This document shows positions 1 through 64,000 of a stretch of 64,000 bases of DNA, piece after piece. This stretch comes from Chitinophagaceae bacterium IBVUCB2 (GTDB lineage: Bacteria > Bacteroidota > Bacteroidia > Chitinophagales > Chitinophagaceae), in the NCBI GenBank assembly GCA_002127295.1, contig NFUV01000001.1, forward strand, positions 1 through 64,000, in the 5' to 3' direction. The notes under the pieces are model-generated. The model was not told the origin of the DNA. It did not search any database and saw only the letters and a list, made by a program, of their open reading frames with translations. Made by a program: the position numbers and the translations under genes. The first letter of the stretch is position 1. Each line of letters begins with the position of its first letter.

Positions 1-346
1 TGACTATCATGTTAGAAAGGCTATAATGCCTATGGGGTTTTACGGTCTTATTCCACCTCTTGTTCTTTCTAAATCTGTTCTTTTACTCTTACTAAATTTA
101 TTGAATTGTAAACATAGGATGCGGTTTTCTGCTATGCTGGCGGAAGAATATATCCTGATCGACATATCGCTTATCAGCTGTAGTCCGGGCTGAAGGAATA
201 AATCTCAACTACATAACGTAACTTCAACTTCAGTTTTTCAATCGGCTTCTGTTCCGGCTGAAGTAACACAGAATATCAGCACAGCAGAAAGCCCTGACCG
301 TTAGCGGTCATACTATTTGACACCTCATTAAAAATAGCAACATCAT
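1..346. other. Left-edge stretch without a supported gene
   Basis: No convincing gene is seen here. One forward frame is open from base 2 to about 194, but its translation looks like a chance frame with a leucine run. A small dyad, GACCG-TTAG-CGGTC, lies at about 297-310 just before the lipoprotein gene. The word GTTAGC in it recurs downstream of that gene (about 1041), which suggests a cassette-like flank; this is inference only. Confidence 0.4.
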
Positions 347-1009
347 TTGAAACTGTTCATTTACATAACGCCACTTCTAATTCTTTGCTCATGTAACAAT
401 AAACCTAATAAGGTTACTGAAACCTTACCGCCTGAGCAACCTAAGACCCAGGTCGCAACTATTGACACGGCTCTTATATTTAATTATCAAACTAATTTTG
501 TTGATAGAAACATTATCAACAAATCTGACAGAAAAGTTGATTTGCTATTTAATGGTGTTAAGGGATACTTAGGTGGACAGAGCATCTCAAACGTAAGTTT
601 CAGGACTGAATGTATGGGTTGTCAGTCTATCCAAGAATTTAAAGGTGGACTATTGTTTGGCAAGCGACTGCTTATAACTGCTGAGAAAATTAAATATTAC
701 AAGAATAATTTTGACATACCAGACACTATTAATCGCATAAACACTTTTTCTGACGAAAGAGAAAGAACAAATCCAAAATTCAATTTTCAAGATGGTAAGG
801 GCAGCATCAAGTATATTGGCATTTCTTGCAATGACGCTGACTTTAATAAGGTACGTTTGACATTTCCTAAAGGAGAAATAATAATTGACAGTTTGATAAA
901 CGCTTCCTTTTTTGAATATGACTTAGACGCAGACGGACAGAACGAACAATACTTATTTGGCTACAGAAATTGTAATCAAGAAATGGTTATTTTGCGAACA
1001 AGAAAATGA
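347..1009 (+). CDS. Hypothetical lipoprotein, 220 aa
   Basis: I do not recognise this family. The protein starts with TTG, chosen because it gives a compact signal peptide (MKLFIYITPLLILCSC) ending in a lipobox-like L-C-S-C, so the product is probably a lipoprotein anchored at Cys16. The rest is a soluble, charged domain with an acidic D-x-D-x-D-like segment near the C terminus (about residues 196-200). It stands alone, with no operon partner. The flanks carry short repeated words and a hairpin, so it could be a transferable single-gene cassette, but no recombination site can be demonstrated. Confidence 0.6.
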   Translation: MKLFIYITPLLILCSCNNKPNKVTETLPPEQPKTQVATIDTALIFNYQTNFVDRNIINKSDRKVDLLFNGVKGYLGGQSISNVSFRTECMGCQSIQEFKGGLLFGKRLLITAEKIKYYKNNFDIPDTINRINTFSDERERTNPKFNFQDGKGSIKYIGISCNDADFNKVRLTFPKGEIIIDSLINASFFEYDLDADGQNEQYLFGYRNCNQEMVILRTRK

Positions 1010-1060
1010 GACAGAAGTACGAACCTCCGCCCTGGTAGGTGTTAGCTATAGCATCACGCC

Positions 1061-1088
1061 TCGGTTGGTGTTTTCTTCCACCAACCGA
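1061..1088. repeat. 10-bp perfect hairpin between genes
   Basis: The arms TCGGTTGGTG and CACCAACCGA are separated by an 8-base T-rich loop. It lies downstream of the 220-aa lipoprotein gene and beyond the convergent DUF2059-type gene. There is no following T-run on either strand, so it is a poor intrinsic terminator. It may be a dispersed intergenic hairpin. Confidence 0.5.
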
Positions 1089-1118
1089 TTAAACCAATAT
1101 CAACCAAAGCGTAAAAAA

Positions 1119-1619
1119 TTATTTATTTGCCTGCCTCTTTTCATAAACCCCCTTTATCATTTCCCCCGCAGCCAGCGATTGCATCATAATGATCGGAAAA
1201 TCCGCCGACATCTTTTGTCCCGCACTGGTTTTGTAAAACTTTACCAGTTGTTTTAATTCTTTATAAGTAAACCGTTGCCGGTATATCCATATTACCGCAT
1301 TATCGAGCCATTTCTTACCATCACCAGTTTGCATAAAAGCAGCAAACTTGGCAAAGGCATCAGCAGGTATCTCTGCCTTTTGTTTATCCTCTTCTAATTT
1401 ATAGTCAATAGCTTCATTAATATTAAAACCACCTTTTAGTTGGCGTAGTTCAATTATTTTATTGGTCAGCTTATCATTCGGTGCCGCAGAAGTATCTAGT
1501 TTATAATCTTTAACGGAGTGGGTTATTTTCTCAAATATAGAAGAGTAAGTAGCCGTATCTTTTTGCGCCGAGGCGGATACACTTAAAAGAAGAATAAAAA
1601 ATCCAAAACATCTTTTCAT
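1119..1619 (-). CDS. Exported DUF2059-type protein
   Basis: The protein is 166 aa from the ATG at 1619. A longer frame begins at 1661, but the extra 14 residues precede a normal signal peptide (MKRCFGFFILLLSVSASAQ), so the internal start is preferred. The C-terminal half has the helical pattern of DUF2059 proteins: an F-T-Y-K-E-L-K-Q-L-V-x-F-Y-x-T-x-x-G-Q-K-M stretch around residues 120-140 followed by another helix. The molecular role of that family is not established. Location is predicted to be periplasmic. The upstream HTH gene is on the same strand about 48 bp away, so the two may be cotranscribed. Confidence 0.65.
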   Translation of the reverse strand: MKRCFGFFILLLSVSASAQKDTATYSSIFEKITHSVKDYKLDTSAAPNDKLTNKIIELRQLKGGFNINEAIDYKLEEDKQKAEIPADAFAKFAAFMQTGDGKKWLDNAVIWIYRQRFTYKELKQLVKFYKTSAGQKMSADFPIIMMQSLAAGEMIKGVYEKRQANK

Positions 1620-1666
1620 TGTTTCAATATTAAGGAGGTAAAAAGAAAACAGAAAAAACAAACATA

Positions 1667-2017
1667 TTATTCCTTCTCCAACTCATCCAGCATTTTTTTC
1701 AGCTTCTCCAGCTTATTCACCGGTAGCTTCTTTATCCGTTCCACCGGGTTAGCCACAGGTGCTTTCGGTTTCAACTTATACAAAGGGTGGTTATCCGCCA
1801 CGGTGGTTTTCTCATCTTTCACCCAGGCAAACAGTTCATCCGGGGTGCATTCACAGATCAGGCACAGTTGTTCCAGCATCGGGTAGGTCATGCTTCCCAG
1901 TTTTCCGCTCAGCAGCCGGTTCGCCTGGTGGTATTTCATACCATGTTGCACTAAGTACTTGGCAGGGTTATCCACACCCCGTGCCCGCAGGAGTTCAGTT
2001 ACAGTCAGTGTCAGCAT
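1667..2017 (-). CDS. Small Xre/Cro-type HTH regulator, 116 aa
   Basis: Residues about 1-65 form a helix-turn-helix of the Xre/Cro type: a TELLRARGV helix, a YHQANRLLSGK recognition-helix segment and an L-x-x-L-C-x-x-C-x-C-x-P-D-E-L-F motif, the usual end of such domains. The tail (about 90-116) is Lys/Glu-rich and probably coiled coil. It is expected to bind DNA in the cytoplasm. Directly upstream of its start lies a 14-unit, exactly 21-bp-phased repeat array, an obvious candidate for its own binding region, though this is inference. There is no sign of an adjacent toxin gene. Confidence 0.75.
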   Translation of the reverse strand: MLTLTVTELLRARGVDNPAKYLVQHGMKYHQANRLLSGKLGSMTYPMLEQLCLICECTPDELFAWVKDEKTTVADNHPLYKLKPKAPVANPVERIKKLPVNKLEKLKKMLDELEKE

Positions 2018-2092
2018 ATAGTATTGATTTTTAAGGTTTATTACGGGTTGCTTGTCAAAAAAGTTCGCAAAAATGGCCTAAAACAGCGTCCG

Positions 2093-2386
2093 GAAGCCTT
2101 CTTACCTTACCGGGTTGTTCGCTTACTTTACCGGAATGCTCTCTTACCTTACCGGGAAAGCAACTTAGTTTAAATGGAAGGTCACTTACCTCAACGGAAA
2201 GGTCGCTTACCTCAACGGAAAGGTAAATTATTAAAAAATTTTGGTCACTTGTTGTAAAAAAAAGGTTCCTTCTCTTAAAAGAAAGGTCACTTGCTTCAAA
2301 AGAAAAGCTACTTAGCTTAAAAGATTAGTCAATTACTTTAAAAGGAAAGCAATCTGTATTAACAGATTTGTCAATTATTTCGTTCA
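2093..2386. repeat. Degenerate tandem repeat, 14 units of exactly 21 bp
   Basis: The core CTTAC/CTTAG/ATTA word begins at 2101, 2122, 2143, 2164, 2185, 2206, 2227, 2248, 2269, 2290, 2311, 2332, 2353 and 2374, always 21 bases apart. A representative unit is AAAGGTCACTTACCTCAACG plus G. Units drift from GC-richer ones on the left (ending ACCGG) to AT-richer ones on the right (ending AAAAG). No frame gives a normal gene: the minus-strand frame is open for 89 codons (2324 to 2058) with a heptad pattern like S-V-E-V-S-D-L but has no ATG, GTG or TTG. Confidence 0.9.
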
Positions 2387-5146
<2,760 letters not shown>

Positions 5147-5170
5147 TAAAACAGGTTAGTGTTACACATT

Positions 5171-5201
5171 AAAAGGCGGCCATAAATTGGCCGCCTTTTT
5201 T
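5171..5201. terminator. Bidirectional terminator after katG
   Basis: A perfect 12-bp stem (AAAAGGCGGCCA with TGGCCGCCTTTT) closes a 5-base loop, with a T-run on the plus strand and a matching A-run on the other side. It lies between katG and the convergent minus-strand gene, so it can serve both. Confidence 0.9.
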
Positions 5202-5814
5202 ATTTCTTGCAGGTAAACCCCGACCAAAGCAGTTTAAGTTTTTCCCAAATAGTATGTGTGAAAGGTTGAGGGGAAAGTTCATAGAAAATGATCGTCTTAT
5301 TCTCTTCCGTACAGCGGGTAAGATGTACGATACAATTCAATGTTATCGGTTTCAGTTGTAAATAATCCATCATCTCTATCGTGCCGGTATATGTTTCCAG
5401 GTCGCCGTTACCTTTTTTTACTTTTTTAAAAATAGTTGTTACAGGAATTAATTTGGTAGCAGCTTTCTTTGCACTATCGGTATTAATATTAAATAAGCCA
5501 GTGTAGTAATTCTTTAAATTTTCGGCAATTATTTCTTCATCCATTTTTACGTTGCCATCCAAATACCACAAAAAAGCATAAGTCCAATATTCTTCACTTT
5601 TTACTTTAGCCCAGCCGGGAGTAAAGCGGATATCTTCCACTCCTGTATATAAAATTTGAGGTGCAAAACTAATAGGTATCTGAAATCGTTCGATGCCCCA
5701 ATCTTTTGGCGTGGGCAGATGGTAGGGGGCTTCCCATTTATGGCCATCAAACACTTCCTGCCCATACATGTTTAGAAATGTGATGCAGAATATAAAAGTT
5801 ATTATGTTCTTCAT
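5200..5814 (-). CDS. Exported hypothetical protein, 204 aa
   Basis: I do not recognise the family. The start at the second Met (5814, MKNIITFIFCITFLNMYGQ) gives a clean signal peptide, so the product is probably periplasmic. The mature part is mixed alpha/beta with a W-T-Y-A-F-L-W-Y segment (about residues 77-84), and two cysteines (I-V-H-L-T-R-C-T region and the final T-C-K-K). It converges on katG and shares the bidirectional terminator with it. No operon partner is seen. Confidence 0.65.
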   Translation of the reverse strand: MKNIITFIFCITFLNMYGQEVFDGHKWEAPYHLPTPKDWGIERFQIPISFAPQILYTGVEDIRFTPGWAKVKSEEYWTYAFLWYLDGNVKMDEEIIAENLKNYYTGLFNINTDSAKKAATKLIPVTTIFKKVKKGNGDLETYTGTIEMMDYLQLKPITLNCIVHLTRCTEENKTIIFYELSPQPFTHTIWEKLKLLWSGFTCKK

Positions 5815-6059
5815 TGTCAAATTTTAGTAGCTGCAATTAAAATAGCTATAATGTTTGCCTTTTCACTAAAGTAAAGGATGAACGGCGGCCAAATGATCGG
5901 CTCACTATTTATGCACAGTTGTTGAAAACCAGTAAGAATACAAAGGGTTACCTTCTTTTAACTATTGTATTAACGGTGGCAGATAGTCATTTCCGGCTAT
6001 TTTTGCCGACAATCCACGATTTCTTGCCTCTCTTTTTATTGTAAAACAACAAATTTATT

Positions 6060-6659
6060 ATGGCGACAAAAGTAACATTTACGCTTTCAGCGGATGTGGT
6101 TGCAGATGCAACAGAAGGTTTATTACTTGGCGAATTTAATAATTGGGACCAGGCCAATGGTATTAGTTTGAAAAAACAAAAAGATGGTTCTTTAAAAGCA
6201 ATTGCGAACCTGGAAGCAGGCAGAACATACCAATACCGCTATTTATTGAGCGATGGCAGATGGGTGAATGATGACAAGGCCGAAACATTTGCTTTTGCAC
6301 ATGGCTTTGCAGTGGAGAATTGTGTAATAACAGTACCTGTAGTTGAGCCCAAAGAAGTGAAAGCAAAAAAAGTAGCTGTAAAAAAAGCTGAACCTAAAGC
6401 AGCTGCTATTGCAGACGACCTTACTAAAATCGAAGGCATTGGTAAAAAGATAAATGAGTTATTAGCAGCAGAAAATATAATATCCTTCAAAGAGTTATCT
6501 AAGCTATCTGCAAAAAAGCTAAAAGCCATTTTGGAGGCAGCAGGAACTAAATTTGCTATGCATAATCCAGCATCATGGCCTAAGCAGGCTAAATTGGCTG
6601 CAGCAGGTAAGTGGGATGAACTGGCTACACTGCAAAAAGAACTGGTAGCAGGGAAATAA
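6060..6659 (+). CDS. CBM48-like domain fused to an HhH domain
   Basis: Residues about 5-90 resemble the early-set/CBM48 (AMPK-beta type) glycogen-binding fold: LLLGEFNNWDQ followed by a Y-Q-Y-R-Y-L and a W-x-x-D motif, typical of modules that contact alpha-glucan. Residues 91-118 are a Lys/Ala-rich linker. Residues about 119-199 form a helix-hairpin-helix unit beginning DDLTKIEGIGKKINELL, of the kind found in small nucleic-acid or protein-binding proteins. No signal peptide, so it is cytoplasmic. The combination might link glycogen status with a nucleic acid or ribosome, but function is unknown. Monocistronic, followed by a hairpin. Confidence 0.75.
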   Translation: MATKVTFTLSADVVADATEGLLLGEFNNWDQANGISLKKQKDGSLKAIANLEAGRTYQYRYLLSDGRWVNDDKAETFAFAHGFAVENCVITVPVVEPKEVKAKKVAVKKAEPKAAAIADDLTKIEGIGKKINELLAAENIISFKELSKLSAKKLKAILEAAGTKFAMHNPASWPKQAKLAAAGKWDELATLQKELVAGK

Positions 6660-6684
6660 TTTTCTTCTAATATATTTTTTTCAA

Positions 6685-6715
6685 TGTCAACCCTGAATTG
6701 TATTCAGGGTTGACA
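6685..6715. terminator. 13-bp perfect hairpin between convergent genes
   Basis: TGTCAACCCTGAA and TTCAGGGTTGACA pair around a 5-base loop. It lies between the CBM48-like gene (plus) and the large caspase-like gene (minus). T-richness on either side is moderate, so it is a likely but not textbook terminator for both directions. Confidence 0.65.
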
Positions 6716-6812
6716 TTCTTGTGTATTTTAATTGCCCTGGTTTGAACCCGGCTTTTATGATTGAATTAGTGGCTTTAGTCAAATATGATGACAGGGTGTC
6801 CGGCCGCTCTAT

Positions 6813-9800
6813 TCATTTGGCCAGAATAATAAATTCACTCCCCGGTTCATCATCACCAAAACTTCCTAGTAATGGCCCCGAAGGAAGTTTTTTTACAAAC
6901 TCAAAAAAGTTAGTGGAGGTTAGTATCTTATCTGCTGCTCCCCGGGTTTGTAAACATTGAATCAATCTTTGCGCAAAAGGGGAGTGTTTTCCTTTATAAC
7001 CATCCGGTACTTCTTTTTTGCCTCCAGATGTTAGGTATAGTCTTGTCTTCTTCTTCAGCTTTTCTGCAAAATAATTTTCAGCACTCATGTTATCATACAT
7101 ATCATTTTTCGACCTCGCCTGGTTTCGTACCACCCTTTCATCAAATGTGCCGCCAAAACATACATCCAGAATCATAATAACCTGCTGGGCAGGCAGCTTA
7201 TTAATCATTCTTGAAAGCTTGGAATACTGAATATACGTATTTCGATAAGCATCGTTTTTAGTGGGTTTTGAATCCGCACAAACAATAAATCCGTCATCAA
7301 ATAAACGATCATCAAAGTCACCATGACCCGCCACATAAATCAATAGCTGGTCATTAGGCTGCAATATCTTTGAAAGGCGGATTATATTTTCATAAATACT
7401 ATCTGCTGGTTTATCGTATAAGGTAATTACATTGAAACCAAAACCAGTTTGTAGCTCTTTTGCAATATCCTTTGCATCCAGTACAGGATTATTCAGGTCA
7501 TTCCACTCTGGTTTGCCTGCATAAATATCAGTACCTACAATCAATGCATACCTGTTTGAAATAGTAGAAGCGATGGTGGCTTTATCTTTTTCCTGCACTT
7601 TTAATCCCCGGCTCTGCATTACTTCATCGGGTAATAAATAACGGAGACTGCTGATGAACTCTCTTTCAAAGAAAATGTCAAAGTATTCCGTACGGAAATA
7701 ATCACAATCCACTTCTGTTTTATTCAATACAAATTTCACAGCGTCTTTATATAGGCCGCCTTCAAATAAACCAAATATGTTCAACTCATCCGGTAAGCTT
7801 GTAACGAAATAATTAATGGGTCCATGATCTTTGTTGATATTGTTGCAGGAGAATTTATCAAGACCGCTTCCTTTGGGAACTATAAAAATCCTGTTCTTAT
7901 TGGACAAGGAAGCAATGGATGGACTTGTTTCAATCAACGCCTGGATAAACTCTTTTTGAAAATCATTGGTAGAACCCGCCTCGGTTATGAAAAGCTGGTT
8001 GTTGGCGGGGATCAGTTGAAACAGGTCTTTTAACTGATTCAGCGGAATTCCTTTTTGTCTTACTTCCAGTGAATCATTCAGATTATTTAATCCGTAAGGA
8101 ACAAAATAAGTAACCTGTTTGCCATTGGTATCCTTCAATGGTTTGCAATAACCTGAAAAATTGAATATAAAATAATCCTCCGGTTTTGTATTGGAAATGG
8201 CATAGTTGATAGCAGACAGGATACTGTCTTTTGTAGCCTCCTTATTGATCAGCAAGGTGGAGAAAATTTTTTTCTTATTCTTAGTATTGGATATTTGTTC
8301 AAACTGGTTTTCAAAAAAGCTTGCATAAGTCCGGGCATCTGAAGCACAGTTTATAAAGCTCAGATCAGTCTTGTTTTTTTCTTTGTATTCAGAAATACCA
8401 ACGGATAAAAGAAATGAATTGCCGGATTGTTTTAATGTGGGTAAAACTGCGAGTTCCTGGCCACCAGGCATTTCACTCTCTTCAAACAGAAACTGTGTCT
8501 CACTGGCGAGGTAACCCGGGGTTTGACGTTTGCCATTTCTTTTCAAAAATGAAATTACCTCTTCATGCAGTTCAGCCGTATTCAAAATGCTTGGGTTGGA
8601 AAATGATTTAGCTAATGCCAAAGAATAAGCTCCGTAAGACATATTATTCTCATCCCGCATTTCCTGTCCGAATTCGTTTTGATTTGTTCCCGTATAAATA
8701 ACTACCGGTGCCGTTTCATCTTGCACCAGGTTAAAAAGCATATTATTACTTTCTCCCCGCATAGAAATGTTGTTACCTTTAATGGTAGTAGTATCTCTGT
8801 CACCATAGGTTAATAATTCCCCGGAGTGGCTTACATCCAAAGAAACAATCAACTGCCCTGTCCTTCCAATCTGTTTCTTAATTGCATTGAGAAAATTCTC
8901 CAATTCAAACTGGTAAATACTATTCCCTTTTGAAAGGGCAGAATCGGTCGGATAATTTGCATCCCTGCAGGGAATTAAGAGTCCTTCATATTTTTTCAAC
9001 GAATCAGCCAACTTACCCGATAAAGATCCGTGACCTGAGAAATGAATGAACACCAAATCTCCTTTTTTCAATTCTGCTGAAAACTTACTAAAAGCAGCCA
9101 GCATTTTAGTTTTTGTAGCGTCATCATCAGTTACACGACAAATATTTTCAGGATTGAATCTTTTATCATTGATTAAAGTGGACGATAGCAACTTGACATC
9201 ATTTACAGCACCATCAATATCACGCCAATAATTTTTTAATCTAAGTGCTTTAGGGTCAACTTTGGTTTGAAATTTATCAATACCAACAAGAAATGCTTTT
9301 TTGTAATTATCAAATCCTCCTTTATTCGTAGTTGTATCGGTCACTCTACCTTTTTCATATATCAATTCCCGTTGTAGTTTACCGTCTTTCTCAAATGTTT
9401 GAGATTTCCCGTTCAGCAAACCTCCTTTAGTAGAATAAATATTTTTAGTTTGGCCGTTACTGTAAAACTCTTTGTAAGTGCTGTCTTTTAAAATATTGTT
9501 ATGGTAAAATCTTGACAACCGTAAGTTCTGGTTGGAATAATAAATATCTTCTCTTCCTGTTTTTACTAATTTTGGATTGAGATCATACCAGGTACTATCA
9601 AATTTTTTTCGTTCAAGACTGTCTCTCAGTCCAACTACATATTGTGTACGGATGCTGGTAGCACCTGATTCATAAAATTTTTGTATTTCGATACCTTGGT
9701 TGAATACGTCTGTCAACAGGCATTCCCTGACTAATTTCCCCTTGCCTGAAATATCCTGGTATTTGTAAATTTTTCCGGATGAGTTTTTATAATAACACCT

Positions 9801-10253
9801 GAAAAAGGCTGCATGACCCAACTCAACTGTCTTGGCAATGATCTGCCTGTTTAAAAGAGTATCTGCATCATAATCTTCTTTTTGCTTTTTTCTTTTGACT
9901 GAATCAGGAAGAGTTGAATTAATGACCAGCTGCTTTTTTAAGAGGATGGTTAAAGAAGAGTTGGCAAGAATAAAATTATCAGACTGAAAAAAATTATTAT
10001 TAGTCGCATATAAATCCGTAATACCAGACAACGATTCTTTGAAAACTATGGTTTTGGGCTGTTTGAAAACAAGCACGGCTGAATCGGGTTTATTCCCTCT
10101 TAAAAAATGATTATAGTTTTTGGTGTAAACGGGAAATGTTTTGTATTGAATTCTTATTTCGGTACCGGGCGGTTCTTTCCCAAAAGCAATGCCATTTAAA
10201 CAAGAAACAAAAACAGCTAACAATAATTTTAACCACATAAAACGGGTGTGCAT
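6813..10253 (-). CDS. Exported protein with three caspase-like folds
   Basis: An 1146-aa protein with an N-terminal signal sequence. Residues about 235-300 hold MORN-like variants (EFYSNGQTK, NGKSQTFEKDGKLQ). Three C14 caspase-like modules follow. Module 1 (about 318-590) keeps the His box HFSGHG (H408), but the Cys box reads D473-V-S-H-S-G with Ser475 in place of Cys. Module 2 (about 612-795) is degenerate: FSGYC replaces FSGHG and no Cys box remains. Module 3 (about 901-1110) is intact: VAGHGDFD (H977) and ILDVCFGG (C1032). It is therefore predicted to be one active protease domain with two pseudo-domains, acting outside the cytoplasm. Substrate unknown. It stands alone on the minus strand. 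Confidence 0.85.
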   Translation of the reverse strand: MHTRFMWLKLLLAVFVSCLNGIAFGKEPPGTEIRIQYKTFPVYTKNYNHFLRGNKPDSAVLVFKQPKTIVFKESLSGITDLYATNNNFFQSDNFILANSSLTILLKKQLVINSTLPDSVKRKKQKEDYDADTLLNRQIIAKTVELGHAAFFRCYYKNSSGKIYKYQDISGKGKLVRECLLTDVFNQGIEIQKFYESGATSIRTQYVVGLRDSLERKKFDSTWYDLNPKLVKTGREDIYYSNQNLRLSRFYHNNILKDSTYKEFYSNGQTKNIYSTKGGLLNGKSQTFEKDGKLQRELIYEKGRVTDTTTNKGGFDNYKKAFLVGIDKFQTKVDPKALRLKNYWRDIDGAVNDVKLLSSTLINDKRFNPENICRVTDDDATKTKMLAAFSKFSAELKKGDLVFIHFSGHGSLSGKLADSLKKYEGLLIPCRDANYPTDSALSKGNSIYQFELENFLNAIKKQIGRTGQLIVSLDVSHSGELLTYGDRDTTTIKGNNISMRGESNNMLFNLVQDETAPVVIYTGTNQNEFGQEMRDENNMSYGAYSLALAKSFSNPSILNTAELHEEVISFLKRNGKRQTPGYLASETQFLFEESEMPGGQELAVLPTLKQSGNSFLLSVGISEYKEKNKTDLSFINCASDARTYASFFENQFEQISNTKNKKKIFSTLLINKEATKDSILSAINYAISNTKPEDYFIFNFSGYCKPLKDTNGKQVTYFVPYGLNNLNDSLEVRQKGIPLNQLKDLFQLIPANNQLFITEAGSTNDFQKEFIQALIETSPSIASLSNKNRIFIVPKGSGLDKFSCNNINKDHGPINYFVTSLPDELNIFGLFEGGLYKDAVKFVLNKTEVDCDYFRTEYFDIFFEREFISSLRYLLPDEVMQSRGLKVQEKDKATIASTISNRYALIVGTDIYAGKPEWNDLNNPVLDAKDIAKELQTGFGFNVITLYDKPADSIYENIIRLSKILQPNDQLLIYVAGHGDFDDRLFDDGFIVCADSKPTKNDAYRNTYIQYSKLSRMINKLPAQQVIMILDVCFGGTFDERVVRNQARSKNDMYDNMSAENYFAEKLKKKTRLYLTSGGKKEVPDGYKGKHSPFAQRLIQCLQTRGAADKILTSTNFFEFVKKLPSGPLLGSFGDDEPGSEFIILAK

Positions 10254-10391
10254 TGGCTTCCTAATTTATAACTTTTATGCCGCTGTTAGTTTTTCTTTTC
10301 GCCAACAACTTGAATTAAAGTTACTTTAAAATAAAATAGGATAGATAAGGATAAGCTGCAGAGGTAAAAGAAAATAGTTTAATTTAATTAT

Positions 10392-11402
10392 TTATTTAAA
10401 GCTCTCTTTCATTGCCATTTTTACCATCGTTTCATATTCTTTTAGCTCTAAAGCATCTGGTGGCAGGCCGACTAACATATGAATTTGCCCGGCAAAACAT
10501 TTATCCCAAACCTTTACACCATTCTTCCTCAGCTTCGCAGCATATAAAATGCCGTCATCTCTTAGCGGATCAAATTCGGCATTAATAATTACTGCCGGAG
10601 GTAAACCGATCAGATCTTCTGTAAGTAGGGGAGAAACTTCCGGATGGTTATACTGACCCGGTGCATATAATTCCAATGCTAAATAGCAAGCTGCTTTTGT
10701 TTGCCAATATCCTTTGGCATTTTCCTGGTAGGATATAGCTGTTTCCATGTTTTTGGGGCTGAGGTCAGCAGGAAGCCCATTCAATACCTGCAACTTTATT
10801 TTATTACTGATCTTATCTTTTTTTGCTTTTTGAGTTATCACTGCTACTAAATTAGCACCTGCACTATTTCCTATTAATGTAATGCGACTGGTATCTCCAC
10901 CGAACTCATTGCCATGTTCTGCTATCCATTTAAAAGCATTATAACTGTCATTCACCGCAGCAGGAAATTTGTTTTCGGGTGCTACCCTGTAATCAATAGC
11001 AAAAACAATGGCACCAAACGTTTTCGCTTCCTGCCATAAAGAATGTTCTAATCCTTTCAATAAAGGCAAAAAGAAACCACCACCATGGTAATTGATAATA
11101 ATGGGAAGATTTTGTGCATGTGAAGGATTGAAAACTAATACGGGAATACTGTCGGCAGTTATTTTAATTCTTTTTACATCTGCTGCAGGGTAGGGTCTAG
11201 CAGGTGGATCGGCTGCAAGCCTGAACTGCTGGATTGGTATAGTACGCAATTGTTCATGGGTCATGTCTTCATTTCCAATTATCCTCAAGAATGAAGTTAC
11301 TCTCGGATCTAATTGCCGGTTACCACATGCCTGACCTAAAAGTTTCTGTCCGGTGCCTGCAATAAGGATAATTAGAAAAATAATGAACATTGATTTTTTC
11401 AT
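10392..11402 (-). CDS. Exported alpha/beta-hydrolase, HSL-type esterase
   Basis: A 336-aa protein from the ATG at 11402; the longer frame to 11489 adds 29 residues before an evident signal sequence (MKKSMFIIFLIILIAG). It has the oxyanion-hole motif HGGGF (106-110), the nucleophile elbow GNSAG (S180), an acid in EFDPLRDDG (D278) and the catalytic His in GQIHMLVG (H308): the hormone-sensitive-lipase-type carboxylesterase layout. It is expected to hydrolyse short-chain esters or acylated carbohydrates in the periplasm; the natural substrate cannot be told. It is divergent from prfB. Confidence 0.85.
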   Translation of the reverse strand: MKKSMFIIFLIILIAGTGQKLLGQACGNRQLDPRVTSFLRIIGNEDMTHEQLRTIPIQQFRLAADPPARPYPAADVKRIKITADSIPVLVFNPSHAQNLPIIINYHGGGFFLPLLKGLEHSLWQEAKTFGAIVFAIDYRVAPENKFPAAVNDSYNAFKWIAEHGNEFGGDTSRITLIGNSAGANLVAVITQKAKKDKISNKIKLQVLNGLPADLSPKNMETAISYQENAKGYWQTKAACYLALELYAPGQYNHPEVSPLLTEDLIGLPPAVIINAEFDPLRDDGILYAAKLRKNGVKVWDKCFAGQIHMLVGLPPDALELKEYETMVKMAMKESFK

Positions 11403-11521
11403 GATACAAATAACTTGATTGAAAAGAACCTTTTGATGGTACGCAAGCAAATACCGTAGCAATAAAACTATGCTAATAATACCATTCACAAATCAACACA
11501 TTTTCAAATACTCAAATCCGC

Positions 11522-11529
11522 TACCTTTG
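11522..11529 (+). promoter_or_regulatory. -7 element TACCTTTG before prfB
   Basis: This matches the Bacteroidota -7 consensus TAnnTTTG exactly. Only four bases separate it from the ATG at 11534, implying transcription starts at or next to the start codon. No clear -33 TTTG is seen at the usual 19-bp distance. Confidence 0.55.
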
Positions 11530-11533
11530 CGCC

Positions 11534-12626
11534 ATGACAATCGAAAAATTGAATGATATGCGGTCCCGCATTGCCGGGGTAAGGAGGTTTCTTTGACGTC
11601 GAAAACCGACGATATAAAATTGAAGAAGACAAGCAGCTTTCGTTAAGTCCCGGTTTTTGGGACGACAACAAAAGGGCTACTGAAATTCTCAAAAACACTA
11701 AAGTAAATGAGTATTGGGTGAAACTCTATGAGACGGCTGAAACGTCGGTAGAGGATTTTGCTGTGCTCTTCGAATTCTGGAAAGCTGGCGATGCCACCGA
11801 AGAAGAAACGAAGGAGGCTTACGATAAAGCATTGGATGTATTGGACGATGCAGAATTTAAAGCGACACTTAATGAACCCGAAGATGAGCTGAACGGTGTT
11901 TTACAGATTAACTCAGGTGCCGGTGGCACTGAAAGCCAGGACTGGGCAGAGATGCTGGCCCGGATGTATCGTATGTATGGCGAAAAGCAGGGATGGAAAG
12001 TAACCGAACTGGATTGGCAATGGGGCGATGGTGCAGGGATAAAAACCTGTACGCTGCAATTTGACGGACCGTTTGCTTACGGGTTCTTAAAAGCCGAAAG
12101 TGGTGTGCACCGGTTGGTTCGCATTTCTCCTTTTGATAGTAATGCAAGACGACATACTTCTTTTGTAAGTGTGTATGCATATCCGCTAGTGGATGATACG
12201 ATCAACATTGAAATAAATCCGGCCGATGTAAAAATGGAAACGTCCCGTAGTGGTGGTGCCGGTGGGCAGAACGTAAACAAAGTGGAAACGAAAGTACAGT
12301 TAACGCATATTCCAACCGGTATTGTAGTGGTTTGTCAGCAGGATAGAAGCCAGTTAGGAAACAGAGAACTGGCCATGCAAATGCTGAAAAGCCGTTTGTA
12401 TGAAATGGAATTGCAAAAACGCAATGCATTGAAAGATGCTACCAATGCCAAAAAGAAAAAGATCGAATGGGGTTCTCAAATCCGTTCCTATGTTTTTCAT
12501 CCATACAAAATGATCAAGGATCATCGTACAGATTTTGAAGTTGGTAATGTTGGGCCCGTAATGGATGGTGAACTGGATGGATTTATAAAGGCCTACCTGA
12601 TGTCGGAAAAAGAAACGGAGAGTTAA
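11534..12626 (+). CDS. prfB: Peptide chain release factor 2, with programmed +1 frameshift
   Basis: RF2 recognises UAA and UGA stop codons and releases the nascent chain. The gene is in two frames: the ATG at 11534 opens a 20-codon frame ending in CTT TGA (11591-11596); skipping base 11594 joins it to the main frame, which runs to 12626 and gives about 363 aa, the normal RF2 length. The stop-recognition tripeptide Ser-Pro-Phe is encoded at 12126-12134 and the catalytic GGQ at 12261-12269 ([11 protein letters not shown]). A start at the ATG of 11718 would delete the N-terminal domain and is not believed. Regulation is autogenous: low RF2 favours frameshifting at UGA. It is divergent from the esterase gene and about 75 bp before pruA. 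Confidence 0.96.
11581..11596 (+). promoter_or_regulatory. RF2 recoding site
   Basis: AAGGAGG-TTT-CTT-TGA: a Shine-Dalgarno-like stretch three bases before the slippery CTT codon and the in-frame UGA, the same spacing as in the classical E. coli site (AGGGGG-TAT-CTT-TGA). The base after the stop is C, the context that weakens UGA termination. After the +1 shift the reading is GAC GTC GAA. Confidence 0.95.
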
Positions 12627-12700
12627 TTGTAAGCAAAGCCTTAATTGTATTCTTAGCGACTTTACGAGATAAATATTTATTGCTACTAAAAAACACAATC

Positions 12701-14332
12701 ATGAGTATCGGAACTTTTTCTTACCCAATGCCAGGAAATGAACCAGTATTAAGTTATGGCCCTGGTTCTGCAGAAAAGAAACGTTTAAAAGAAGTGTTAG
12801 CGGAGTTAAAAAAACAGGAGATCGATGTACCCATGTATATCGGCAGTAAAGAAGTACGAACAGGGAAAAAAGTTTCCATGCATCCGCCGCATGAAACAAA
12901 ACATACACTGGGTTATTTTCATGCAGGAGAAGAAAAACATGTAGTCCAGGCAATAGAAGCAGCATTAGCGGCTAAAGAAAGCTGGGCCAATATGAGTTGG
13001 GAAAACCGTGCTGGCATATTTTTAAAAGCTGCGGATCTGATGGCCACCAAGTATCGTCCGTACATGAACGGAACAACGATGCTGGGGCAAAGTAAGAATG
13101 CCTACCAGGCAGAAATTGATGCTGCTTGTGAGTTAATCGACTTCTTACGTTTCAATGTTCATTTTCTTTCTGAGATTTATAAGCAACAACCTATCAGCAG
13201 TCCGGGTATGCACAACAGGATGGAGTATCGTCCGCTGGAAGGATTTGTATTAGCGATCACACCATTCAACTTTACAGCTATTGGGGGCAACCTGCCAACA
13301 TCTGCTGCCATGTGTGGTAATGTGGTTGTTTGGAAGCCAGCCAACACTCAAGTGTACGCTGCACAAATGACGATGCGTATTTTAAAAGAAGCTGGTTTAC
13401 CAGATGGTGTTATCAATTTAATTTATGTAGATGGACCAACGATCGGTAAAGTATGTTTCAATCACAGGGATTTTGCAGGAGTACACTTTACCGGATCTAC
13501 CGGTGTATTTAATAATATGTGGGAGACGATTGGTAAGAATATGTCGAACTATAAATCGTATCCAAGAATAGTAGGAGAGACGGGCGGTAAAGATTTTGTA
13601 CTGGCACATAAAAGTGCAGACCCTGATGTGGTAGCCACTGCTTTGTTGCGTGGTGCATTTGAATTCCAGGGACAAAAATGTTCGGCTGCCTCAAGAGCTT
13701 ATATTCCTTCTAACATTGCAGAAGAAGTAAAAAAGAAACTGATAGCAGGAGTGAAGAGTTTTAAAATGGGAACGGTAGAAAATTTCACCAACTTCATTAA
13801 TGCAGTGATCGATGAAAAAAGTTTTAATAATATCAAACGGTATATTGATAACGCAAAGAAAGATCCGAAAGCTGACATTTGGGTAGGAGGAAAATGTGAT
13901 AGTAAAGAAGGCTGGTTTGTGCAGCCAACGATTATTGAAGCAAAGAACCCGAAGTATGTGACGATGTGTGAAGAAATTTTTGGACCGGTGCTGACTGTTT
14001 ACATTTATCCTGCTAACAGTTTTGAAAAAACCCTCGGCTTGGTTGACTCAACTTCTCCATATGCATTGACCGGTTCCATTATTTCTACTGACAGGGCTGC
14101 GGTTGAATTAGCAGTAAGTAAATTAAGAAACGCAGCGGGTAATTTTTATATCAATGATAAGCCAACAGGAGCAGTAGTTGGCCAGCAGCCTTTTGGCGGT
14201 GCGAGGGCCTCGGGTACTAACGATAAGGCGGGTTCGATTTTGAATTTATATCGTTGGTTAAGTGCCAGAACAATTAAAGAAACATTTAATCCACCAACAG
14301 ATTACGGGTATCCATTTATGCAAGAAGCATAG
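12701..14332 (+). CDS. pruA: L-glutamate gamma-semialdehyde dehydrogenase
   Basis: The 543-aa protein oxidises glutamate semialdehyde (from 1-pyrroline-5-carboxylate) to glutamate with NAD+, the second step of proline catabolism. It is a stand-alone ALDH of the ALDH4A1 type: general base E293 in GETGGKD and catalytic Cys327 in GQKCSAASR, plus N-fold motif ITPFNFTAIGGNLP. Its length fits the monofunctional enzyme rather than the PutA fusion. The frame extends upstream to 12680, but the ATG at 12701 gives the conserved start MSIGTF. No putA/prodh gene is adjacent in this window. A palindromic promoter for the next gene follows. Confidence 0.93.
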   Translation: MSIGTFSYPMPGNEPVLSYGPGSAEKKRLKEVLAELKKQEIDVPMYIGSKEVRTGKKVSMHPPHETKHTLGYFHAGEEKHVVQAIEAALAAKESWANMSWENRAGIFLKAADLMATKYRPYMNGTTMLGQSKNAYQAEIDAACELIDFLRFNVHFLSEIYKQQPISSPGMHNRMEYRPLEGFVLAITPFNFTAIGGNLPTSAAMCGNVVVWKPANTQVYAAQMTMRILKEAGLPDGVINLIYVDGPTIGKVCFNHRDFAGVHFTGSTGVFNNMWETIGKNMSNYKSYPRIVGETGGKDFVLAHKSADPDVVATALLRGAFEFQGQKCSAASRAYIPSNIAEEVKKKLIAGVKSFKMGTVENFTNFINAVIDEKSFNNIKRYIDNAKKDPKADIWVGGKCDSKEGWFVQPTIIEAKNPKYVTMCEEIFGPVLTVYIYPANSFEKTLGLVDSTSPYALTGSIISTDRAAVELAVSKLRNAAGNFYINDKPTGAVVGQQPFGGARASGTNDKAGSILNLYRWLSARTIKETFNPPTDYGYPFMQEA

Positions 14333-14374
14333 ACAAAAAAATAGGAGAACGAATTAGTTTTTTGATGCATGCGA

Positions 14375-14398
14375 AGATTTGTTTTTTAAAACAAATCT
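14375..14398. promoter_or_regulatory. Palindrome overlapping the -33 region
   Basis: An 11-bp perfect inverted repeat, AGATTTGTTTT with AAAACAAATCT around two bases. The -33 TTTG of the following promoter lies within its left arm, so it is a plausible operator. It could also help to terminate pruA transcription. Confidence 0.5.
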
Positions 14399-14408
14399 CC
14401 TACATTTG
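14378..14408 (+). promoter_or_regulatory. Promoter TTTG-N19-TACATTTG
   Basis: TTTG at 14378-14381 and TACATTTG at 14401-14408 are separated by exactly 19 bases, matching the Bacteroidota primary-sigma consensus (TTTG, 19 bp, TAnnTTTG). The downstream barrel gene starts at 14441, giving a leader of about 25 nt. This is the best promoter in the window. Confidence 0.75.
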
Positions 14409-14440
14409 CGACCTTAATTAACTAAAACTATTCTGACTTT

Positions 14441-15043
14441 ATGAAAAAAGCAATGCTGGGCTTTGCCCTTGCTACAGTTATTTCTTTCTCTGCAGTAGCA
14501 CAAGATGAATTAAAACCATTTAAAGTTGATGTAAGCTTCGGGTATGCAATTCCTGGTGGTAGCGGAGCTAAAGGCGGTGTTATCTTCGCTGTGGAACCCA
14601 AGTATGCAGTTATTCCAAACCTTGCTGTTGGTTTACGTATGGAAGCAGCGGTTGTGGCTCGTTTTAGCGGTTACGATAATAACGGGGATGAATTGGATGC
14701 TGATGTAAAAGCGGCTGGTTCTTATTTAGCTACTGCTGACTACTATTTCAAAGACACTTATTCTTTCCGTCCGTTTGCTGGTGCTGGTGCTGGTCTTTTT
14801 TCACTGGCAAGTGCTTCTATCACTTCTGGTGGTACTGAAAGTTCTGGAACTAGCTCAAAATTCGGTGGTATGGTAAGAGCTGGTATCGAAACAGGTCACT
14901 TCCGTTTTGGTCTTGAGTACAACATTGTACCAAGCAGTACCTTAGATGGATTTGATGCTAATGGCGATCCTGCTAAAGTGAAATCTCAAAACAGCTACAT
15001 CGGTATTAAACTCGGTGTTTGTTTTGGTGGTGGACCAAGATAA
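14441..15043 (+). CDS. Outer-membrane beta-barrel protein, 200 aa
   Basis: A signal peptide (MKKAMLGFALATVISFSAVAQ) is followed by alternating beta-strand segments rich in Gly and aromatics, including FRPFAGAGAGLFSL and FRFGLEYNIVPSS, ending with a short strand, SYIGIKLGVCFGGGPR. This is the pattern of small (about eight-strand) outer-membrane barrels common in Bacteroidota. Ligand and function are unknown. It has its own consensus promoter and its own terminator, so it is an independent and probably well-expressed unit. Confidence 0.8.
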   Translation: MKKAMLGFALATVISFSAVAQDELKPFKVDVSFGYAIPGGSGAKGGVIFAVEPKYAVIPNLAVGLRMEAAVVARFSGYDNNGDELDADVKAAGSYLATADYYFKDTYSFRPFAGAGAGLFSLASASITSGGTESSGTSSKFGGMVRAGIETGHFRFGLEYNIVPSSTLDGFDANGDPAKVKSQNSYIGIKLGVCFGGGPR

Positions 15044-15068
15044 TTTACTATAAATTATTACTACAAAA

Positions 15069-15099
15069 GGGGCTGTATAACAACAGCCTCTTTTTTTTT
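15069..15099 (+). terminator. Intrinsic terminator after the 200-aa barrel gene
   Basis: GGGGCTGT pairs with ACAGCCTC (one G-T wobble) over a 6-base loop and is followed by nine T residues on the plus strand. Confidence 0.85.
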
Positions 15100-15302
15100 G
15101 CTTATTTAAAATTAAAGAAATCTATTATCCTCCACATGAATTCTATAACTGATTAACAATAAATACCATTTTCCAAGGAGGAGTATGTGTTTCATTTCCA
15201 TGATAGTTTAAGAGGAAAGAGTATTGATTTTTACCATTTTGGCATGGTTTTGCATTCTTCGTTTATGAGAATAGTACTATTCTATAAACTAAAATCAATA
15301 CA

Positions 15303-15884
15303 ATGAAAAAGCATTTGGTCCTTATCATTTTTTCTGCTCTCTCTATTCCTGCTTTACATGCCCAGCATACCAATTTTGGTATTAAGGCAGGATATAATTC
15401 ATCAAGTGTACAAATAACTAATTCTAATGATTATGATTCTAAGAGTGGCTTGCATGTAGGTGGATTGGCCCACATACATATCAATAAGCATTTTGCGGTA
15501 CAGCCAGAACTGGTTTATAGTTGCCAGGGAGGAGAGTCGGGAAATACAAAATTGAAATTAAATTATCTGAATGTTCCGGTATTACTACAGTATATGGTAA
15601 ACGATGGATTTCGACTGCAGACTGGTCCGCAAGTAGGATTTTTAGTGACCGCCAAACAAAAAATCGGGAATGTAGAAGTTGATATTGACGATACATATGA
15701 TGCTGTAGATTTTTCCTGGTCGTTTGGAGCAGGTTATCTTTTTACTTCTGGAATTGGAATAGACGCCAGGTATAATTTGGGACTAAATAATATAAGTGAT
15801 GATGAAACTTTTGAAGCCAAAAACAGGGTGTTTCAAGTTGGGTTATTCTATCAGTTTAAAAATGATAATAATAAACGTAAATAA
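15303..15884 (+). CDS. Outer-membrane beta-barrel protein, 193 aa
   Basis: Signal peptide MKKHLVLIIFSALSIPALHAQ, then a porin-like small barrel of the OMP_b-brl_2/PorT type: it opens with NFGIKAGYNSS, has HFAVQPELVYS, NVPVLLQYMV and ends with VFQVGLFYQFK. These landmarks recur in the 212-aa-frame gene at 16215-16808 (NFGIKAGLNNS, HFAFQPEIMYS, NIPLMLKYKS, YWQVNLIYMF), so the two are tandem paralogues. Function unknown; location outer membrane. A strong terminator follows, so each copy is its own transcription unit. Confidence 0.8.
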   Translation: MKKHLVLIIFSALSIPALHAQHTNFGIKAGYNSSSVQITNSNDYDSKSGLHVGGLAHIHINKHFAVQPELVYSCQGGESGNTKLKLNYLNVPVLLQYMVNDGFRLQTGPQVGFLVTAKQKIGNVEVDIDDTYDAVDFSWSFGAGYLFTSGIGIDARYNLGLNNISDDETFEAKNRVFQVGLFYQFKNDNNKRK

Positions 15885-15896
15885 GATTTTCTTTCT

Positions 15897-15919
15897 AAAG
15901 CCCCGTAAGGGGCTTTTTT
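15897..15919 (+). terminator. Intrinsic terminator
   Basis: AAAGCCCC and GGGGCTTT form an 8-bp perfect stem with a GTAA loop, followed by a T-run. It ends the upstream barrel gene. Confidence 0.9.
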
Positions 15920-16214
15920 ATTTTAGTGAACTCTTAAAAAACCTTACCGGAAAAAATTAGATCATCAACTGTATAAGTTCACAATAAAATAATATAACTA
16001 ACTATTTGCTTTGTTCACTACAATTCTGAAACAGTTTATGCTGTCAAATCCAATGGATAGATAGAGTGATGATAATCCCAAAAGGGGAAATGGGGTGAAT
16101 TTTGCCATTAAACCAAGATAATAATAGATAAAAATTATTAGATCATGTATTACTGGTCCATTTATCATCGTGGCACCGTATTTGGCAACCGTGGGTAAAT
16201 CAATAACAAATTTT
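15920..16214. other. Gene-free leader before the second barrel paralogue
   Basis: About 295 bp with no supported gene. A minus-strand frame crossing it is antisense to the next gene and looks non-coding. It presumably contains the promoter of the gene at 16215; I see no clear TAnnTTTG element. Confidence 0.4.
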
Positions 16215-16808
16215 ATGAAAAGAGTGATTTTAGTTTTTGCAGTCGTTTTATCTTCTGTTATAGTGAATGGCCAGGTTAATTTTGGAATCAAAGCGGGGTT
16301 GAACAATTCAACACTCGGTGGCGATGGTGCTGACATATCCGGAAAGAAATCGAATACAGGTTTTAATGTTGGCGTAATTGCAGCCATCCCGTTGAGTACC
16401 CATTTTGCATTTCAGCCTGAGATTATGTATTCGGCTAACCAGGGTATGGAATTCAGACCCACAACAAATTCAGAAACCAATTATAATCTGAACTATGTCA
16501 ATATCCCGTTGATGTTGAAGTATAAGTCTATGGGATTTTATGGTGAGGCTGGTCCTTATTTTGGATTCCTGACATCAGGAAAGGTTAAAACCAAAACTGG
16601 TTCAACAACTACAGAAAGTGATATCAAAGATTCTTTTGATGGAACTGATATGGGAGTAGCCTTGGGTACTGGTTATATTATGAACTCAGGTTTAGGCTTT
16701 GGTGTTCGTTATAATATGGGTCTTCAAAATATTTATGATGCAACTTCTCCTGAATTTAAAAACAGGTATTGGCAGGTAAATTTGATTTATATGTTTTCGA
16801 AGAAATAA
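16215..16808 (+). CDS. Outer-membrane beta-barrel protein, paralogue of the previous
   Basis: The ATG at 16215 is chosen because it begins the signal peptide MKRVILVFAVVLSSVIVNGQ; the frame's earlier start at 16170 adds 15 unlikely residues. The mature protein of about 178 aa aligns by eye along its length with the barrel at 15303-15884 and has the same strand landmarks. It is predicted to sit in the outer membrane; function unknown. Tandem duplication with divergence is the simplest origin. A terminator follows, overlapping the end of the convergent caspase gene. Confidence 0.8.
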   Translation: MKRVILVFAVVLSSVIVNGQVNFGIKAGLNNSTLGGDGADISGKKSNTGFNVGVIAAIPLSTHFAFQPEIMYSANQGMEFRPTTNSETNYNLNYVNIPLMLKYKSMGFYGEAGPYFGFLTSGKVKTKTGSTTTESDIKDSFDGTDMGVALGTGYIMNSGLGFGVRYNMGLQNIYDATSPEFKNRYWQVNLIYMFSKK

Positions 16809-16858
16809 ATAAATCTCACATTATGCAGGAAAAATAATGATCGAATTGATAGTAAGAG

Positions 16859-16891
16859 AATTGCCGGGTTTATTTATCCCGGCAATTTTTT
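16859..16891 (+). terminator. Terminator overlapping the end of the convergent gene
   Basis: A 10-bp perfect stem (AATTGCCGGG with CCCGGCAATT), 9-base loop, then a T-run on the plus strand. It overlaps the last codons and stop of the minus-strand caspase-TPR gene, so the same bases are terminator on one strand and coding on the other. Confidence 0.8.
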
Positions 16892-19182
16892 ATATAAGCT
16901 GTGTATTCTGGTAAATTCTTAAATGCCTTTTTCAAACTTTTAAGATCCGCACAGGTAAAATAACCAGCTTCCTTGATCTCCCTCAGTAGTGCAAAAGCCT
17001 CTCTCATTTTATCTGAATTAAGATAGGAGCTTGCAAGAAATGACATTACTTCATATTTATCAGGAACCTCATAAGCTTCCATTTTTTCAATGAGTAATTG
17101 CTGGGCAGTTTCAGCATCCCCATTTTCTTCAATATATTCTGCCAAAGTTTGGAGGTACAGAAATTCTGCGGGAACAAGTTCAACAGCTTTTCGGTAAAAA
17201 AATTCTGCAGAATCTGCATCAAAAACCTCTTCCTGGTAATACTTGCCAAGTGTATAATAATAGTCACCAGAGTCATGATTGTTTCTCAAAATAAGCCTTA
17301 CAGAGTCAAGAGAAATAAGTGATAATGGTATTCCAGCAAATTGGTTTTCGAACCGGATTCTTAATAATCTCATTTCAACAGAATCGTTATATAGCTTTAG
17401 TTTACTTATTAATGATTCAGCAACAGCAGTATCCTTGCTTTCAATAGCATAATCATACAAAGAAAAGTAAGCGGTAATATCATCTGGAAAAAGTTCTATT
17501 GACTTTAAAAGATAGTCCGCTGCTTTTTTTATCTGCTTCAATTCAATAGCATATTGGGCCAGGTTTTGCAGTATACATTTTGTACATTCAAAAGTGTTAT
17601 AGTGCGGGTCTTTTTGCAAAACGGCTTCGTAATATTCAATTGCTTTGGCGTAATTTTTTTTGCTGGCATAGCAGCTTCCTAATTGGTATTTGGGAATTAA
17701 CCAACCCGGACTCTTACTAATCGCTTTCTCCAATAGCTGAATCGCTTTTGTCCAATTTTCTTTTCTCATTTCAACAACAGCTTTGGCTGTGAGGAGGTAA
17801 GCAGCTTCAGGTTCTTCTTTTATAGCAGAGTCAATAATAATCGAAAGTTTTTCAGCGGGCACCTTGTTTGAAGTTTCATGAAACCACGTCGCTTTACCTT
17901 GTACGAACAAATACCGCTTTAAATTTTGAAGGTACTTTTCGTTAGGTAGCCTGAGGTCGTTATTCTGTAATACTTGCTCAATCAGTCCAACACCTTCTTC
18001 AAATTGGCGTTCTGACACCAGTTTTTTCCCAATAAATGAGTTGTTGACTATTTCCTGGGCATTATTCATCAAAGCAGCGAGTAACTCTGAATTGGCTTGC
18101 AAAATAAAGTCGGTATCATTTGTACATGCTTTTAATTGGCGATATAATACCGTAGCTGATCCTTGTCCCGTAAAGCCAAATTTTTTTTTATCGATGGCTT
18201 TTGTCATTTCCTTAAAATAATAATTGCAACTATCGTCCGGTACTTGATAATAAGATTTGCCTTTAATACTATTTCCACCCGTCTTTTGCACTGGCTTTAT
18301 AACAGGTGCTTTCAACGTAGCAAGAACAGTTGAGAATTTATTAGGGCCTTCAAAAATGGGCTGTTGTTTATTATTTGTTTCTTTCGCCACATTACTGCCT
18401 ACATACATTTCCAGTTCGGCTAGTGTAATAGTTGAGTCTTTGTTGGTATCTGCTTCGCCATTTAATCCGTTGATAAGAAAATATGAAAAAACTCCCCGTC
18501 CGTTTCCCCATTTTTTATCTTCATAAGACAACTGACCGGGCTGAGAACTCAGGATTTTTATTTCATTCTTCCACATACTGCTGATGGCTGCAGCAGCAAA
18601 CTCAGCGCCTTTAATACCACCCGCTAATTTACCAGAGCGGCAGGCATCAGTAATAAGTATCACTTTTATATCTCTGCTGAGAAGGGTAACAAAAACATCT
18701 TTCAAATCGTTAACTGCAACAGCCCCTCCCCAATAATTATCAGAATAAGTGTCATTTGTCAACAAGTAACCTTTGTTTAGCACTTCTGGTGATTCTACAT
18801 CGCCATGACCTGAAAAAAAGAATAGCAGGTTATCGCCGGGTTTTAATGATGAAGCGATTCTTGTAAGCTGTGTAATCAGGTCGCCCCGTTTTGCTTTTTC
18901 ATTTACTAATAGAGTAATATCATCTTTGGTAATATTCCAAAATCCTGTAGTGGCCAGGTAATCTGCAAAAACCTGTGCGTCTCTGTCCGCATATTGCAAT
19001 GAGTCGATAAACTGGTACTTGGAAATGCCGACAATAAGGGCTTTTGTTTTCCCTTGTGTGCGGCTATCTTTTTCAGCTACGATAAGTCCTTTGGGTGTCT
19101 GAGAAAATGCAATACAGGGAGAAATAAAAAGCAACAAAAGGCAAAGGAAAAATCTCCAACAAATATTTTTTCGATTACCCAT
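16870..19182 (-). CDS. Exported caspase-like protease with TPR repeats
   Basis: A 770-aa protein. Residues 1-28 form a signal peptide. Residues about 45-290 are a C14 caspase/metacaspase-like domain with catalytic His126 in FFFSGHGDVE and Cys181 in LITDACRSGKL, both intact. Within it residues 245-256 (DTNKDSTITLAE) match a 12-residue EF-hand calcium loop, suggesting Ca2+ control as in some metacaspases (inference). From about 380 to 760 there are helical repeats of TPR type, for example AIQLLEKAISKSPGWLIPKY and AIEYYEAVLQKDP. It is likely periplasmic. It lies 6.6 kb from the triple-caspase gene but in a separate unit. Role unknown. Confidence 0.87.
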   Translation of the reverse strand: MGNRKNICWRFFLCLLLLFISPCIAFSQTPKGLIVAEKDSRTQGKTKALIVGISKYQFIDSLQYADRDAQVFADYLATTGFWNITKDDITLLVNEKAKRGDLITQLTRIASSLKPGDNLLFFFSGHGDVESPEVLNKGYLLTNDTYSDNYWGGAVAVNDLKDVFVTLLSRDIKVILITDACRSGKLAGGIKGAEFAAAAISSMWKNEIKILSSQPGQLSYEDKKWGNGRGVFSYFLINGLNGEADTNKDSTITLAELEMYVGSNVAKETNNKQQPIFEGPNKFSTVLATLKAPVIKPVQKTGGNSIKGKSYYQVPDDSCNYYFKEMTKAIDKKKFGFTGQGSATVLYRQLKACTNDTDFILQANSELLAALMNNAQEIVNNSFIGKKLVSERQFEEGVGLIEQVLQNNDLRLPNEKYLQNLKRYLFVQGKATWFHETSNKVPAEKLSIIIDSAIKEEPEAAYLLTAKAVVEMRKENWTKAIQLLEKAISKSPGWLIPKYQLGSCYASKKNYAKAIEYYEAVLQKDPHYNTFECTKCILQNLAQYAIELKQIKKAADYLLKSIELFPDDITAYFSLYDYAIESKDTAVAESLISKLKLYNDSVEMRLLRIRFENQFAGIPLSLISLDSVRLILRNNHDSGDYYYTLGKYYQEEVFDADSAEFFYRKAVELVPAEFLYLQTLAEYIEENGDAETAQQLLIEKMEAYEVPDKYEVMSFLASSYLNSDKMREAFALLREIKEAGYFTCADLKSLKKAFKNLPEYTAYIKNCRDK

Positions 19183-19303
19183 TTTATAAAGTTACTCTTT
19201 GGAAAGCTATAAACAAATACCCTGTAATGGGTAGGAGATGTTGGTGTCAGAACATTATTTATATCTAAATGCCATTACGTAACTTCATCCCAAAATCAGT
19301 TTA

Positions 19304-19813
19304 ATGCAGGTTCTCCTTTCATCAAACCAACTTTCTGAAACAGTACACCAATTAGCAGCACAGTTAAGCAGCAGACATACAGATTTAGATGATGTTGTCT
19401 TTGTGGGAATACAGCAAGGTGGGGTAGTAGTAGGTAATGACATTGTTACATCAATCCAACAAAACAACTCTTCTAAAAAAATACAATATGGCCAGTTAGA
19501 TATTACCTTTTACCGGGATGATATTCGCAATGAAATTCTTACTCCCGACACCATGAATCTGCCCTTCGCCATCGAAAATAAAACGGTGGTGTTGATAGAT
19601 GATGTGCTTTTCACCGGTCGTACCATCAAAGCGGCCTTGGATGTATTGCTTGATTATGGTCGCCCCGCTAAAGTGGAATTATGTGTACTCATTGACAGAA
19701 AAGAGCATCGCCAGTTTCCTATACAGGCTGATTATGTGGGAGTAACAGTACAAACAAACAAAACTGATAAAGTAAAGCTGGTGAATAAGGAAGTGGTATT
19801 GATCACCCGGTAA
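19304..19813 (+). CDS. pyrR: PyrR-type uracil phosphoribosyltransferase/regulator
   Basis: A 169-aa type I phosphoribosyltransferase. The PRPP-binding loop is VVLIDDVLFTGRT (about 95-107), and the N-terminal GIQQGGV and YGQLDITFYRDD segments are typical of PyrR, which senses UMP and in Gram-positive species attenuates the pyr operon by binding leader RNA, with some UPRTase activity. In Bacteroidota the regulatory target is not obvious. Position 58 bp upstream of pyrB on the same strand supports a pyrimidine role. It is cytoplasmic. Confidence 0.93.
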   Translation: MQVLLSSNQLSETVHQLAAQLSSRHTDLDDVVFVGIQQGGVVVGNDIVTSIQQNNSSKKIQYGQLDITFYRDDIRNEILTPDTMNLPFAIENKTVVLIDDVLFTGRTIKAALDVLLDYGRPAKVELCVLIDRKEHRQFPIQADYVGVTVQTNKTDKVKLVNKEVVLITR

Positions 19814-19871
19814 ATATTTTTCTCTGTCATTCTATACAATCTGTGGCTAAATCCTTTAATTTCGCTTTTTA

Positions 19872-20795
19872 ATGCAACTATCCACTCGTCACCTGCTGGG
19901 CATTAAGAACCTCACTACAGAAGATATTTCATTAATTCTATCTACAGCGGCCCAATTCAAAGAAGTTTTACAACGACCCGTAAAGAAAGTACCGTCTCTC
20001 AGGGATGTAACTATTGTAAACCTTTTTTACGAAAACTCTACCCGTACCAGGTTTTCCTTTGAACTGGCAGAAAAAAGATTGAGTGCTGATACGATCAATT
20101 TTGCATCTTCTTCCTCTTCTGCCGCCAAAGGTGAAACTTTGCTGGATACAGTTAATAATATCTTATCTATGAAGGTGGATATGGTAGTGATGCGTCACAG
20201 TGCAAGCGGTGCACCTCATTTCTTAGCACAACATATTCCGGCTGCAATTATTAATGCGGGTGATGGTATCAATGAACATCCCACGCAAGGTTTATTGGAT
20301 GCCTTTTCTATCCAGGAAAAAACTGGAACATTAGCGGGGCGAAAAGTCGCAATCATCGGCGACATCATGCACAGCCGGGTTGCACAAAGTAATATTTATC
20401 TGTTGAAAAAAATGGGTGCAGAAGTAACGGTTTGCGGACCGCCAACATTAATCCCCAAATATATAAGTGAAGCTTTAGGCGTAAGCGTAAATTATAATTT
20501 GAAAGAAACATTGGAGTGGTGTGATGTTGCGAATGTTCTCCGCATACAGTTAGAAAGACAGAACCAGGTATTATTTTCATCACTCCGGGAATATAGCCTC
20601 GCTTACGGTATTAACAGAAACTTACTTGACAGCCTGCATAAAGAAATCGTCATTATGCACCCCGGGCCCATTAACAGGGGAGTAGAGATGGATAGTGATG
20701 TAGCCGACAGCAAACAATCCATAATTTTACAACAGGTAGAGAACGGAGTGGCGGTGAGAATGGCAGTCCTTTATTTACTTTCTGGCAGAAATTAA
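19872..20795 (+). CDS. pyrB: Aspartate carbamoyltransferase catalytic subunit
   Basis: Catalyses carbamoyl phosphate plus aspartate to N-carbamoylaspartate, the committed step of UMP synthesis. The 307-aa protein has the carbamoyl-phosphate motif STRTR (56-60), the HPTQGLLDAF loop and MHPGPINRGVE near the C terminus, as in class B/C ATCases. It follows pyrR closely. No pyrI regulatory-chain gene is nearby, so regulation may be transcriptional through PyrR. The end is followed by a structured 85-bp spacer before coaD. Confidence 0.96.
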   Translation: MQLSTRHLLGIKNLTTEDISLILSTAAQFKEVLQRPVKKVPSLRDVTIVNLFYENSTRTRFSFELAEKRLSADTINFASSSSSAAKGETLLDTVNNILSMKVDMVVMRHSASGAPHFLAQHIPAAIINAGDGINEHPTQGLLDAFSIQEKTGTLAGRKVAIIGDIMHSRVAQSNIYLLKKMGAEVTVCGPPTLIPKYISEALGVSVNYNLKETLEWCDVANVLRIQLERQNQVLFSSLREYSLAYGINRNLLDSLHKEIVIMHPGPINRGVEMDSDVADSKQSIILQQVENGVAVRMAVLYLLSGRN

Positions 20796-20814
20796 ATAAT
20801 AAGCACAAATTAAG

Positions 20815-20877
20815 AAATACGAAGTACGTTGCGTACTTTCAAACTCTATCGTACTTCTAACTTATAACTTCGTATTT
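20815..20877 (+). promoter_or_regulatory. Leader with competing stem-loops before coaD
   Basis: AAATACGAAGT (20815-20825) is exactly complementary to ACTTCGTATTT (20867-20877). Inside, AGTACG (20823-20828) can pair with CGTACT at 20832-20837 over three bases, or GAAGTACG (20821-20828) with CGTACTTC (20850-20857). These pairings exclude one another, as in attenuators or riboswitches. The last arm ends three bases before the coaD ATG. It may also be an inverted intergenic repeat. Confidence 0.6.
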
Positions 20878-20880
20878 GTT

Positions 20881-21351
20881 ATGGCTCGTATCTGTTTATT
20901 TCCCGGAACATTTGACCCTCTTACGTTAGGGCATGTAGATATCATCAACAGGGCATTGCCACTGTTTGATAAAATTGTAGTAGGTATAGGCTTAAATGCT
21001 GCTAAAGCGCCGATGTTCTCTCCTGATCAGCGATTGCAATGGATAAAGGATATTTATAAAGATGAAGACAGGGTAGAAGGTGCCGTATATGAAGGATTAA
21101 CGATCGAATTTTGTAAAAAAATTGGTGCCCACTTTATTTTGCGGGGGATTCGATACGTCAGCGATTTTGAATATGAAAAAACAATAGCTGATGCTAACCG
21201 TACGCTGGATAAAAATATCGAAACAGTATTCCTGACGGGAGAACCCAAATACACTTCGGTAGCCTCTACTATTGTCCGTGACATCATACGAAATGGCGGC
21301 GACGCTGCTCCATTTTTGCCAGAAGTAGTTTCATCGTCTCTTATAAAATAA
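20881..21351 (+). CDS. coaD: Phosphopantetheine adenylyltransferase
   Basis: Transfers AMP from ATP to 4'-phosphopantetheine to give dephospho-CoA, the penultimate step of CoA synthesis. The 156-aa protein has the nucleotidyltransferase motif FPGTFDPLTLGH (T-L-G-H at 15-18) and the C-terminal YTSVASTIVRDI signature. The length is typical. It is followed after four bases by a thioesterase gene, so the two are probably cotranscribed. The structured leader upstream may set its expression. Confidence 0.96.
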   Translation: MARICLFPGTFDPLTLGHVDIINRALPLFDKIVVGIGLNAAKAPMFSPDQRLQWIKDIYKDEDRVEGAVYEGLTIEFCKKIGAHFILRGIRYVSDFEYEKTIADANRTLDKNIETVFLTGEPKYTSVASTIVRDIIRNGGDAAPFLPEVVSSSLIK

Positions 21352-21355
21352 TACT

Positions 21356-21808
21356 ATGTCGATCTGGTTTAATAAAGAACTTTTGCTGAGTGATTTTGAA
21401 CATTTTGGTAAAGGAACCATGGGTGAATATATAGGTATTGAATGGGTAGAGCTGGGGAATGATTTTCTAAAAGCTAAAATGCCTGTTGATCATCGTACCA
21501 GGCAACCATATGGTTTGTTACACGGAGGTGCTTCCTGTGTATTAGCAGAAACTATCGGAAGTGTGGCTTCAGCCATGGTTATCGATCATGCATCTTTTCA
21601 ATGTGTGGGACTTGAAATAAATGCCAATCATATTTACAGTGCAACTTCCGGTTATGTTACAGGTATTGCTACACCCTTGCACCTGGGACGAAGTACCCAT
21701 GTATGGGATATAAAAATTTATAATGAAAACGAGAAAATGGTTTGCGTAAGCAGGCTTACCGTAGCAATAATTGAAAAAAGAGATTTTAATAAACCACGGT
21801 CATTGTAA
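21356..21808 (+). CDS. Hotdog-fold acyl-CoA thioesterase
   Basis: A 150-aa protein of the PaaI/MenI-type hotdog thioesterase family: DHRTRQPYGLLHGGASCVLAET (with the conserved H-G-G and a downstream Glu as catalytic base) and a C-terminal HVWDIKIYNENEKMVCVSRLT strand. Members hydrolyse acyl-CoA or 1,4-dihydroxy-2-naphthoyl-CoA. The tight spacing after coaD suggests a CoA-related role, but the substrate cannot be inferred. It converges on a Nudix gene with only two bases between stops. Confidence 0.85.
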   Translation: MSIWFNKELLLSDFEHFGKGTMGEYIGIEWVELGNDFLKAKMPVDHRTRQPYGLLHGGASCVLAETIGSVASAMVIDHASFQCVGLEINANHIYSATSGYVTGIATPLHLGRSTHVWDIKIYNENEKMVCVSRLTVAIIEKRDFNKPRSL

Positions 21809-21810
21809 AT

Positions 21811-22434
21811 TCATTTAGCGAATTCCTTTATTACATCGATCACTGAAGGAAAACTTTCAGGAAAGAAAGCCTGGGCTTCTTTCATACTCACCCATTTAAT
21901 TTCAGCTATACCTTCATCTGTTTGCGGAATTAATTCCTGTTCACCTTTTACACTCATAGTATACCAATGTGATTCTTTTAAAACAAATTTTGAACCTTCA
22001 TGATAGGTGTGGTAAGTAATAATGAGTGGTGAAATGAGTTTTACTTTGGTTAATCCTGTTTCTTCTTCAACTTCCCTAACTGCACATACTTCCAGGCTTT
22101 CTCCTTTATCCAACTTACCTTTTGGCAAATCCCATTTTCCCCGCCTAAAGATGAGCAAAATTTGTTTTTTTTCATTTTGCACAAGACCGCCTGCAGCTTG
22201 TACAATGGTAAACTTTTTATAAAACGCTTTTTTTAATACTGCTAAATCCGGGTGATAAAAAACTCCTGCATGCACTTTATCAAGCTGCATTTCATGTATC
22301 ATTGATTTAACGGTGTGAGTATCCAATTCATCGATAAATATTGCATCATCATGATGAACATAAGGCTCGATCTCCCCATCAATTGTATCACACAGATAAA
22401 GCGGCTTATTATCAAAGTAGATCTTGATGTACAT
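21811..22434 (-). CDS. Nudix hydrolase, 207 aa
   Basis: A complete Nudix box lies at about 106-128: G106-x5-E112-x7-R120-E-V-E-E-E-T-G-L, the Mg2+-binding pyrophosphohydrolase signature. The N-terminal ~75 residues are an extra domain not part of the Nudix fold. The ATG at 22434 (MYIKIYFDNK) is preferred over the frame start at 22461. The likely substrate is a nucleoside diphosphate derivative; which one cannot be told. It is divergent from pyrE with about 100 bp between start codons. Confidence 0.88.
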   Translation of the reverse strand: MYIKIYFDNKPLYLCDTIDGEIEPYVHHDDAIFIDELDTHTVKSMIHEMQLDKVHAGVFYHPDLAVLKKAFYKKFTIVQAAGGLVQNEKKQILLIFRRGKWDLPKGKLDKGESLEVCAVREVEEETGLTKVKLISPLIITYHTYHEGSKFVLKESHWYTMSVKGEQELIPQTDEGIAEIKWVSMKEAQAFFPESFPSVIDVIKEFAK

Positions 22435-22521
22435 AAAAAAATAATATGACACAAGGTACAAGAAGCAGGGGACAAGTGCTATACGTTGGTCATAGCTTTT
22501 TTTCTTATGCTTTGCAGCTTG

Positions 22522-22529
22522 TACCTTTG
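22522..22529 (+). promoter_or_regulatory. -7 element TACCTTTG before pyrE
   Basis: An exact TAnnTTTG match, six bases before the pyrE ATG at 22536. It lies inside a 30-codon upstream extension of the frame, which argues that the extension is not translated and that the transcript has almost no leader. Confidence 0.6.
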
Positions 22530-22535
22530 TTCAAT

Positions 22536-23171
22536 ATGACAGATGCAAAAGTAGTAGCCGAAAAATTATTACAGGTAAATGCCGTTAAATTAAATCCGGA
22601 CCAGCCTTTTACCTGGGCAAGTGGATGGAAAAGTCCCATCTATTGCGATAACCGAAAAGTGTTATCATTTCCTTTTATACGGGATTATATAAAGTCAGAA
22701 ATGTGTAACGTGGTGTTTGAAAAGTTCCCTGATGCAGATATGCTTGCAGGTGTAGCCACGGCAGGTATTGCCTGGGGTGCTATGGCCGCCGATCAGTTAA
22801 AGCTTCCCTATATCTATGTGAGACCCAAACCAAAAGAGCATGGGTTAGGCAACCAGATAGAAGGACATTATGAAAAAGGGCAGAAGGTAGTTGTGATAGA
22901 AGATTTAGTTTCCACCGGCAAAAGCAGCTTGCAGGTGGTAGATGTGCTGAAGGCGCAGGAATTGGATGTGATCGGGATGGTTTCAATCTTTACTTATGGT
23001 TTTGCAGCTGCAACGGAAGCATTCAATAATGCATCATTGACTTACTATTCGTTGACCACTTATGCTGATTTAATAGAATCGGCCATTCAGAAAGGAATAG
23101 TTTCAGCCGGACAACAGGATATTTTGTTAAAGTGGAGAGATGATCCGGCTAACTGGAAAGGCAATTCGTAA
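22536..23171 (+). CDS. pyrE: Orotate phosphoribosyltransferase
   Basis: Converts orotate and PRPP to orotidine 5'-monophosphate in UMP synthesis. The 211-aa protein has the PRPP-binding motif VVVIEDLVSTGKS (118-130), the catalytic-loop segment RPKPKEHGLGNQIEG and TWASGWKSPIYCDNR near the N terminus, all typical. The frame is open from 22446, but those 30 residues are not conserved-looking and contain the promoter element, so MTDAKVV is chosen as the start. It lies about 1.7 kb from pyrB, forming a loose pyrimidine cluster. Confidence 0.96.
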   Translation: MTDAKVVAEKLLQVNAVKLNPDQPFTWASGWKSPIYCDNRKVLSFPFIRDYIKSEMCNVVFEKFPDADMLAGVATAGIAWGAMAADQLKLPYIYVRPKPKEHGLGNQIEGHYEKGQKVVVIEDLVSTGKSSLQVVDVLKAQELDVIGMVSIFTYGFAAATEAFNNASLTYYSLTTYADLIESAIQKGIVSAGQQDILLKWRDDPANWKGNS

Positions 23172-23195
23172 TTTTAAGTTTAAATAAATGTGTGG

Positions 23196-23585
23196 ATGAA
23201 AAAGATATTATTTTCCCTGCTTGCAATAACAGGTTTATCAATCGCTGGCATATCACAAACAAAGCCTTTGGTACAAAAAGTTATTAAAACTCCCACAGCG
23301 TTATGTGAAAGTTGCAAAACAAGAATTGAAACCTACCTCAAACGTTACGACGGTATTCTTGAAATAAATGTAAACTATAGAAAAGGAGAGACGAAGGTTA
23401 AATACCTGACAGACCGTACGGATATAGAACAGATAAAGACTGCTATTGCCAATGCTGGTTATGATGCTGATGATATACCTGCAACAGAAGATATGTATAA
23501 AAGGTTGCCGAAAAGCTGCAAAAAGCCTGAAGATGGTGGAGGTCATCCTAAACCTAAAACACCACCGCCACCACCGCAACAATAA
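23196..23585 (+). CDS. Exported heavy-metal-associated (HMA) domain protein
   Basis: A signal peptide (about 1-20) precedes an HMA ferredoxin-like fold with the metal-binding C37-E-S-C40 motif, beta-alpha-beta segments ILEINVNYRKGETKV and IKTAIANAGYDADD. The C-terminal 25 residues are Pro/Lys-rich. It probably binds Cu+ or a similar ion in the periplasm. Start at ATG 23196; a GTG two codons earlier is possible. It lies 24 bp after pyrE and may be cotranscribed; a good terminator follows. Confidence 0.83.
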   Translation: MKKILFSLLAITGLSIAGISQTKPLVQKVIKTPTALCESCKTRIETYLKRYDGILEINVNYRKGETKVKYLTDRTDIEQIKTAIANAGYDADDIPATEDMYKRLPKSCKKPEDGGGHPKPKTPPPPPQQ

Positions 23586-23590
23586 ATTAT

Positions 23591-23616
23591 AACCCTCTTT
23601 GATCAGAGGGTTTTTT
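23591..23616. terminator. Intrinsic terminator
   Basis: AACCCTCT and AGAGGGTT form an 8-bp perfect stem over a 6-base loop, followed by a T-run on the plus strand; it ends the pyrE/HMA unit and lies at the stop of the convergent lipoprotein gene. Confidence 0.88.
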
Positions 23617-24079
23617 ATTTTAATAAAGCCGCAATATTCTGCTTGCCTTCATAATTAATGTTATAGTTGATGTACACAAAACTCTTTCCCACTTTTGCAA
23701 TTCCTTTTACTTTCAGTATTACCTCATTACCCAGCAAAGCTGCAAATGAATTTTTAAGAAGTTTACTCATGTTCACCTTTAATTTAACGGGTAGATAGAA
23801 GGAGTCTTTTGCCGGAATATGAATTAATGTGTCCATGGAGAAACTGCCCAGGAAGTTGCCCTCCAGCCAGGCATTACCCTTCACTTCTTTTAGTTTCAGC
23901 TTTGAATTGTTGGGATTAAAATAATAGAGGTTGAGGGACAGTGTAGATTCCTTCATTCCTAGCTTATAAAGTTGTATGTTATCAACCCGCATAAAATCTG
24001 GCTCCTTAAAAGATCTGCAGGAGTGTAAATGAATAACTGAAACCAGCAGACAAATAAGGTAAAATAATCGGGCTTTCAT
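23615..24079 (-). CDS. LEA14-like lipoprotein, 154 aa
   Basis: Signal sequence with lipobox H-L-H-S-C21, so a lipoprotein. The mature part reads like the LEA type 2/WHy fold: a strand LSLNLYYFNPNNSKLKLKEV, WLEGNFLGSFS and a final strand VYINYNINYEGKQNI. This fold is known from stress-related proteins in plants and bacteria; its action in Bacteroidota is unknown. It is a single gene convergent with the HMA protein gene. Confidence 0.7.
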   Translation of the reverse strand: MKARLFYLICLLVSVIHLHSCRSFKEPDFMRVDNIQLYKLGMKESTLSLNLYYFNPNNSKLKLKEVKGNAWLEGNFLGSFSMDTLIHIPAKDSFYLPVKLKVNMSKLLKNSFAALLGNEVILKVKGIAKVGKSFVYINYNINYEGKQNIAALLK

Positions 24080-24517
24080 CCTGCAGTTATTTTATGCAAA
24101 ATAGGGGAAAGGAATCCTCAATGCCCGATTTCTGCCGGATACGGGCAAAGACCAGTTATCCACAAAAAAGGTCAGCTAATTAATTTATAAGCACTGATAA
24201 TAATAGTAAAAGTCCGATTGCGGAGTCATGAACGAGAGGGCTTGCAACTCCAAAATCTAACCAAATAAATTAACCAAAAAACAGTGGAATGGGATATAAT
24301 GACCCTAATTAGGGGGAATGAGTTCGCAATTTACCCCTACGGCTAATAACCAACAATTTACCCTTTTATACATAGTATCAGGAAGAGCCAAAAGCTAACT
24401 TCCAATGTATTAAAACAAACAACAATACCTAAATACAAGAATAAGACGGTAGCTACTTAAAGTAGAATTTGAGGTAAGGGCATTTGGCCGGGAGAGCGTA
24501 CAAATACTCGATGTGGG

Positions 24518-24548
24518 ATAAAGTGTTATTTATAACACTTTATATTTG
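24518..24548 (+). promoter_or_regulatory. Operator-like palindrome merged with a TATATTTG element
   Basis: ATAAAGTGTTA (24518-24528) and TAACACTTTAT (24533-24543) form an 11-bp perfect inverted repeat around TTTA. The -7 element TATATTTG (24541-24548) overlaps its right arm, so a protein bound to the dyad would block a plus-strand promoter. No protein gene follows; transcription would run to the terminator at 24767-24787, giving a possible RNA of about 230 nt. Confidence 0.5.
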
Positions 24549-24613
24549 TGTAGAAACTAAACGAACTATATTTTTATACTGTTATCAGTTAGTAACTATT
24601 GACTGGTAAGCAC

Positions 24614-24644
24614 AAAAAAGCCTCTTACTTTCACGATAAGAGGC
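24614..24644 (-). terminator. Minus-strand intrinsic terminator after the tRNA-like RNA
   Basis: Read on the minus strand, GCCTCTTA and TAAGAGGC form an 8-bp stem over nine bases, followed by six T residues. It lies 36 bases past the 3' end of the tRNA-like RNA, as expected for a small RNA gene. Confidence 0.75.
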
Positions 24645-24679
24645 GAAAAACGCCGAAAGGCATTTTTACTTTGGCAAAA

Positions 24680-24749
24680 TGGAGGCTACCAGAATCGAAC
24701 TGGCCGTACATGGGTGGGAATCCGACGACGGTCAACCAGAACAGCCCCC
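24680..24749 (-). ncRNA. tRNA-like RNA, resembles the joined ends of a tmRNA
   Basis: On the minus strand the 5' end GGGGGCT pairs with AGCCTCC at the 3' end (seven pairs including a G3-U70 wobble), followed by discriminator A. A T-arm is clear: GCCAG, loop TTCGATT, CTGGT. The 38 bases between do not make D and anticodon arms; they start GTTCTGGTTGACC, like the 5' tmRNA consensus, and CCGT/ACGG can form a P2-like helix. G3-U70 plus A73 are the alanine-tRNA-synthetase identity features shared by tRNA-Ala and tmRNA. There is no tag-reading frame. It could be an ssrA deletion remnant, an attachment-site relic or a genuine small RNA. CCA is not encoded. Confidence 0.42.
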
Positions 24750-24766
24750 TTTAACTTTTGAAATAG

Positions 24767-24787
24767 CCTCTCTTTTGAGAGGTTTTT
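24767..24787 (+). terminator. Plus-strand terminator
   Basis: CCTCTC-TTTT-GAGAGG followed by TTTTT. It would end a plus-strand transcript from the promoter element at 24541, running antisense to the tRNA-like RNA. Confidence 0.65.
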
Positions 24788-24932
24788 CATTTAGTAGATG
24801 GGCTGTGGCGAATATATTTTTTATAAACAGAATTTCAAACCTTCAAATATTAACATTTAGTGGATAATTGCAGGTAAGTACCCCGAAGTGCTTGGTAGTA
24901 ATGAGTTTGATAAATTTGTAAACTCACATATT

Positions 24933-25658
24933 TTATCTAATAGCCTGCTTTAAAACAGTATCTACGATGGTATTTGAAGGACGTACAACAGGGTAAGAAG
25001 CCGTTTTGGGAGAGGATACCGTATCCCCTTGCTTCGTTGTTGTGTTTTCTGATTTCGATTCCTTTGATTTATTTAGTCGTGCTAATCCTAAAGCTATTAA
25101 TGCCCCAACTATTCCGCCCATAACATATTTGGATATTTCTACTCCAATCCAATATTTCTTCAACCACAAATCTCTTTTTTGTATTTCATAACTACGGGCA
25201 ATAGATAATTCTATTTCAGCCTCTTTTAAGTAGTAATTATTTCTAAATGCTAAAGCTCCTTCATTTTTCAAATAAACAACTCGTTTCATATTGTCAGAAT
25301 AAATATGAATTTCAACAGGTGTTTCTTTGATATGATTGTTTAATGCCAAAACTTCTAAAGCCTCACTTACTTCTGCCCATTGGTATTTCATTTCTGCTTC
25401 GGGAATAACTTCTTCGTAAGTAACGGAAAGATTTTTAAGCCATCCAATTACCCCAATAGGCATTTTATCATTGGTGTATTTTTCAGGGCTATTTAAAATA
25501 TCTACGAGAGTTCCAAAATGTAATGATGAATACTCATAATCTCTTTTAAATACAGGTGTTGTTTTACCCATCTTGCCTTCTCCTCTTATGCCAAAAGAAA
25601 TATAGTTATACAGAACTTTTAAAATTTCATGCTCTAATAGGTAGGGGTGGGCGGCCAT
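24933..25658 (-). CDS. Hypothetical protein with one membrane segment, 241 aa
   Basis: I do not recognise this protein. The N-terminal ~170 residues are soluble, and a single transmembrane helix (YVMGGIVGALIALGLARL, about 182-199) is followed by a Ser/Thr/Lys-rich tail. There is no signal peptide, so the N-terminal domain should be cytoplasmic. Its ATG directly abuts the stop of the 44-aa gene, so the two are translationally linked and, with the transposase upstream on the same strand, look like one transcript. It may be passenger cargo of the IS1595-type element. Confidence 0.6.
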   Translation of the reverse strand: MAAHPYLLEHEILKVLYNYISFGIRGEGKMGKTTPVFKRDYEYSSLHFGTLVDILNSPEKYTNDKMPIGVIGWLKNLSVTYEEVIPEAEMKYQWAEVSEALEVLALNNHIKETPVEIHIYSDNMKRVVYLKNEGALAFRNNYYLKEAEIELSIARSYEIQKRDLWLKKYWIGVEISKYVMGGIVGALIALGLARLNKSKESKSENTTTKQGDTVSSPKTASYPVVRPSNTIVDTVLKQAIR

Positions 25659-25793
25659 TTATTTTTTCTTTTTAGGCAAGGGAGTGGTAGCAGCAAGTTT
25701 TATTAATTCTTCAAAGGTCATACCATCAGGGGGCTTGACGGTTATATCGTACTTTCCTTTTTTCTTTGCTTTCTTTTTAGCTGCTTTTGCCAT
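25659..25793 (-). CDS. Small Lys-rich protein, 44 aa
   Basis: The frame begins MAKAAKKKAKKKGKYDITV, has a PPDGMTFEELIKLA segment and ends PLPKKKK. Its stop is immediately followed by the ATG of the 241-aa gene, and it starts 13 bp after the end of the transposase gene; the compact arrangement supports it as real. The basic N terminus might bind nucleic acid. I regard it as a probable companion of the transposase; its function is not known. Confidence 0.6.
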   Translation of the reverse strand: MAKAAKKKAKKKGKYDITVKPPDGMTFEELIKLAATTPLPKKKK

Positions 25794-25806
25794 GAGTAGC
25801 AAGTTA

Positions 25807-26721
25807 CTACTTTGCCGTTAAATCTTTCCATTTTAGACGGCCTTCTGTTTGTTGTAGGAACTGCACAAACCTTTCGTTGTCTTTTACCTTGCGGCTATTC
25901 CAACGTCCTGTAAATTCATCACAGTATCTATGTAAATGCTTAGGGCTTACTTGGTGGTAAATTCCAAAAACCATTCTCTTAAAGTGGCTAAATGCTCCCT
26001 CTATTGAGTTGGTGTGAAATATTCCATCCTTATATTGTTGAATAGAGTGGTTAACAGAATTATGCCCTGCATATTCATAGTTTAAACCCACATAGCTTTT
26101 GTGTGTATCTGTTACCAGTTGTGCATTTTCATCTACGTTTTGCCTAACTAAATCTTTGAAAGTTTCTTTACCTATTACTTTTAATCTTGCCTTGCCATCC
26201 CTTTCAATCATTCCCATTACGGGTACTTTGTTATCAATGCCTTTATCCTGATACTTCTTTCTTCTGCCCCTGTGCATATTCTCAAACTTTCCTCCAACGT
26301 ATGTTTCATCAATCTCAACTATGTTATCCAATTTCTCAAATGTTTTAGCCTTCATTATCTCCCTTATACGGCATAGAACAAACCATGCAGCTTTTTGTCC
26401 TACTCCCAAATCCCTGCCTAACTGGTGGCTGCTAATTCCTTTCTTATGCGACATTACCAAATACATAGCAGTAAACCATTTGCCTAATGGTAGTTTGGTA
26501 GCCTCCAATAGAGTGCCTTTAGTTATTGAAAACCTACTCCCGCAAGATTTATTCCGGCACTTATAATGTATCATATTACTCATACGATAGGCTCGTTCAG
26601 TTAAGCAATTAGGACAAATAATATTGCCGTCCTGCCAACGTAATTTCTCAAACATATCTCGGCATCTTTCCTCACTTGAAAAGTAGTTAACAGCTTCGGG
26701 GAGTGTCTTAAAATTGAACAT
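25807..26721 (-). CDS. IS1595-family transposase
   Basis: A 304-aa transposase. The N-terminal zinc ribbon has CPNC (about 36-39) and C-R-N-K-S-C (about 55-60), as in IS1595-type (ISXO2-like) enzymes. Catalytic acids can be placed at IDETYVGGK, VTDTHKSY and HTNSIEGAFSHFKR (the E in S-I-E-G). The length is complete and no frameshift is seen, so it may be active. It is the first gene of a minus-strand run with the 44-aa and 241-aa genes. Confidence 0.92.
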   Translation of the reverse strand: MFNFKTLPEAVNYFSSEERCRDMFEKLRWQDGNIICPNCLTERAYRMSNMIHYKCRNKSCGSRFSITKGTLLEATKLPLGKWFTAMYLVMSHKKGISSHQLGRDLGVGQKAAWFVLCRIREIMKAKTFEKLDNIVEIDETYVGGKFENMHRGRRKKYQDKGIDNKVPVMGMIERDGKARLKVIGKETFKDLVRQNVDENAQLVTDTHKSYVGLNYEYAGHNSVNHSIQQYKDGIFHTNSIEGAFSHFKRMVFGIYHQVSPKHLHRYCDEFTGRWNSRKVKDNERFVQFLQQTEGRLKWKDLTAK

Positions 26722-26757
26722 GGTTAATTTGATTTAATTTCGTCAAAACAACTGATT

Positions 26758-26973
26758 ATGCCATTTGAAAATGCTCTATTCTATTTAGCCCTTGTTGAGG
26801 GCGGCGGTCAAATCCTTATCAATAAAAGGGAAATAGTTTTTGCAAAAAGTTTATCTCAAACCAGAACGGAAGTGTTATTCCGAAATGGAGATAGGTTAAT
26901 TCTTAATCTGAATTACGGTGATTTGATGTTCCATTTACAGAACATTGAACACAAGAATTGGCAGGGAGAATAG
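26758..26973 (+). CDS. Small hypothetical protein, 71 aa
   Basis: I do not recognise it. The 71-aa frame starts 36 bp from the divergent transposase start. It has alternating hydrophobic strands (QILINKREIVFAKSLS, TEVLFRNGDRLILNLN) suggesting a small beta-rich domain, somewhat like LytTR-type or PH-like strands, and no signal peptide. Its last 70 bp overlap a minus-strand frame coming the other way. It may be part of the mobile unit. Confidence 0.5.
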   Translation: MPFENALFYLALVEGGGQILINKREIVFAKSLSQTRTEVLFRNGDRLILNLNYGDLMFHLQNIEHKNWQGE

Positions 26974-27187
26974 TCTCTACTACAACCAATACTCTTTTAG
27001 CATCTGACAATGAAATGCCGGATAGGGTAGCTATTACCTTTTCAGCAAGTTGGTCAATTTCCCCTCCACTCAATCCTTTAGCTAATTTATCCCCACCTTC
27101 TTTAGCAGGGGCTTTTACTACTCTTTTACTCTTATTTTTTTCACTAACCCCTTTAGATTTTACAGGGGTATTTTGAGAAGTTGTAGC
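26903..27187 (-). pseudogene. 94-codon frame lacking a start codon
   Basis: On the minus strand the frame from 27187 to the stop at 26903-26905 reads like a small Lys/Ser-rich N terminus followed by a helical segment, LSGGEIDQLAEKVIATLSGI and LSDAKRVLVVVETILP. Just before it the sequence is TTAGGCTACAACT; restoring one T (TTATGGCTACAACT) would create an ATG at the right place. The gene therefore looks intact except for its start, either a recent loss or a sequencing slip. Neighbourhood suggests mobile cargo. Confidence 0.45.
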
Positions 27188-27197
27188 CTAATTAGGG

Positions 27198-27681
27198 CTT
27201 TAATGTATTACTAATATGTTTAGAAATTAGACAAAATAATTATTTTGAGATCAAGCAAATTAAATTAGTTTATATTTTATTTTAAAATATTTCTTTATCA
27301 ATGTATTAAGAAAGTTATCTAAACCTAAATAGTGATTTTTTGGAAATAAAATATAGAATTATTATACATAAAATATATTTAATTATTTATTGTAATAAAT
27401 AGAATATAAATATTTGAATATTAATAATTAATGTTTATTATATGTATTTTTACAGCAATTAATAGTACGAATATGTATAATTATATATATAAAGTGTTGA
27501 TTAATGGATTATTTGATGATCGTTCAGTTTACAAAAAGCACATAACTCTTTCATTACCGTATATATACGAGCAAAATTTGCTGCTACTTATTTATCCAGA
27601 TTGATGGTTAATCCCTAGTATTTTAACTTTCTATTTTGTAGATTCGTTACTCTTTCTTCACGATTCAGGACTTTGGACCCA
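27198..27681. other. Very AT-rich leader of the giant secreted-protein gene
   Basis: About 480 bp of extremely AT-rich DNA with no gene. Runs such as TATATATATAAAG and many TTATT words suggest easily melted or bent DNA. It probably holds the promoter of the large type IX cargo gene; no clear TAnnTTTG element close to the start is seen. Its composition is unlike that of neighbouring genes. Confidence 0.5.
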
Positions 27682-30600
27682 ATGAGAAAATTTTACCTAC
27701 TAAGTACCCTTGTACTAGCCATGATATGTGGTAGTACCTCTTATGCTCAAGACTTTTCTAATAAAGGGAAAGATTTTTGGGTGGCCTATGGTTATCATCA
27801 AATAATGAATGCTGGAAATGCTCAACAAATGGTGTTGTATTTTGCAGCTGACCAGGCTACTGTTGTAAATGTTTCTATTCCTGCAACAGGCTATTTTCAA
27901 ACCTATAATGTAGCAGCTAATTCGGTAGTTACATCAAATCCACTCCCTAAAGCTGGTGCACAGGATGCACGGCTTACGGGGGCTTCTACTTTTCCGGAAA
28001 ATAAAGGAATACATATAACAAGTGATAAGCCCATCGTTGCGTATGCACATATATACAATGCCAGTGTTTCGGGTGCTACTATATTATTCCCTACCGCAAC
28101 TTTAGGAAAGGAATACTATTCTGTTAACTATACTAATATTTCTAACAGCGCAAACTCCAATTGTTGGTTTTATGTTGTAGCTGCAGATGCCGGATCTACA
28201 ACTGTAGAAATAACTCCAAGTGCGGCCGCTATAGGACACCCTGCAGGAGTTCCCTTTACAGTAACGTTGACGCAAGGGCAGGTATATAATGTTATGGGAA
28301 CTTACAGTGGTAATAGCGGCACAGATTTAACAGGCTCTACTGTTAGGTCTATCAATACAGGTGAAGGTTGTAAACGAATTGGAGTATTCGCCGGTAGTGG
28401 CCGTATCAGTATTACTTGTAATGGTAGCGCTAGCTCATCGGATAATTATATGGTTCAGGCATTTCCAAAATCTGCTTGGGGTAAGAAATATTTAACTGCA
28501 TCTGGAAGTGGAGGTATGACTAACAATTTTTACAGGGTATGTGTTTCTGATCCGGCAACAGCAGTTACAATAAATGGCGCACCTATAGCAGTACCATTGC
28601 AAAATGGTTTTTATTACGACTTGCCGCTTACATCCGCTCCAATGCGTATTGAAGGAAATAATCCTATTCTTGTTGCACAATATTTTACATCTACCCAGGG
28701 TAATACAGGTTGTGGAAATAATGGTCCGGGGGATCCGGAAGTAATGTATTTAAGTTCTGTAGAGCAAAATATAAATAAAGTATTGTGGAATGCTACCCCA
28801 AATTTTTCTATTGCTCAACATTTTTTTAACGCAATTGTTCCAAACGGTGGAACCGGAATTAGTTCATTTAGATTGGATGGAGCCCCACTTCCCCTAGGTT
28901 CATTTGTTGTACATCCCCAAGATCCCAACTATTCTTATGTAAAAGTTCCTGTTGGTGGCGGTCAACATACGATTCTATCTGATTCAGGTTTTAATGCCAT
29001 TGCATATGGTTTTGGAGACTTTGAATCTTACGGCTACAATGCTGGAACTAATATTAAGGATATCTATCAATATATATCTGTACAAAACCCTGCGGCAACA
29101 ATTAATTTCCCTGCTGCCTGTAAAGATGTGCCGTTTTATTTCACTATGACTTTCCCATACCAGCCTACCAATATACAATGGGACTTGGGTACTATTGGAA
29201 GTTTTTCAATGACTGACCCCAGTATATATTATACAGGTCCAATCGTAGTCGCTGGTAAGACCTTATATCAATACCGCATTCCAACGCCTTACACAATAAC
29301 TGTTGCTGGAACTTACCCCATAAAAATTACTGCTTCCAACCCTACACCAGATGGTTGTGGAGGCACACAGGAAATTGAATTTGATCTGCAGGTGTTCGAT
29401 AAACCCTTAGCAGATTTTAATTTTACTACCAGCGGATGTATAAACAGCCCGGTTAATTTTATTGAAAATAATAATAGTACCAGACCTATAACAGCCCGGT
29501 ATTGGAATTTTGCAGATGCTACTCCTCCGGTAACAACAACTAATCCTACCCACACATATGCTGCTCCTGGTTCTTACCAGGTAAAGTTTACTTACACAAA
29601 TGATATAGGTTGTATAGCTGATACAGCCCGAAAAATTGTAGTAATAGATAATCCTCCCGTTGCAGATTTTAGTCATGCTGGTCCTTATTGTGTCGGGAGC
29701 CCTGTAAACTTTACAGATTTATCAACAGCAATTCCGGGAGGTACATATGCCTGGAACTTTGGAGACGGTAGTCCTGTCAATACCACACAAAACCCAACAC
29801 ATACTTATACAACAGCCGGACCTTTTACCGTGAGTTTAACTGTTACATCCGCTTCTGGTTGTGTAAGCTTACCCATCACTAAGAACATTACTGTTAATCC
29901 TAAACCCACGGCCGACTTTGCATTGCCTGTTGCTTGTTTACCTGCCGGTACTGCTCAGTTTAATGATGGCTCTACACCGGGTGCTGGAAATACTATTACT
30001 ACATGGGCCTGGACTTTTGGTGATGCAGGAACTGCGAATACACAAAATCCATTACACACTTATACAACAGGAGGGCCATTTACAGTAGGTCTTACAGTTA
30101 CTACTAATACTGGATGCAGTGATACGAAAACTCAAACACTAACTACTATTTATGCGGAACCACAAGCTGCATTTATTGCCCCATTAGATGTTTGTCTCGG
30201 CTCAGTAGTAAACTTTACCGATGGAAGCACAGCAGCAGGAAGTTCTGTTACACAATGGAGATGGGATTTTGGAGATGGAAGTCCGATAAGCAATGTTCAA
30301 AACCCAACGCATACTTATACAACAGCTGGTCCGTTTATTGTAACACTTAATATTACATCTGCAGCAGGTTGTGCCACTGTAAATAATTTTGCTACCCGGA
30401 CAGTTAATGTAAGAACATTACCTACAGCAAATGTAATTGGTGCGGCAACTGTTTGTCAAAATGGTACAGAGCCTGTCATCACATTTACGGGAGCAGGCGG
30501 CACAGCACCTTATACTTTCACTTATTCAATTGATAATGGATCCGGGCCGGTTGTTCAACCAACAATAACAACGGTTTCCGGTAACTCGATAACTTTAAAT

Positions 30601-32895
30601 GTACCTACAACGGTTGCTGGTACTTTCAGGTATGCATTAGTAAATGTTAGAGAAGGAAGTACTGCTGCTTGTAGCCAGGCTCAAACTGGATTTATAGATG
30701 TAACAGTACGACCACTACCAGGCGCTACTGTTACAGGTGCAACAGAAGTTTGTGTAAATGCACCATCACCAACTATTACGTTTACCGGCTCCAATGGAGT
30801 TGCCCCTTATACTTTTAAATATCGGGTTAATGGTGGACCTATACAAACGATTAGTACAACCGTTGGCAACTCCGTTACTGTTGCAGTTCCAACAACTGCT
30901 ACAGGCACATTTACCTATGAATTAGTTGATGTGCAGGAAAGCAGTACAAGTAGTTGTTTGCGAACATTTGCGCCGTCTGCTTCTACTGCTGCAATTATTG
31001 TAAAACCATTACCGACCGCTACGATAATTGGCTCGGCAGAAGTTTGTTTAAATGCAGCTACTCACAATATTACTTTTACAGGGTCAGGCGGTACATCGCC
31101 ATATCAGTTCCGTTATAGAATAGTAGGAGATCCTACACCATTCTATACAGCTAGTACAATAGCTCCATCAAATACTGTAAATGTACCAGTGCCTACTAAT
31201 GTAGCCGGAACATTTACCTATCAGTTATTAAGTGTGCAGGAGGGTGGTGTAAGTGCTTGTAGTCAACCACAAACTGGCTCTGTCACTACCACTGTTAATC
31301 CATTGCCAACAGCCAATTTTGCACCCTCACCTACTATTTGTGTAAACAGGGTAATATCATTTAATGATTTATCGGTACCCGGTGCAGGCAACATTGTATC
31401 ATGGGCATGGAATTTTGGTGATCCCAACGCATCATCATCAAACCCTAATACTTCAACGGTTCAAAACCCTACACATATTTATACAGTTGCAGGAACCTAT
31501 GATATCAAACTTATTGTTACTACCGATAAGGGTTGCGAAAGTATTGAGGTTTCTAAATCGATTACTGTTAATGTAAATCCTACAGCTGATTTTACAACAC
31601 CTATTGCCTGTGTGGCGGATGTAAATGCACAGTTTACAGATTTGGGGACTGTCAATCCGGGTACTGTTACAGGATGGGATTGGAATTTTGGCGATCCTAA
31701 CTCAAACGGTGCAAATCCCAATACATCAACGGTAAAAAATCCTACGCATCATTTCACGGTAGCAGGACCTTATACTGTACGACAAATTGTTATCAGCAAT
31801 ACAGGTTGCAGGGATACTACTTCAAAAACTTTTACGGTGAACGATTTACCGGTTTCCAATTTTACTATTGAGAATACTGGTTCTGTTTGTTCCAATCAAT
31901 CCATCACTATTAAAGATGCTGCAACAACTGCATTTGGAACTATAACAAAACTGGAAATATTCTGGGATTACCTGAATGATCCAACAGCTAAAACAACAGA
32001 TGCAACTCCTGTTGCAGGCAAAACATACACAAATACTTATGCAGAATTTGGAACTCCGTTAACCAAAACATTCCGCATCAGGTATGTGGCTTATACAGGA
32101 GATAATTGTATCAGTTCATTTGAAAGGGATGTTACATTACTTGCTACACCAACATTGGCTTTTGCACCGGTGCCTGGTATTTGTTCGGATGTGCCGGCTT
32201 TCCAGATAACACAGGCACAATTATTAAATGCACTGCCCGGTGGTCCTGCTGTATTTAGTGGTAATGGTGTATCATCAACTGGCTTGTTTAATCCTGCTGT
32301 AGCAGGCGTTGGTACACATACTATTCGTTACACCTATACAGGTACTAATGGTTGCACAAACTTCCTGGAACAACCAATTGAAGTTTATCCTGACCCGGTT
32401 TTAAATGCCGGTCCTGATAAAGTCGTATTAGAGGGAGGCCAGGTAATGTTGACACCAGCTTCTAATATTGGTTTAACAGTTACTTATTTATGGACACCGG
32501 CACTTGGGTTAAATGATCCAACATCACCATTCCCCATTGCATCTCCTGCAACAGATATTACTTATACGCTTACCGTAACTTCTGATAAAGGATGTACGGA
32601 CAGTGACGATGTATTTGTTAAAGTGCTGAAGAATCCTTTAATACCGAATATTTTCAGTCCTAATGGTGATAGGGTACATGATACATGGGTAATTGCTTAT
32701 TTAGAAAGTTATCCTGGTTGTACAGTTGATCTATACAATCGCTATGGGCAGTTAGTGTATCACTCTGTGGGATACAGCACTCCTTGGGATGGAAAAGTAA
32801 ATGGAAAAGATGTACCGGTGGGTACTTATTACTATGTAATTGATCCTAAAAATGGCCGTGGTAAATTATCCGGTTATGTAGATGTAATACGATAA
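27682..32895 (+). CDS. Giant type IX-secreted IgGFc-binding/PKD protein
   Basis: A 1737-aa surface or secreted protein. The ATG at 27682 begins a signal peptide (about 1-22). Residues about 25-480 resemble the IgGFc-binding domain, starting DFSNKGKDFWVAYGYH. From about 574 there are PKD domains (PLADFNF, PVADFSH, PTADFAL, with WNFGDGSP and NPTHTYTTAGPF signatures). Three tandem ~98-aa modules follow at about 912, 1011 and 1109, each opening ATVxGxxxVC and ITFTG, then more PKD domains at 1207, 1298 and a further module. The last ~85 residues (from NIFSPNGDRVHDTW, about 1655) form the gliding-motility-associated C-terminal sorting domain of type IX secretion. The SprF-like gene follows. Probably adhesive. 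Confidence 0.93.
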   Translation: MRKFYLLSTLVLAMICGSTSYAQDFSNKGKDFWVAYGYHQIMNAGNAQQMVLYFAADQATVVNVSIPATGYFQTYNVAANSVVTSNPLPKAGAQDARLTGASTFPENKGIHITSDKPIVAYAHIYNASVSGATILFPTATLGKEYYSVNYTNISNSANSNCWFYVVAADAGSTTVEITPSAAAIGHPAGVPFTVTLTQGQVYNVMGTYSGNSGTDLTGSTVRSINTGEGCKRIGVFAGSGRISITCNGSASSSDNYMVQAFPKSAWGKKYLTASGSGGMTNNFYRVCVSDPATAVTINGAPIAVPLQNGFYYDLPLTSAPMRIEGNNPILVAQYFTSTQGNTGCGNNGPGDPEVMYLSSVEQNINKVLWNATPNFSIAQHFFNAIVPNGGTGISSFRLDGAPLPLGSFVVHPQDPNYSYVKVPVGGGQHTILSDSGFNAIAYGFGDFESYGYNAGTNIKDIYQYISVQNPAATINFPAACKDVPFYFTMTFPYQPTNIQWDLGTIGSFSMTDPSIYYTGPIVVAGKTLYQYRIPTPYTITVAGTYPIKITASNPTPDGCGGTQEIEFDLQVFDKPLADFNFTTSGCINSPVNFIENNNSTRPITARYWNFADATPPVTTTNPTHTYAAPGSYQVKFTYTNDIGCIADTARKIVVIDNPPVADFSHAGPYCVGSPVNFTDLSTAIPGGTYAWNFGDGSPVNTTQNPTHTYTTAGPFTVSLTVTSASGCVSLPITKNITVNPKPTADFALPVACLPAGTAQFNDGSTPGAGNTITTWAWTFGDAGTANTQNPLHTYTTGGPFTVGLTVTTNTGCSDTKTQTLTTIYAEPQAAFIAPLDVCLGSVVNFTDGSTAAGSSVTQWRWDFGDGSPISNVQNPTHTYTTAGPFIVTLNITSAAGCATVNNFATRTVNVRTLPTANVIGAATVCQNGTEPVITFTGAGGTAPYTFTYSIDNGSGPVVQPTITTVSGNSITLNVPTTVAGTFRYALVNVREGSTAACSQAQTGFIDVTVRPLPGATVTGATEVCVNAPSPTITFTGSNGVAPYTFKYRVNGGPIQTISTTVGNSVTVAVPTTATGTFTYELVDVQESSTSSCLRTFAPSASTAAIIVKPLPTATIIGSAEVCLNAATHNITFTGSGGTSPYQFRYRIVGDPTPFYTASTIAPSNTVNVPVPTNVAGTFTYQLLSVQEGGVSACSQPQTGSVTTTVNPLPTANFAPSPTICVNRVISFNDLSVPGAGNIVSWAWNFGDPNASSSNPNTSTVQNPTHIYTVAGTYDIKLIVTTDKGCESIEVSKSITVNVNPTADFTTPIACVADVNAQFTDLGTVNPGTVTGWDWNFGDPNSNGANPNTSTVKNPTHHFTVAGPYTVRQIVISNTGCRDTTSKTFTVNDLPVSNFTIENTGSVCSNQSITIKDAATTAFGTITKLEIFWDYLNDPTAKTTDATPVAGKTYTNTYAEFGTPLTKTFRIRYVAYTGDNCISSFERDVTLLATPTLAFAPVPGICSDVPAFQITQAQLLNALPGGPAVFSGNGVSSTGLFNPAVAGVGTHTIRYTYTGTNGCTNFLEQPIEVYPDPVLNAGPDKVVLEGGQVMLTPASNIGLTVTYLWTPALGLNDPTSPFPIASPATDITYTLTVTSDKGCTDSDDVFVKVLKNPLIPNIFSPNGDRVHDTWVIAYLESYPGCTVDLYNRYGQLVYHSVGYSTPWDGKVNGKDVPVGTYYYVIDPKNGRGKLSGYVDVIR

Positions 32896-32904
32896 ACAAA
32901 AGTA

Positions 32905-33978
32905 TTGAGCCAAAAAACTAAACAGGTGAAAAAGATTTTTATTACAGCAGCGATGATTTGTGCAGGTGCGATGATGGCAATAGGACAACAACGTCCGCAT
33001 TATACACAGTATGTCATCAACCCATTTATTATTAATCCCGCCCTTACCGGAATTGAAAACTATACAGATTTAAAAATGGCGGTAAGAGATCAGTGGGTAG
33101 GTATTAATGGAGCCCCTAAAACTGTTTATTTAACTGTCCATGCACCGATTGGAAAAGGTGATGATTATGCCACTTCTGCTACGTCATTTGAAGTGCCGGG
33201 TCAAAATCCAAGAGGACAGGCCTATTGGAGAAATTATACAGCCGCCGCGCCTCACCATGGTGTTGGCCTTCAAATTATAAATGATCAGACAGGAAGTTTC
33301 CGGTTTCTTACCGCCAGTGCAACGTATGCTTATCATCTTGGATTGAATGCAACAACGAATCTCTCAGGAGGATTTTCTGCCGGTATTACTAAAGTAAGTA
33401 TTGATAGAAGCAAACATAGTTTTGATGGGAATGGTGATCCTTCTGATCCTGCATTAGGCTCTGCCTTCACCGGGGAGCTTACAAAGACAAGACCCAATTT
33501 AGGAGTAGGTCTATGGTTGTATTCCCGTGACTATTTTGCAGGCTTCTCCGTTCAGCAGGTAATACCACAAACATTAAGTTTTGTAGATGATAATCCATCG
33601 ATACTGCAACAGGGAAAATTCGTTCCGCATATTTTCTTAACAGCAGGCTTCCGGTTTTTGTTATCAGAAGATATCAATATGATCCCATCGCTGATGGTAA
33701 AATATATTAAAGGCAGTTCAATCAGGGAATTTCAACCAGAAGCAAATGTGAAGTTGCAGTACCAGGATCTCTTTTGGTTGGGTGGTAGTTATCGTTACCA
33801 GGATGGCTATGCAGGTATGATAGGCTTGAATGTAAAAAACACTTTTAATGTTAGCTATGCATACGACCGCAACAATGCAAATTCTCAACTAAACGATTTT
33901 AGCAGGGGCACACATGAAGTGGTATTCGGATTTTTACTTGGAAACAAGTATAGCCAGGCATGTCCCAGGTGCTATTAA
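32905..33978 (+). CDS. PorP/SprF-family type IX secretion membrane protein
   Basis: A signal peptide and then the family's hallmark N terminus, QQRPHYTQYVINPFIINPALTG, followed by an outer-membrane barrel pattern to the end. PorP/SprF proteins work with the type IX system and are commonly encoded next to a large cargo with the type B sorting domain, helping its secretion or surface attachment. The gene starts 10 bp after the cargo stop and is certainly in the same operon. The start is TTG at 32905 (357 aa) or GTG at 32926 (350 aa, MKKIFITAAMICAGAMM); the latter gives the tidier signal peptide. Confidence 0.92.
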   Translation: MSQKTKQVKKIFITAAMICAGAMMAIGQQRPHYTQYVINPFIINPALTGIENYTDLKMAVRDQWVGINGAPKTVYLTVHAPIGKGDDYATSATSFEVPGQNPRGQAYWRNYTAAAPHHGVGLQIINDQTGSFRFLTASATYAYHLGLNATTNLSGGFSAGITKVSIDRSKHSFDGNGDPSDPALGSAFTGELTKTRPNLGVGLWLYSRDYFAGFSVQQVIPQTLSFVDDNPSILQQGKFVPHIFLTAGFRFLLSEDINMIPSLMVKYIKGSSIREFQPEANVKLQYQDLFWLGGSYRYQDGYAGMIGLNVKNTFNVSYAYDRNNANSQLNDFSRGTHEVVFGFLLGNKYSQACPRCY

Positions 33979-34007
33979 TGTAAACTTTATTTATAAAATA
34001 TTATCAG

Positions 34008-34037
34008 AATGCCGGGCTTGGTCTCGGCATTTTTATT
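34008..34037 (+). terminator. Terminator of the type IX cargo operon
   Basis: AATGCCG and CGGCATT pair over ten bases, followed by a TTTTATTTT run on the plus strand. Confidence 0.75.
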
Positions 34038-34165
34038 TTGAACCACAAAGGGAGCTGAAATAATCTACGACAGGGGTAAGAAAAAAGGATGCTCATAAGA
34101 AATAGGCGGATAGACTATAAGTTGATATAGGCTCGGTTGAACAAGAAACGAAGTAAGGAGAGAAT

Positions 34166-35881
34166 TTACAGTCGAACTATTTTCTTGGCTCTGATTGCCC
34201 TGACATTATTTAATGCTCTTAACGCATCTTTTCTTTCCTGCTCAATGCGTTTTAAAGAAACATCCGTATCAGGAATTCCTTTTACATCGTTAGCAATTAG
34301 CGTAGACTTAACTTCTTCCAATTGAGAAAGTGCCTGACGATATACAGATTGAATGCTATCAATTCTTACCTGCTGTACAGCATTGGCGAGTTGACTATTT
34401 ACATTTTCCCAATCTACTTTGTTATAAGCCAGGCGAAGATTGTTTTCCCATTCGTTCCAATCGATCTTATTGATTTCGTTTTCGTAAGTTGATTTTAATT
34501 TTTCTTTTTCACTTGCTGTAAATACTTCAGCCATTGTTTTCTCCACATATTTCCATTGTGCACTTTCCAATACTTTTTTCGAAGCCTCTAAAGCTACCTG
34601 TACCTGGTCTTCCTGGTATTTTTTTAATTGTGGAGCTTCTTCCACTATTTCCATTCCAGCTTGCCTGTACGAAGGATTGGTATAGGCAATAGGGGCTAAC
34701 ATAGGTAATGGCTCAGCAACAGGAGAGAGGCTTTCATCCTGTTCTTTCCTGGTTGATGTAGTTGCAACAACATGGTTTATTACCGGCTCACTGGCTTTTA
34801 ATTCTTCCGTCGCAGGTACATAATCAGCTTTATCATATCCGTCAAAGAAGTTGAAGGATGAGGATACATCTCCAATAGAATTTACTTTATTGCCGGAAGG
34901 TTGTTTGCTTATAATAAGAATGGCATTTAATAAAAAAACGATCAACAGGCCGGTAAACAACCCGGCTACCCGTTGAAAAGAAAAAATTTGTTTTTTCTCA
35001 ACGCCCAGTATTGATTCGATGCGGTTTAAGAGATCATTTTTTTTGCCGGCAGCAGCTATCGCTAAAGGCTTATTAATATGACTTGTTTTTTCTAAGGTAA
35101 GCAGTGCAGAGGCATACTCATGCGAATCGTATTGAAACTGCAGAACCATTTCGTCACAGCTTTTTTCTCTCTCTCTTTCCACAATTTTTACAAAGGCTTT
35201 TACAAAAGGATTGAAATATAATATAGCCTGGATGAAATTAATGATCAGGTTGATAAAGTAATCAGACCGTTTGATATGCGAAAGCTCATGCAACAATACT
35301 GCTTCCAGTTGCTGGGGAGTAAGATGGTTGATAGCTGCCAAAGGAACTAATATAACAGGCTTTAAAAAACCAATCGTAACAGGAGAGGAGACTAATTCAG
35401 AAACCCAGATATTTACTTTTTTCTGAATGTTCATCTGGCCGGCAATTCGTGTAACGAACATACGCCATTCAACATTGATTTTTGTAAGACCATGTTGACG
35501 GATAATTTGCACATAGCGATAATTCCGGATGAAGCCGAGCAATGGTATCACCAATAAAATAAGATACAGTGCCGATGCTATAGGAAGAATTTGTTTTAAC
35601 CAACCACCTAATGCAGGATTTTCATTCGTATTTGTAAGTACTGATGAAAGGGAACCTTCGTTCACCGCATTACTGCTATACACTGTAATGAAAGTGTACA
35701 CAAACCAGCCAAAGCCAATCATTAATAAAGAAGACGCCAATAAACTTTTTGCTGAAGCCCTTGAGTTGCTGAACATAGCAGTAATAACCTGGTATATTAC
35801 CCAGAGTAATGCTAGTTGCCAAAGGCTGTTAAGTACAGCCCAACCCAGGGATTGAAAGAAATTAGCCTGGCCGCTGGTCAT
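34166..35881 (-). CDS. M56 (BlaR1-type) membrane metallopeptidase
   Basis: A 571-aa protein with N-terminal transmembrane helices (about 12-36, 48-70 and 97-118) and the zinc motif H198-E-L-S-H202 with downstream KRSDYFINL. Another helix lies at about 300-325, and a long Glu/Lys-rich helical region follows (about 400-571) in place of a beta-lactam sensor domain. M56 enzymes are cleaved or activated by an outside signal and then inactivate their paired BlaI repressor. The gene overlaps no neighbour but follows the blaI-like gene by six bases, so the pair is an operon. The signal is unknown; nothing here points to beta-lactam resistance specifically. Confidence 0.9.
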   Translation of the reverse strand: MTSGQANFFQSLGWAVLNSLWQLALLWVIYQVITAMFSNSRASAKSLLASSLLMIGFGWFVYTFITVYSSNAVNEGSLSSVLTNTNENPALGGWLKQILPIASALYLILLVIPLLGFIRNYRYVQIIRQHGLTKINVEWRMFVTRIAGQMNIQKKVNIWVSELVSSPVTIGFLKPVILVPLAAINHLTPQQLEAVLLHELSHIKRSDYFINLIINFIQAILYFNPFVKAFVKIVEREREKSCDEMVLQFQYDSHEYASALLTLEKTSHINKPLAIAAAGKKNDLLNRIESILGVEKKQIFSFQRVAGLFTGLLIVFLLNAILIISKQPSGNKVNSIGDVSSSFNFFDGYDKADYVPATEELKASEPVINHVVATTSTRKEQDESLSPVAEPLPMLAPIAYTNPSYRQAGMEIVEEAPQLKKYQEDQVQVALEASKKVLESAQWKYVEKTMAEVFTASEKEKLKSTYENEINKIDWNEWENNLRLAYNKVDWENVNSQLANAVQQVRIDSIQSVYRQALSQLEEVKSTLIANDVKGIPDTDVSLKRIEQERKDALRALNNVRAIRAKKIVRL

Positions 35882-35887
35882 GGTTTA

Positions 35888-36274
35888 TTATTTTTTAAGA
35901 CTGTCGAGTAATTGCTGAATTTTCTCCAGTTCCTCACGGCTTGCTTTATGGTTATCGTCGCCCAATGCCTGGATAACAAGCTGTGTAGGAGAACCACCAA
36001 ACAAACTATCGATCATCTTACCTAATATATGTTTTTGTGTTTTTTCTTTGTTCACTGCTGCCTGGTACACATGGGTACGCATTGAATCATCTCTTTTCAC
36101 AATCCCCTTTTCATTCATGATCTGCATTAGCTTAAGGGTAGTGGTATAACCAGCCTCTTTTGTTTTAGCCAGTTCTTCATGTACTTCCCGTACGGTAGCC
36201 AATCCTCTTGACCAGAGAATTTGCAATATCTCTAACTCACTTTCTGTAGGCTTTATCAATTTGGGTGCTGACAT
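35888..36274 (-). CDS. BlaI/MecI/CopY-family repressor
   Basis: A 128-aa winged-helix repressor (from ATG 36274, MSAPKLIKPTESELEIL). The DNA-binding domain covers about 1-75 with the family's L-x-I-L-W-x-x-G-x-A-T-V-R-E-V-H motif and GYTTTLKLMQIM; the C-terminal helices dimerise. It is expected to repress its own operon and to be cut by the M56 peptidase encoded six bases downstream. A dyad, TACGA-N6-TCGTA, sits 26 bp upstream of the start and may be its operator. The longer frame to 36325 is not needed. Confidence 0.92.
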   Translation of the reverse strand: MSAPKLIKPTESELEILQILWSRGLATVREVHEELAKTKEAGYTTTLKLMQIMNEKGIVKRDDSMRTHVYQAAVNKEKTQKHILGKMIDSLFGGSPTQLVIQALGDDNHKASREELEKIQQLLDSLKK

Positions 36275-36299
36275 AGTTTTCCGATTTATAGCCCGAATA

Positions 36300-36315
36300 T
36301 ACGACCTTTTTCGTA
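36300..36315. promoter_or_regulatory. Candidate BlaI-type operator
   Basis: TACGA-CCTTTT-TCGTA, a 5-bp dyad 26 bp upstream of the repressor start. BlaI/MecI operators are dyads containing TACA/TGTA; this one is similar in form but not identical, so it is only a candidate for autoregulation. Confidence 0.35.
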
Positions 36316-36582
36316 AGACGAACAAATCCTAACCTTATTTAATTTTTTTTAACACTCATTAACTGTTGAGACGGGGTAGGGCTGAAAAGGTTACAATCTT
36401 TTAATTATTAACTTATTCTATCTTTCTTCATTTCCATTGAGCTTCTCCTCGTTCTAAAATCTGCTTCCTTTTCTCAAAATTTATAGTATGAATACAATAC
36501 GAGTTGAAAAAAATAAGCCTAAGATAAGTAGGCCAAAACCGGTAATAAGATATTACTTGAAAATCAACTTTCTATTCCAATA
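36316..36582. other. Intergenic stretch, nothing recognised
   Basis: AT-rich DNA between the blaI-type gene and a small membrane gene. I see no gene, hairpin with T-run, or promoter that I can defend. Confidence 0.4.
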
Positions 36583-36804
36583 TTAGTACATAATAATAAT
36601 TGTTATACCACTCAGAAAACTTACAGTCCCCCACACTATATTGTTTACACGATCATAGTTTTCTTTTAGTATTTTTTTTGTGTCATCAAACCCCAAGCTT
36701 ATCCAAAACGACTTTTTTTTATTTTTAATTCCGGCTATTATACTTAACAGACCATATACTACAAGAAAGATAGAAGATAGATATACTATTAAAGTGTTTG
36801 ACAT
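36583..36804 (-). CDS. Small membrane protein, 73 aa
   Basis: Two predicted transmembrane helices (about 5-24, LIVYLSSIFLVVYGLLSIIAG, and 56-72, IVWGTVSFLSGITIIIM) flank a charged loop rich in Lys. It has no family that I recognise. The inner membrane is the likely location. It stands alone; it is divergent from the DUF1415 gene with about 150 bp between the starts. Confidence 0.55.
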   Translation of the reverse strand: MSNTLIVYLSSIFLVVYGLLSIIAGIKNKKKSFWISLGFDDTKKILKENYDRVNNIVWGTVSFLSGITIIIMY

Positions 36805-36954
36805 TTTTATAAGCTCATGAAGTTATTAACTAGTCGGATACTAAAGATAAATGCTTCTAAAATTAAGAAACCTTATGAAAGCCAATAATTATAAGGTCTG
36901 ACATTTCTTTTCAATTTCATAACACTATTTTTACAACTACAACTCTTACAATAA

Positions 36955-37497
36955 ATGTCTACACCCGACCAGGTAATTGAGCAAACAAAAAAATGGATCA
37001 ACGATGTGGTGGTGGGGTGCAATTTTTGTCCATTCGCTGCCCGGGTAGTAAAACAACAGTCCATCCATTACCAGGTAGAAAACAGCAACGGACTAAAGGA
37101 ATGCCTCACATCATTAATGCTGGAAGTACAGCGACTGGATAATAATGAAACCATCGAAACCAGTTTTCTTATTCTTCCCAACTCATTCAACGACTTTGAT
37201 GAATACCTGGACCTGGTTGATAAAGCAGAAACATTATTAAAGAAAAACGGCTATGAAGGAATTTACCAATTGGCTAGTTTTCATCCGCAATATTTATTTG
37301 CCGGGTCATCAGCAACAGATGCAGCTAACTATACCAACCGTTCTGTTTACCCAATGCTTCATTTGTTACGGGAAGAAAGTATTGACAAAGCACTCAGGCA
37401 TTACACATCACCCGAAAACATTCCGGAACGCAATGTCAATTTCGCCAGGGAAAAAGGATTGGTCTATATGAAGATGCTTAGGGATGCTTGTATTTGA
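36955..37497 (+). CDS. DUF1415 protein, 180 aa
   Basis: The sequence matches the DUF1415 layout: an N-terminal GCNFCPFA motif (Cys-x-x-Cys, about 22-29), a central SFLILPNSFNDFDEYLD region, FHPQYLFAG, and NRSVYPMLHLLREESI. Function is unknown; the paired cysteines could bind metal or be redox-active. It has no signal peptide and is cytoplasmic. Monocistronic. The minus-strand terminator of hppA lies downstream. Confidence 0.85.
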   Translation: MSTPDQVIEQTKKWINDVVVGCNFCPFAARVVKQQSIHYQVENSNGLKECLTSLMLEVQRLDNNETIETSFLILPNSFNDFDEYLDLVDKAETLLKKNGYEGIYQLASFHPQYLFAGSSATDAANYTNRSVYPMLHLLREESIDKALRHYTSPENIPERNVNFAREKGLVYMKMLRDACI

Positions 37498-37604
37498 GTT
37501 ACGAGTTTCGGGTTTGACGTTATGAATTATATCTGCTTTAAAACTTTTGGTTTTCCTCTTTCTCTCTTTTCTCTCTGTGCGGGGTCTCTCTCTGGAAGAG
37601 CCAC

Positions 37605-37638
37605 AAAAAATAAGCCCCCCTGTAGAAACAGCGGGACT
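37605..37638 (-). terminator. Terminator of hppA (minus strand)
   Basis: Read on the minus strand, AGTCCCGCTGT pairs with ACAGGGGGGCT (one mismatch, one wobble) and is followed, after TTA, by a T-run. It lies 27 bp past the hppA stop. Confidence 0.65.
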
Positions 37639-37664
37639 TAATGTAATGGTTCTGATTAAGATCT

Positions 37665-39893
37665 TTATTTATACTGAACAGTATTCGCTGTATTCACAGC
37701 AGCAACAGGCGCAGTCTTAATTTCAATTTTATGTTGTTTTACTTCTACGGTAGCATTTTTCTTCGCAGCTATCTGCGCAAGGCTTGGTGCTATTACCAAT
37801 GATACGATTGACATCAGTTTAATAAGAATGTTCATAGATGGACCAGAAGTATCTTTAAAAGGATCACCCACTGTATCACCTGTTACAGATGCTTTATGTG
37901 GTTCAGATTTTTTATAGAACATCTCACCATTTATCTCCACACCTTTCTCAAACGATTTTTTTGCATTATCCCATGCACCACCGGCATTGTTCTGGAACAT
38001 TCCCATCAATACACCGCTAACAGTAGCACCAGCTAAAAATCCACCCAATGCTTCAGCACCAAGGCCGGGCATAAAACCAATGATCAATGGAGAAATGATT
38101 GCAATAGCACCCGGCAACATCATCTTCTTGATAGAAGCTTGTGTAGAGATAGCAACACATTTATCATATTCAGGCTTGCCTGTTCCTTCCATAATACCAG
38201 GGATAGTACGGAACTGGCGGCGAACTTCTTCCACCATCGCCATAGCTGCTTCACCCACTGCACGGATACATAGTGCAGAGAAAATGAACGGAACCATTGC
38301 ACCTACAAATAAGCAAGCCAATACATTCGCTTTATAAATATCAATACCGGTAATACCAGCCACACCAACAAAGGCTGCAAACAATGCCAGTGCAGTCAAT
38401 GCAGCAGAAGCAATCGCAAATCCTTTTCCTGAAGCAGCAGTCGTATTACCAACCGCATCCAGTACGTCTGTTTTTTCTCTTACATCACTTGGTAGTTCAC
38501 TCATTTCTGCAATACCACCTGCATTATCTGCAATCGGGCCAAAGGCATCTATCGCTAATTGCATAGCCGTTGTAGCCATCATACCGGCAGCAGCAATGGC
38601 CACACCGTATAATCCGGCACACTCATAAGAACCCCAGATACCACCTGCCAATACTAATATTGGTAAGAAGGTAGATTCCATTCCTATTGCCAAACCACCA
38701 ATAACGTTGGTAGCATGACCAGTGGATGATTGACGAATAATAGATTTTACCGGACGTTTGCCCATCGCTGTATAATATTCAGTAATGATGCTCATTAAAG
38801 CACCTACTACTAAACCAACACCAATAGCACCCAGCACACCCCATTTAGTAAATATTACACCACGCAGTTCCATAGCTTCCGGCATCAACCAGTACACTAA
38901 ACCTGCAGCAGCAATAGCAGTGAGTATCATCGAACCCCAGTTACCCATGTTCAATGCTTTCTGCACCGTATGTGTATTGATACCCGCTGTATCGCTGATG
39001 CGAACAAACAGAGTACCAACGATAGAAAATAAAATACCAACACCTGCAATAAGCATCGGGAGAATAACAGGAGAGAAGCCATTCAATACATCATCTCCAC
39101 CCAATACAGTTGTTTGTTGTCCTAATACAATGGTAGCAAGAACCGTTGCCACATAAGAACCAAACAGGTCGGCACCCATACCCGCCACATCACCTACGTT
39201 GTCACCAACGTTGTCGGCAATAGTTGCCGGGTTGCGGGGATCATCTTCCGGAATACCTGCTTCCACTTTACCTACCAGGTCAGCACCCACGTCGGCAGCT
39301 TTGGTATAGATACCACCGCCTACACGGGCAAACAAGGCTATAGATTCAGCACCCAACGAAAAACCAGTCAGTACTTCAATTGTTTTCAGCATTTCTGCAT
39401 CACCAATTGCCGCATCCGGTGCAAAAAATTGTTTTAATACAATGTATAAACCACCTAAGCCTAATACCGCCAAACCTGCCACACCAACACCCATCACGGC
39501 ACCGCCGGTAAAGGATACGTTCAATGCTTTCTTTAAACTGGTACGGGCAGCATGTGCAGTACGAACATTGGCTTTCGTTGCCGCCCTCATACCAATATAA
39601 CCAGCCACCGCACTAAGCACAGCACCAATTACAAAGGCAATAGCGATAGACCAGTGGGAGTGAGGATTCGCCTGCGCCATTACAGCCAGCAGTATACCAA
39701 CTATCACTACAAAGTAGCCCAGCACTTTCCACTCAGCTTTCAAAAAGGCCATAGCACCTTCAGCAATGTATTTGCTGATCTCTTTCATGCGGTCGGTACC
39801 GGCATCCTGCTTTGCCACCCATCTGAATTTGATCCAGGTATAAAGCAAACCAATAATTCCCATAGCCGGGATTGCGTAAATCAATTTGTCCAT
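37665..39893 (-). CDS. hppA: Membrane-bound ion-pumping pyrophosphatase
   Basis: A 742-aa protein with about 16 membrane helices that couples pyrophosphate hydrolysis to cation transport across the inner membrane. The substrate motifs are [18 protein letters not shown] and [15 protein letters not shown], plus the third acidic motif [16 protein letters not shown]. At the K+-site the sequence is G482-N-T-T-A-A; Ala (A486) instead of Lys marks the K+-dependent class, which includes Na+ pumps and Na+/H+ pumps as well as H+ pumps, so the transported ion is not certain. The C-terminal ~40 residues are an unusual soluble tail. Monocistronic. Confidence 0.95.
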
Positions 39894-40048
39894 AAGAGTT
39901 GATTCTTAATCAAAATTTAATAGTAAACAGGCATTTCTGCCGGGCGGCAAAGATAGGGGAAGGCCATCAAATTTTGAGGCAGGAAATTAGGCTGTAAATC
40001 AGGGGTTTTAAAGGCAATTATTGGCCCGACTTAGTGCTACTATCAGCC

Positions 40049-40086
40049 CAGTTGCGTCGCACTCTTCAGGGTTCTGTTCGCTATTC
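40049..40086. repeat. Dispersed repeat, copy 1
   Basis: A 38-bp stretch beginning CAGTTGCGTCGC and including GGGTTCTGTTCGCTA is 32/38 identical to 62737-62774, 22.7 kb away in the same orientation. Both copies lie in intergenic DNA upstream or downstream of core genes. Confidence 0.7.
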
Positions 40087-40131
40087 AGCTGCAGATTCGC
40101 AGAATCCACTTACAATAGCGAAGTAATTGGT

Positions 40132-40425
40132 TTAAAGTCCATCTTCTCTTTCCCATAACCATAGGGCTTCTTCATTGCTTCCCAAATTGTATTCGCCTTT
40201 TACTAGTAGAATGGGTGTATCGAATCCAAACAAATCCGTAATTATTTCGTTTTGCCTTGAAAGAAGTATTTTCCATTCAGCTTCAACTTCCGCATAGCGT
40301 TTAGATTCTGGCAAACTGTGAATTCTAAACCACCTGTCAGGATAGTCGTATTTAAGCAAATGGGAAATGGGAACTGCTTCAGGATAATTTAAAGACCAAA
40401 GTTTGTAAAATTCTTTTTTTGTCAT
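40132..40425 (-). CDS. Hypothetical protein, DUF3885-like, 97 aa
   Basis: A short soluble protein with the segment YPDRWFRIHSLPESKRYA (about 29-46) and ILLSRQNEIITDLFG, which I associate with DUF3885-type proteins, though the match is from memory and not certain. A GTG at 40431 overlaps the upstream stop (GTGA) and could be the start; ATG 40425 is used here. It is coupled to the 177-aa gene before it. There is no signal peptide and no function can be given. Confidence 0.6.
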   Translation of the reverse strand: MTKKEFYKLWSLNYPEAVPISHLLKYDYPDRWFRIHSLPESKRYAEVEAEWKILLSRQNEIITDLFGFDTPILLVKGEYNLGSNEEALWLWEREDGL

Positions 40426-40427
40426 TG

Positions 40428-40958
40428 TCACATTAATTCTAATAATTTCTGTCCCGCTATACTTATAGAAGGTAAAAAAACTTCTTTGTATTCTTTCTTT
40501 GCAAAATCATTCAGAGAAATTACTTGTTGAATAATATAACTGCTAGAGATTCTCATCTCTGATAAATTTTCTTTAACTGCATTAATTGTAAATCGTTGAA
40601 ATTCAAAGCTAATATCTAGCAAATTCCAGTCTTTTATAACAGGTCTTGAATATTCAACCAAGGAATAGTCGAACGAATCTCTACTAATTGTATCTAATAC
40701 AGAATCATGAAAAAAATGAACCTCTCGGGGTATACTAAGTTTTTCCATTAAGTGGTAGAATTCAGGAGAGGGTCGAAATAGAAAAGACCCTGGAGGTATT
40801 ATGAAAGCAGAAGGACTAGAATATTTAGAGCCATTGTTTGGAATTCCGTCTTGGAGAATTGACGAAACATAAAAAAAAATTTCATTATATTCTTTTTGAA
40901 TTGAATCAATTTGAACCTCGTCTATAGTTGTCTCAAAAACTTTAATGAAATTGTCCAT
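40428..40958 (-). CDS. Hypothetical protein, 176 aa
   Basis: I do not recognise this family. ATG 40958 (MDNFIKVFETTIDEVQ) is preferred to the TTG at 40988. The protein is soluble with FIIPPGSFLFRPSPEFYHL in the middle and no signal peptide. Its stop overlaps the candidate GTG of the DUF3885-like gene, so the two are a small operon. Just upstream lies GTGTGCAAGTGGC, a word similar to one before the small gene at 49733, hinting at cassette-like origin. Confidence 0.6.
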   Translation of the reverse strand: MDNFIKVFETTIDEVQIDSIQKEYNEIFFYVSSILQDGIPNNGSKYSSPSAFIIPPGSFLFRPSPEFYHLMEKLSIPREVHFFHDSVLDTISRDSFDYSLVEYSRPVIKDWNLLDISFEFQRFTINAVKENLSEMRISSSYIIQQVISLNDFAKKEYKEVFLPSISIAGQKLLELM

Positions 40959-41098
40959 ATTCCGCCCAACATTCAGGGGTGTGTGCAAGTGGCATTAGTA
41001 TTCCTACACTCATTGCCCTCGTTATTAAAATTATTTTGCTAAAGATAAGAACAAAACTTCTCAGCGTTTCTTGTCCATCCCTATATTGTACGAACCAG

Positions 41099-41701
41099 TT
41101 ATTTACAAATAACATTTAACTCTTTCAATCCTTCGCTTGAGTTTATATCAGAAGCAGAAAGATCAAGTCCTTTTGAAATTTCAAATGCTTCACATGCATT
41201 TAAAAAATCTTTGTCGTAATAATATGACAAAGCCATATTTGAATAGTACACATAATTATTAGGGTCAAGTTCAATTGCTTTCTTAAAATCAACTATTGAT
41301 TTTTTTTCTTCATACAGGTTATTGTGGTATAGTCCCCGGTTATTGTAAAATGGAGCATATGAACCATCTAGTGTGATCGCAGTATCCAATAACGATATTG
41401 CTTCCTCAAGCTTATCCAGTAGAGCATAACAATCCGATAAGTCAAAAAATAATTTAGGATTGTCAGGTTCTATTTTGATCGCTTCACGATATAAATGTAT
41501 AGCCTCATCGTATTTTTTTGCTTCTTTTAAATCGAAAGCCTCAATACTAAGCTGTTCCGCTTTAGCTGACTTAAATGTGAAGGGTGTCGATATTGTAAGG
41601 GAGGAAAAGCCATTTGTTGAGGGCTTCTTCGATGGTAATGTAATAAGGATGAAAAGAAGACCAGCTACAACAAGGATTGATATTATAATAAATTTTTTCA
41701 A
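41099..41701 (-). CDS. Membrane-anchored TPR protein, 200 aa
   Basis: A TTG start gives MKKFIIISILVVAGLLFILI, an N-terminal membrane anchor (about 3-22). Three to four TPR motifs follow: AKKYDEAIHLYREAIKIEPD, DKLEEAISLLDTAITLDG, EKKSIVDFKKAIELDPN and a last, more divergent one. Such proteins mediate protein contacts in the periplasm; no partner is suggested by the neighbours. It stands alone. Confidence 0.75.
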   Translation of the reverse strand: MKKFIIISILVVAGLLFILITLPSKKPSTNGFSSLTISTPFTFKSAKAEQLSIEAFDLKEAKKYDEAIHLYREAIKIEPDNPKLFFDLSDCYALLDKLEEAISLLDTAITLDGSYAPFYNNRGLYHNNLYEEKKSIVDFKKAIELDPNNYVYYSNMALSYYYDKDFLNACEAFEISKGLDLSASDINSSEGLKELNVICK

Positions 41702-41865
41702 TTTCGGGTAGAAAAAAGTTTTTTATTGTGCCTGATGTGATGGCTTTCTGTTATGAGATCTTTGATCGCAAAGCCGGTAACCGATTTTGTTTAAAGATAC
41801 AAAACATGGTAGCATATTCTAAAGCTCATCCGTAACCCGGAAGTTCAGAACGATGTTCAGGATGG

Positions 41866-42252
41866 CTACATAAAAAACACATTGAACCGATGCCCATCCG
41901 GGTCGGCAAACCAAAAACCATAATAGCCGTTGCCAAATTCCGCTGGTGGAGAAATAATTTTGCCGCCGGCACTTTCCACTTCTTTCGCCCAATCGTTCAC
42001 TTGTTCTTTGCTGGAGGCAGAAAGAGTAAACAACACTTCATTTACTTTTTGGGAGTCAGCTATCTCACCCTTAAAATTTGGTAGCAGCACATCTTTTAAA
42101 AAAAAGTGCATAATGAAATTATCATCGCTTACAAAAAAACTGGTAAGGTCTTTATTGCGGCCGTTAGATCTAAATCCTAACGCTGTATAAAATGTAGTAG
42201 TTCTCTCTAAATCTGCTACTGCAAAGTTCGACCATATCTTTTTCGGATTCAT
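41866..42252 (-). CDS. VOC/glyoxalase-family protein, 128 aa
   Basis: ATG 42252 (MNPKKIWSNFAVADL) is preferred to the TTG of a longer frame. It has the paired beta-alpha-beta-beta-beta units of the vicinal oxygen chelate fold: ERTTTFYTALGFRSN in the first half and FADPDGHRFNVFFM at the end. Members include glyoxalases, dioxygenases and antibiotic-binding proteins; the substrate is unknown. It is cytoplasmic and monocistronic. Confidence 0.85.
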   Translation of the reverse strand: MNPKKIWSNFAVADLERTTTFYTALGFRSNGRNKDLTSFFVSDDNFIMHFFLKDVLLPNFKGEIADSQKVNEVLFTLSASSKEQVNDWAKEVESAGGKIISPPAEFGNGYYGFWFADPDGHRFNVFFM

Positions 42253-42344
42253 ACAATTGCTTTTGTTCAATTTACAAAGATTAAAACAATATCTGCTCTA
42301 ACCGGCTCACCCTGATCAAAATATCATATTTACCATTATAGGTA

Positions 42345-42352
42345 TATCTTTG
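42345..42352 (+). promoter_or_regulatory. -7 element TATCTTTG
   Basis: An exact TAnnTTTG match 115 bp before the 31-aa Lys-rich gene and pointing to it. No -33 element at 19 bp is obvious. Confidence 0.4.
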
Positions 42353-42467
42353 TTTACTTATATGCTGGTTGTATAGTTGCCGCTGCTAAAAGGGCAACAT
42401 GGAAAAACAGGAAGATAATACCCGGCAGCCATAAGTAAATAATTTCACTAACCTAAAATTTAATTGT

Positions 42468-42563
42468 ATGCCGAAAAAAACAGCTGAACCCAGGAAGAAT
42501 AAGCCTACTAAAAAGAAAAGCTCAGCACAAAAGAAAGCGAATCCAAAGAAAAAATTACGCTAA
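42468..42563 (+). CDS. 31-aa Lys-rich basic peptide
   Basis: The frame MPKKTAEPRKNKPTKKKSSA... ends in KKLR; about half the residues are Lys, Arg or Pro and there is no hydrophobic part. It is preceded by a promoter-like element and closely followed by an intrinsic terminator, so it looks like a real small gene rather than noise. The character suggests nucleic-acid binding, like small histone-tail-like or ribosome-associated proteins, but this is inference. Confidence 0.55.
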   Translation: MPKKTAEPRKNKPTKKKSSAQKKANPKKKLR

Positions 42564-42578
42564 GAGTAAAACGCAGAG

Positions 42579-42601
42579 AGCCCGGTTCACAGCCGGGCTT
42601 C
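42579..42601 (+). terminator. Terminator after the Lys-rich peptide gene
   Basis: AGCCCGG and CCGGGCT form a 7-bp perfect stem over seven bases, followed by a short TTCTT run. Confidence 0.7.
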
Positions 42602-42800
42602 TTATATAATGTAACTCACAAATAGAGGGAGAACATGGCTTTTTTTTATGTATTTCTTCCGTTTGCTGAGAATATCTTTTGTAGATCGTCCGAGTTACAG
42701 AAGTTGGGAACTGAAGCTGATTAGCGAATCGGAACGATCAGTATATATTCTTCAGACAGCATAGCAGCAAATCCAATGTTGGCTGTAGTGGCTTTGTGTC

Positions 42801-43487
42801 CTACAACGAAAGTTTAATGCCTACACTTAGATTTAAATAATTGTGTCCCAATGTCAAACCATTACCATTTTGGTTAGAGATATATTCATCTTCTTTTACA
42901 TGATGTTTATAAGCATATGATAAAGAAGATGTCGCTTGAAGTTTCTTTGTCAATTTGAAGTCAGTGCCTAAGCCAAATGTCAGTGAATATCCTTGCCAAT
43001 GATTTTTTTTGTAAGCTCCGTCATACCTTGAAAAATTAGATCTGTAGGCTGTGTTCAATAAGTAGTTTCCTGCCAAGCCTGTCGTAATAAAACTCTTGAA
43101 CTTAGTGGTCGATATAAAGTTGTATCCAATATTAACTGGAAAAGAAATGACTCTATACGAAACTGATTTTGTTGTTACCAGTTCGTTCGTAAAACTTTGT
43201 TTTGGTGGTGGCAATGCTGCTTGGTTTAAAAAATTCGCTGTATTTAGCGTCCGTGATATGAAACCTACTCCAGAACTTACAAAAAGACTTTTGTTAATGT
43301 TATATTGAACTATTGATGCAACACCAATATTAAATGTTGATTTATCATTATTTTCCTTCCACCATGGATAGCTGTCTTTATGGAAAGTAAGTTCAGGCTG
43401 CAACTGAATAGATAATTGCCACTTATGGCTTTGTCCGTATGAGGTAACTGAAAATATCAGTAGTGTCAATAAAATAATTTGTCGCAT
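42801..43487 (-). CDS. Outer-membrane beta-barrel protein, 228 aa
   Basis: ATG 43487 begins the signal peptide MRQIILLTLLIFSVTSYGQ. The mature protein has long alternating strands (FNIGVASIVQYNINKSLFVS, SYRVISFPVNIGYNF, YSLTFGLGTDF, LNLSVGIKLSL) typical of small barrels. Function unknown. It is flanked by non-coding stretches that share words such as CATGGCTTTTT (42637 and 43551), which could mark it as an exchangeable cassette. Confidence 0.75.
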   Translation of the reverse strand: MRQIILLTLLIFSVTSYGQSHKWQLSIQLQPELTFHKDSYPWWKENNDKSTFNIGVASIVQYNINKSLFVSSGVGFISRTLNTANFLNQAALPPPKQSFTNELVTTKSVSYRVISFPVNIGYNFISTTKFKSFITTGLAGNYLLNTAYRSNFSRYDGAYKKNHWQGYSLTFGLGTDFKLTKKLQATSSLSYAYKHHVKEDEYISNQNGNGLTLGHNYLNLSVGIKLSL

Positions 43488-43706
43488 AATATTGATGACA
43501 ATTGAAAATATAGAATCGTTGCTTTGTACTGCGATTACAGCCAACGAGCATGGCTTTTTGCAGGTTGGGAATTAGAATTCCGTCCGCCCGGCTAACTGAA
43601 GCTAAATTTATAAATAAAAGCGGATGATTTGCACATGGCTAAATTAATAACGTCCTACTAGATATGAAGCCAAATTGAACAAAAAGTTGAAACACGGCTT
43701 TCGTCA

Positions 43707-43867
43707 GCGGAGCGTTTGCGTTTGCCTTGATCTTTTTGTTTCTTTTTGCATCAAGGCAAAAAGAAAAGCAAGAAAAAATATCATTTGCCAAACGGGCGGA
43801 GCCTTCGGGTTTGCCTTGATCTTTTTGTTTCTTTTTGCATCAAGGCAAAAAGAAAGGCAAGAAAAAA
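43707..43867. repeat. Two direct copies of a 71-bp repeat with internal dyad
   Basis: The unit from GCGGAGC to GAAAAAA occurs at 43707-43777 and 43796-43867, spaced by 89 bp; the inner 58 bases (from GTTTGCCTTGATC) differ at one position. Each unit contains CCTTGAT...ATCAAGG and TTTCTTTTTGC with GCAAAAAGAAA, so each can fold back. It lies just after the stop of the beta-lactamase-fold gene. The 65-codon frame across it is a by-product of the repeat. Confidence 0.88.
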
Positions 43868-43881
43868 CATGACCAACTAAT

Positions 43882-45129
43882 TTATTTCCTGCTTTTATTA
43901 GTGGATTTTCTATCTGCTTCGCCAGTAGTCGTCTTTAACGTATCGGCTTCATCGGCTTCAGCATCTTTCTCTTCCCCATAGTCACCAAAAATATCATAAG
44001 CACCATGCGCTGCATAATAAATGCTGCGGGTAAATTTATTACCAAGTATAATGATCGTTGCTTTTTCATCCATCAACCTGGTAAAAGCTGCATTGTTGCC
44101 ATGCCATTTGCCAAAATGATAAACGATCTTTTTCCCGTTCGGTAAATTTTGCATGCGCCAGCCCAATCCATAATTATGTATGGATGGCTTTTCATTACTA
44201 TAAGGAGTAAAAGCAGAATCCAGCAGGGCAGGAGAAATCACCTGGTCGGTATAAAGAGCCTGGTCCCATTTCAACAGATCTTGCGGGGTGGAGTAAATAT
44301 TTTTATCGCCATAAGTAGCATCCAGAAAATCAAAATCCCAATAAGTACCATTGCCGGTAAATGATGGAGTGGCGGTGAGTGTATCTTTTAAAGTAAATAC
44401 ATAAGTGTTTGTCATTTGCAGCGGGCCAAAATATTTCTGCTGCATGTATTGCGGAAAAGTTTGTCCGGTTACTTTTTCTATGATCATAGCCAGCAATACA
44501 TAATTAGTGTTACAATAGTTGAAGCGGGAATTGACAGAGCCGGTAGGGTCGGGTCTCTTGTCCATCATCATTTGCAGCACATCTTCATTGCGGGCAAATT
44601 GTTTGTTCCATTTTCCTTTTTCATCAAGCCCCCATTTATTATTACTCATAAAATATAAATAATTGGGCAGGCCGCTTCTGTGGCTGAGCAACATCTTCAC
44701 CGTGATGCCCGCATAGGGAAAGCCCGGAAAGAATTTATTGATACTATCGTTGAGCGACAATTTTTGTTCCTGTATCAATCGCAGGATAGCAATACCGGTA
44801 AATGTTTTACTGGTAGATGCTATATGCATGGAAGTATTGGCAGTAATAGAATCTTTTGTTCGCAGGTTAGCATAGCCAGCATAATTTTCATAAATAACAG
44901 AACCATTCTTGGCGATGAGGATGCCGCCATTAAATCCATTATCTAATAAAGTGCTGTCAAAAAATTGACTGAGTTGGCGAAAGTAATTTCGAAATTCTTC
45001 TTTACTTAACTCTTTGGGAGTGGGAGGATAGTATTGTAATGAATCTTCCGCCACTTCCTCTTTTTTGGAAGAATTATTACAGGCAGCAAGCAAAACAGTC
45101 GTTAGTACAAATAAAAAAAAGGTCTTCAA
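43882..45129 (-). CDS. Class-C beta-lactamase-fold serine hydrolase, lipoprotein
   Basis: A 415-aa protein from the TTG at 45129: MKTFFLFVLTTVLLAAC17 is a perfect lipoprotein signal, which the longer frame to 45210 would bury. Catalytic S105-T-S-K108 (SxxK) and Y205-C-N207 (YxN) are present, and HFGKWHGNN may be the third box. This is the penicillin-binding/beta-lactamase class C family, which includes esterases, D-aminopeptidases and peptidoglycan enzymes; true beta-lactamase activity is not implied. It is divergent from serA. Confidence 0.88.
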   Translation of the reverse strand: MKTFFLFVLTTVLLAACNNSSKKEEVAEDSLQYYPPTPKELSKEEFRNYFRQLSQFFDSTLLDNGFNGGILIAKNGSVIYENYAGYANLRTKDSITANTSMHIASTSKTFTGIAILRLIQEQKLSLNDSINKFFPGFPYAGITVKMLLSHRSGLPNYLYFMSNNKWGLDEKGKWNKQFARNEDVLQMMMDKRPDPTGSVNSRFNYCNTNYVLLAMIIEKVTGQTFPQYMQQKYFGPLQMTNTYVFTLKDTLTATPSFTGNGTYWDFDFLDATYGDKNIYSTPQDLLKWDQALYTDQVISPALLDSAFTPYSNEKPSIHNYGLGWRMQNLPNGKKIVYHFGKWHGNNAAFTRLMDEKATIIILGNKFTRSIYYAAHGAYDIFGDYGEEKDAEADEADTLKTTTGEADRKSTNKSRK

Positions 45130-45260
45130 AGAAGTAGGTTTTTGTATTGTGGCAAAATAAAAGGCTGTAACCGGTAAGGTACTGATTAGTTTTCCCCATA
45201 ACTGTGCCAAATGTTAATAGCATTATCAGTGCATTGCCATCAACTGCTTTATTGAGATAG

Positions 45261-45268
45261 TATATTTG
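45261..45268 (+). promoter_or_regulatory. -7 element TATATTTG before serA
   Basis: An exact TAnnTTTG match only four bases before the ATG at 45273, implying a leaderless or nearly leaderless transcript. Confidence 0.55.
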
Positions 45269-45272
45269 TAAT

Positions 45273-46511
45273 ATGGCAAAAGCAGACAAAACAAGTTATC
45301 CCAAAGAAAAAATCAAGATACTTTTCCTGGAGAACATCAGTGATATAGCAGTGAAGAATTTTCAGCGGCATGGATATGTACAGACAGAAAAAATTTCGAA
45401 AGCACTCACCGAAGAACAGTTGATAGAAGAAATAAAAGATGTACATATACTGGGTATCCGTTCCAAAACACAGATCACAAAAAAAATTTTAGATGCGGCC
45501 AAAAAGCTGCAGGCCATCGGTTGTTTTTGTATTGGTGTGAACCAGGTAGATCTGAAAGCCGCTACAAAAAATGGGGTGGTGGTTTTTAATGCCCCCTATT
45601 CCAATACCCGTTCTGTTGCAGAATTAGTAATTGGTTTAGCCATTATGTTGATCCGTCGCATACCGGATAAAAATAAAGCAGCACATGAAGGCATCTGGAT
45701 GAAGGATGCGAAAGGCAGTTATGAATTGCGGGGAAAAACATTGGGGATTATTGGCTACGGTAATATCGGCAGCCAGGTAAGTGTGATGGCAGAATCGTTA
45801 GGAATGAAGGTTTTGTTTTATGATGTAGAAACAAAATTGCCACTGGGCAATGCCAGCGATGGAAAAACATTGAAAGAAGTATTGAGTAAATCTGATGTGG
45901 TGACATTGCATGTGCCGGAAACATCACAAACAAAAAACCTTATCAATAAAACCAATCTTAAATATTTTAAGAAAGGAGCGATACTGTTAAACTATGCAAG
46001 GGGAGAAGTGGTAGACCTTGAGGCACTCCGCAAAGCCATTATTGAGGAAGCAATTGGTGGAGCTGCAATTGATGTATTTCCCTGGGAGCCGGAAAAGAAT
46101 GGCGATCGTTTTCAAACACCTTTGCAGGACCTGCCGAATGTAATTCTCACACCACATATCGGTGGTTCTACAGAAGAGGCGCAACAAAATATTGGTGAAG
46201 ATGTAAGTGTGAAGTTGTTCAATTACCTGGAAAAAGGAATCACATTTGGTTCGCATACGGTTCCTGCATTGGCATTGCCGCCGCAGGAGGGAAGTCATCG
46301 CATTTTGCATATACATCATAATGTGCCGGGAGTATTGTCGGAAATAAATACACAGCTTTCTAAGTTCAAGATCAACATCCTTGGGCAATACCTCAAAACA
46401 AATGAAGCAATTGGCTATGTGGTGCTGGATGTAGATAAGCAGTTGTCTGCACAGGCACTGGGTTTGCTGCGGGAAGTAAAGGCAACGATAAAAGTCCGGA
46501 TGTTGTATTGA
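45273..46511 (+). CDS. serA: D-3-phosphoglycerate dehydrogenase
   Basis: Oxidises 3-phosphoglycerate to 3-phosphohydroxypyruvate, the first step of serine synthesis. The 412-aa protein has the NAD-binding loop GIIGYGNIGSQ (about 160-170), the conserved Arg in NYARGEVVD, Glu and the catalytic His in LTPHIGGSTEEAQ, and a C-terminal ACT domain (about 340-412), the allosteric serine-sensing module of the E. coli-type enzyme. No serB or serC is adjacent. A promoter element lies directly before the ATG. Confidence 0.95.
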   Translation: MAKADKTSYPKEKIKILFLENISDIAVKNFQRHGYVQTEKISKALTEEQLIEEIKDVHILGIRSKTQITKKILDAAKKLQAIGCFCIGVNQVDLKAATKNGVVVFNAPYSNTRSVAELVIGLAIMLIRRIPDKNKAAHEGIWMKDAKGSYELRGKTLGIIGYGNIGSQVSVMAESLGMKVLFYDVETKLPLGNASDGKTLKEVLSKSDVVTLHVPETSQTKNLINKTNLKYFKKGAILLNYARGEVVDLEALRKAIIEEAIGGAAIDVFPWEPEKNGDRFQTPLQDLPNVILTPHIGGSTEEAQQNIGEDVSVKLFNYLEKGITFGSHTVPALALPPQEGSHRILHIHHNVPGVLSEINTQLSKFKINILGQYLKTNEAIGYVVLDVDKQLSAQALGLLREVKATIKVRMLY

Positions 46512-46579
46512 TAAAATACTACGTCAAAACTACCTGCTATTTTATTTTCCTATATTTTCAATAATTATTGAAAATTGTG

Positions 46580-46587
46580 TAAGTTTG
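46580..46587 (+). promoter_or_regulatory. -7 element TAAGTTTG before ndh
   Basis: An exact TAnnTTTG match 19 bases before the ATG at 46607. The -33 side is T-rich but not a clear TTTG. Confidence 0.45.
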
Positions 46588-46606
46588 TACTGTAAACAGA
46601 ACGTAT

Positions 46607-47881
46607 ATGAAAGTAGTAATAGTAGGTGCTGGTTTTGGTGGATTAAGACTGGCCCGTAAACTGAACAATAAGGCAGGCTTTGAAGTCACATTAGTGGATC
46701 GTTTTAATTACCACCAGTTTCAACCTTTATTTTACCAGGTGGCCACGGCCGGCCTGGATGCCAGTAATATTTCATTTCCGTTGCGGAAAGTATTTCATAA
46801 AACAAATAATGTAAAGATCCGGTTAGCTGAGCTAAAGCAGGTGGTAGCTGCGGAGAATAAAATTATTACAGATACGGAACAAATCAGCTATGATGTACTG
46901 GTTATTGCCACCGGCGCTGATACCAATTTTTTCGGCAATACGCAAATGGCGGAAAATGCTTTCCCGATGAAATCTACAGTAGAAGCTTTACAACTTCGCT
47001 ACCGCTTGCTACAAAATTTTGAAAATGCATTAACAGTAACAGATAAAACAGAGTTGCAGCGGTTAATGAATTTTGTAATTGTAGGTGGCGGGCCAACAGG
47101 AGTGGAGCTCTCGGGTGCTTTGGCAGAAATGAAAAAGTATGTATTGCCTAAGGATTACCCGGAGCTTGATTTTTCAGATATGAATATTTACCTGCTGGAA
47201 GGAACTGCAAAGACCTTAGCTACCATGAGTGAAAAATCATCTGCCAAGTCTTTGAAATATTTAGAACGGTTAGGAGTGAAAGTGATGACCAATACCCTGG
47301 TAAAAGAATATGATGGTAATACAGTAACATTAAATGATGGCAATTTCATTACTGCAGGCACTGTAATATGGGCTGCAGGTATTAAAGGAAATGTACCGCA
47401 AGGAATCGACCAATCATTAATTGCCCGGGGCAACAGGATAAAGATCAACCAGCGTTGCCAGGTAAATGGGTATGATAATATATATGCCATTGGTGATATT
47501 GCGTATATGGAAACGTCAGCATATCCTAACGGCCATCCACAGGTAGCACCGGTAGCCATGCAGCAAGCCGATCTTATAGCCGGGAACTTAAAACTCATTG
47601 AGCGAAAAGGAAATTTAAGTCAGCAGTATGAATTTGTATATAATGATAAAGGTTCTATGGCAACAGTCGGAAGAAATTTGGCAGTGGTAGATGTCCCTAA
47701 ACCTAAATTACATTTCGGTGGCTTCTTTGCCTGGATGATCTGGATGGGTCTGCACCTGATGCTGATACTCGGAGTAAAGAACAGGTTCTTCGTTTTCAGT
47801 AACTGGTTATACAATTATATTACGTATGATCAAAACTTGCGATTGATATTTAAGGAGTTTAATAAACCGGACAAAAAATGA
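46607..47881 (+). CDS. ndh: Type II NADH dehydrogenase
   Basis: A 424-aa flavoprotein that passes electrons from NADH to quinone without pumping protons. FAD motif VGAGFGGLRLA (about 4-14), a second Rossmann motif VGGGPTGVELSGAL (about 158-171) for NADH, and the IYAIGDIAYM FAD-closing motif are present. The C-terminal FAWMIWMGLHLMLILG segment serves as a membrane anchor. Its stop overlaps the next start as ATGA, so the two following small membrane genes belong to the same transcript. Confidence 0.92.
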   Translation: MKVVIVGAGFGGLRLARKLNNKAGFEVTLVDRFNYHQFQPLFYQVATAGLDASNISFPLRKVFHKTNNVKIRLAELKQVVAAENKIITDTEQISYDVLVIATGADTNFFGNTQMAENAFPMKSTVEALQLRYRLLQNFENALTVTDKTELQRLMNFVIVGGGPTGVELSGALAEMKKYVLPKDYPELDFSDMNIYLLEGTAKTLATMSEKSSAKSLKYLERLGVKVMTNTLVKEYDGNTVTLNDGNFITAGTVIWAAGIKGNVPQGIDQSLIARGNRIKINQRCQVNGYDNIYAIGDIAYMETSAYPNGHPQVAPVAMQQADLIAGNLKLIERKGNLSQQYEFVYNDKGSMATVGRNLAVVDVPKPKLHFGGFFAWMIWMGLHLMLILGVKNRFFVFSNWLYNYITYDQNLRLIFKEFNKPDKK

Positions 47882-47982
47882 AACTCATAATTCCTGATTG
47901 GATTATTATAGCAGGTGGTATAGGTCAGATATTTACGGCAGTAATATATCCATATATACGTCACGTTGTTTTTGATTGGTAA
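47878..47982 (+). CDS. 34-aa membrane peptide coupled to ndh
   Basis: The ATG overlaps the ndh stop (ATGA) and the frame encodes MKLIIPDWIIIAGGIGQIFT... with one hydrophobic helix and a final FDW. The overlap is typical of translational coupling. It might be a small subunit or stabiliser of the dehydrogenase or of the next membrane protein. It has no known family, and it is too short for confident prediction. Confidence 0.5.
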   Translation: MKLIIPDWIIIAGGIGQIFTAVIYPYIRHVVFDW

Positions 47983-48320
47983 ATGATATTAAAAAATTGA
48001 AACCGCTGAACCAGGAGATTGCAAAAACCTACGGCAGGTATATTCAGGGATTAAATTTTTCATTCGGATTAATTTCAATTTTGTTAGCATCGGATTTAAA
48101 AAATCAGTCAGCACTGGCTATAGCTATAACTGGGTTAATTGCTGCGTATTGGATTGGCAAAGTATTTACCCAATTTGCGTATTACCCGATGTATGAAATT
48201 CCTAAAAAAGCAATATTTAAAATTGGAGAGATAGCAATGAATTCATTGTTTATATCATTTGCTGTTGTCTTCGCCTGTTTATTTATTTATAATCTCATGG
48301 GGTATATAAAAACGCATTAA
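47976..48320 (+). CDS. Small membrane protein, 114 aa
   Basis: Read from TTG 47976, which overlaps the end of the 34-aa gene by seven bases; no ATG is available. Three hydrophobic helices are seen (about 28-42, 45-62 and 90-110, for example SLFISFAVVFACLFIYNL). Function unknown. Position suggests a role linked to ndh, such as a membrane partner. It ends four bases inside the convergent HEAT-like gene. Confidence 0.6.
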   Translation: MVNDIKKLKPLNQEIAKTYGRYIQGLNFSFGLISILLASDLKNQSALAIAITGLIAAYWIGKVFTQFAYYPMYEIPKKAIFKIGEIAMNSLFISFAVVFACLFIYNLMGYIKTH

Positions 48321-48832
48321 GATGCTTTCTCTTTCAAAATTTTTCGGGCCCTGGATCTGAAAGCAGCTGACTCATTGTCCCATTTATCTTCAATGATTGA
48401 TTTTATCTCTGGTAAAATATCCGGGTATTGTTTTGCCAGTTGTTGCAATACAGCTAATGAAAAAGCTTTGATGGCCGGTTTTTCATCGGGAGAAATAATA
48501 TAATTAAAGCAGGTGTTCATCACTTCTCCATGAAATTCTTCGGGGATTGATACAACTTGCAATAATCGGAGTGTGTTTCGCTTTACTGCATTATGCAGTT
48601 TTGGTTTATGCAGATTCTTTAACAACCGGGAAAAATGTTTTTCAATAAAAGAAGGGTGGGCTTCAACCGCATAACTTAAAGGCCAGCCAGCCCTTTGTAC
48701 AATAAGTGGTTCATCATTCAGGAAAAGCTCAAATAATTGATTAAAGCGTTGTTGGTTGTGGCCAACCCAGTTTACAATTTTGACACAATTCGCTTTTGAA
48801 TGTTCAGCGAGTATAGTTTCCCGGAGATTCAT
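48317..48832 (-). CDS. HEAT-like helical protein, 171 aa
   Basis: An all-helical protein with repeated pairs such as WVGHNQQRFNQLFELFLND, AGWPLSYAVEAHP and AVKRNTLRLLQVVS, resembling DNA-alkylation-repair/HEAT-type superhelices. It is too short to be a full AlkD. No catalytic residue can be assigned. Its ATG shares one base with the stop of the upstream lipoprotein gene (TGATG), so the two are translationally coupled. Confidence 0.7.
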   Translation of the reverse strand: MNLRETILAEHSKANCVKIVNWVGHNQQRFNQLFELFLNDEPLIVQRAGWPLSYAVEAHPSFIEKHFSRLLKNLHKPKLHNAVKRNTLRLLQVVSIPEEFHGEVMNTCFNYIISPDEKPAIKAFSLAVLQQLAKQYPDILPEIKSIIEDKWDNESAAFRSRARKILKEKAS

Positions 48833-49383
48833 CAATTAGGAACATACCGGCTGCCAACTAATATCATTTCGCCTTTAGTTAGTTCCATGCTTTTTAATTT
48901 AACTATATGACAAACTATAGAATTACCACGGGTGGTATTGGGGATCTTAACTGTTTTCTTTCCGCCCGGTTCTACATTTTGTATGGTATAATAATCCGTT
49001 CTGAATTCTTTACCGTCACCCAGCAGGATACTTACTTCGACAATTGCTTTTTGAAAAGTAACATCAGGTAAAGTATTCTCGATACTAACATTCCCGTTTG
49101 TAATTCCACCGGCTGCACCAGCACTTGTAAAAGTTACTTTGGAAACTAAGTAATTGTCAATATTGGTTAATATATCATCTGGTTCTGTACTAATATCAAG
49201 GCCACGGGTAGTTCCTGATTGTGCGGAATTTGAATCCGGATTTTTTTCATCAGTAAAATTTGCAGAGTCTTTCGCATTAATTGTATCAGCTGAATCATCT
49301 TTTCCAGCTTTTGTTTCCGCATCACCACAGGATGTAAATATTATACCTGTAACAATTAATAAAAGAAGGCATTTCTTTTTCAT
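48832..49383 (-). CDS. Lipoprotein with a beta-sandwich domain, 183 aa
   Basis: Signal sequence with lipobox F-T-S-C19. After a low-complexity acidic linker (about 20-70) comes a ~100-residue domain: LVSKVTFTSAGAAGG, KAIVEVSILLGDG, IQNVEPGGKKTVKIPNTTRG and IVKLKS. The same pattern occurs at the C terminus of the GYF_2 protein at 54147-55358 (SKLTL..., KVTVTVEYL..., FQSVHAGEKETLAV, KRG, ITKIES). Both are likely FxLYD/LEA-like folds. The role is unknown. It is the first gene of a two-gene unit with the HEAT-like gene. Confidence 0.7.
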   Translation of the reverse strand: MKKKCLLLLIVTGIIFTSCGDAETKAGKDDSADTINAKDSANFTDEKNPDSNSAQSGTTRGLDISTEPDDILTNIDNYLVSKVTFTSAGAAGGITNGNVSIENTLPDVTFQKAIVEVSILLGDGKEFRTDYYTIQNVEPGGKKTVKIPNTTRGNSIVCHIVKLKSMELTKGEMILVGSRYVPN

Positions 49384-49529
49384 TGCAAATATGTTTGATG
49401 TCTGTAATGCAAGTTACACCTGGCTACAGGGCTATACAATACCCAGTATCCACAAATCAACAGCAAACTTGTCTTATAATGTATACTACGTTATGTTAAA
49501 TAAAAGTCACGAGGGCGGGGGTTTGAGTC

Positions 49530-49733
49530 TTACTTTGACTCCGGCAGAGATTCAAGAAATTCTTTTAAACGAGAAGAAACATCTTGAATATTGGATTGCA
49601 TGGTATCAGCGCAATCAGTCTTAGGTCTATTGCTATTGTAGATTGTTTGTGCAAGAATGGCTTCTAAAAGAAATTCAATTCTTTTAATTGAAACGTATAT
49701 GTGCTTTTCTTCGAACTTTCTTGTTTCTTCCAT
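49530..49733 (-). CDS. Small hypothetical protein, 67 aa
   Basis: ATG 49733 (MEETRKFEEKHIYVSIK) is chosen; a TTG at 49745 would add four residues. The helical segment IKRIEFLLEAILAQTIYN suggests a short coiled coil or helical hairpin. No homology is recognised. A hairpin element lies just upstream, and the opposite strand also carries a chance frame. Moderate to low certainty. Confidence 0.4.
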   Translation of the reverse strand: MEETRKFEEKHIYVSIKRIEFLLEAILAQTIYNSNRPKTDCADTMQSNIQDVSSRLKEFLESLPESK

Positions 49734-49759
49734 GTGCGTTGGCAAGTGGCTTTATTTAC

Positions 49760-49890
49760 ACATAACGTATATTATAAGAAAACCTTCCTTGCCCCTGTAA
49801 ATTAGCGAAATTTTACTTTCTCTCAAAATTTCGCTAATTTACAGGGGCAGTATTAATCATTGTTCTGTTTTCTTATAATTAACATTATGT
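49760..49890. mobile_element. 131-bp MITE-like hairpin element
   Basis: Three nested inverted repeats: outermost ACATAACGT / ACATTATGT (49760-49768, 49882-49890), then ATTATAAGAAAAC / GTTTTCTTATAAT (49771-49783, 49867-49879), and an inner 25-bp perfect pair (49790-49814 with 49825-49849, starting TGCCCCTGTAAATTAGCG) around ten bases. There is no gene inside. Such a long nested palindrome is unlike a terminator and resembles a miniature inverted-repeat element. Confidence 0.7.
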
Positions 49891-49945
49891 TAAACAGGCA
49901 CACGAAAAGAAAAGCCACCGTTAAGTAGCTTTCCTTAAGAACCAA

Positions 49946-51280
49946 TTATTTAATAGAGTCGTATCTGTCAGCCCACTTCTTCTCTTCTGCTGTATACTTT
50001 GCTAAATCAGCCGGCTTACCTTTCGACTGTACTTTTTTGAATGCAAAAATATCGGCCAGGTAGCTGGCAGCTTTTTTATACTGTTGTTTTGTTCTGCTGT
50101 CTATATCTGGGCGGGCAGCAAATATCGCACAAGCTTTTTCATAAGGTTCCCTGGCTCTTTCTAAAGCTTCTCCATATTCTTTATCAAGTGCTTCCCTTTT
50201 CGCTACATCTTCTTTGGATGCCATAGTGCCCGGTTTCGTTCTCTTTTTAGTGTCTTCTGCATGTGCCTCCCTGGCATCATTTACTTTAACCGCTTTATTT
50301 ATGAAATAATCGCCCAGAAACAGATACGCCACTTCAGATTCAGGCTTTGCAGCAGCTGCATTATTAAAAGCAACAATCATTCTTTTTTCTAATTCTGCTG
50401 CATTGGCCGGCATTACCGGATTCTCTACACGGGAATTTAATGTATCATAGATAATTTCTCCCAGTATTTGATTGGCTTTGTAATTAGTGGGATCTGTAGC
50501 CAATACTTCATCTAACGCTTTTAATTTTCCATCAAAACTTTCTACAAGCCCTACTGCAAAATCTACTTTATCGTAAGAAAAATAATCACTCTCGGGGTAT
50601 AATTGCTTACCCAGGGCTTTGTACTTTTCAAAAGCAGTATAATCTTTTTTGCTAAAATAATAGCTTACCAAAAATCTATAAACACTTTCAAAACCCTCAC
50701 CTTTTATATTGTGGTCGGCAAGACGTTGATAGTGTTTTACTGCTTCTTCTTTGTTATCACTACTTTCAGCAGTTACACCTGCTAATATTAAAACATTAGT
50801 ATCGATGGTTGCAGTAAGAACTTTTTTACTGATCAATAAATCAGATAACTCAACTGCTTTTTTAAATTTTTCGTAAGCAGCCTTCCAATTTTTTGCAGAG
50901 TAGTCGTTATAGCCCCCGGAATAGTAACCTGAATACAGGTTAATAGGACCATTTTGATAAATTGGGTCAGAAACCAGGCTCATTTCCGGATCCATTTCTC
51001 TGTACTTTTTGAAGGCAGCATCAGCTTCCGCTGCTAACTGGTCACCAGCAGGAGTATTTTTAGTACCTTCTTGCGTTGCCAGGCCAGCATAAATAGTGGT
51101 CTTTAATATATAAGCTTCTGCCTTGGCAGTAAACTTTGCATTCGTCATGGCTTTATCTATATCTTCTTTTGCCTGCTTATACATATTAAGCAAAAGTTTA
51201 TTTTTTATGTCCTCATGTTTTTGTGCTTTAACCATAAAAGCAGATAAACCTAAAATGAGTAGCAAGAAACCTTTTTTCAT
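49946..51280 (-). CDS. Exported TPR-like protein, 444 aa
   Basis: Signal peptide MKKGFLLLILGLSAFMVKAQ (ATG 51280; another ATG three codons earlier is possible). The mature protein is helical throughout with TPR-like pairs, for example NWKAAYEKFKKAVELSD, NKEEAVKHYQRLADH and AKPESEVAYLFLGDYF. The C terminus is very Lys/Glu-rich. Periplasmic, function unknown. It begins 30 bp after gyrA on the same strand, and the two may share a transcript. Confidence 0.75.
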   Translation of the reverse strand: MKKGFLLLILGLSAFMVKAQKHEDIKNKLLLNMYKQAKEDIDKAMTNAKFTAKAEAYILKTTIYAGLATQEGTKNTPAGDQLAAEADAAFKKYREMDPEMSLVSDPIYQNGPINLYSGYYSGGYNDYSAKNWKAAYEKFKKAVELSDLLISKKVLTATIDTNVLILAGVTAESSDNKEEAVKHYQRLADHNIKGEGFESVYRFLVSYYFSKKDYTAFEKYKALGKQLYPESDYFSYDKVDFAVGLVESFDGKLKALDEVLATDPTNYKANQILGEIIYDTLNSRVENPVMPANAAELEKRMIVAFNNAAAAKPESEVAYLFLGDYFINKAVKVNDAREAHAEDTKKRTKPGTMASKEDVAKREALDKEYGEALERAREPYEKACAIFAARPDIDSRTKQQYKKAASYLADIFAFKKVQSKGKPADLAKYTAEEKKWADRYDSIK

Positions 51281-51310
51281 TTTTATCATATATTAATTAA
51301 GAATAGAAAC

Positions 51311-53899
51311 TTATTCTGTTGTGCCCCCTGTAGATGAAGATTCATCCGCAGAAGTTGCGTTATCGTCATTTGCTGGCTGATCTATCACAATTGTCGTTTC
51401 ACCATTAACAACCTGTTCCTGGTCATCCAACTGAGTAATTGCTGCAATTTCATCACCCTCGTCCAACCTGATCAACTTCACTCCCTGTGTTGCCCTGCCT
51501 TGTTCACTTATCCCACTAACAGGCATCCGGATGGTAACACCACTCTTGCAGGTGATCATGATATCCTGTGTTTCTGAAACAGCTAATAAACCAACTAATG
51601 AACCTGTCTTTTCCGTTACACTAATAGTTTTCACTCCTTTTCCTCCACGATTCGTATAACGATATTCATCCACTGCTGTTCTTTTACCATATCCTTTCTC
51701 ACTTACCACCAATACAGTCTTAGACGCATCCGTTTCAGGATTTACACAAATCATGCCTACTACTTCGTCATTATCATTTTCTACTTCTATTCCTGCTACA
51801 CCGATAGCACCACGACCTGTTGCTCTAACTTTTTCTTCTGAAAAGCGGATAGCTCTGCCACTCTTGACCGCCATCATAATTTCTGATTTTCCATCTGTCA
51901 TTCTTGCTTCCAGCAACTCATCACCTTCCACTATATTAATTGCATTTACACCGGTTTGACGGGGACGGCTAAAGTCTGTCAGATCAGTCTTTTTAATAAT
52001 ACCTTTCTTAGTACACAATACAATGCTGTGTGATTTTACAAACTCTTCATCTTTCAAATCTTGTACATCTATGATAGCTCTTACTTTATCATCTGGCGGA
52101 AGCTGCATCAGGTTTTGAATAGCTCTTCCTTTCCCTGTTTTTTCTCCTTCAGGAATTTCATACACATTCATCCAGTACACTCTTCCTTTTTCGGTAAAGA
52201 ATAACATGGTGTGGTGCGTAGAGGCTACAAACAGATGCTCAATATAATCTTCATCTCTTGTTTTTCCACCAATCACTCCCCTGCCACCACGACGCTGAGC
52301 TCTGTATTCATCGGCTGGTGTACGTTTGATATATCCTAAATGAGAAATGGTGATAACAACATCTTCTTCTTTAATCAGGTCTTTGATCTTTACTTCGTCA
52401 TCCAGATAAGTAATCTCTGTTTTTCTCGCATCGCCGTATTTCTCTTTTATCTCCAGCAATTCAGTTTTAATAATTTCGAATCGCAATCCTTCATTGTTAA
52501 GTATTTCATTCAGATGCGCAATCAGTTTCATCAACTCATCATACTCGGCTTTGATCTTCTCTCTTTCCATGCCTGTCAATCGCTGTAAGCGAAGTTCCAG
52601 GATAGCTTTGGCCTGTATTTCATCCAATCCCCAACCGGCGTTGATCAAATTTTCTTTGGCAACTTCTGGCGTAGAAGAAGAACGTATCATACTGATCACT
52701 TCATCCAAGTGATCTAATGCTATGAGGTAGCCCTTTAAAAGATGAGCTCTTTTTTCTGCTTCTTTCAGCTCAAATTGGGTACGGCGAACTACCACTTCAT
52801 GTCGGAACTCAACAAACTCGCTGATTAGGTCTTTGAGGTTCAAGGTCTTTGGTCTGCCCTTTACAATGGCAACATTATTTATACCGTAAGAAGTCTGAAG
52901 ATCAGTAAGCTTATAAAGCTGGTTTATAATTACGTTTGCAATAGCATCCCGCTTTAAATCTATCACTAAACGGGTACCTTCTTTGTTATTTGATTCGTTG
53001 TTGACATGAGAAATACCGTCAATAACTTTCTCATTTACCAACTCACCAATACGATTAACCAATGTATCCCGGTTAACCTGGTAAGGAACCTCGGTAATGA
53101 TTATCTGGTCACGGCCACTGGCCTTTGTTTCTACTGTTAATTTTCCTCTAACCACTACACGGCCACGACCGTAGTGCATGGCAGCCTTCACTCCTTCCAT
53201 TCCATAGATAACACCACCTGTCGGAAAATCAGGGGCTTTAACATGCTGCATTAATTCTTCTATGGTAATTTCTTTATTATCGATAAAAGCAACACAACCA
53301 TCAATTGCTTCTGTAAGGTTATGCGGCATCATATTCGTTGCCATACCTACAGCAATACCACTTGAACCATTGATCAATAATTGTGGTATGCGGGTGGGGA
53401 GTATCGAAGGTTCTTTTTCAGAATCGTCAAAGTTCAATTGAAAGTCAACGGTGTCTTTTTCAATATCATCCAACATGTGTTCACCAAGCCTGGCTAATCT
53501 TACCTCGGTGTAACGCATTGCAGCCGGATCATCTCCATCCTGGTTACCAAAGTTTCCTTGCCCGTCAACCAGGGTGTAACGCATATTCCACTCCTGTGCC
53601 AAACGAGCCATGGCAAAATAAACTGATGAATCTCCATGCGGGTGATATTTACCCAGCACCTCTCCCACTATTCTCGCAGACTTTTTATAAGGCTTGTTAT
53701 GATTTAAGCCTAATTCATTCATGGCAAACAAAACACGGCGGTGTACGGGTTTAAAACCATCTCTTACATCGGGTAAGGCACGGCCAACAATTACCGACAT
53801 TGAATAATCAATGTAGGCAGTCTTCATTTGCTCCTCAATATTAACAGGGATAATCCGGTTGCTATCCTGGGTTTCTTGTGGCTCTAAATTGTCTTCCAT
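51311..53899 (-). CDS. gyrA: DNA gyrase subunit A
   Basis: The 862-aa subunit breaks and rejoins DNA during negative supercoiling. Catalytic Tyr130 lies in [10 protein letters not shown]. The quinolone-resistance region reads [17 protein letters not shown]: Ser91 equals E. coli S83 and Phe95 equals D87. The GyrA box QRRGGRG (rather than QRRGGKG) is present in the C-terminal domain, which distinguishes it from ParC. A low-complexity acidic/Ser tail follows about residue 830. gyrB is not in the window. Confidence 0.97.
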
Positions 53900-54146
53900 T
53901 GGTGATTTTTCCTTCTTAACTTTTTAACGAATTGAACAAGAAAATAGCTTTTCAAAATTGGCCTTTTCAAGGTTCGCAAATCTACCTTTTCTGCACCTGA
54001 AAACCTGATAAATAGCATTGTTTTTTCACCCTTTTTTAAAGATTTACCGGAACAATTTTTCCTACTTGTCAGTTCAATTTATAACAACCCTTTTGCAGAT
54101 AACGGCACAAATTTTTCGTTATATGAAAGTCATCTTAATCCAGCAA

Positions 54147-55358
54147 ATGAACAGCTATATTCTCCTTCGTGATAATAAGGAAACGGGTCCTTTTAGCCTA
54201 GATGCTCTGCAGCAAACCGGGCTTAAACCAACTGACCTCATATGGATAGAATGCCAGAGCATGAACTGGCGTCATCCCCATGAAATAAACGAATTAAAAG
54301 GATTGGTAGCTGATGATAGTACTTCAGCGCCTGTTGAAATTAAGGAGCAAATAACCATTGTCGATGAATCCAAAACCAGAGAAGTCACTCTTGATCCGAT
54401 AGTTGAAAAAAAGCTGGTCTTTGTGGAGCTACCTAAGGAAAACAAACCTGTAAATGAAAAAAAGAAAACGGTCTTCCCTGATCCCGATATAGCAGACATC
54501 CAAAAATATAGCGGTATTGCTGATTTTGAGAAACCTAAAAATGAAATTAGTACTGCTGAAACCAGTATAAAATATTCCCGGCCATTAGATGAAATAAAAG
54601 AGATGTATGTAAAGAGCCTGGAACAAAAGGGCCGGTCGAAAAAAAATATTTCTTTTGACTTACCTAAAAAATACCGGCAGCCGGTAATTTATGTAGCCCT
54701 GGTATTGGCAGGTGTAGTGGTTACTCTTTTTTTTAAGAATTCAGGAAATAAGAAAGATGCTGTTTCTTCACAAAGTATTCAGCAACCAATAACTCCCCCA
54801 ATAAGTGAACAAATTCAAGAAGAACAAGCAACAACTACCGAAATAATTCCGGTAAAAACGGAAGAACAAATTTTTCCCACTGAGGATGCTCAATTAATTC
54901 TTGACGGAGAAAAAACGAAAGAGGTGCCCGTAAAAAAAAGCCTACCCAGGCAGCAAGATGAAAGTTTACCAGTATCAGCAGCCATAGATAAAACTGAAAA
55001 AAATAATCCATCAGCTACTGTTATTACATCCACTAAACCTGCATCTGCTGAAAACGTATCTTCCAAACTAACCTTGCATGCTAATGAATATGTCGTTGGA
55101 TCTTTTGGAGGAATCCGTAACCTGGAAATGACATTACAGAATAATTCCAATTATTTATTGGATAAAGTAACAGTAACGGTAGAATACCTGAACCCTGAAG
55201 GAATTATTTTAAAAACGGAGAACATTTATTTTCAATCTGTACATGCCGGTGAAAAGGAAACACTTGCTGTAAAAAAAAGCAAACGGGGTGTAAAAATTAC
55301 CTATAAGATTACAAAAATAGAATCGAAAGATATAAGCAGCAGTACCGCAGCCTTGTAA
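54147..55358 (+). CDS. GYF_2-domain membrane protein, 403 aa
   Basis: The N terminus (MNSYILLRDNKETGPFSL, then TDLIWIECQSMNWRHP, about 1-50) is a GYF_2 domain, a small proline-rich-peptide binder. After a charged linker there is one transmembrane helix at about 180-198 (IYVALVLAGVVVTLFF), then a Thr/Glu/Lys-rich linker and a C-terminal ~90-residue beta domain homologous to that of the lipoprotein at 48832-49383. The GYF_2 end should be cytoplasmic and the beta domain periplasmic. Frame starts at 54018 and 54123 are also possible. Function unknown. Confidence 0.75.
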   Translation: MNSYILLRDNKETGPFSLDALQQTGLKPTDLIWIECQSMNWRHPHEINELKGLVADDSTSAPVEIKEQITIVDESKTREVTLDPIVEKKLVFVELPKENKPVNEKKKTVFPDPDIADIQKYSGIADFEKPKNEISTAETSIKYSRPLDEIKEMYVKSLEQKGRSKKNISFDLPKKYRQPVIYVALVLAGVVVTLFFKNSGNKKDAVSSQSIQQPITPPISEQIQEEQATTTEIIPVKTEEQIFPTEDAQLILDGEKTKEVPVKKSLPRQQDESLPVSAAIDKTEKNNPSATVITSTKPASAENVSSKLTLHANEYVVGSFGGIRNLEMTLQNNSNYLLDKVTVTVEYLNPEGIILKTENIYFQSVHAGEKETLAVKKSKRGVKITYKITKIESKDISSSTAAL

Positions 55359-55486
55359 TATTATTATTCTACTTCTCTCTAAAAAATAGTGCTTACGCTG
55401 TTTTCGGCTAAGTATTTACACCCGTATTTTTTCCGGTTTTATTGATTTTTTCGTACTAATTTCCCTGCTTCCTAGATTAGTTTTAT

Positions 55487-56992
55487 ATGAAGACGATACT
55501 TTTATTTGGTGCAGGAAAATCGGCTACTGTTTTGATTGATTATTTATTGGATAACGCAGTTATTGAAAACTGGAAAGTGACAGTAGTTGATGCGAATCTT
55601 GAATTGGCACAATCTAAAACGGCTCATTCGCAAAGAGCAACAGCCGTTTCTTTTGATATTATGGATGTTTCTGAAAGAGGGAAATATATCCGGCAGGCCG
55701 ATATAGTTATTTCGCTGTTACCACCTTCATTACATATTGAAGTGGCAAAAGATTGTGTAAAGTATCATAGGAATTTATTGACGGCATCGTATGTGGATGA
55801 TGATATTAAAAAATTGCAGGAAGATATTACCAGCAATAAACTTCTTTTTCTCTGCGAAATGGGCCTCGATCCTGGTATTGACCATATGAGTGCTATGAAG
55901 ATCATTAATGAAATACATCAGAAAAACGGAGTTATTACTTCTTTTAAATCGCATTGTGGTGGGTTGGTAGCTCCGGAGAGTGATGATAATCCCTGGCATT
56001 ATAAAATAAGTTGGAATCCCAGGAATATTATTATGGCTGGAAAAGCTGGTGCACATTACAAAGAAGATGGAGAGGAGAAAAAAATTACTTATAAAGAATT
56101 ATTTACCGGGGAGCATTTAGTGGAGATACCGGAAATTGGTTTGTTGAGCTGGTATGCTAACCGTGATTCTCTTAGTTATACTTCTCTTTACGGATTGGAA
56201 GAAACAAAAACATTTATTCGTACTACACTTCGTCATCCTGATTTTATGTATGGCTGGAAAAATATTATCGATCTGAAGCTTACAGAAGAATCGCCCCAGT
56301 ATAATACGGATGCAAAAACATTATACCAGGTATTTAAAGAGCACATGGACAGAAATGGTTTTGGTGAGTGGCTGGAAGAAAAATTGAATGAACGTTTTGC
56401 TGAGACCAAAAGCATGATGGAAAACCTGATGAAACTAGTGGAAGCAGAACAAGAAGCGAAAGAAGATGGGGAAGATATTCCGGAGGCATTTATGTCGGCA
56501 GATGAGAATGGCAATATTCAAGAGATTGAAGTGGATGAGGTAAAAAATAAAGCGGCTGCTTTTGTTGCACAGAAAATGCATGAGGCAAATCTTACTTTGA
56601 AGCAGTTATTCTTTTTAGGACTTGATGACCAGGATACGTTGGTGAATAAAGGTATGTGCAGCCCCGCCGATATTTTACAATTTGCTGTGGAGAAAAAATT
56701 AAGCCTGAGGCCTTATGATAAAGATATGATTGTGATGCTACATGAGATTGAATACAAAATTGGTGAGCAGATATCGGAAATAAAAAGTTCATTGGTAGTA
56801 AAGGGGGAAAATAATTTACGGACTGCTATGGCTAAAACAGTTGGGTTGCCATTGGGCATTGCAGCTAAATTGATACTGAATGGTACGATTAAAATTACGG
56901 GGCTGCATATCCCTACAAGTAAAGAAATTTACGAACCGGTTTTAAATGAGCTTGAGCAGCAGGGGGTGAAGTTTGAAGAAAAATTATTTTAA
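55487..56992 (+). CDS. Saccharopine-dehydrogenase-like oxidoreductase
   Basis: A 501-aa protein with an N-terminal Rossmann motif (LLFGAGKSATVLIDYL, about 4-19), a SHCGGLVAPESDDNPW substrate-side motif and a C-terminal AKTVGLPLGIAAKLIL helix, as in saccharopine dehydrogenase/LOR-SDH-like enzymes. An acidic helical insertion of about 80 residues (roughly 285-370) interrupts the second domain. It may act in lysine catabolism (saccharopine to glutamate and aminoadipate semialdehyde), but no lysine genes are adjacent. It ends overlapping the sirtuin gene by four bases, on opposite strands. Confidence 0.85.
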   Translation: MKTILLFGAGKSATVLIDYLLDNAVIENWKVTVVDANLELAQSKTAHSQRATAVSFDIMDVSERGKYIRQADIVISLLPPSLHIEVAKDCVKYHRNLLTASYVDDDIKKLQEDITSNKLLFLCEMGLDPGIDHMSAMKIINEIHQKNGVITSFKSHCGGLVAPESDDNPWHYKISWNPRNIIMAGKAGAHYKEDGEEKKITYKELFTGEHLVEIPEIGLLSWYANRDSLSYTSLYGLEETKTFIRTTLRHPDFMYGWKNIIDLKLTEESPQYNTDAKTLYQVFKEHMDRNGFGEWLEEKLNERFAETKSMMENLMKLVEAEQEAKEDGEDIPEAFMSADENGNIQEIEVDEVKNKAAAFVAQKMHEANLTLKQLFFLGLDDQDTLVNKGMCSPADILQFAVEKKLSLRPYDKDMIVMLHEIEYKIGEQISEIKSSLVVKGENNLRTAMAKTVGLPLGIAAKLILNGTIKITGLHIPTSKEIYEPVLNELEQQGVKFEEKLF

Positions 56993-57675
56993 CGAAGTAG
57001 AATTTTCCTTAACTCTCCTATTCCCTCTGTTGCTGTTTTTTCAATCACTAATAAGTTTTGCATGGGTGCTGTGTAAGGAATCTTTTTATCAATGATATAT
57101 TTCGGTGTTTCCAACGCAACATAATTAACCAAACTGGCCGCAGGATATACTGCCAGTGAAGTTCCTACTACAACAAAAATATCAGCAGCATACACAATAG
57201 GAACAGCTTCTTCCATTTTTGGAACTGGTTCTTCAAACCAAACAATGTGCGGACGGAGTTGTGTACCATCTTCAGCAAAATCTCCCAACTTAATATCTCC
57301 TCTTATTTCTGAGATCAACGATTCATCTCCTACACTTCGCATTTTAAATATTTCTCCATGCAGGTGAACTACATTTGTGGAGCCAGCTCTTTCATGTAAA
57401 TCGTCAATGTTTTGGGTAATGATGGTTACATCAAAATCCTTTTCCAGTTCTGCGAGGCCAATATGTGCTGCGTTAGGCTTTGCATCAGCTATATTTTGTC
57501 TTCTTTCATTATAAAAGCTAAGTACAAGTTGAGGATTTTTTCTCCATGCTCCCGGGGTAGCTACATCGGTTACATTATATCCTTCCCACAGTCCATCACT
57601 ATCTCTAAATGTTCTTAAACCGCTTTCCGCACTTATACCTGCTCCACTCAATACAACCAGTTTTTGTTTAGCCAT
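56989..57675 (-). CDS. NAD-dependent sirtuin deacylase lacking zinc cysteines
   Basis: A 228-aa SIR2 enzyme (from MAKQKLVVLSGAGISAES; the frame to 57747 adds 24 unlikely residues). It has GAGISAESGLRTFRD, TQNIDDLHERAG (87-98), catalytic H106 in VVHLHGE, and GTSLAVYPA. The Y55-N-E-R58 pair matches the Y-x-x-R that marks sirtuins able to remove succinyl/malonyl groups. Where most sirtuins have two Cys pairs binding zinc (after HGE), this one has KMRSVGDES, and the protein contains no Cys at all. It is probably a cytoplasmic protein deacylase. Confidence 0.9.
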   Translation of the reverse strand: MAKQKLVVLSGAGISAESGLRTFRDSDGLWEGYNVTDVATPGAWRKNPQLVLSFYNERRQNIADAKPNAAHIGLAELEKDFDVTIITQNIDDLHERAGSTNVVHLHGEIFKMRSVGDESLISEIRGDIKLGDFAEDGTQLRPHIVWFEEPVPKMEEAVPIVYAADIFVVVGTSLAVYPAASLVNYVALETPKYIIDKKIPYTAPMQNLLVIEKTATEGIGELRKILLR

Positions 57676-57760
57676 TCTCAAATTTAAAATATTGTTAGCA
57701 AAAAAATCGGGAAGTAAATAAATCATATTATTACTTCCCGATTCCATCTCAACGGAAAAA

Positions 57761-58159
57761 TTATTTCGCTTTGATAAACAAAGTCGTAGTACTGTCTTTA
57801 GATTGTATCTGTAAACTGTCTTTAGTTAGTATTACAATTGAGTAGATTTTGCCAATTGTATCAGCGGCATTTTCTTTCCATATTAATTCATTAGACCTGC
57901 TCCATTCATAATAAGAACTGTCTGTAATTGCAGAATCATTCAGTGAATGAATAATAGTTCCTGCTTGCTGAAATTCGTAATGGTAAATTGGTTGTGCAGA
58001 ATCTTTTGCAGATTGTTCTGCTACTGCTTTCCATCTACCAATAATTAATTCTTTACTAAGAGAATGCTGGAGGGGTTTGTTGCAAGTTCTTTGATTGAAA
58101 TAATAAAAAGCTCCTGCTCCGGCCGCTACGACGAGCAGCCCGATGATAATTTTTTTCAT
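57761..58159 (-). CDS. Lipocalin-like exported protein, 132 aa
   Basis: An N-terminal membrane/signal segment (KKIIIGLLVVAAGAGAFYYF) followed by a small beta domain, opening IIGRWKAVAEQS and continuing YHYEFQQAGTIIHSL, the pattern of lipocalin-like domains in Bacteroidota. Ligand unknown. It lies 86 bp upstream of the sirtuin gene on the same strand and may be cotranscribed with it. Confidence 0.65.
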   Translation of the reverse strand: MKKIIIGLLVVAAGAGAFYYFNQRTCNKPLQHSLSKELIIGRWKAVAEQSAKDSAQPIYHYEFQQAGTIIHSLNDSAITDSSYYEWSRSNELIWKENAADTIGKIYSIVILTKDSLQIQSKDSTTTLFIKAK

Positions 58160-58291
58160 GGCTATACTTTTTTAATTGAAAAATGTGAGAATCAGATGTT
58201 GATACCACCAATCCTAAAAAAGTAACCCACCGAAATTGTTAAAGGAAATATTGAACAAAAATATAGTGGCCAATGAGCAGAGGCTATAGAC

Positions 58292-58702
58292 TCATTTCTC
58301 TCCTGATAACTCCATCACCACACTCCATTCTTCATCCGTAACAGGCTGCACAGACAAACGACCTAATCTTACCAGGGCCATATTGGCAAGACGTTTATCT
58401 TTTTTAATTGTTTCTAAAGTAACGGGAGTTTTAATTTTTTGTACCGGTTTTAAATCAACCGCCACCCAGCGTTCGTCGCTAGTAGTGGGATCTTGATAAG
58501 CTTCTTTTATAACTTTGGCTATACCAACAATATTGGTTCCTTCATTACTGTGATAGAATAATACTTCATCCCCTTTTTTCATGGCACGGAGATGAAGCCG
58601 GGCTGCATAATTTCTTACACCGCTCCAGCAGGTTTGCTTTTCTTTTACAAAGTCATCCCAACTATAGGTAGTAGGTTCTGATTTTGCAAGCCAGTATGCC
58701 AT
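58292..58702 (-). CDS. EVE-domain protein, 136 aa
   Basis: The EVE fold (thymocyte nuclear protein 1-like, PUA-like) is clear: AYWLAKSEPTTYSWDDF, W-S-G-V-R-N-Y-A-A-R-L-H-L-R-A-M-K-K-G-D, VLFYHSNEG, GIAKVIKEAYQDPT and the final LSVQPVTDEEW. EVE domains bind modified bases in DNA or RNA. Full family length. It stands alone in a housekeeping context, so no specific defence or RNA role can be inferred. Confidence 0.92.
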   Translation of the reverse strand: MAYWLAKSEPTTYSWDDFVKEKQTCWSGVRNYAARLHLRAMKKGDEVLFYHSNEGTNIVGIAKVIKEAYQDPTTSDERWVAVDLKPVQKIKTPVTLETIKKDKRLANMALVRLGRLSVQPVTDEEWSVVMELSGEK

Positions 58703-58863
58703 AAAAAATAGTTTACAGAATTAAATAATTAACAAGTTCAAATTTACAGGTTCATTATTTAAAAAATAATTTCTTCTTTAAAAATCCAAAACTATTTCGA
58801 TGGACGTATCTGTACTTGCTAAGTAATTATTTCATCTACAAATACTATTTAAAAAGAAAAATT

Positions 58864-59424
58864 ATGAAATCCCTAAAATCAATCGCATTGCTGCTTACTG
58901 CAGCTTTTGTATTTAATGCATCTTATGCGCAAATGGCAGAAAAAACAGTTGAAGTTGGCGGAGCAGCCATGTATCCTTCTAAAAATATAGTGGAGAATGC
59001 TGTTAACTCAAAAGACCATACAACATTAGTTGCCGCTGTAAAAGCTGCTGGTCTTGTTGAAACTTTAATGAGTGCGGGTCCTTTTACTGTGTTCGCACCC
59101 ACTAATGCTGCTTTCGGTATGTTACCAGCCGGTACGGTTGAAACATTAATAAAACCCGAGAATAAAGCAAAACTAACCAGCATATTAACTTACCATGTTG
59201 TACCTGGAAAAATAGATGCAGGTGTGCTAAAAGAAAAAATGAAAGAAGGTAAAGGCACGGCGGAATTAACAACTGTAGCTGGTGGCAAACTTTGGGTGAT
59301 GAAAAAAGATGGCAAGTTGTGGTTGAAGGATGAAAATGGCGGAATGGCGGAAATAACGATTAAAGATGTGTACCAGAGTAATGGTGTAATTCATGTAATC
59401 GACCATGTAGTGTTGCCAAAATAA
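58864..59424 (+). CDS. Exported fasciclin-domain protein, 186 aa
   Basis: ATG 58864 begins the signal peptide MKSLKSIALLLTAAFVFNAS; the frame to 58816 is not used. The mature part is one FAS1 domain: TTLVAAVKAAGLVETLMSA, the H1 motif GPFTVFAPTNAAFGMLP, and the H2 motif YQSNGVIHVIDHVVLP. FAS1 proteins are adhesion or surface proteins. Monocistronic with a very long terminator stem. Confidence 0.92.
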   Translation: MKSLKSIALLLTAAFVFNASYAQMAEKTVEVGGAAMYPSKNIVENAVNSKDHTTLVAAVKAAGLVETLMSAGPFTVFAPTNAAFGMLPAGTVETLIKPENKAKLTSILTYHVVPGKIDAGVLKEKMKEGKGTAELTTVAGGKLWVMKKDGKLWLKDENGGMAEITIKDVYQSNGVIHVIDHVVLPK

Positions 59425-59425
59425 A

Positions 59426-59480
59426 CCAGATTGCATAAAAAAACTCCCGCCTTAGACGGGAGTTTTTTTATGCAATCTGG
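59426..59480. terminator. Very long perfect terminator hairpin
   Basis: A 24-bp perfect stem (59426-59449 with 59457-59480) over a 7-base loop (CCTTAGA). It starts two bases past the fasciclin stop. The core ACTCCCG/CGGGAGT is a classical terminator, and A7/T7 runs make it bidirectional; the extra outer CCAGATTGCAT pairing is unusual. Confidence 0.9.
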
Positions 59481-59642
59481 AGATAAAATAATCTCGTAAA
59501 TGAGTTAAAATCCGTTAATAAAATCTAATACCCGTCCACAATAGCCTTGAAAATAGCCACATATTAAGGGGAAAATTTTACCGGTCTTCATAACAGTCAC
59601 GGTAAATATTTTAATTAATTACTATGGAAACTTGCTTTGTAA

Positions 59643-60362
59643 TTACCAACCACTCGCCAACACATCAGCCAAATGCATGGTTTGTAATTTGTATCCTTTG
59701 TGGTTTATATATCCTTGTAAATGCATTAAGCAGGAATGGTCGGTTGAAATAAGATATTCGGCACCCGTAGCTAATGCATTTTCTACTTTTTGCTCGCCCA
59801 TGGCCACAGAGATAGATTCAAATTTTACAGCGAATGTGCCACCAAAACCACAACAGGTTTCTACATCATTCATTTCTGTTATTTCCAATCCCTTTACATT
59901 CGATAGTAATTTTCGGGGCTCTTCTTTAATTTTACATTCTCTGAGAGCTGCGCAACTATCATGATAAGTGGCTTTACCTTTAAGGCTTGCCCCTACAGTA
60001 TCGATCTTTAAAACGTCAATCATAAATTCAGAGAACTCAAAAATACGTTTGCTCAAATCTTTTACTTCATTGTGCACAGATGAATTTTCGAATAATTTAG
60101 TGTAGTAATTGCGTACAAAGCCAGCACAACTTGCACTCGGAGTTACAATAATATCAGTACCGCTAAAATCTTTGATGAATTTTGTGCAAACGGATTTTGC
60201 TTCGTCCCAAAAACCTGCGTTAAATGCGGGCTGACCGCAACAGGTTTGCGCTGTATTATATGAAACGGTACAACCGCACTTCTCCAGCACTTTAATCATA
60301 TTAAAAGCTGTGTCAGGGTAAAGCTGGTCAACAAAACAAGGTATAAAAATCTGTACGTTCAA
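59643..60362 (-). CDS. lutA: LutA-type (Fe-S) oxidoreductase subunit
   Basis: A 239-aa protein with two CCG cysteine-rich motifs: CCGQPAFNAG (41-50) and CCGFGGTF (170-177), plus a YHDSCAALRE segment before the second, as in LutA, a subunit of the LutABC L-lactate oxidation complex, and in glycolate oxidase iron-sulfur subunits. These motifs bind iron-sulfur centres or, in related enzymes, the active-site cofactor. lutB and lutC are not in the window. It lies six bases after ribH, on the same strand. Confidence 0.85.
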   Translation of the reverse strand: MNVQIFIPCFVDQLYPDTAFNMIKVLEKCGCTVSYNTAQTCCGQPAFNAGFWDEAKSVCTKFIKDFSGTDIIVTPSASCAGFVRNYYTKLFENSSVHNEVKDLSKRIFEFSEFMIDVLKIDTVGASLKGKATYHDSCAALRECKIKEEPRKLLSNVKGLEITEMNDVETCCGFGGTFAVKFESISVAMGEQKVENALATGAEYLISTDHSCLMHLQGYINHKGYKLQTMHLADVLASGW

Positions 60363-60368
60363 AGTATA

Positions 60369-60866
60369 TTACTTCTTGAATGAATTTACCAATCCTATCA
60401 TCTTGATTGCAGTTATTGCTGCTTCTTCTCCTTTATGGCCATGCTTGCCCCCTATTCTTTCTTTAGCCTGCTGTTCGTTTTCTACTGTCAGCACTCCAAA
60501 GATAGTTGGTACCGGTAAGCTGAAATTTAATTGAACAACACCATCTGTTACAGCTTTACATACATAATCAAAATGTGGCGTATCCCCACGAACTACACAC
60601 CCCAATGCAATAAAAGCATCAGGCTTATTTTTTTTGCCTGCATTATCCCAATAGCTTTTAATAGCAAAGGGAATTTCTACTGCACCCGGCACCTCAATAA
60701 CAATAGTTTTTGCTATCTCATATTTTTCCAGCACAGCAATACAGCCCCGTTCTAATTGGTCAACAATAGCTGCATTCCATTCAGTTTTCACTAAAACAAC
60801 ACAGGCATCCTTTTTAAGAATGCCCGCATTAATATCAAAAAGGTTGCTGTTACTTACATCAGCCAT
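60369..60866 (-). CDS. ribH: 6,7-Dimethyl-8-ribityllumazine synthase
   Basis: Makes the direct precursor of riboflavin from 5-amino-6-ribitylaminouracil and 3,4-dihydroxy-2-butanone 4-phosphate. The 165-aa protein has the catalytic motif ALGCVVRGDTPHFDYVC (H98) and GVLTVENEQQAKERIGG with a C-terminal KGEEAAITAIKM, all typical. Its coding region sits between a TPR gene and the lutA-like gene with gaps of two and six bases, so the three form an operon. No FMN riboswitch is seen. Confidence 0.97.
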   Translation of the reverse strand: MADVSNSNLFDINAGILKKDACVVLVKTEWNAAIVDQLERGCIAVLEKYEIAKTIVIEVPGAVEIPFAIKSYWDNAGKKNKPDAFIALGCVVRGDTPHFDYVCKAVTDGVVQLNFSLPVPTIFGVLTVENEQQAKERIGGKHGHKGEEAAITAIKMIGLVNSFKK

Positions 60867-60868
60867 AA

Positions 60869-61558
60869 TTAGTTGGTTGTATAAACTCCCAGTTGCGCAA
60901 GGTAGTTATCAGCATCAGCTGCTTGCTGTGTTCTTGGAAATTTTTCTTTTACTTCTTTATATAAAGCGATTGCTTCTTTTGAATCTTTTATTACTCTATC
61001 AGCAAGATATGCTGCAGCAAAAAGGTATTCAGCAGAGTTTGTCTGATCTTCTTCAAAATGGCGGCCTGCTTTTTTGTAATAGCTCAATGCGTCGGAGTTT
61101 TCACCTAAATCAGCATGTGCATCGCCCAATAATTTGTAAGCCCTTGCTTGTACAGGCTTTGAATCGCCACTGAATTTCTTTAAATACTTAATTGCATTTT
61201 TATTATCATTTAGTTTGATGTAGCAACTGCCAGCATAAAAACTAGCAAGATTAGCAGCATCAGTACCACTGTACTTGTCAATTACTTTTAAGAAACCAAA
61301 GTTCTGGCCATCACCATTCAATGCTTTGTTGATAGAGTCCATTCTAAAGTATTCTTCTGCTTTGAACAATACATCAACGGCTTTTGTTTCTTTTGGTTTT
61401 TTAATAAAGTTCTGGTATCCATACCAGCCACCGATTAATACGATAACAGCTAAACTTATTATAGTTAGCTTTTTTCCGTGTTTGCCCCAGAAATCTTTTG
61501 CTTTCGCAATTACCATTTCGTCATTCATGGATTCATCCACTTTTTTCTTGTCTGCCAT
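60869..61558 (-). CDS. Membrane-anchored TPR protein (YfgM-like), 229 aa
   Basis: A soluble N-terminal segment of about 30 residues precedes one transmembrane helix (LTIISLAVIVLIGGWYGY, about 31-48), followed by TPR-like units (NKNAIKYLKKFSGDSKPVQ, NSDALSYYKKAGRHFEED, SKEAIALYKEVKEKFP). This is the layout of YfgM, an ancillary subunit of the SecYEG translocon/periplasmic chaperone network. It is first in the run with ribH and lutA. Function inferred by architecture only. Confidence 0.8.
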   Translation of the reverse strand: MADKKKVDESMNDEMVIAKAKDFWGKHGKKLTIISLAVIVLIGGWYGYQNFIKKPKETKAVDVLFKAEEYFRMDSINKALNGDGQNFGFLKVIDKYSGTDAANLASFYAGSCYIKLNDNKNAIKYLKKFSGDSKPVQARAYKLLGDAHADLGENSDALSYYKKAGRHFEEDQTNSAEYLFAAAYLADRVIKDSKEAIALYKEVKEKFPRTQQAADADNYLAQLGVYTTN

Positions 61559-61643
61559 GTTCTTGTTTTCTATTTAGAAATATTTATTGATAAATTTTTA
61601 TTCAAACAGTATTTTCCCAAAACTTCCATTCAGGAGCTTGGGA

Positions 61644-62639
61644 TTAATCAACAATAAAGGGATAATTTTTATCTACGTACACATCCTTCAACACTTCATC
61701 ATCATCCGGCCATGGACTTTCTTCAGCAAATTTTACTGATTCATCCACGATAGCATCTACTCTTTTGTTAATCGCATCGATATCTTCCTGTGTTGCAAAT
61801 TTGTTATCCATAATAGTTTGCAGAACCATTTGAATAGGATCTTTTGCTTTGTATTCGTCAACCTCCTCTTTTGTTCTGTATTTCTGTGGATCGCTTATGG
61901 AGTGCCCTTTGTAACGGTATGTTTTAATTTCCAGTAATGTTGGTCCGCCTTTTTCTCTTGCTCTTTTCACTGCACGGCCCACACCTTCATGTACAGCTTC
62001 AGCACTCATACCATCTATAACATCGGCTGGCATTTCATATGCGTCAGCCAGTTTATAAATATCTACTACGTTTGAAGTACGACTTACAGAAGTACCCATT
62101 GCATAGTTGTTGTTTTCACAAATAAAAATTACAGGTAACTTCCAAAGCATAGCCAGGTTAAATGTTTCATGCAACATACCTTGCCTTGAAGCACCATCGC
62201 CAAAATAACAAAGCACTACATTATCAGTACCCCGATATTGTTCTGCAAACGCAAGTCCTGCACCGGTACCAATTTGAGCACCAACAATTCCATGTCCGCC
62301 AAAAAATCCAACGTCCTTACCAAAGAAGTGCATGCTTCCACCCTTTCCTTTTGCACAACCCGTTGCTTTGCCATATAGTTCGGCCATACAACTGTTTACA
62401 GAAACACCTTTTGCAATAGCCAATCCGTGGTCACGGTAAGCAGTGATCATCATGTCTTCAGGACGGGTAGCTGTCATACATCCTGCTGCAATTGCTTCCT
62501 GCCCGATATAGGCATGAAAGAAACCACGGATCTTGCCGTCCATTTTATACTTCTCTTCGGCCATCAATTCAAACTGGCGGATAAGTTGCATTAACTCGTA
62601 CCAGTACAAATAAGTCTCTTTGGAAAATTTTGCAGCCAC
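61644..62639 (-). CDS. pdhA: Pyruvate dehydrogenase E1 alpha subunit
   Basis: The thiamine-diphosphate-dependent alpha chain of the alpha2beta2 pyruvate dehydrogenase E1. The TPP motif runs GDGASRQGMLHETF to CENNNYAMG (GDG...NN spacing), with IVGAQIGTGAGLAFA and the phosphorylation-loop-like YRYKGHSISDPQKYR. GTG start at 62639 (MAAKFSKETYLYWYEL). The 331-aa length is typical. The E1 beta and E2 genes are not adjacent. It is likely to be in its own unit upstream of the TPR/ribH/lutA run. Confidence 0.96.
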   Translation of the reverse strand: MAAKFSKETYLYWYELMQLIRQFELMAEEKYKMDGKIRGFFHAYIGQEAIAAGCMTATRPEDMMITAYRDHGLAIAKGVSVNSCMAELYGKATGCAKGKGGSMHFFGKDVGFFGGHGIVGAQIGTGAGLAFAEQYRGTDNVVLCYFGDGASRQGMLHETFNLAMLWKLPVIFICENNNYAMGTSVSRTSNVVDIYKLADAYEMPADVIDGMSAEAVHEGVGRAVKRAREKGGPTLLEIKTYRYKGHSISDPQKYRTKEEVDEYKAKDPIQMVLQTIMDNKFATQEDIDAINKRVDAIVDESVKFAEESPWPDDDEVLKDVYVDKNYPFIVD

Positions 62640-62736
62640 CGGCGTTGAAATTTAGGTCGCAAAAATAAGGGGAAAAAGGGAATTTTAAAGCAGTGATTTT
62701 GAGGGGATAATCAGGGTTCTGTTCCCTGAGCATCGA

Positions 62737-62774
62737 CAGTTGCGACGCTCCGTTCGGGGTTCTGTTCGCTACTC
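62737..62774. repeat. Dispersed repeat, copy 2
   Basis: A 38-bp copy of the repeat at 40049-40086 (32/38 identical), with GGGTTCTGTTC also repeated a third time just before it at 62714-62724. It lies in the 264-bp space between pdhA and recF. Confidence 0.7.
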
Positions 62775-62903
62775 GTCAAATACAGAGCTGAGAGTTACAG
62801 GGACTTAGGGATTTCCCCGTGGTTTTCTATAACGAAGCACTTCTCTGGGGCTCGCATCAAACCCTTGTAACTTGAATCAACCCCTTTATCTTGCAGCTAC
62901 TTA

Positions 62904-63986
62904 ATGCTTTCGCTCAAAAACATATCACTCCTTCAATTCAAAAATTACAGCAACCGGTCCTTCGATTTTTCGGAGCGGATTGTGGGTATTTGCGGTAATA
63001 ATGGAGTGGGCAAAACCAACTTGCTAGATGCTATTCACTACTTGTGCTTTACCAAAAGCTATTTTACGAGGGTTGATGGCAATAATGTGAGAAAAGGCAA
63101 TGATGGTTTCCGGCTGGAAGGAAACATTGTCTTGCAGGATAAGCCAGAAAAAGCTGTTTGCATTCTCCGTGAAACCGGCCGTAAAGAGTTTTTGATAAAT
63201 GACCAGCCATATGAGAAATTTTCGCAACATATCGGCCGCTATCCCTGCGTTATCATTGCGCCAGATGATGCAGAATTGATCACCGGTGGCAGTGAAGAGA
63301 GGAGAAAATTCCTTGATTCATTATTATCGCAGCTTGATGAAGAATACCTGCAACACTTGATAAGCTACACAAAAACGTTGCAGTATCGCAATTCATTACT
63401 AAAAAATTTTGCTGAAACTGGTAAAAGAAACATTGAGTTGCTTGATATAATTGATGAGCAACTAATCAAACCTGGGGAAATTATTTTTAATAAACGAAAA
63501 GAATTTCTCGTATCCTTTTTGCCTATTGCCAAACATTTATATAATGATATTGCCGGACATCCGGAAGAAATAAACTTGTTTTACGAAAGCGAATTACTGC
63601 AAGCTAGTTTCAGTGAACTTTTACAAGCTACCCGCAACAAAGATTTTATTATACAACGGACTGCATCCGGCACACACAGGGATGATCTTGATATTCAATT
63701 AGACAACCAGGATTTTAAAAGTATTGCTTCACAGGGCCAAAGAAAGAGTTTGTTATTTGCATTGAAGCTTGCCGAAATGGAAGTGTTGCAAAAAGCAAAA
63801 GGCTTTGCTCCTCTCCTTTTGTTAGATGATGTATTTGAGAAACTAGATGAAAGCCGCATCAGCAATCTCCTGCGTAAAGTATGTATTGAAAATGAAGGAC
63901 AGGTATTTATTACTGATACGAATGAGGGGAGATTAAAACAGCATTTGGATGATTTATCGGTAAGGCACCAGTTAATTGAATTATAA
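62904..63986 (+). CDS. recF: DNA replication and repair protein RecF
   Basis: A 360-aa SMC-like ABC ATPase that binds gapped DNA and helps load RecA. The Walker A motif is GNNGVGKTN (31-39), the ABC signature segment is IASQGQRKSLLFALKLAE, and the Walker B is LLLLDDVFEKLD near the C terminus. Length and motif order are complete. In many bacteria recF lies near dnaA/dnaN and gyrB; here neither is in the window, and no origin signals are seen. A -7 element follows 5 bp after the stop. Confidence 0.97.
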   Translation: MLSLKNISLLQFKNYSNRSFDFSERIVGICGNNGVGKTNLLDAIHYLCFTKSYFTRVDGNNVRKGNDGFRLEGNIVLQDKPEKAVCILRETGRKEFLINDQPYEKFSQHIGRYPCVIIAPDDAELITGGSEERRKFLDSLLSQLDEEYLQHLISYTKTLQYRNSLLKNFAETGKRNIELLDIIDEQLIKPGEIIFNKRKEFLVSFLPIAKHLYNDIAGHPEEINLFYESELLQASFSELLQATRNKDFIIQRTASGTHRDDLDIQLDNQDFKSIASQGQRKSLLFALKLAEMEVLQKAKGFAPLLLLDDVFEKLDESRISNLLRKVCIENEGQVFITDTNEGRLKQHLDDLSVRHQLIEL

Positions 63987-63991
63987 ATTTC

Positions 63992-63999
63992 TACCTTTG
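63992..63999 (+). promoter_or_regulatory. -7 element TACCTTTG at the right edge
   Basis: An exact TAnnTTTG match, five bases after the recF stop. It would drive a plus-strand gene beginning just outside the window. Confidence 0.45.
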
Positions 64000-64000
64000 T

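What the first reader, a model, noticed from the sequence alone, without database searches (positions are those of the whole stretch)
2093..2386. Fourteen repeats locked to exactly 21 bp upstream of an HTH gene
The core word falls every 21 bases from 2101 to 2374 with no slip, although the units are strongly diverged. Exactly two DNA helical turns per unit would place every copy on the same face of the helix. Strict spacing with diverged sequence suggests selection on phase, such as an oligomeric binding platform for the Xre-type regulator encoded 76 bp away. The alternative is a decayed heptapeptide-coding repeat: one minus-strand frame is open for 89 codons (2324-2058) with a heptad pattern but no start codon.
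Basis: seen in the sequence. Interest (0 to 1): 0.72.

Follow-up and report, generated by a model that had tools for sequence, protein, structure and literature searches.

The report
Phase-locked 21-bp array before regulator gene
A run of about 13 diverged DNA repeats, each exactly two turns of the double helix long, sits in front of a small regulator gene, and many relatives of that gene in other Bacteroidota carry their own version with different letters but the same 21-base step, which suggests a bacterial control platform in which spacing matters more than sequence.

Summary
In detail: thirteen full 21-bp units (2101-2373) plus a decayed edge, one register, no slip. Of 83 non-redundant homologues of the 116-aa HTH_26 protein, 77 have 21 as best upstream period. 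A clear array stands upstream in 60 of 67 outside one weak clade and in 0 of 16 inside it. Unit sequences are mostly unrelated. Pooled over 110 upstream regions, self-match peaks at exact multiples of 21 up to 147, while lags 1 bp off are flat. Units lack dyad symmetry. The arrays do not look coding. In 864 kb of this genome the two HTH arrays are the only strong 21-bp arrays.

Best reading: a phase-locked, direct-repeat operator platform for the adjacent regulator, giving cooperative autoregulation. Binding is inferred, not shown.

Main complication: in parts of two other genomes, G509 and G170, 21-bp arrays also lie beside many other genes, including convergent pairs. A second gene family (here A4) carries them with no such HTH gene in the fetched locus. 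The element may be broader than this regulator.

The parts
2101..2378 (-). Array of 21-bp direct repeats: 13 full units (2101-2373) and the start of a decayed edge unit; unit on the HTH gene's strand about GTGACCTTTCTTTTAAGGTAA
1667..2017 (-). 116-aa HTH_26 (Cro/C1-type) regulator gene; the array lies upstream of it
   Evidence: ORF; Pfam HTH_26 E 3.9e-6; model, mean pLDDT 88.1
2018..2099 (-). 82-bp leader between array and start codon, presumed promoter and ribosome-binding region (inferred)
   Evidence: promoter not tested

Best explanation
The array is a phase-locked operator platform. SHOWN: an array with exactly 21-bp steps stands upstream of most members of this HTH family outside one clade; units point one way (no dyad); unit sequence differs between most arrays and follows the protein only among closer relatives; informative positions change least in 4 of 5 related pairs; no coding signal was found apart from a small stop deficit. 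INFERRED: the HTH protein made by the adjacent gene binds one asymmetric site per unit. Because each unit is two helical turns (10.5 bp x 2), all copies sit on one face of the DNA, so neighbours can touch head to tail and load cooperatively as a one-sided rod that ends near the gene's own promoter. This would give steep, copy-counting autoregulation, most simply autorepression. Paralogues whose recognition words differ would have separate platforms; some paralogues in one genome do share a word, so insulation is not complete. Where a divergent A4-type gene lies on the other side of the array, the same platform could control both genes.
For: Family association: period 21 best of 16 in 77 of 83 non-redundant members; clear array in 60 of 67 outside the KYKN clade (the window gene and its paralogue are among the 67). 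Exact step: pooled lag z 61.5 at 21 and 22.2 at 147, with +-1 bp between -2.2 and 1.3 (110 loci, relatives not thinned, L109 repeats L088). Homologues from other classes 3 of 3, z 9.6, 4.5, 6.8. Own genome: the only strong 21-bp arrays in 864 kb are the two HTH arrays. No dyad: mean z 0.05, 2 of 62 at p<0.05. Unit similarity tracks HTH identity (Mantel r 0.31, p 0.001), more on the same strand than the opposite one. Substitution rate falls with unit information in 4 of 5 pairs. Unit-unit identity is almost flat with distance, 0.308 to 0.267 over 1-6 units in 70 arrays. No coding signal, apart from a small stop deficit told under the rivals.
Against: Many 21-bp arrays in G509 (29 calls in 800 kb) and G170 (12 in 400 kb) are not beside this HTH; 6 of 30 classified lie between convergent genes. 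Of 16 A4 loci with no such HTH in the fetched stretch, 11 have period 21 best, 8 strongly. Recognition-helix similarity predicts unit similarity no better than the rest of the domain (partial 0.075 against 0.107). Paralogues L084/L087 in one genome (84% identical) have unlike arrays. L006 and its presumed orthologue L151 (about 80% identical, 1 of 12 recognition-helix residues different) have arrays only 50% identical. Some paralogous arrays share a unit: L151 with the window's type (0.83), L138 with L139 and L111 with L133 in G509 (0.67, 0.66), which weakens insulation. In one search, three of the six other homologues (L002, with only 192 bp upstream held, L003, L004) show no array; 7 of the 67 have no clear one and the KYKN clade has 0 of 16. 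Flat unit similarity could come from gene conversion. Information was estimated from the same arrays.
Confidence: 0.53

Rival explanations
1. General class of 21-bp-step intergenic elements: the arrays are made or maintained by a genome-wide process or bound by a shared factor, and the HTH gene is only one of several kinds of neighbour.
For: 29 period-21 arrays in 800 kb of G509 against 1-2 at most other periods 15-30 (28 bp: 6), beside unrelated genes, some with 42-, 63- or 105-bp higher-order units; 12 in 400 kb of G170; A4 genes carry them without the HTH in the fetched locus. HTH and other arrays do not clearly share units (best 0.54, mean of 780 pairs 0.30, sd 0.08).
Against: In the window's own genome the sampled 864 kb shows only the HTH arrays as strong. 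HTH members in several families and classes repeatedly have one, upstream. A shared factor would need to ignore sequence, yet units are alike within an array.
Confidence: 0.29
2. RNA-level element: the array is transcribed as part of the leader and acts as repeated RNA.
For: Clear arrays outside the KYKN clade end a median 48 bp from the start codon, so part could be transcribed.
Against: Units lack dyad symmetry, which speaks against repeated hairpins; strict 21-bp phase with free sequence has no obvious RNA reason; some arrays lie between convergent genes in G509 and G170. RNA folding itself was not tested.
Confidence: 0.07
3. Ordinary minisatellite or MITE-borne minisatellite (as BrickBuilt in Porphyromonas gingivalis), kept in step only because it grows by tandem duplication.
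For: Tandem duplication preserves period; some G509 arrays show near-exact higher-order duplicates; the paralogue's array is bracketed by 10- and 15-nt inverted arms.
Against: No terminal inverted repeats as a rule: own-flank score 6.89 against 6.85 for mismatched flanks, 0 of 61 reach 11. Period 21 dominates the 15-30 range in G509. Substitutions are rarer at informative positions in 4 of 5 pairs.
Confidence: 0.07
4. Decayed or live heptapeptide-coding repeat.
For: 21 bp is 7 codons; a stop-free run of 89 codons covers most of the window array. HTH arrays hold slightly fewer stops than permuted columns, 1772 against 1875.7 +- 43.6. Open frames lie on the gene strand only in 12, the other strand only in 6, both in 4.
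Against: Fully open frames are no more frequent than with permuted columns: 22 of 61 against 25.8 +- 3.3 (HTH arrays), 15 of 24 against 15.0 (G509); no 3-bp phase in unit variability; no 3-bp periodicity upstream, unlike control windows.
Confidence: 0.03

Closest known systems
Plasmid iterons with Rep initiators (recalled, no paper read)
   Same: Direct repeats of about two helical turns next to the gene of the protein that binds them; phase matters
   Different: Iterons are near-identical and drive replication; here units are diverged, on a chromosome-sized contig, the protein is an HTH_26 regulator, no origin function known
Omega repressor heptads and ParR/parC or TubR/tubC arrays (recalled; one search gave only one listing, not read)
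   Same: Small DNA-binding protein loads cooperatively on a repeat array upstream of its own gene and autorepresses
   Different: Shorter steps, plasmid partition systems; no partition gene seen beside the window array
CylR2 and SaPI2 Stl (Cro/C1-type regulators with solved structures)
   Same: Closest solved relatives by sequence profile (Stl 8q86 E 1.1e-7; CylR2 2xiu E 0.09) and weakly by fold
   Different: Fold match weak (best E 0.05; none at 0.001); Stl is 232 aa; no repeat array known to me for either
BrickBuilt minisatellite MITE, Porphyromonas gingivalis (PMC4596501, abstract and outline seen)
   Same: Tandem intergenic repeat in a member of Bacteroidota
   Different: 23-bp unit, one sequence family found 19 times in one strain, inverted-repeat ends; here 21 bp, mostly a different unit at each locus, no inverted-repeat ends as a rule

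Membership tests
HTH_26 (Pfam PF13443) Cro/C1-type regulators | Match above the curated cut-off | tested here: met
   27.5 bits against cut-off 22; 49 of 50 aligned homologues match at E<=0.01
Iteron-type operator array | Direct repeats in one helical phase beside the gene of the presumed binding protein | tested here: met
Iteron-type operator array | Binding by the adjacent gene's protein | not testable with these tools
   needs EMSA or footprinting
Iteron-type operator array | Replication origin or plasmid location | tested here: not met
   Plasmid location only: window array is on a 2.26-Mb contig; no viral, phage or close plasmid homologue of the protein. Origin function not tested
Palindromic operator of a Cro/C1 dimer | Dyad symmetry in the site | tested here: not met
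   mean z 0.05, 2 of 62 arrays p<0.05
MITE-borne minisatellite | Terminal inverted repeats | tested here: not met
   0 of 61 arrays reach score 11, 0.6 expected from mismatched flanks; arms bracket the paralogue's array, which looked at that array and the window's only
Heptapeptide-coding repeat | Open frame kept, 3-bp periodicity | tested here: not met
   slight stop deficit noted
Partition centromere (parC/tubC type) | Partition ATPase or filament gene alongside | tested here: not met
   window neighbours are a DUF2059 gene and a peroxidase gene; neighbours vary among loci, not all of them named

The most novel reading that the evidence does not exclude
Bacteroidota hold an undescribed class of DNA element in which the invariant is geometry, not sequence: intergenic arrays locked to 21 bp (two helical turns), each usually with its own asymmetric unit, dozens in some genomes. 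They are read by array-specific small HTH regulators and shared with partner genes (A4 family), forming many largely separate one-sided nucleoprotein switches within one chromosome.
Probability: 0.32. Interest if true: 0.9.

Novelty: new variant of a known kind. Interest (0 to 1): 0.78.

Why it matters
It separates two things usually tangled in regulatory DNA: spacing kept exactly across classes of a phylum while the words are free to change. The members found here (83 non-redundant HTH proteins, 60 with a clear array) are a ready-made protein-DNA co-evolution set, and they make testable how oligomeric regulators use helical phase and how far paralogous regulators avoid cross-talk.

Tried and rejected
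Coding heptad repeat, MITE, palindromic operator and shorter direct half-units (mean z for shifts 1-10 between -0.33 and 0.25), 42-bp superperiod in fused double-HTH proteins (none of the 4 stands out; of 70 arrays only L110 shows a strong one), shared units between HTH and non-HTH arrays as a trans regulon (best 0.54, not convincing), phage or plasmid origin (no viral or phage relative; plasmid hits only Clostridioides at 28-34% identity). BLAST of the array against its own genome found itself and otherwise nothing better than E 0.098. Foldseek of the A4 protein gave only weak cupin-like C-terminal matches. Nine topical literature searches, several of which asked for many terms at once and returned nothing, showed no description of this arrangement in their listings; subscription papers are missing from the library. 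One search looked up PDB codes. The binomial figure assumes independent homologues, which they are not, so I do not lean on it.

Changes after checking against the calls: the stop deficit, the shared units within a genome, the 7-bp signal and the no-gap alignment are now told; because of the shared units and the stop deficit I moved the best explanation from 0.55 to 0.53, the general-element rival from 0.27 to 0.29, coding from 0.02 to 0.03 and the novel case from 0.35 to 0.32.

Rows dropped before counts: all listed places with E up to 1.3e-14 plus one weak one (G323, L106) were examined, the many weaker matches were not; one search skipped L002, L003, L004, L043, L104, L106, and L107 for short upstream (70 of 77 used); one search lost L104 and L107 (110 of 112 used); one search dropped L106, L128, L129, L130, L109, L091 and anything 85% or more identical to a kept protein; one search used arrays scoring 12 or more, one per group under 85% identity; one search used 61 HTH arrays and 24 of 29 G509 calls; one search classified 30 arrays: 21 of 29 from G509 (dropped: four beside HTH or A4, one inside a long frame, one low-complexity, the two weakest; one flagged inside a 170-aa frame was kept) and 9 of 12 from G170 (dropped: one between A4 and HTH, two inside frames). 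One search used the 30 loci returned of the longer match list.

Full report
OBSERVATION. The array is real and exact. Thirteen 21-bp units run from 2101 to 2373; each is best placed at shift 0 within +-10 bp when scored without itself. The period-21 score is 53.5 against at most 3.2 in 500 dinucleotide shuffles, and no other period from 15 to 30 exceeds 1.4. A decayed edge unit follows. On the strand of the HTH gene the unit reads about GTGACCTTTCTTTTAAGGTAA. The array ends 82 bp before the start codon of the 116-aa HTH gene (1667-2017, minus; Pfam HTH_26).

THE FAMILY TEST. A search of 58 relatives found a paralogue in the same genome and homologues in four other genomes. The paralogue (L006) and the homologues L005 and L007 each have their own 21-bp array upstream, with different units; L003 and L004 do not, and L002 has only 192 bp upstream. 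Larger searches covered 396 genomes of the order (168 with a match at E<=0.001; I examined all listed places with E up to 1.3e-14 and one weaker), 395 of the class (24 at E<=1e-9) and 296 of the phylum (6 at E<=1e-10). Of 111 loci scored (one a duplicate, L109), 70 have a clear array and 96 have 21 as the best of 16 periods (69 of 110 clear without the duplicate). Removing near-duplicates and marginal hits leaves 83: 77 with period 21 best, 60 with a clear array. In a clade with the KYKN motif signals are weak (13 of 16 have period 21 best, none clear); outside it 60 of 67 are clear. Median clear array there: 10 units, from -276 to -48 relative to the start codon. Controls: of 586 same-length windows elsewhere in the first loci, 6 pass z>5 and 44 rank 21 first, against 38 and 47 of 70 upstream windows. 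Three homologues from other classes, found after the pattern was defined, all have 21 as top period of 36, with z 9.6, 4.5 and 6.8.

NO SLIP. Pooled over 110 upstream regions, lag z is 61.5, 55.0, 46.5, 40.5, 35.1, 31.2, 22.2 at 21, 42, 63, 84, 105, 126, 147, while lags one base away lie between -2.2 and 1.3. Against a close relative (Chitinophagaceae MAG Bin_56_5, HTH 99% identical) the window array has 57 substitutions and no indel in about 280 bp; but the 338 bp beyond it has 70 substitutions and no indel either, and the aligner opened no gap anywhere, so this pair does not isolate selection on phase. L006 and its presumed orthologue L151 have arrays only 50% identical, best placed at offset 0 over 274 bp; L067 and L072 (55% protein identity by ungapped count) are 62% identical at offset 0 over 272 bp (offsets up to +-6 tried).

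WHAT THE UNITS ARE. No dyad symmetry in 62 arrays (mean z 0.05; 2 with p<0.05) and no clear shorter direct sub-repeat: the sites are asymmetric and head to tail. Unit-to-unit identity hardly falls with distance. In 4 of 5 related pairs substitutions are rarer at informative positions (rho -0.43 to -0.70; fifth pair +0.25, not significant); since information was estimated from the same arrays, this is suggestive, not proof. Unit similarity rises from the 0.4-0.5 bin of HTH identity upward, more on the same strand than on the opposite one, where a weak rise also appears (1891 pairs; Mantel r 0.31, p 0.001). The recognition helix alone does not predict it better than the rest. Members of the window's subfamily (L001, L006, L151, L063) share a TGACNNTT-like core (my reading). 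L151's unit is close to the window's (0.83, the highest of 1891 pairs), whereas its array is only 50% identical to that of its presumed orthologue L006, and two pairs of paralogous arrays in G509 share units (0.67, 0.66), so arrays in one genome are not always distinct.

NO CODING SIGNAL, NO MITE ENDS. Fully open frames occur in 22 of 61 HTH arrays against 25.8 +- 3.3 with permuted columns; total stops are slightly fewer than permuted, 1772 against 1875.7 +- 43.6. The 22 are open on the gene strand only in 12, the other only in 6, both in 4. No 3-bp signal. No inverted-repeat ends as a rule in 61 arrays.

SPECIFICITY IN THE WINDOW'S GENOME. In 864 kb (the window, one piece chosen for the paralogue, and 39 pieces sampled along the three contigs) the two HTH arrays score 61.4 and 51.7; the next period-21 hits outside long frames score 13.7 and 12.1.

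THE COMPLICATION. At 21 of 106 loci examined, the array region is bordered by a divergent gene of about 318 aa, here called A4. Of two A4 proteins scanned, one has no Pfam match and one a C-terminal CarboxypepD_reg domain; model m4edd8f2518a9 has mean pLDDT 89.2. In 20 genomes searched, A4 has up to 14 matches per genome and none in the window's. Of 30 A4 loci returned, all 14 with the HTH have period 21 best; of the 16 without it in the fetched stretch, 11 have period 21 best and 8 strongly (anatomy of those 8). A census of 800 kb of G509 gave 29 period-21 arrays, 2 inside frames and 1 low-complexity, 2 beside an HTH and 3 beside an A4 gene (one of these beside both). In 400 kb of G170 there are 12: 2 inside frames, 1 between A4 and HTH, and 3 upstream of small proteins that look HTH-plus-coiled-coil to me, though Pfam finds only weak coiled-coil matches in two and nothing in the third. 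Of 30 other arrays in these two genomes 12 are divergent, 12 codirectional, 6 convergent. Over periods 7-70, G509 shows 27 hits at 21, 24 at 42, 11 at 63, and also 10 at 7; 6 of those 10, and all 6 in G170, do not overlap a 21-bp array, so separate 7-bp stretches exist as well. So the element is broader than this regulator family. The simplest joint reading is a family of phase-locked platforms read by small regulators; a general 21-bp-step process is the main rival.

STRUCTURE. The HTH model (mean pLDDT 88.1) shows an N-terminal strand, an HTH bundle, a second strand and a C-terminal helix that could serve contacts between neighbours (inferred). Closest solved proteins: SaPI2 Stl (E 1.1e-7 by profile) and, weakly, CylR2; Foldseek gives no match at E 0.001 or below.

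VERDICT. Observation confirmed; the phase-platform reading is well supported by comparison, with binding unproven; the coding alternative is not supported.

Noticed in passing
G509 C2:1-400000 and C3:1-400000 (L226-L265): 29 period-21 arrays in 800 kb, mostly intergenic, mostly with different units (C2 189361 and C2 293268 share one, 0.76), some with 42/63/105-bp higher-order units; one beside a cas9-like gene (name by eye).
   Followed up: partly
L263:19316-19562 (G509 C3:359316-359562): A 21-bp array whose units flip to the opposite strand halfway while the 21-bp step continues.
   Followed up: no
L196-L225; for example L207, L218, L222: A4 family: multicopy helical protein genes with variable C-terminal domains, many with their own 21-bp array and no such HTH gene in the fetched locus.
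   Followed up: partly
L127, L144, L146, L147: Two HTH copies fused in one open frame, still with a plain 21-bp array upstream (no 42-bp superperiod).
   Followed up: partly
L272:6982-7374, L269:5998-6375, L273:15913-16272 (G170): Small proteins that look like HTH plus coiled coil (by eye; Pfam finds no HTH), each downstream of a 21-bp array: possibly a second regulator family with arrays.
   Followed up: partly
L006 against L151: Presumed orthologous regulators at about 80% identity whose arrays changed the unit consensus throughout, in register; the L151 unit resembles the window's more than L006's.
   Followed up: partly
G509 and G170 census stretches: Separate 7-bp-period stretches: 6 of 10 in G509 and 6 of 6 in G170 do not overlap a 21-bp array; could be low-complexity DNA or a shorter-step relative.
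   Followed up: no
L173:7967-8324: Inverted-repeat arms of 10 and 15 nt bracket the paralogue's array; not seen as a rule in other arrays.
   Followed up: yes
L091: HTH homologue broken by a stop codon, with its array still recognisable upstream.
   Followed up: no
L110: The one array with a strong 42-bp superperiod (alternate units alike).
   Followed up: no
plasmid hits: The only plasmid matches to the HTH protein are Clostridioides HTH genes at 28-34% identity over 57-59% of it.
   Followed up: no
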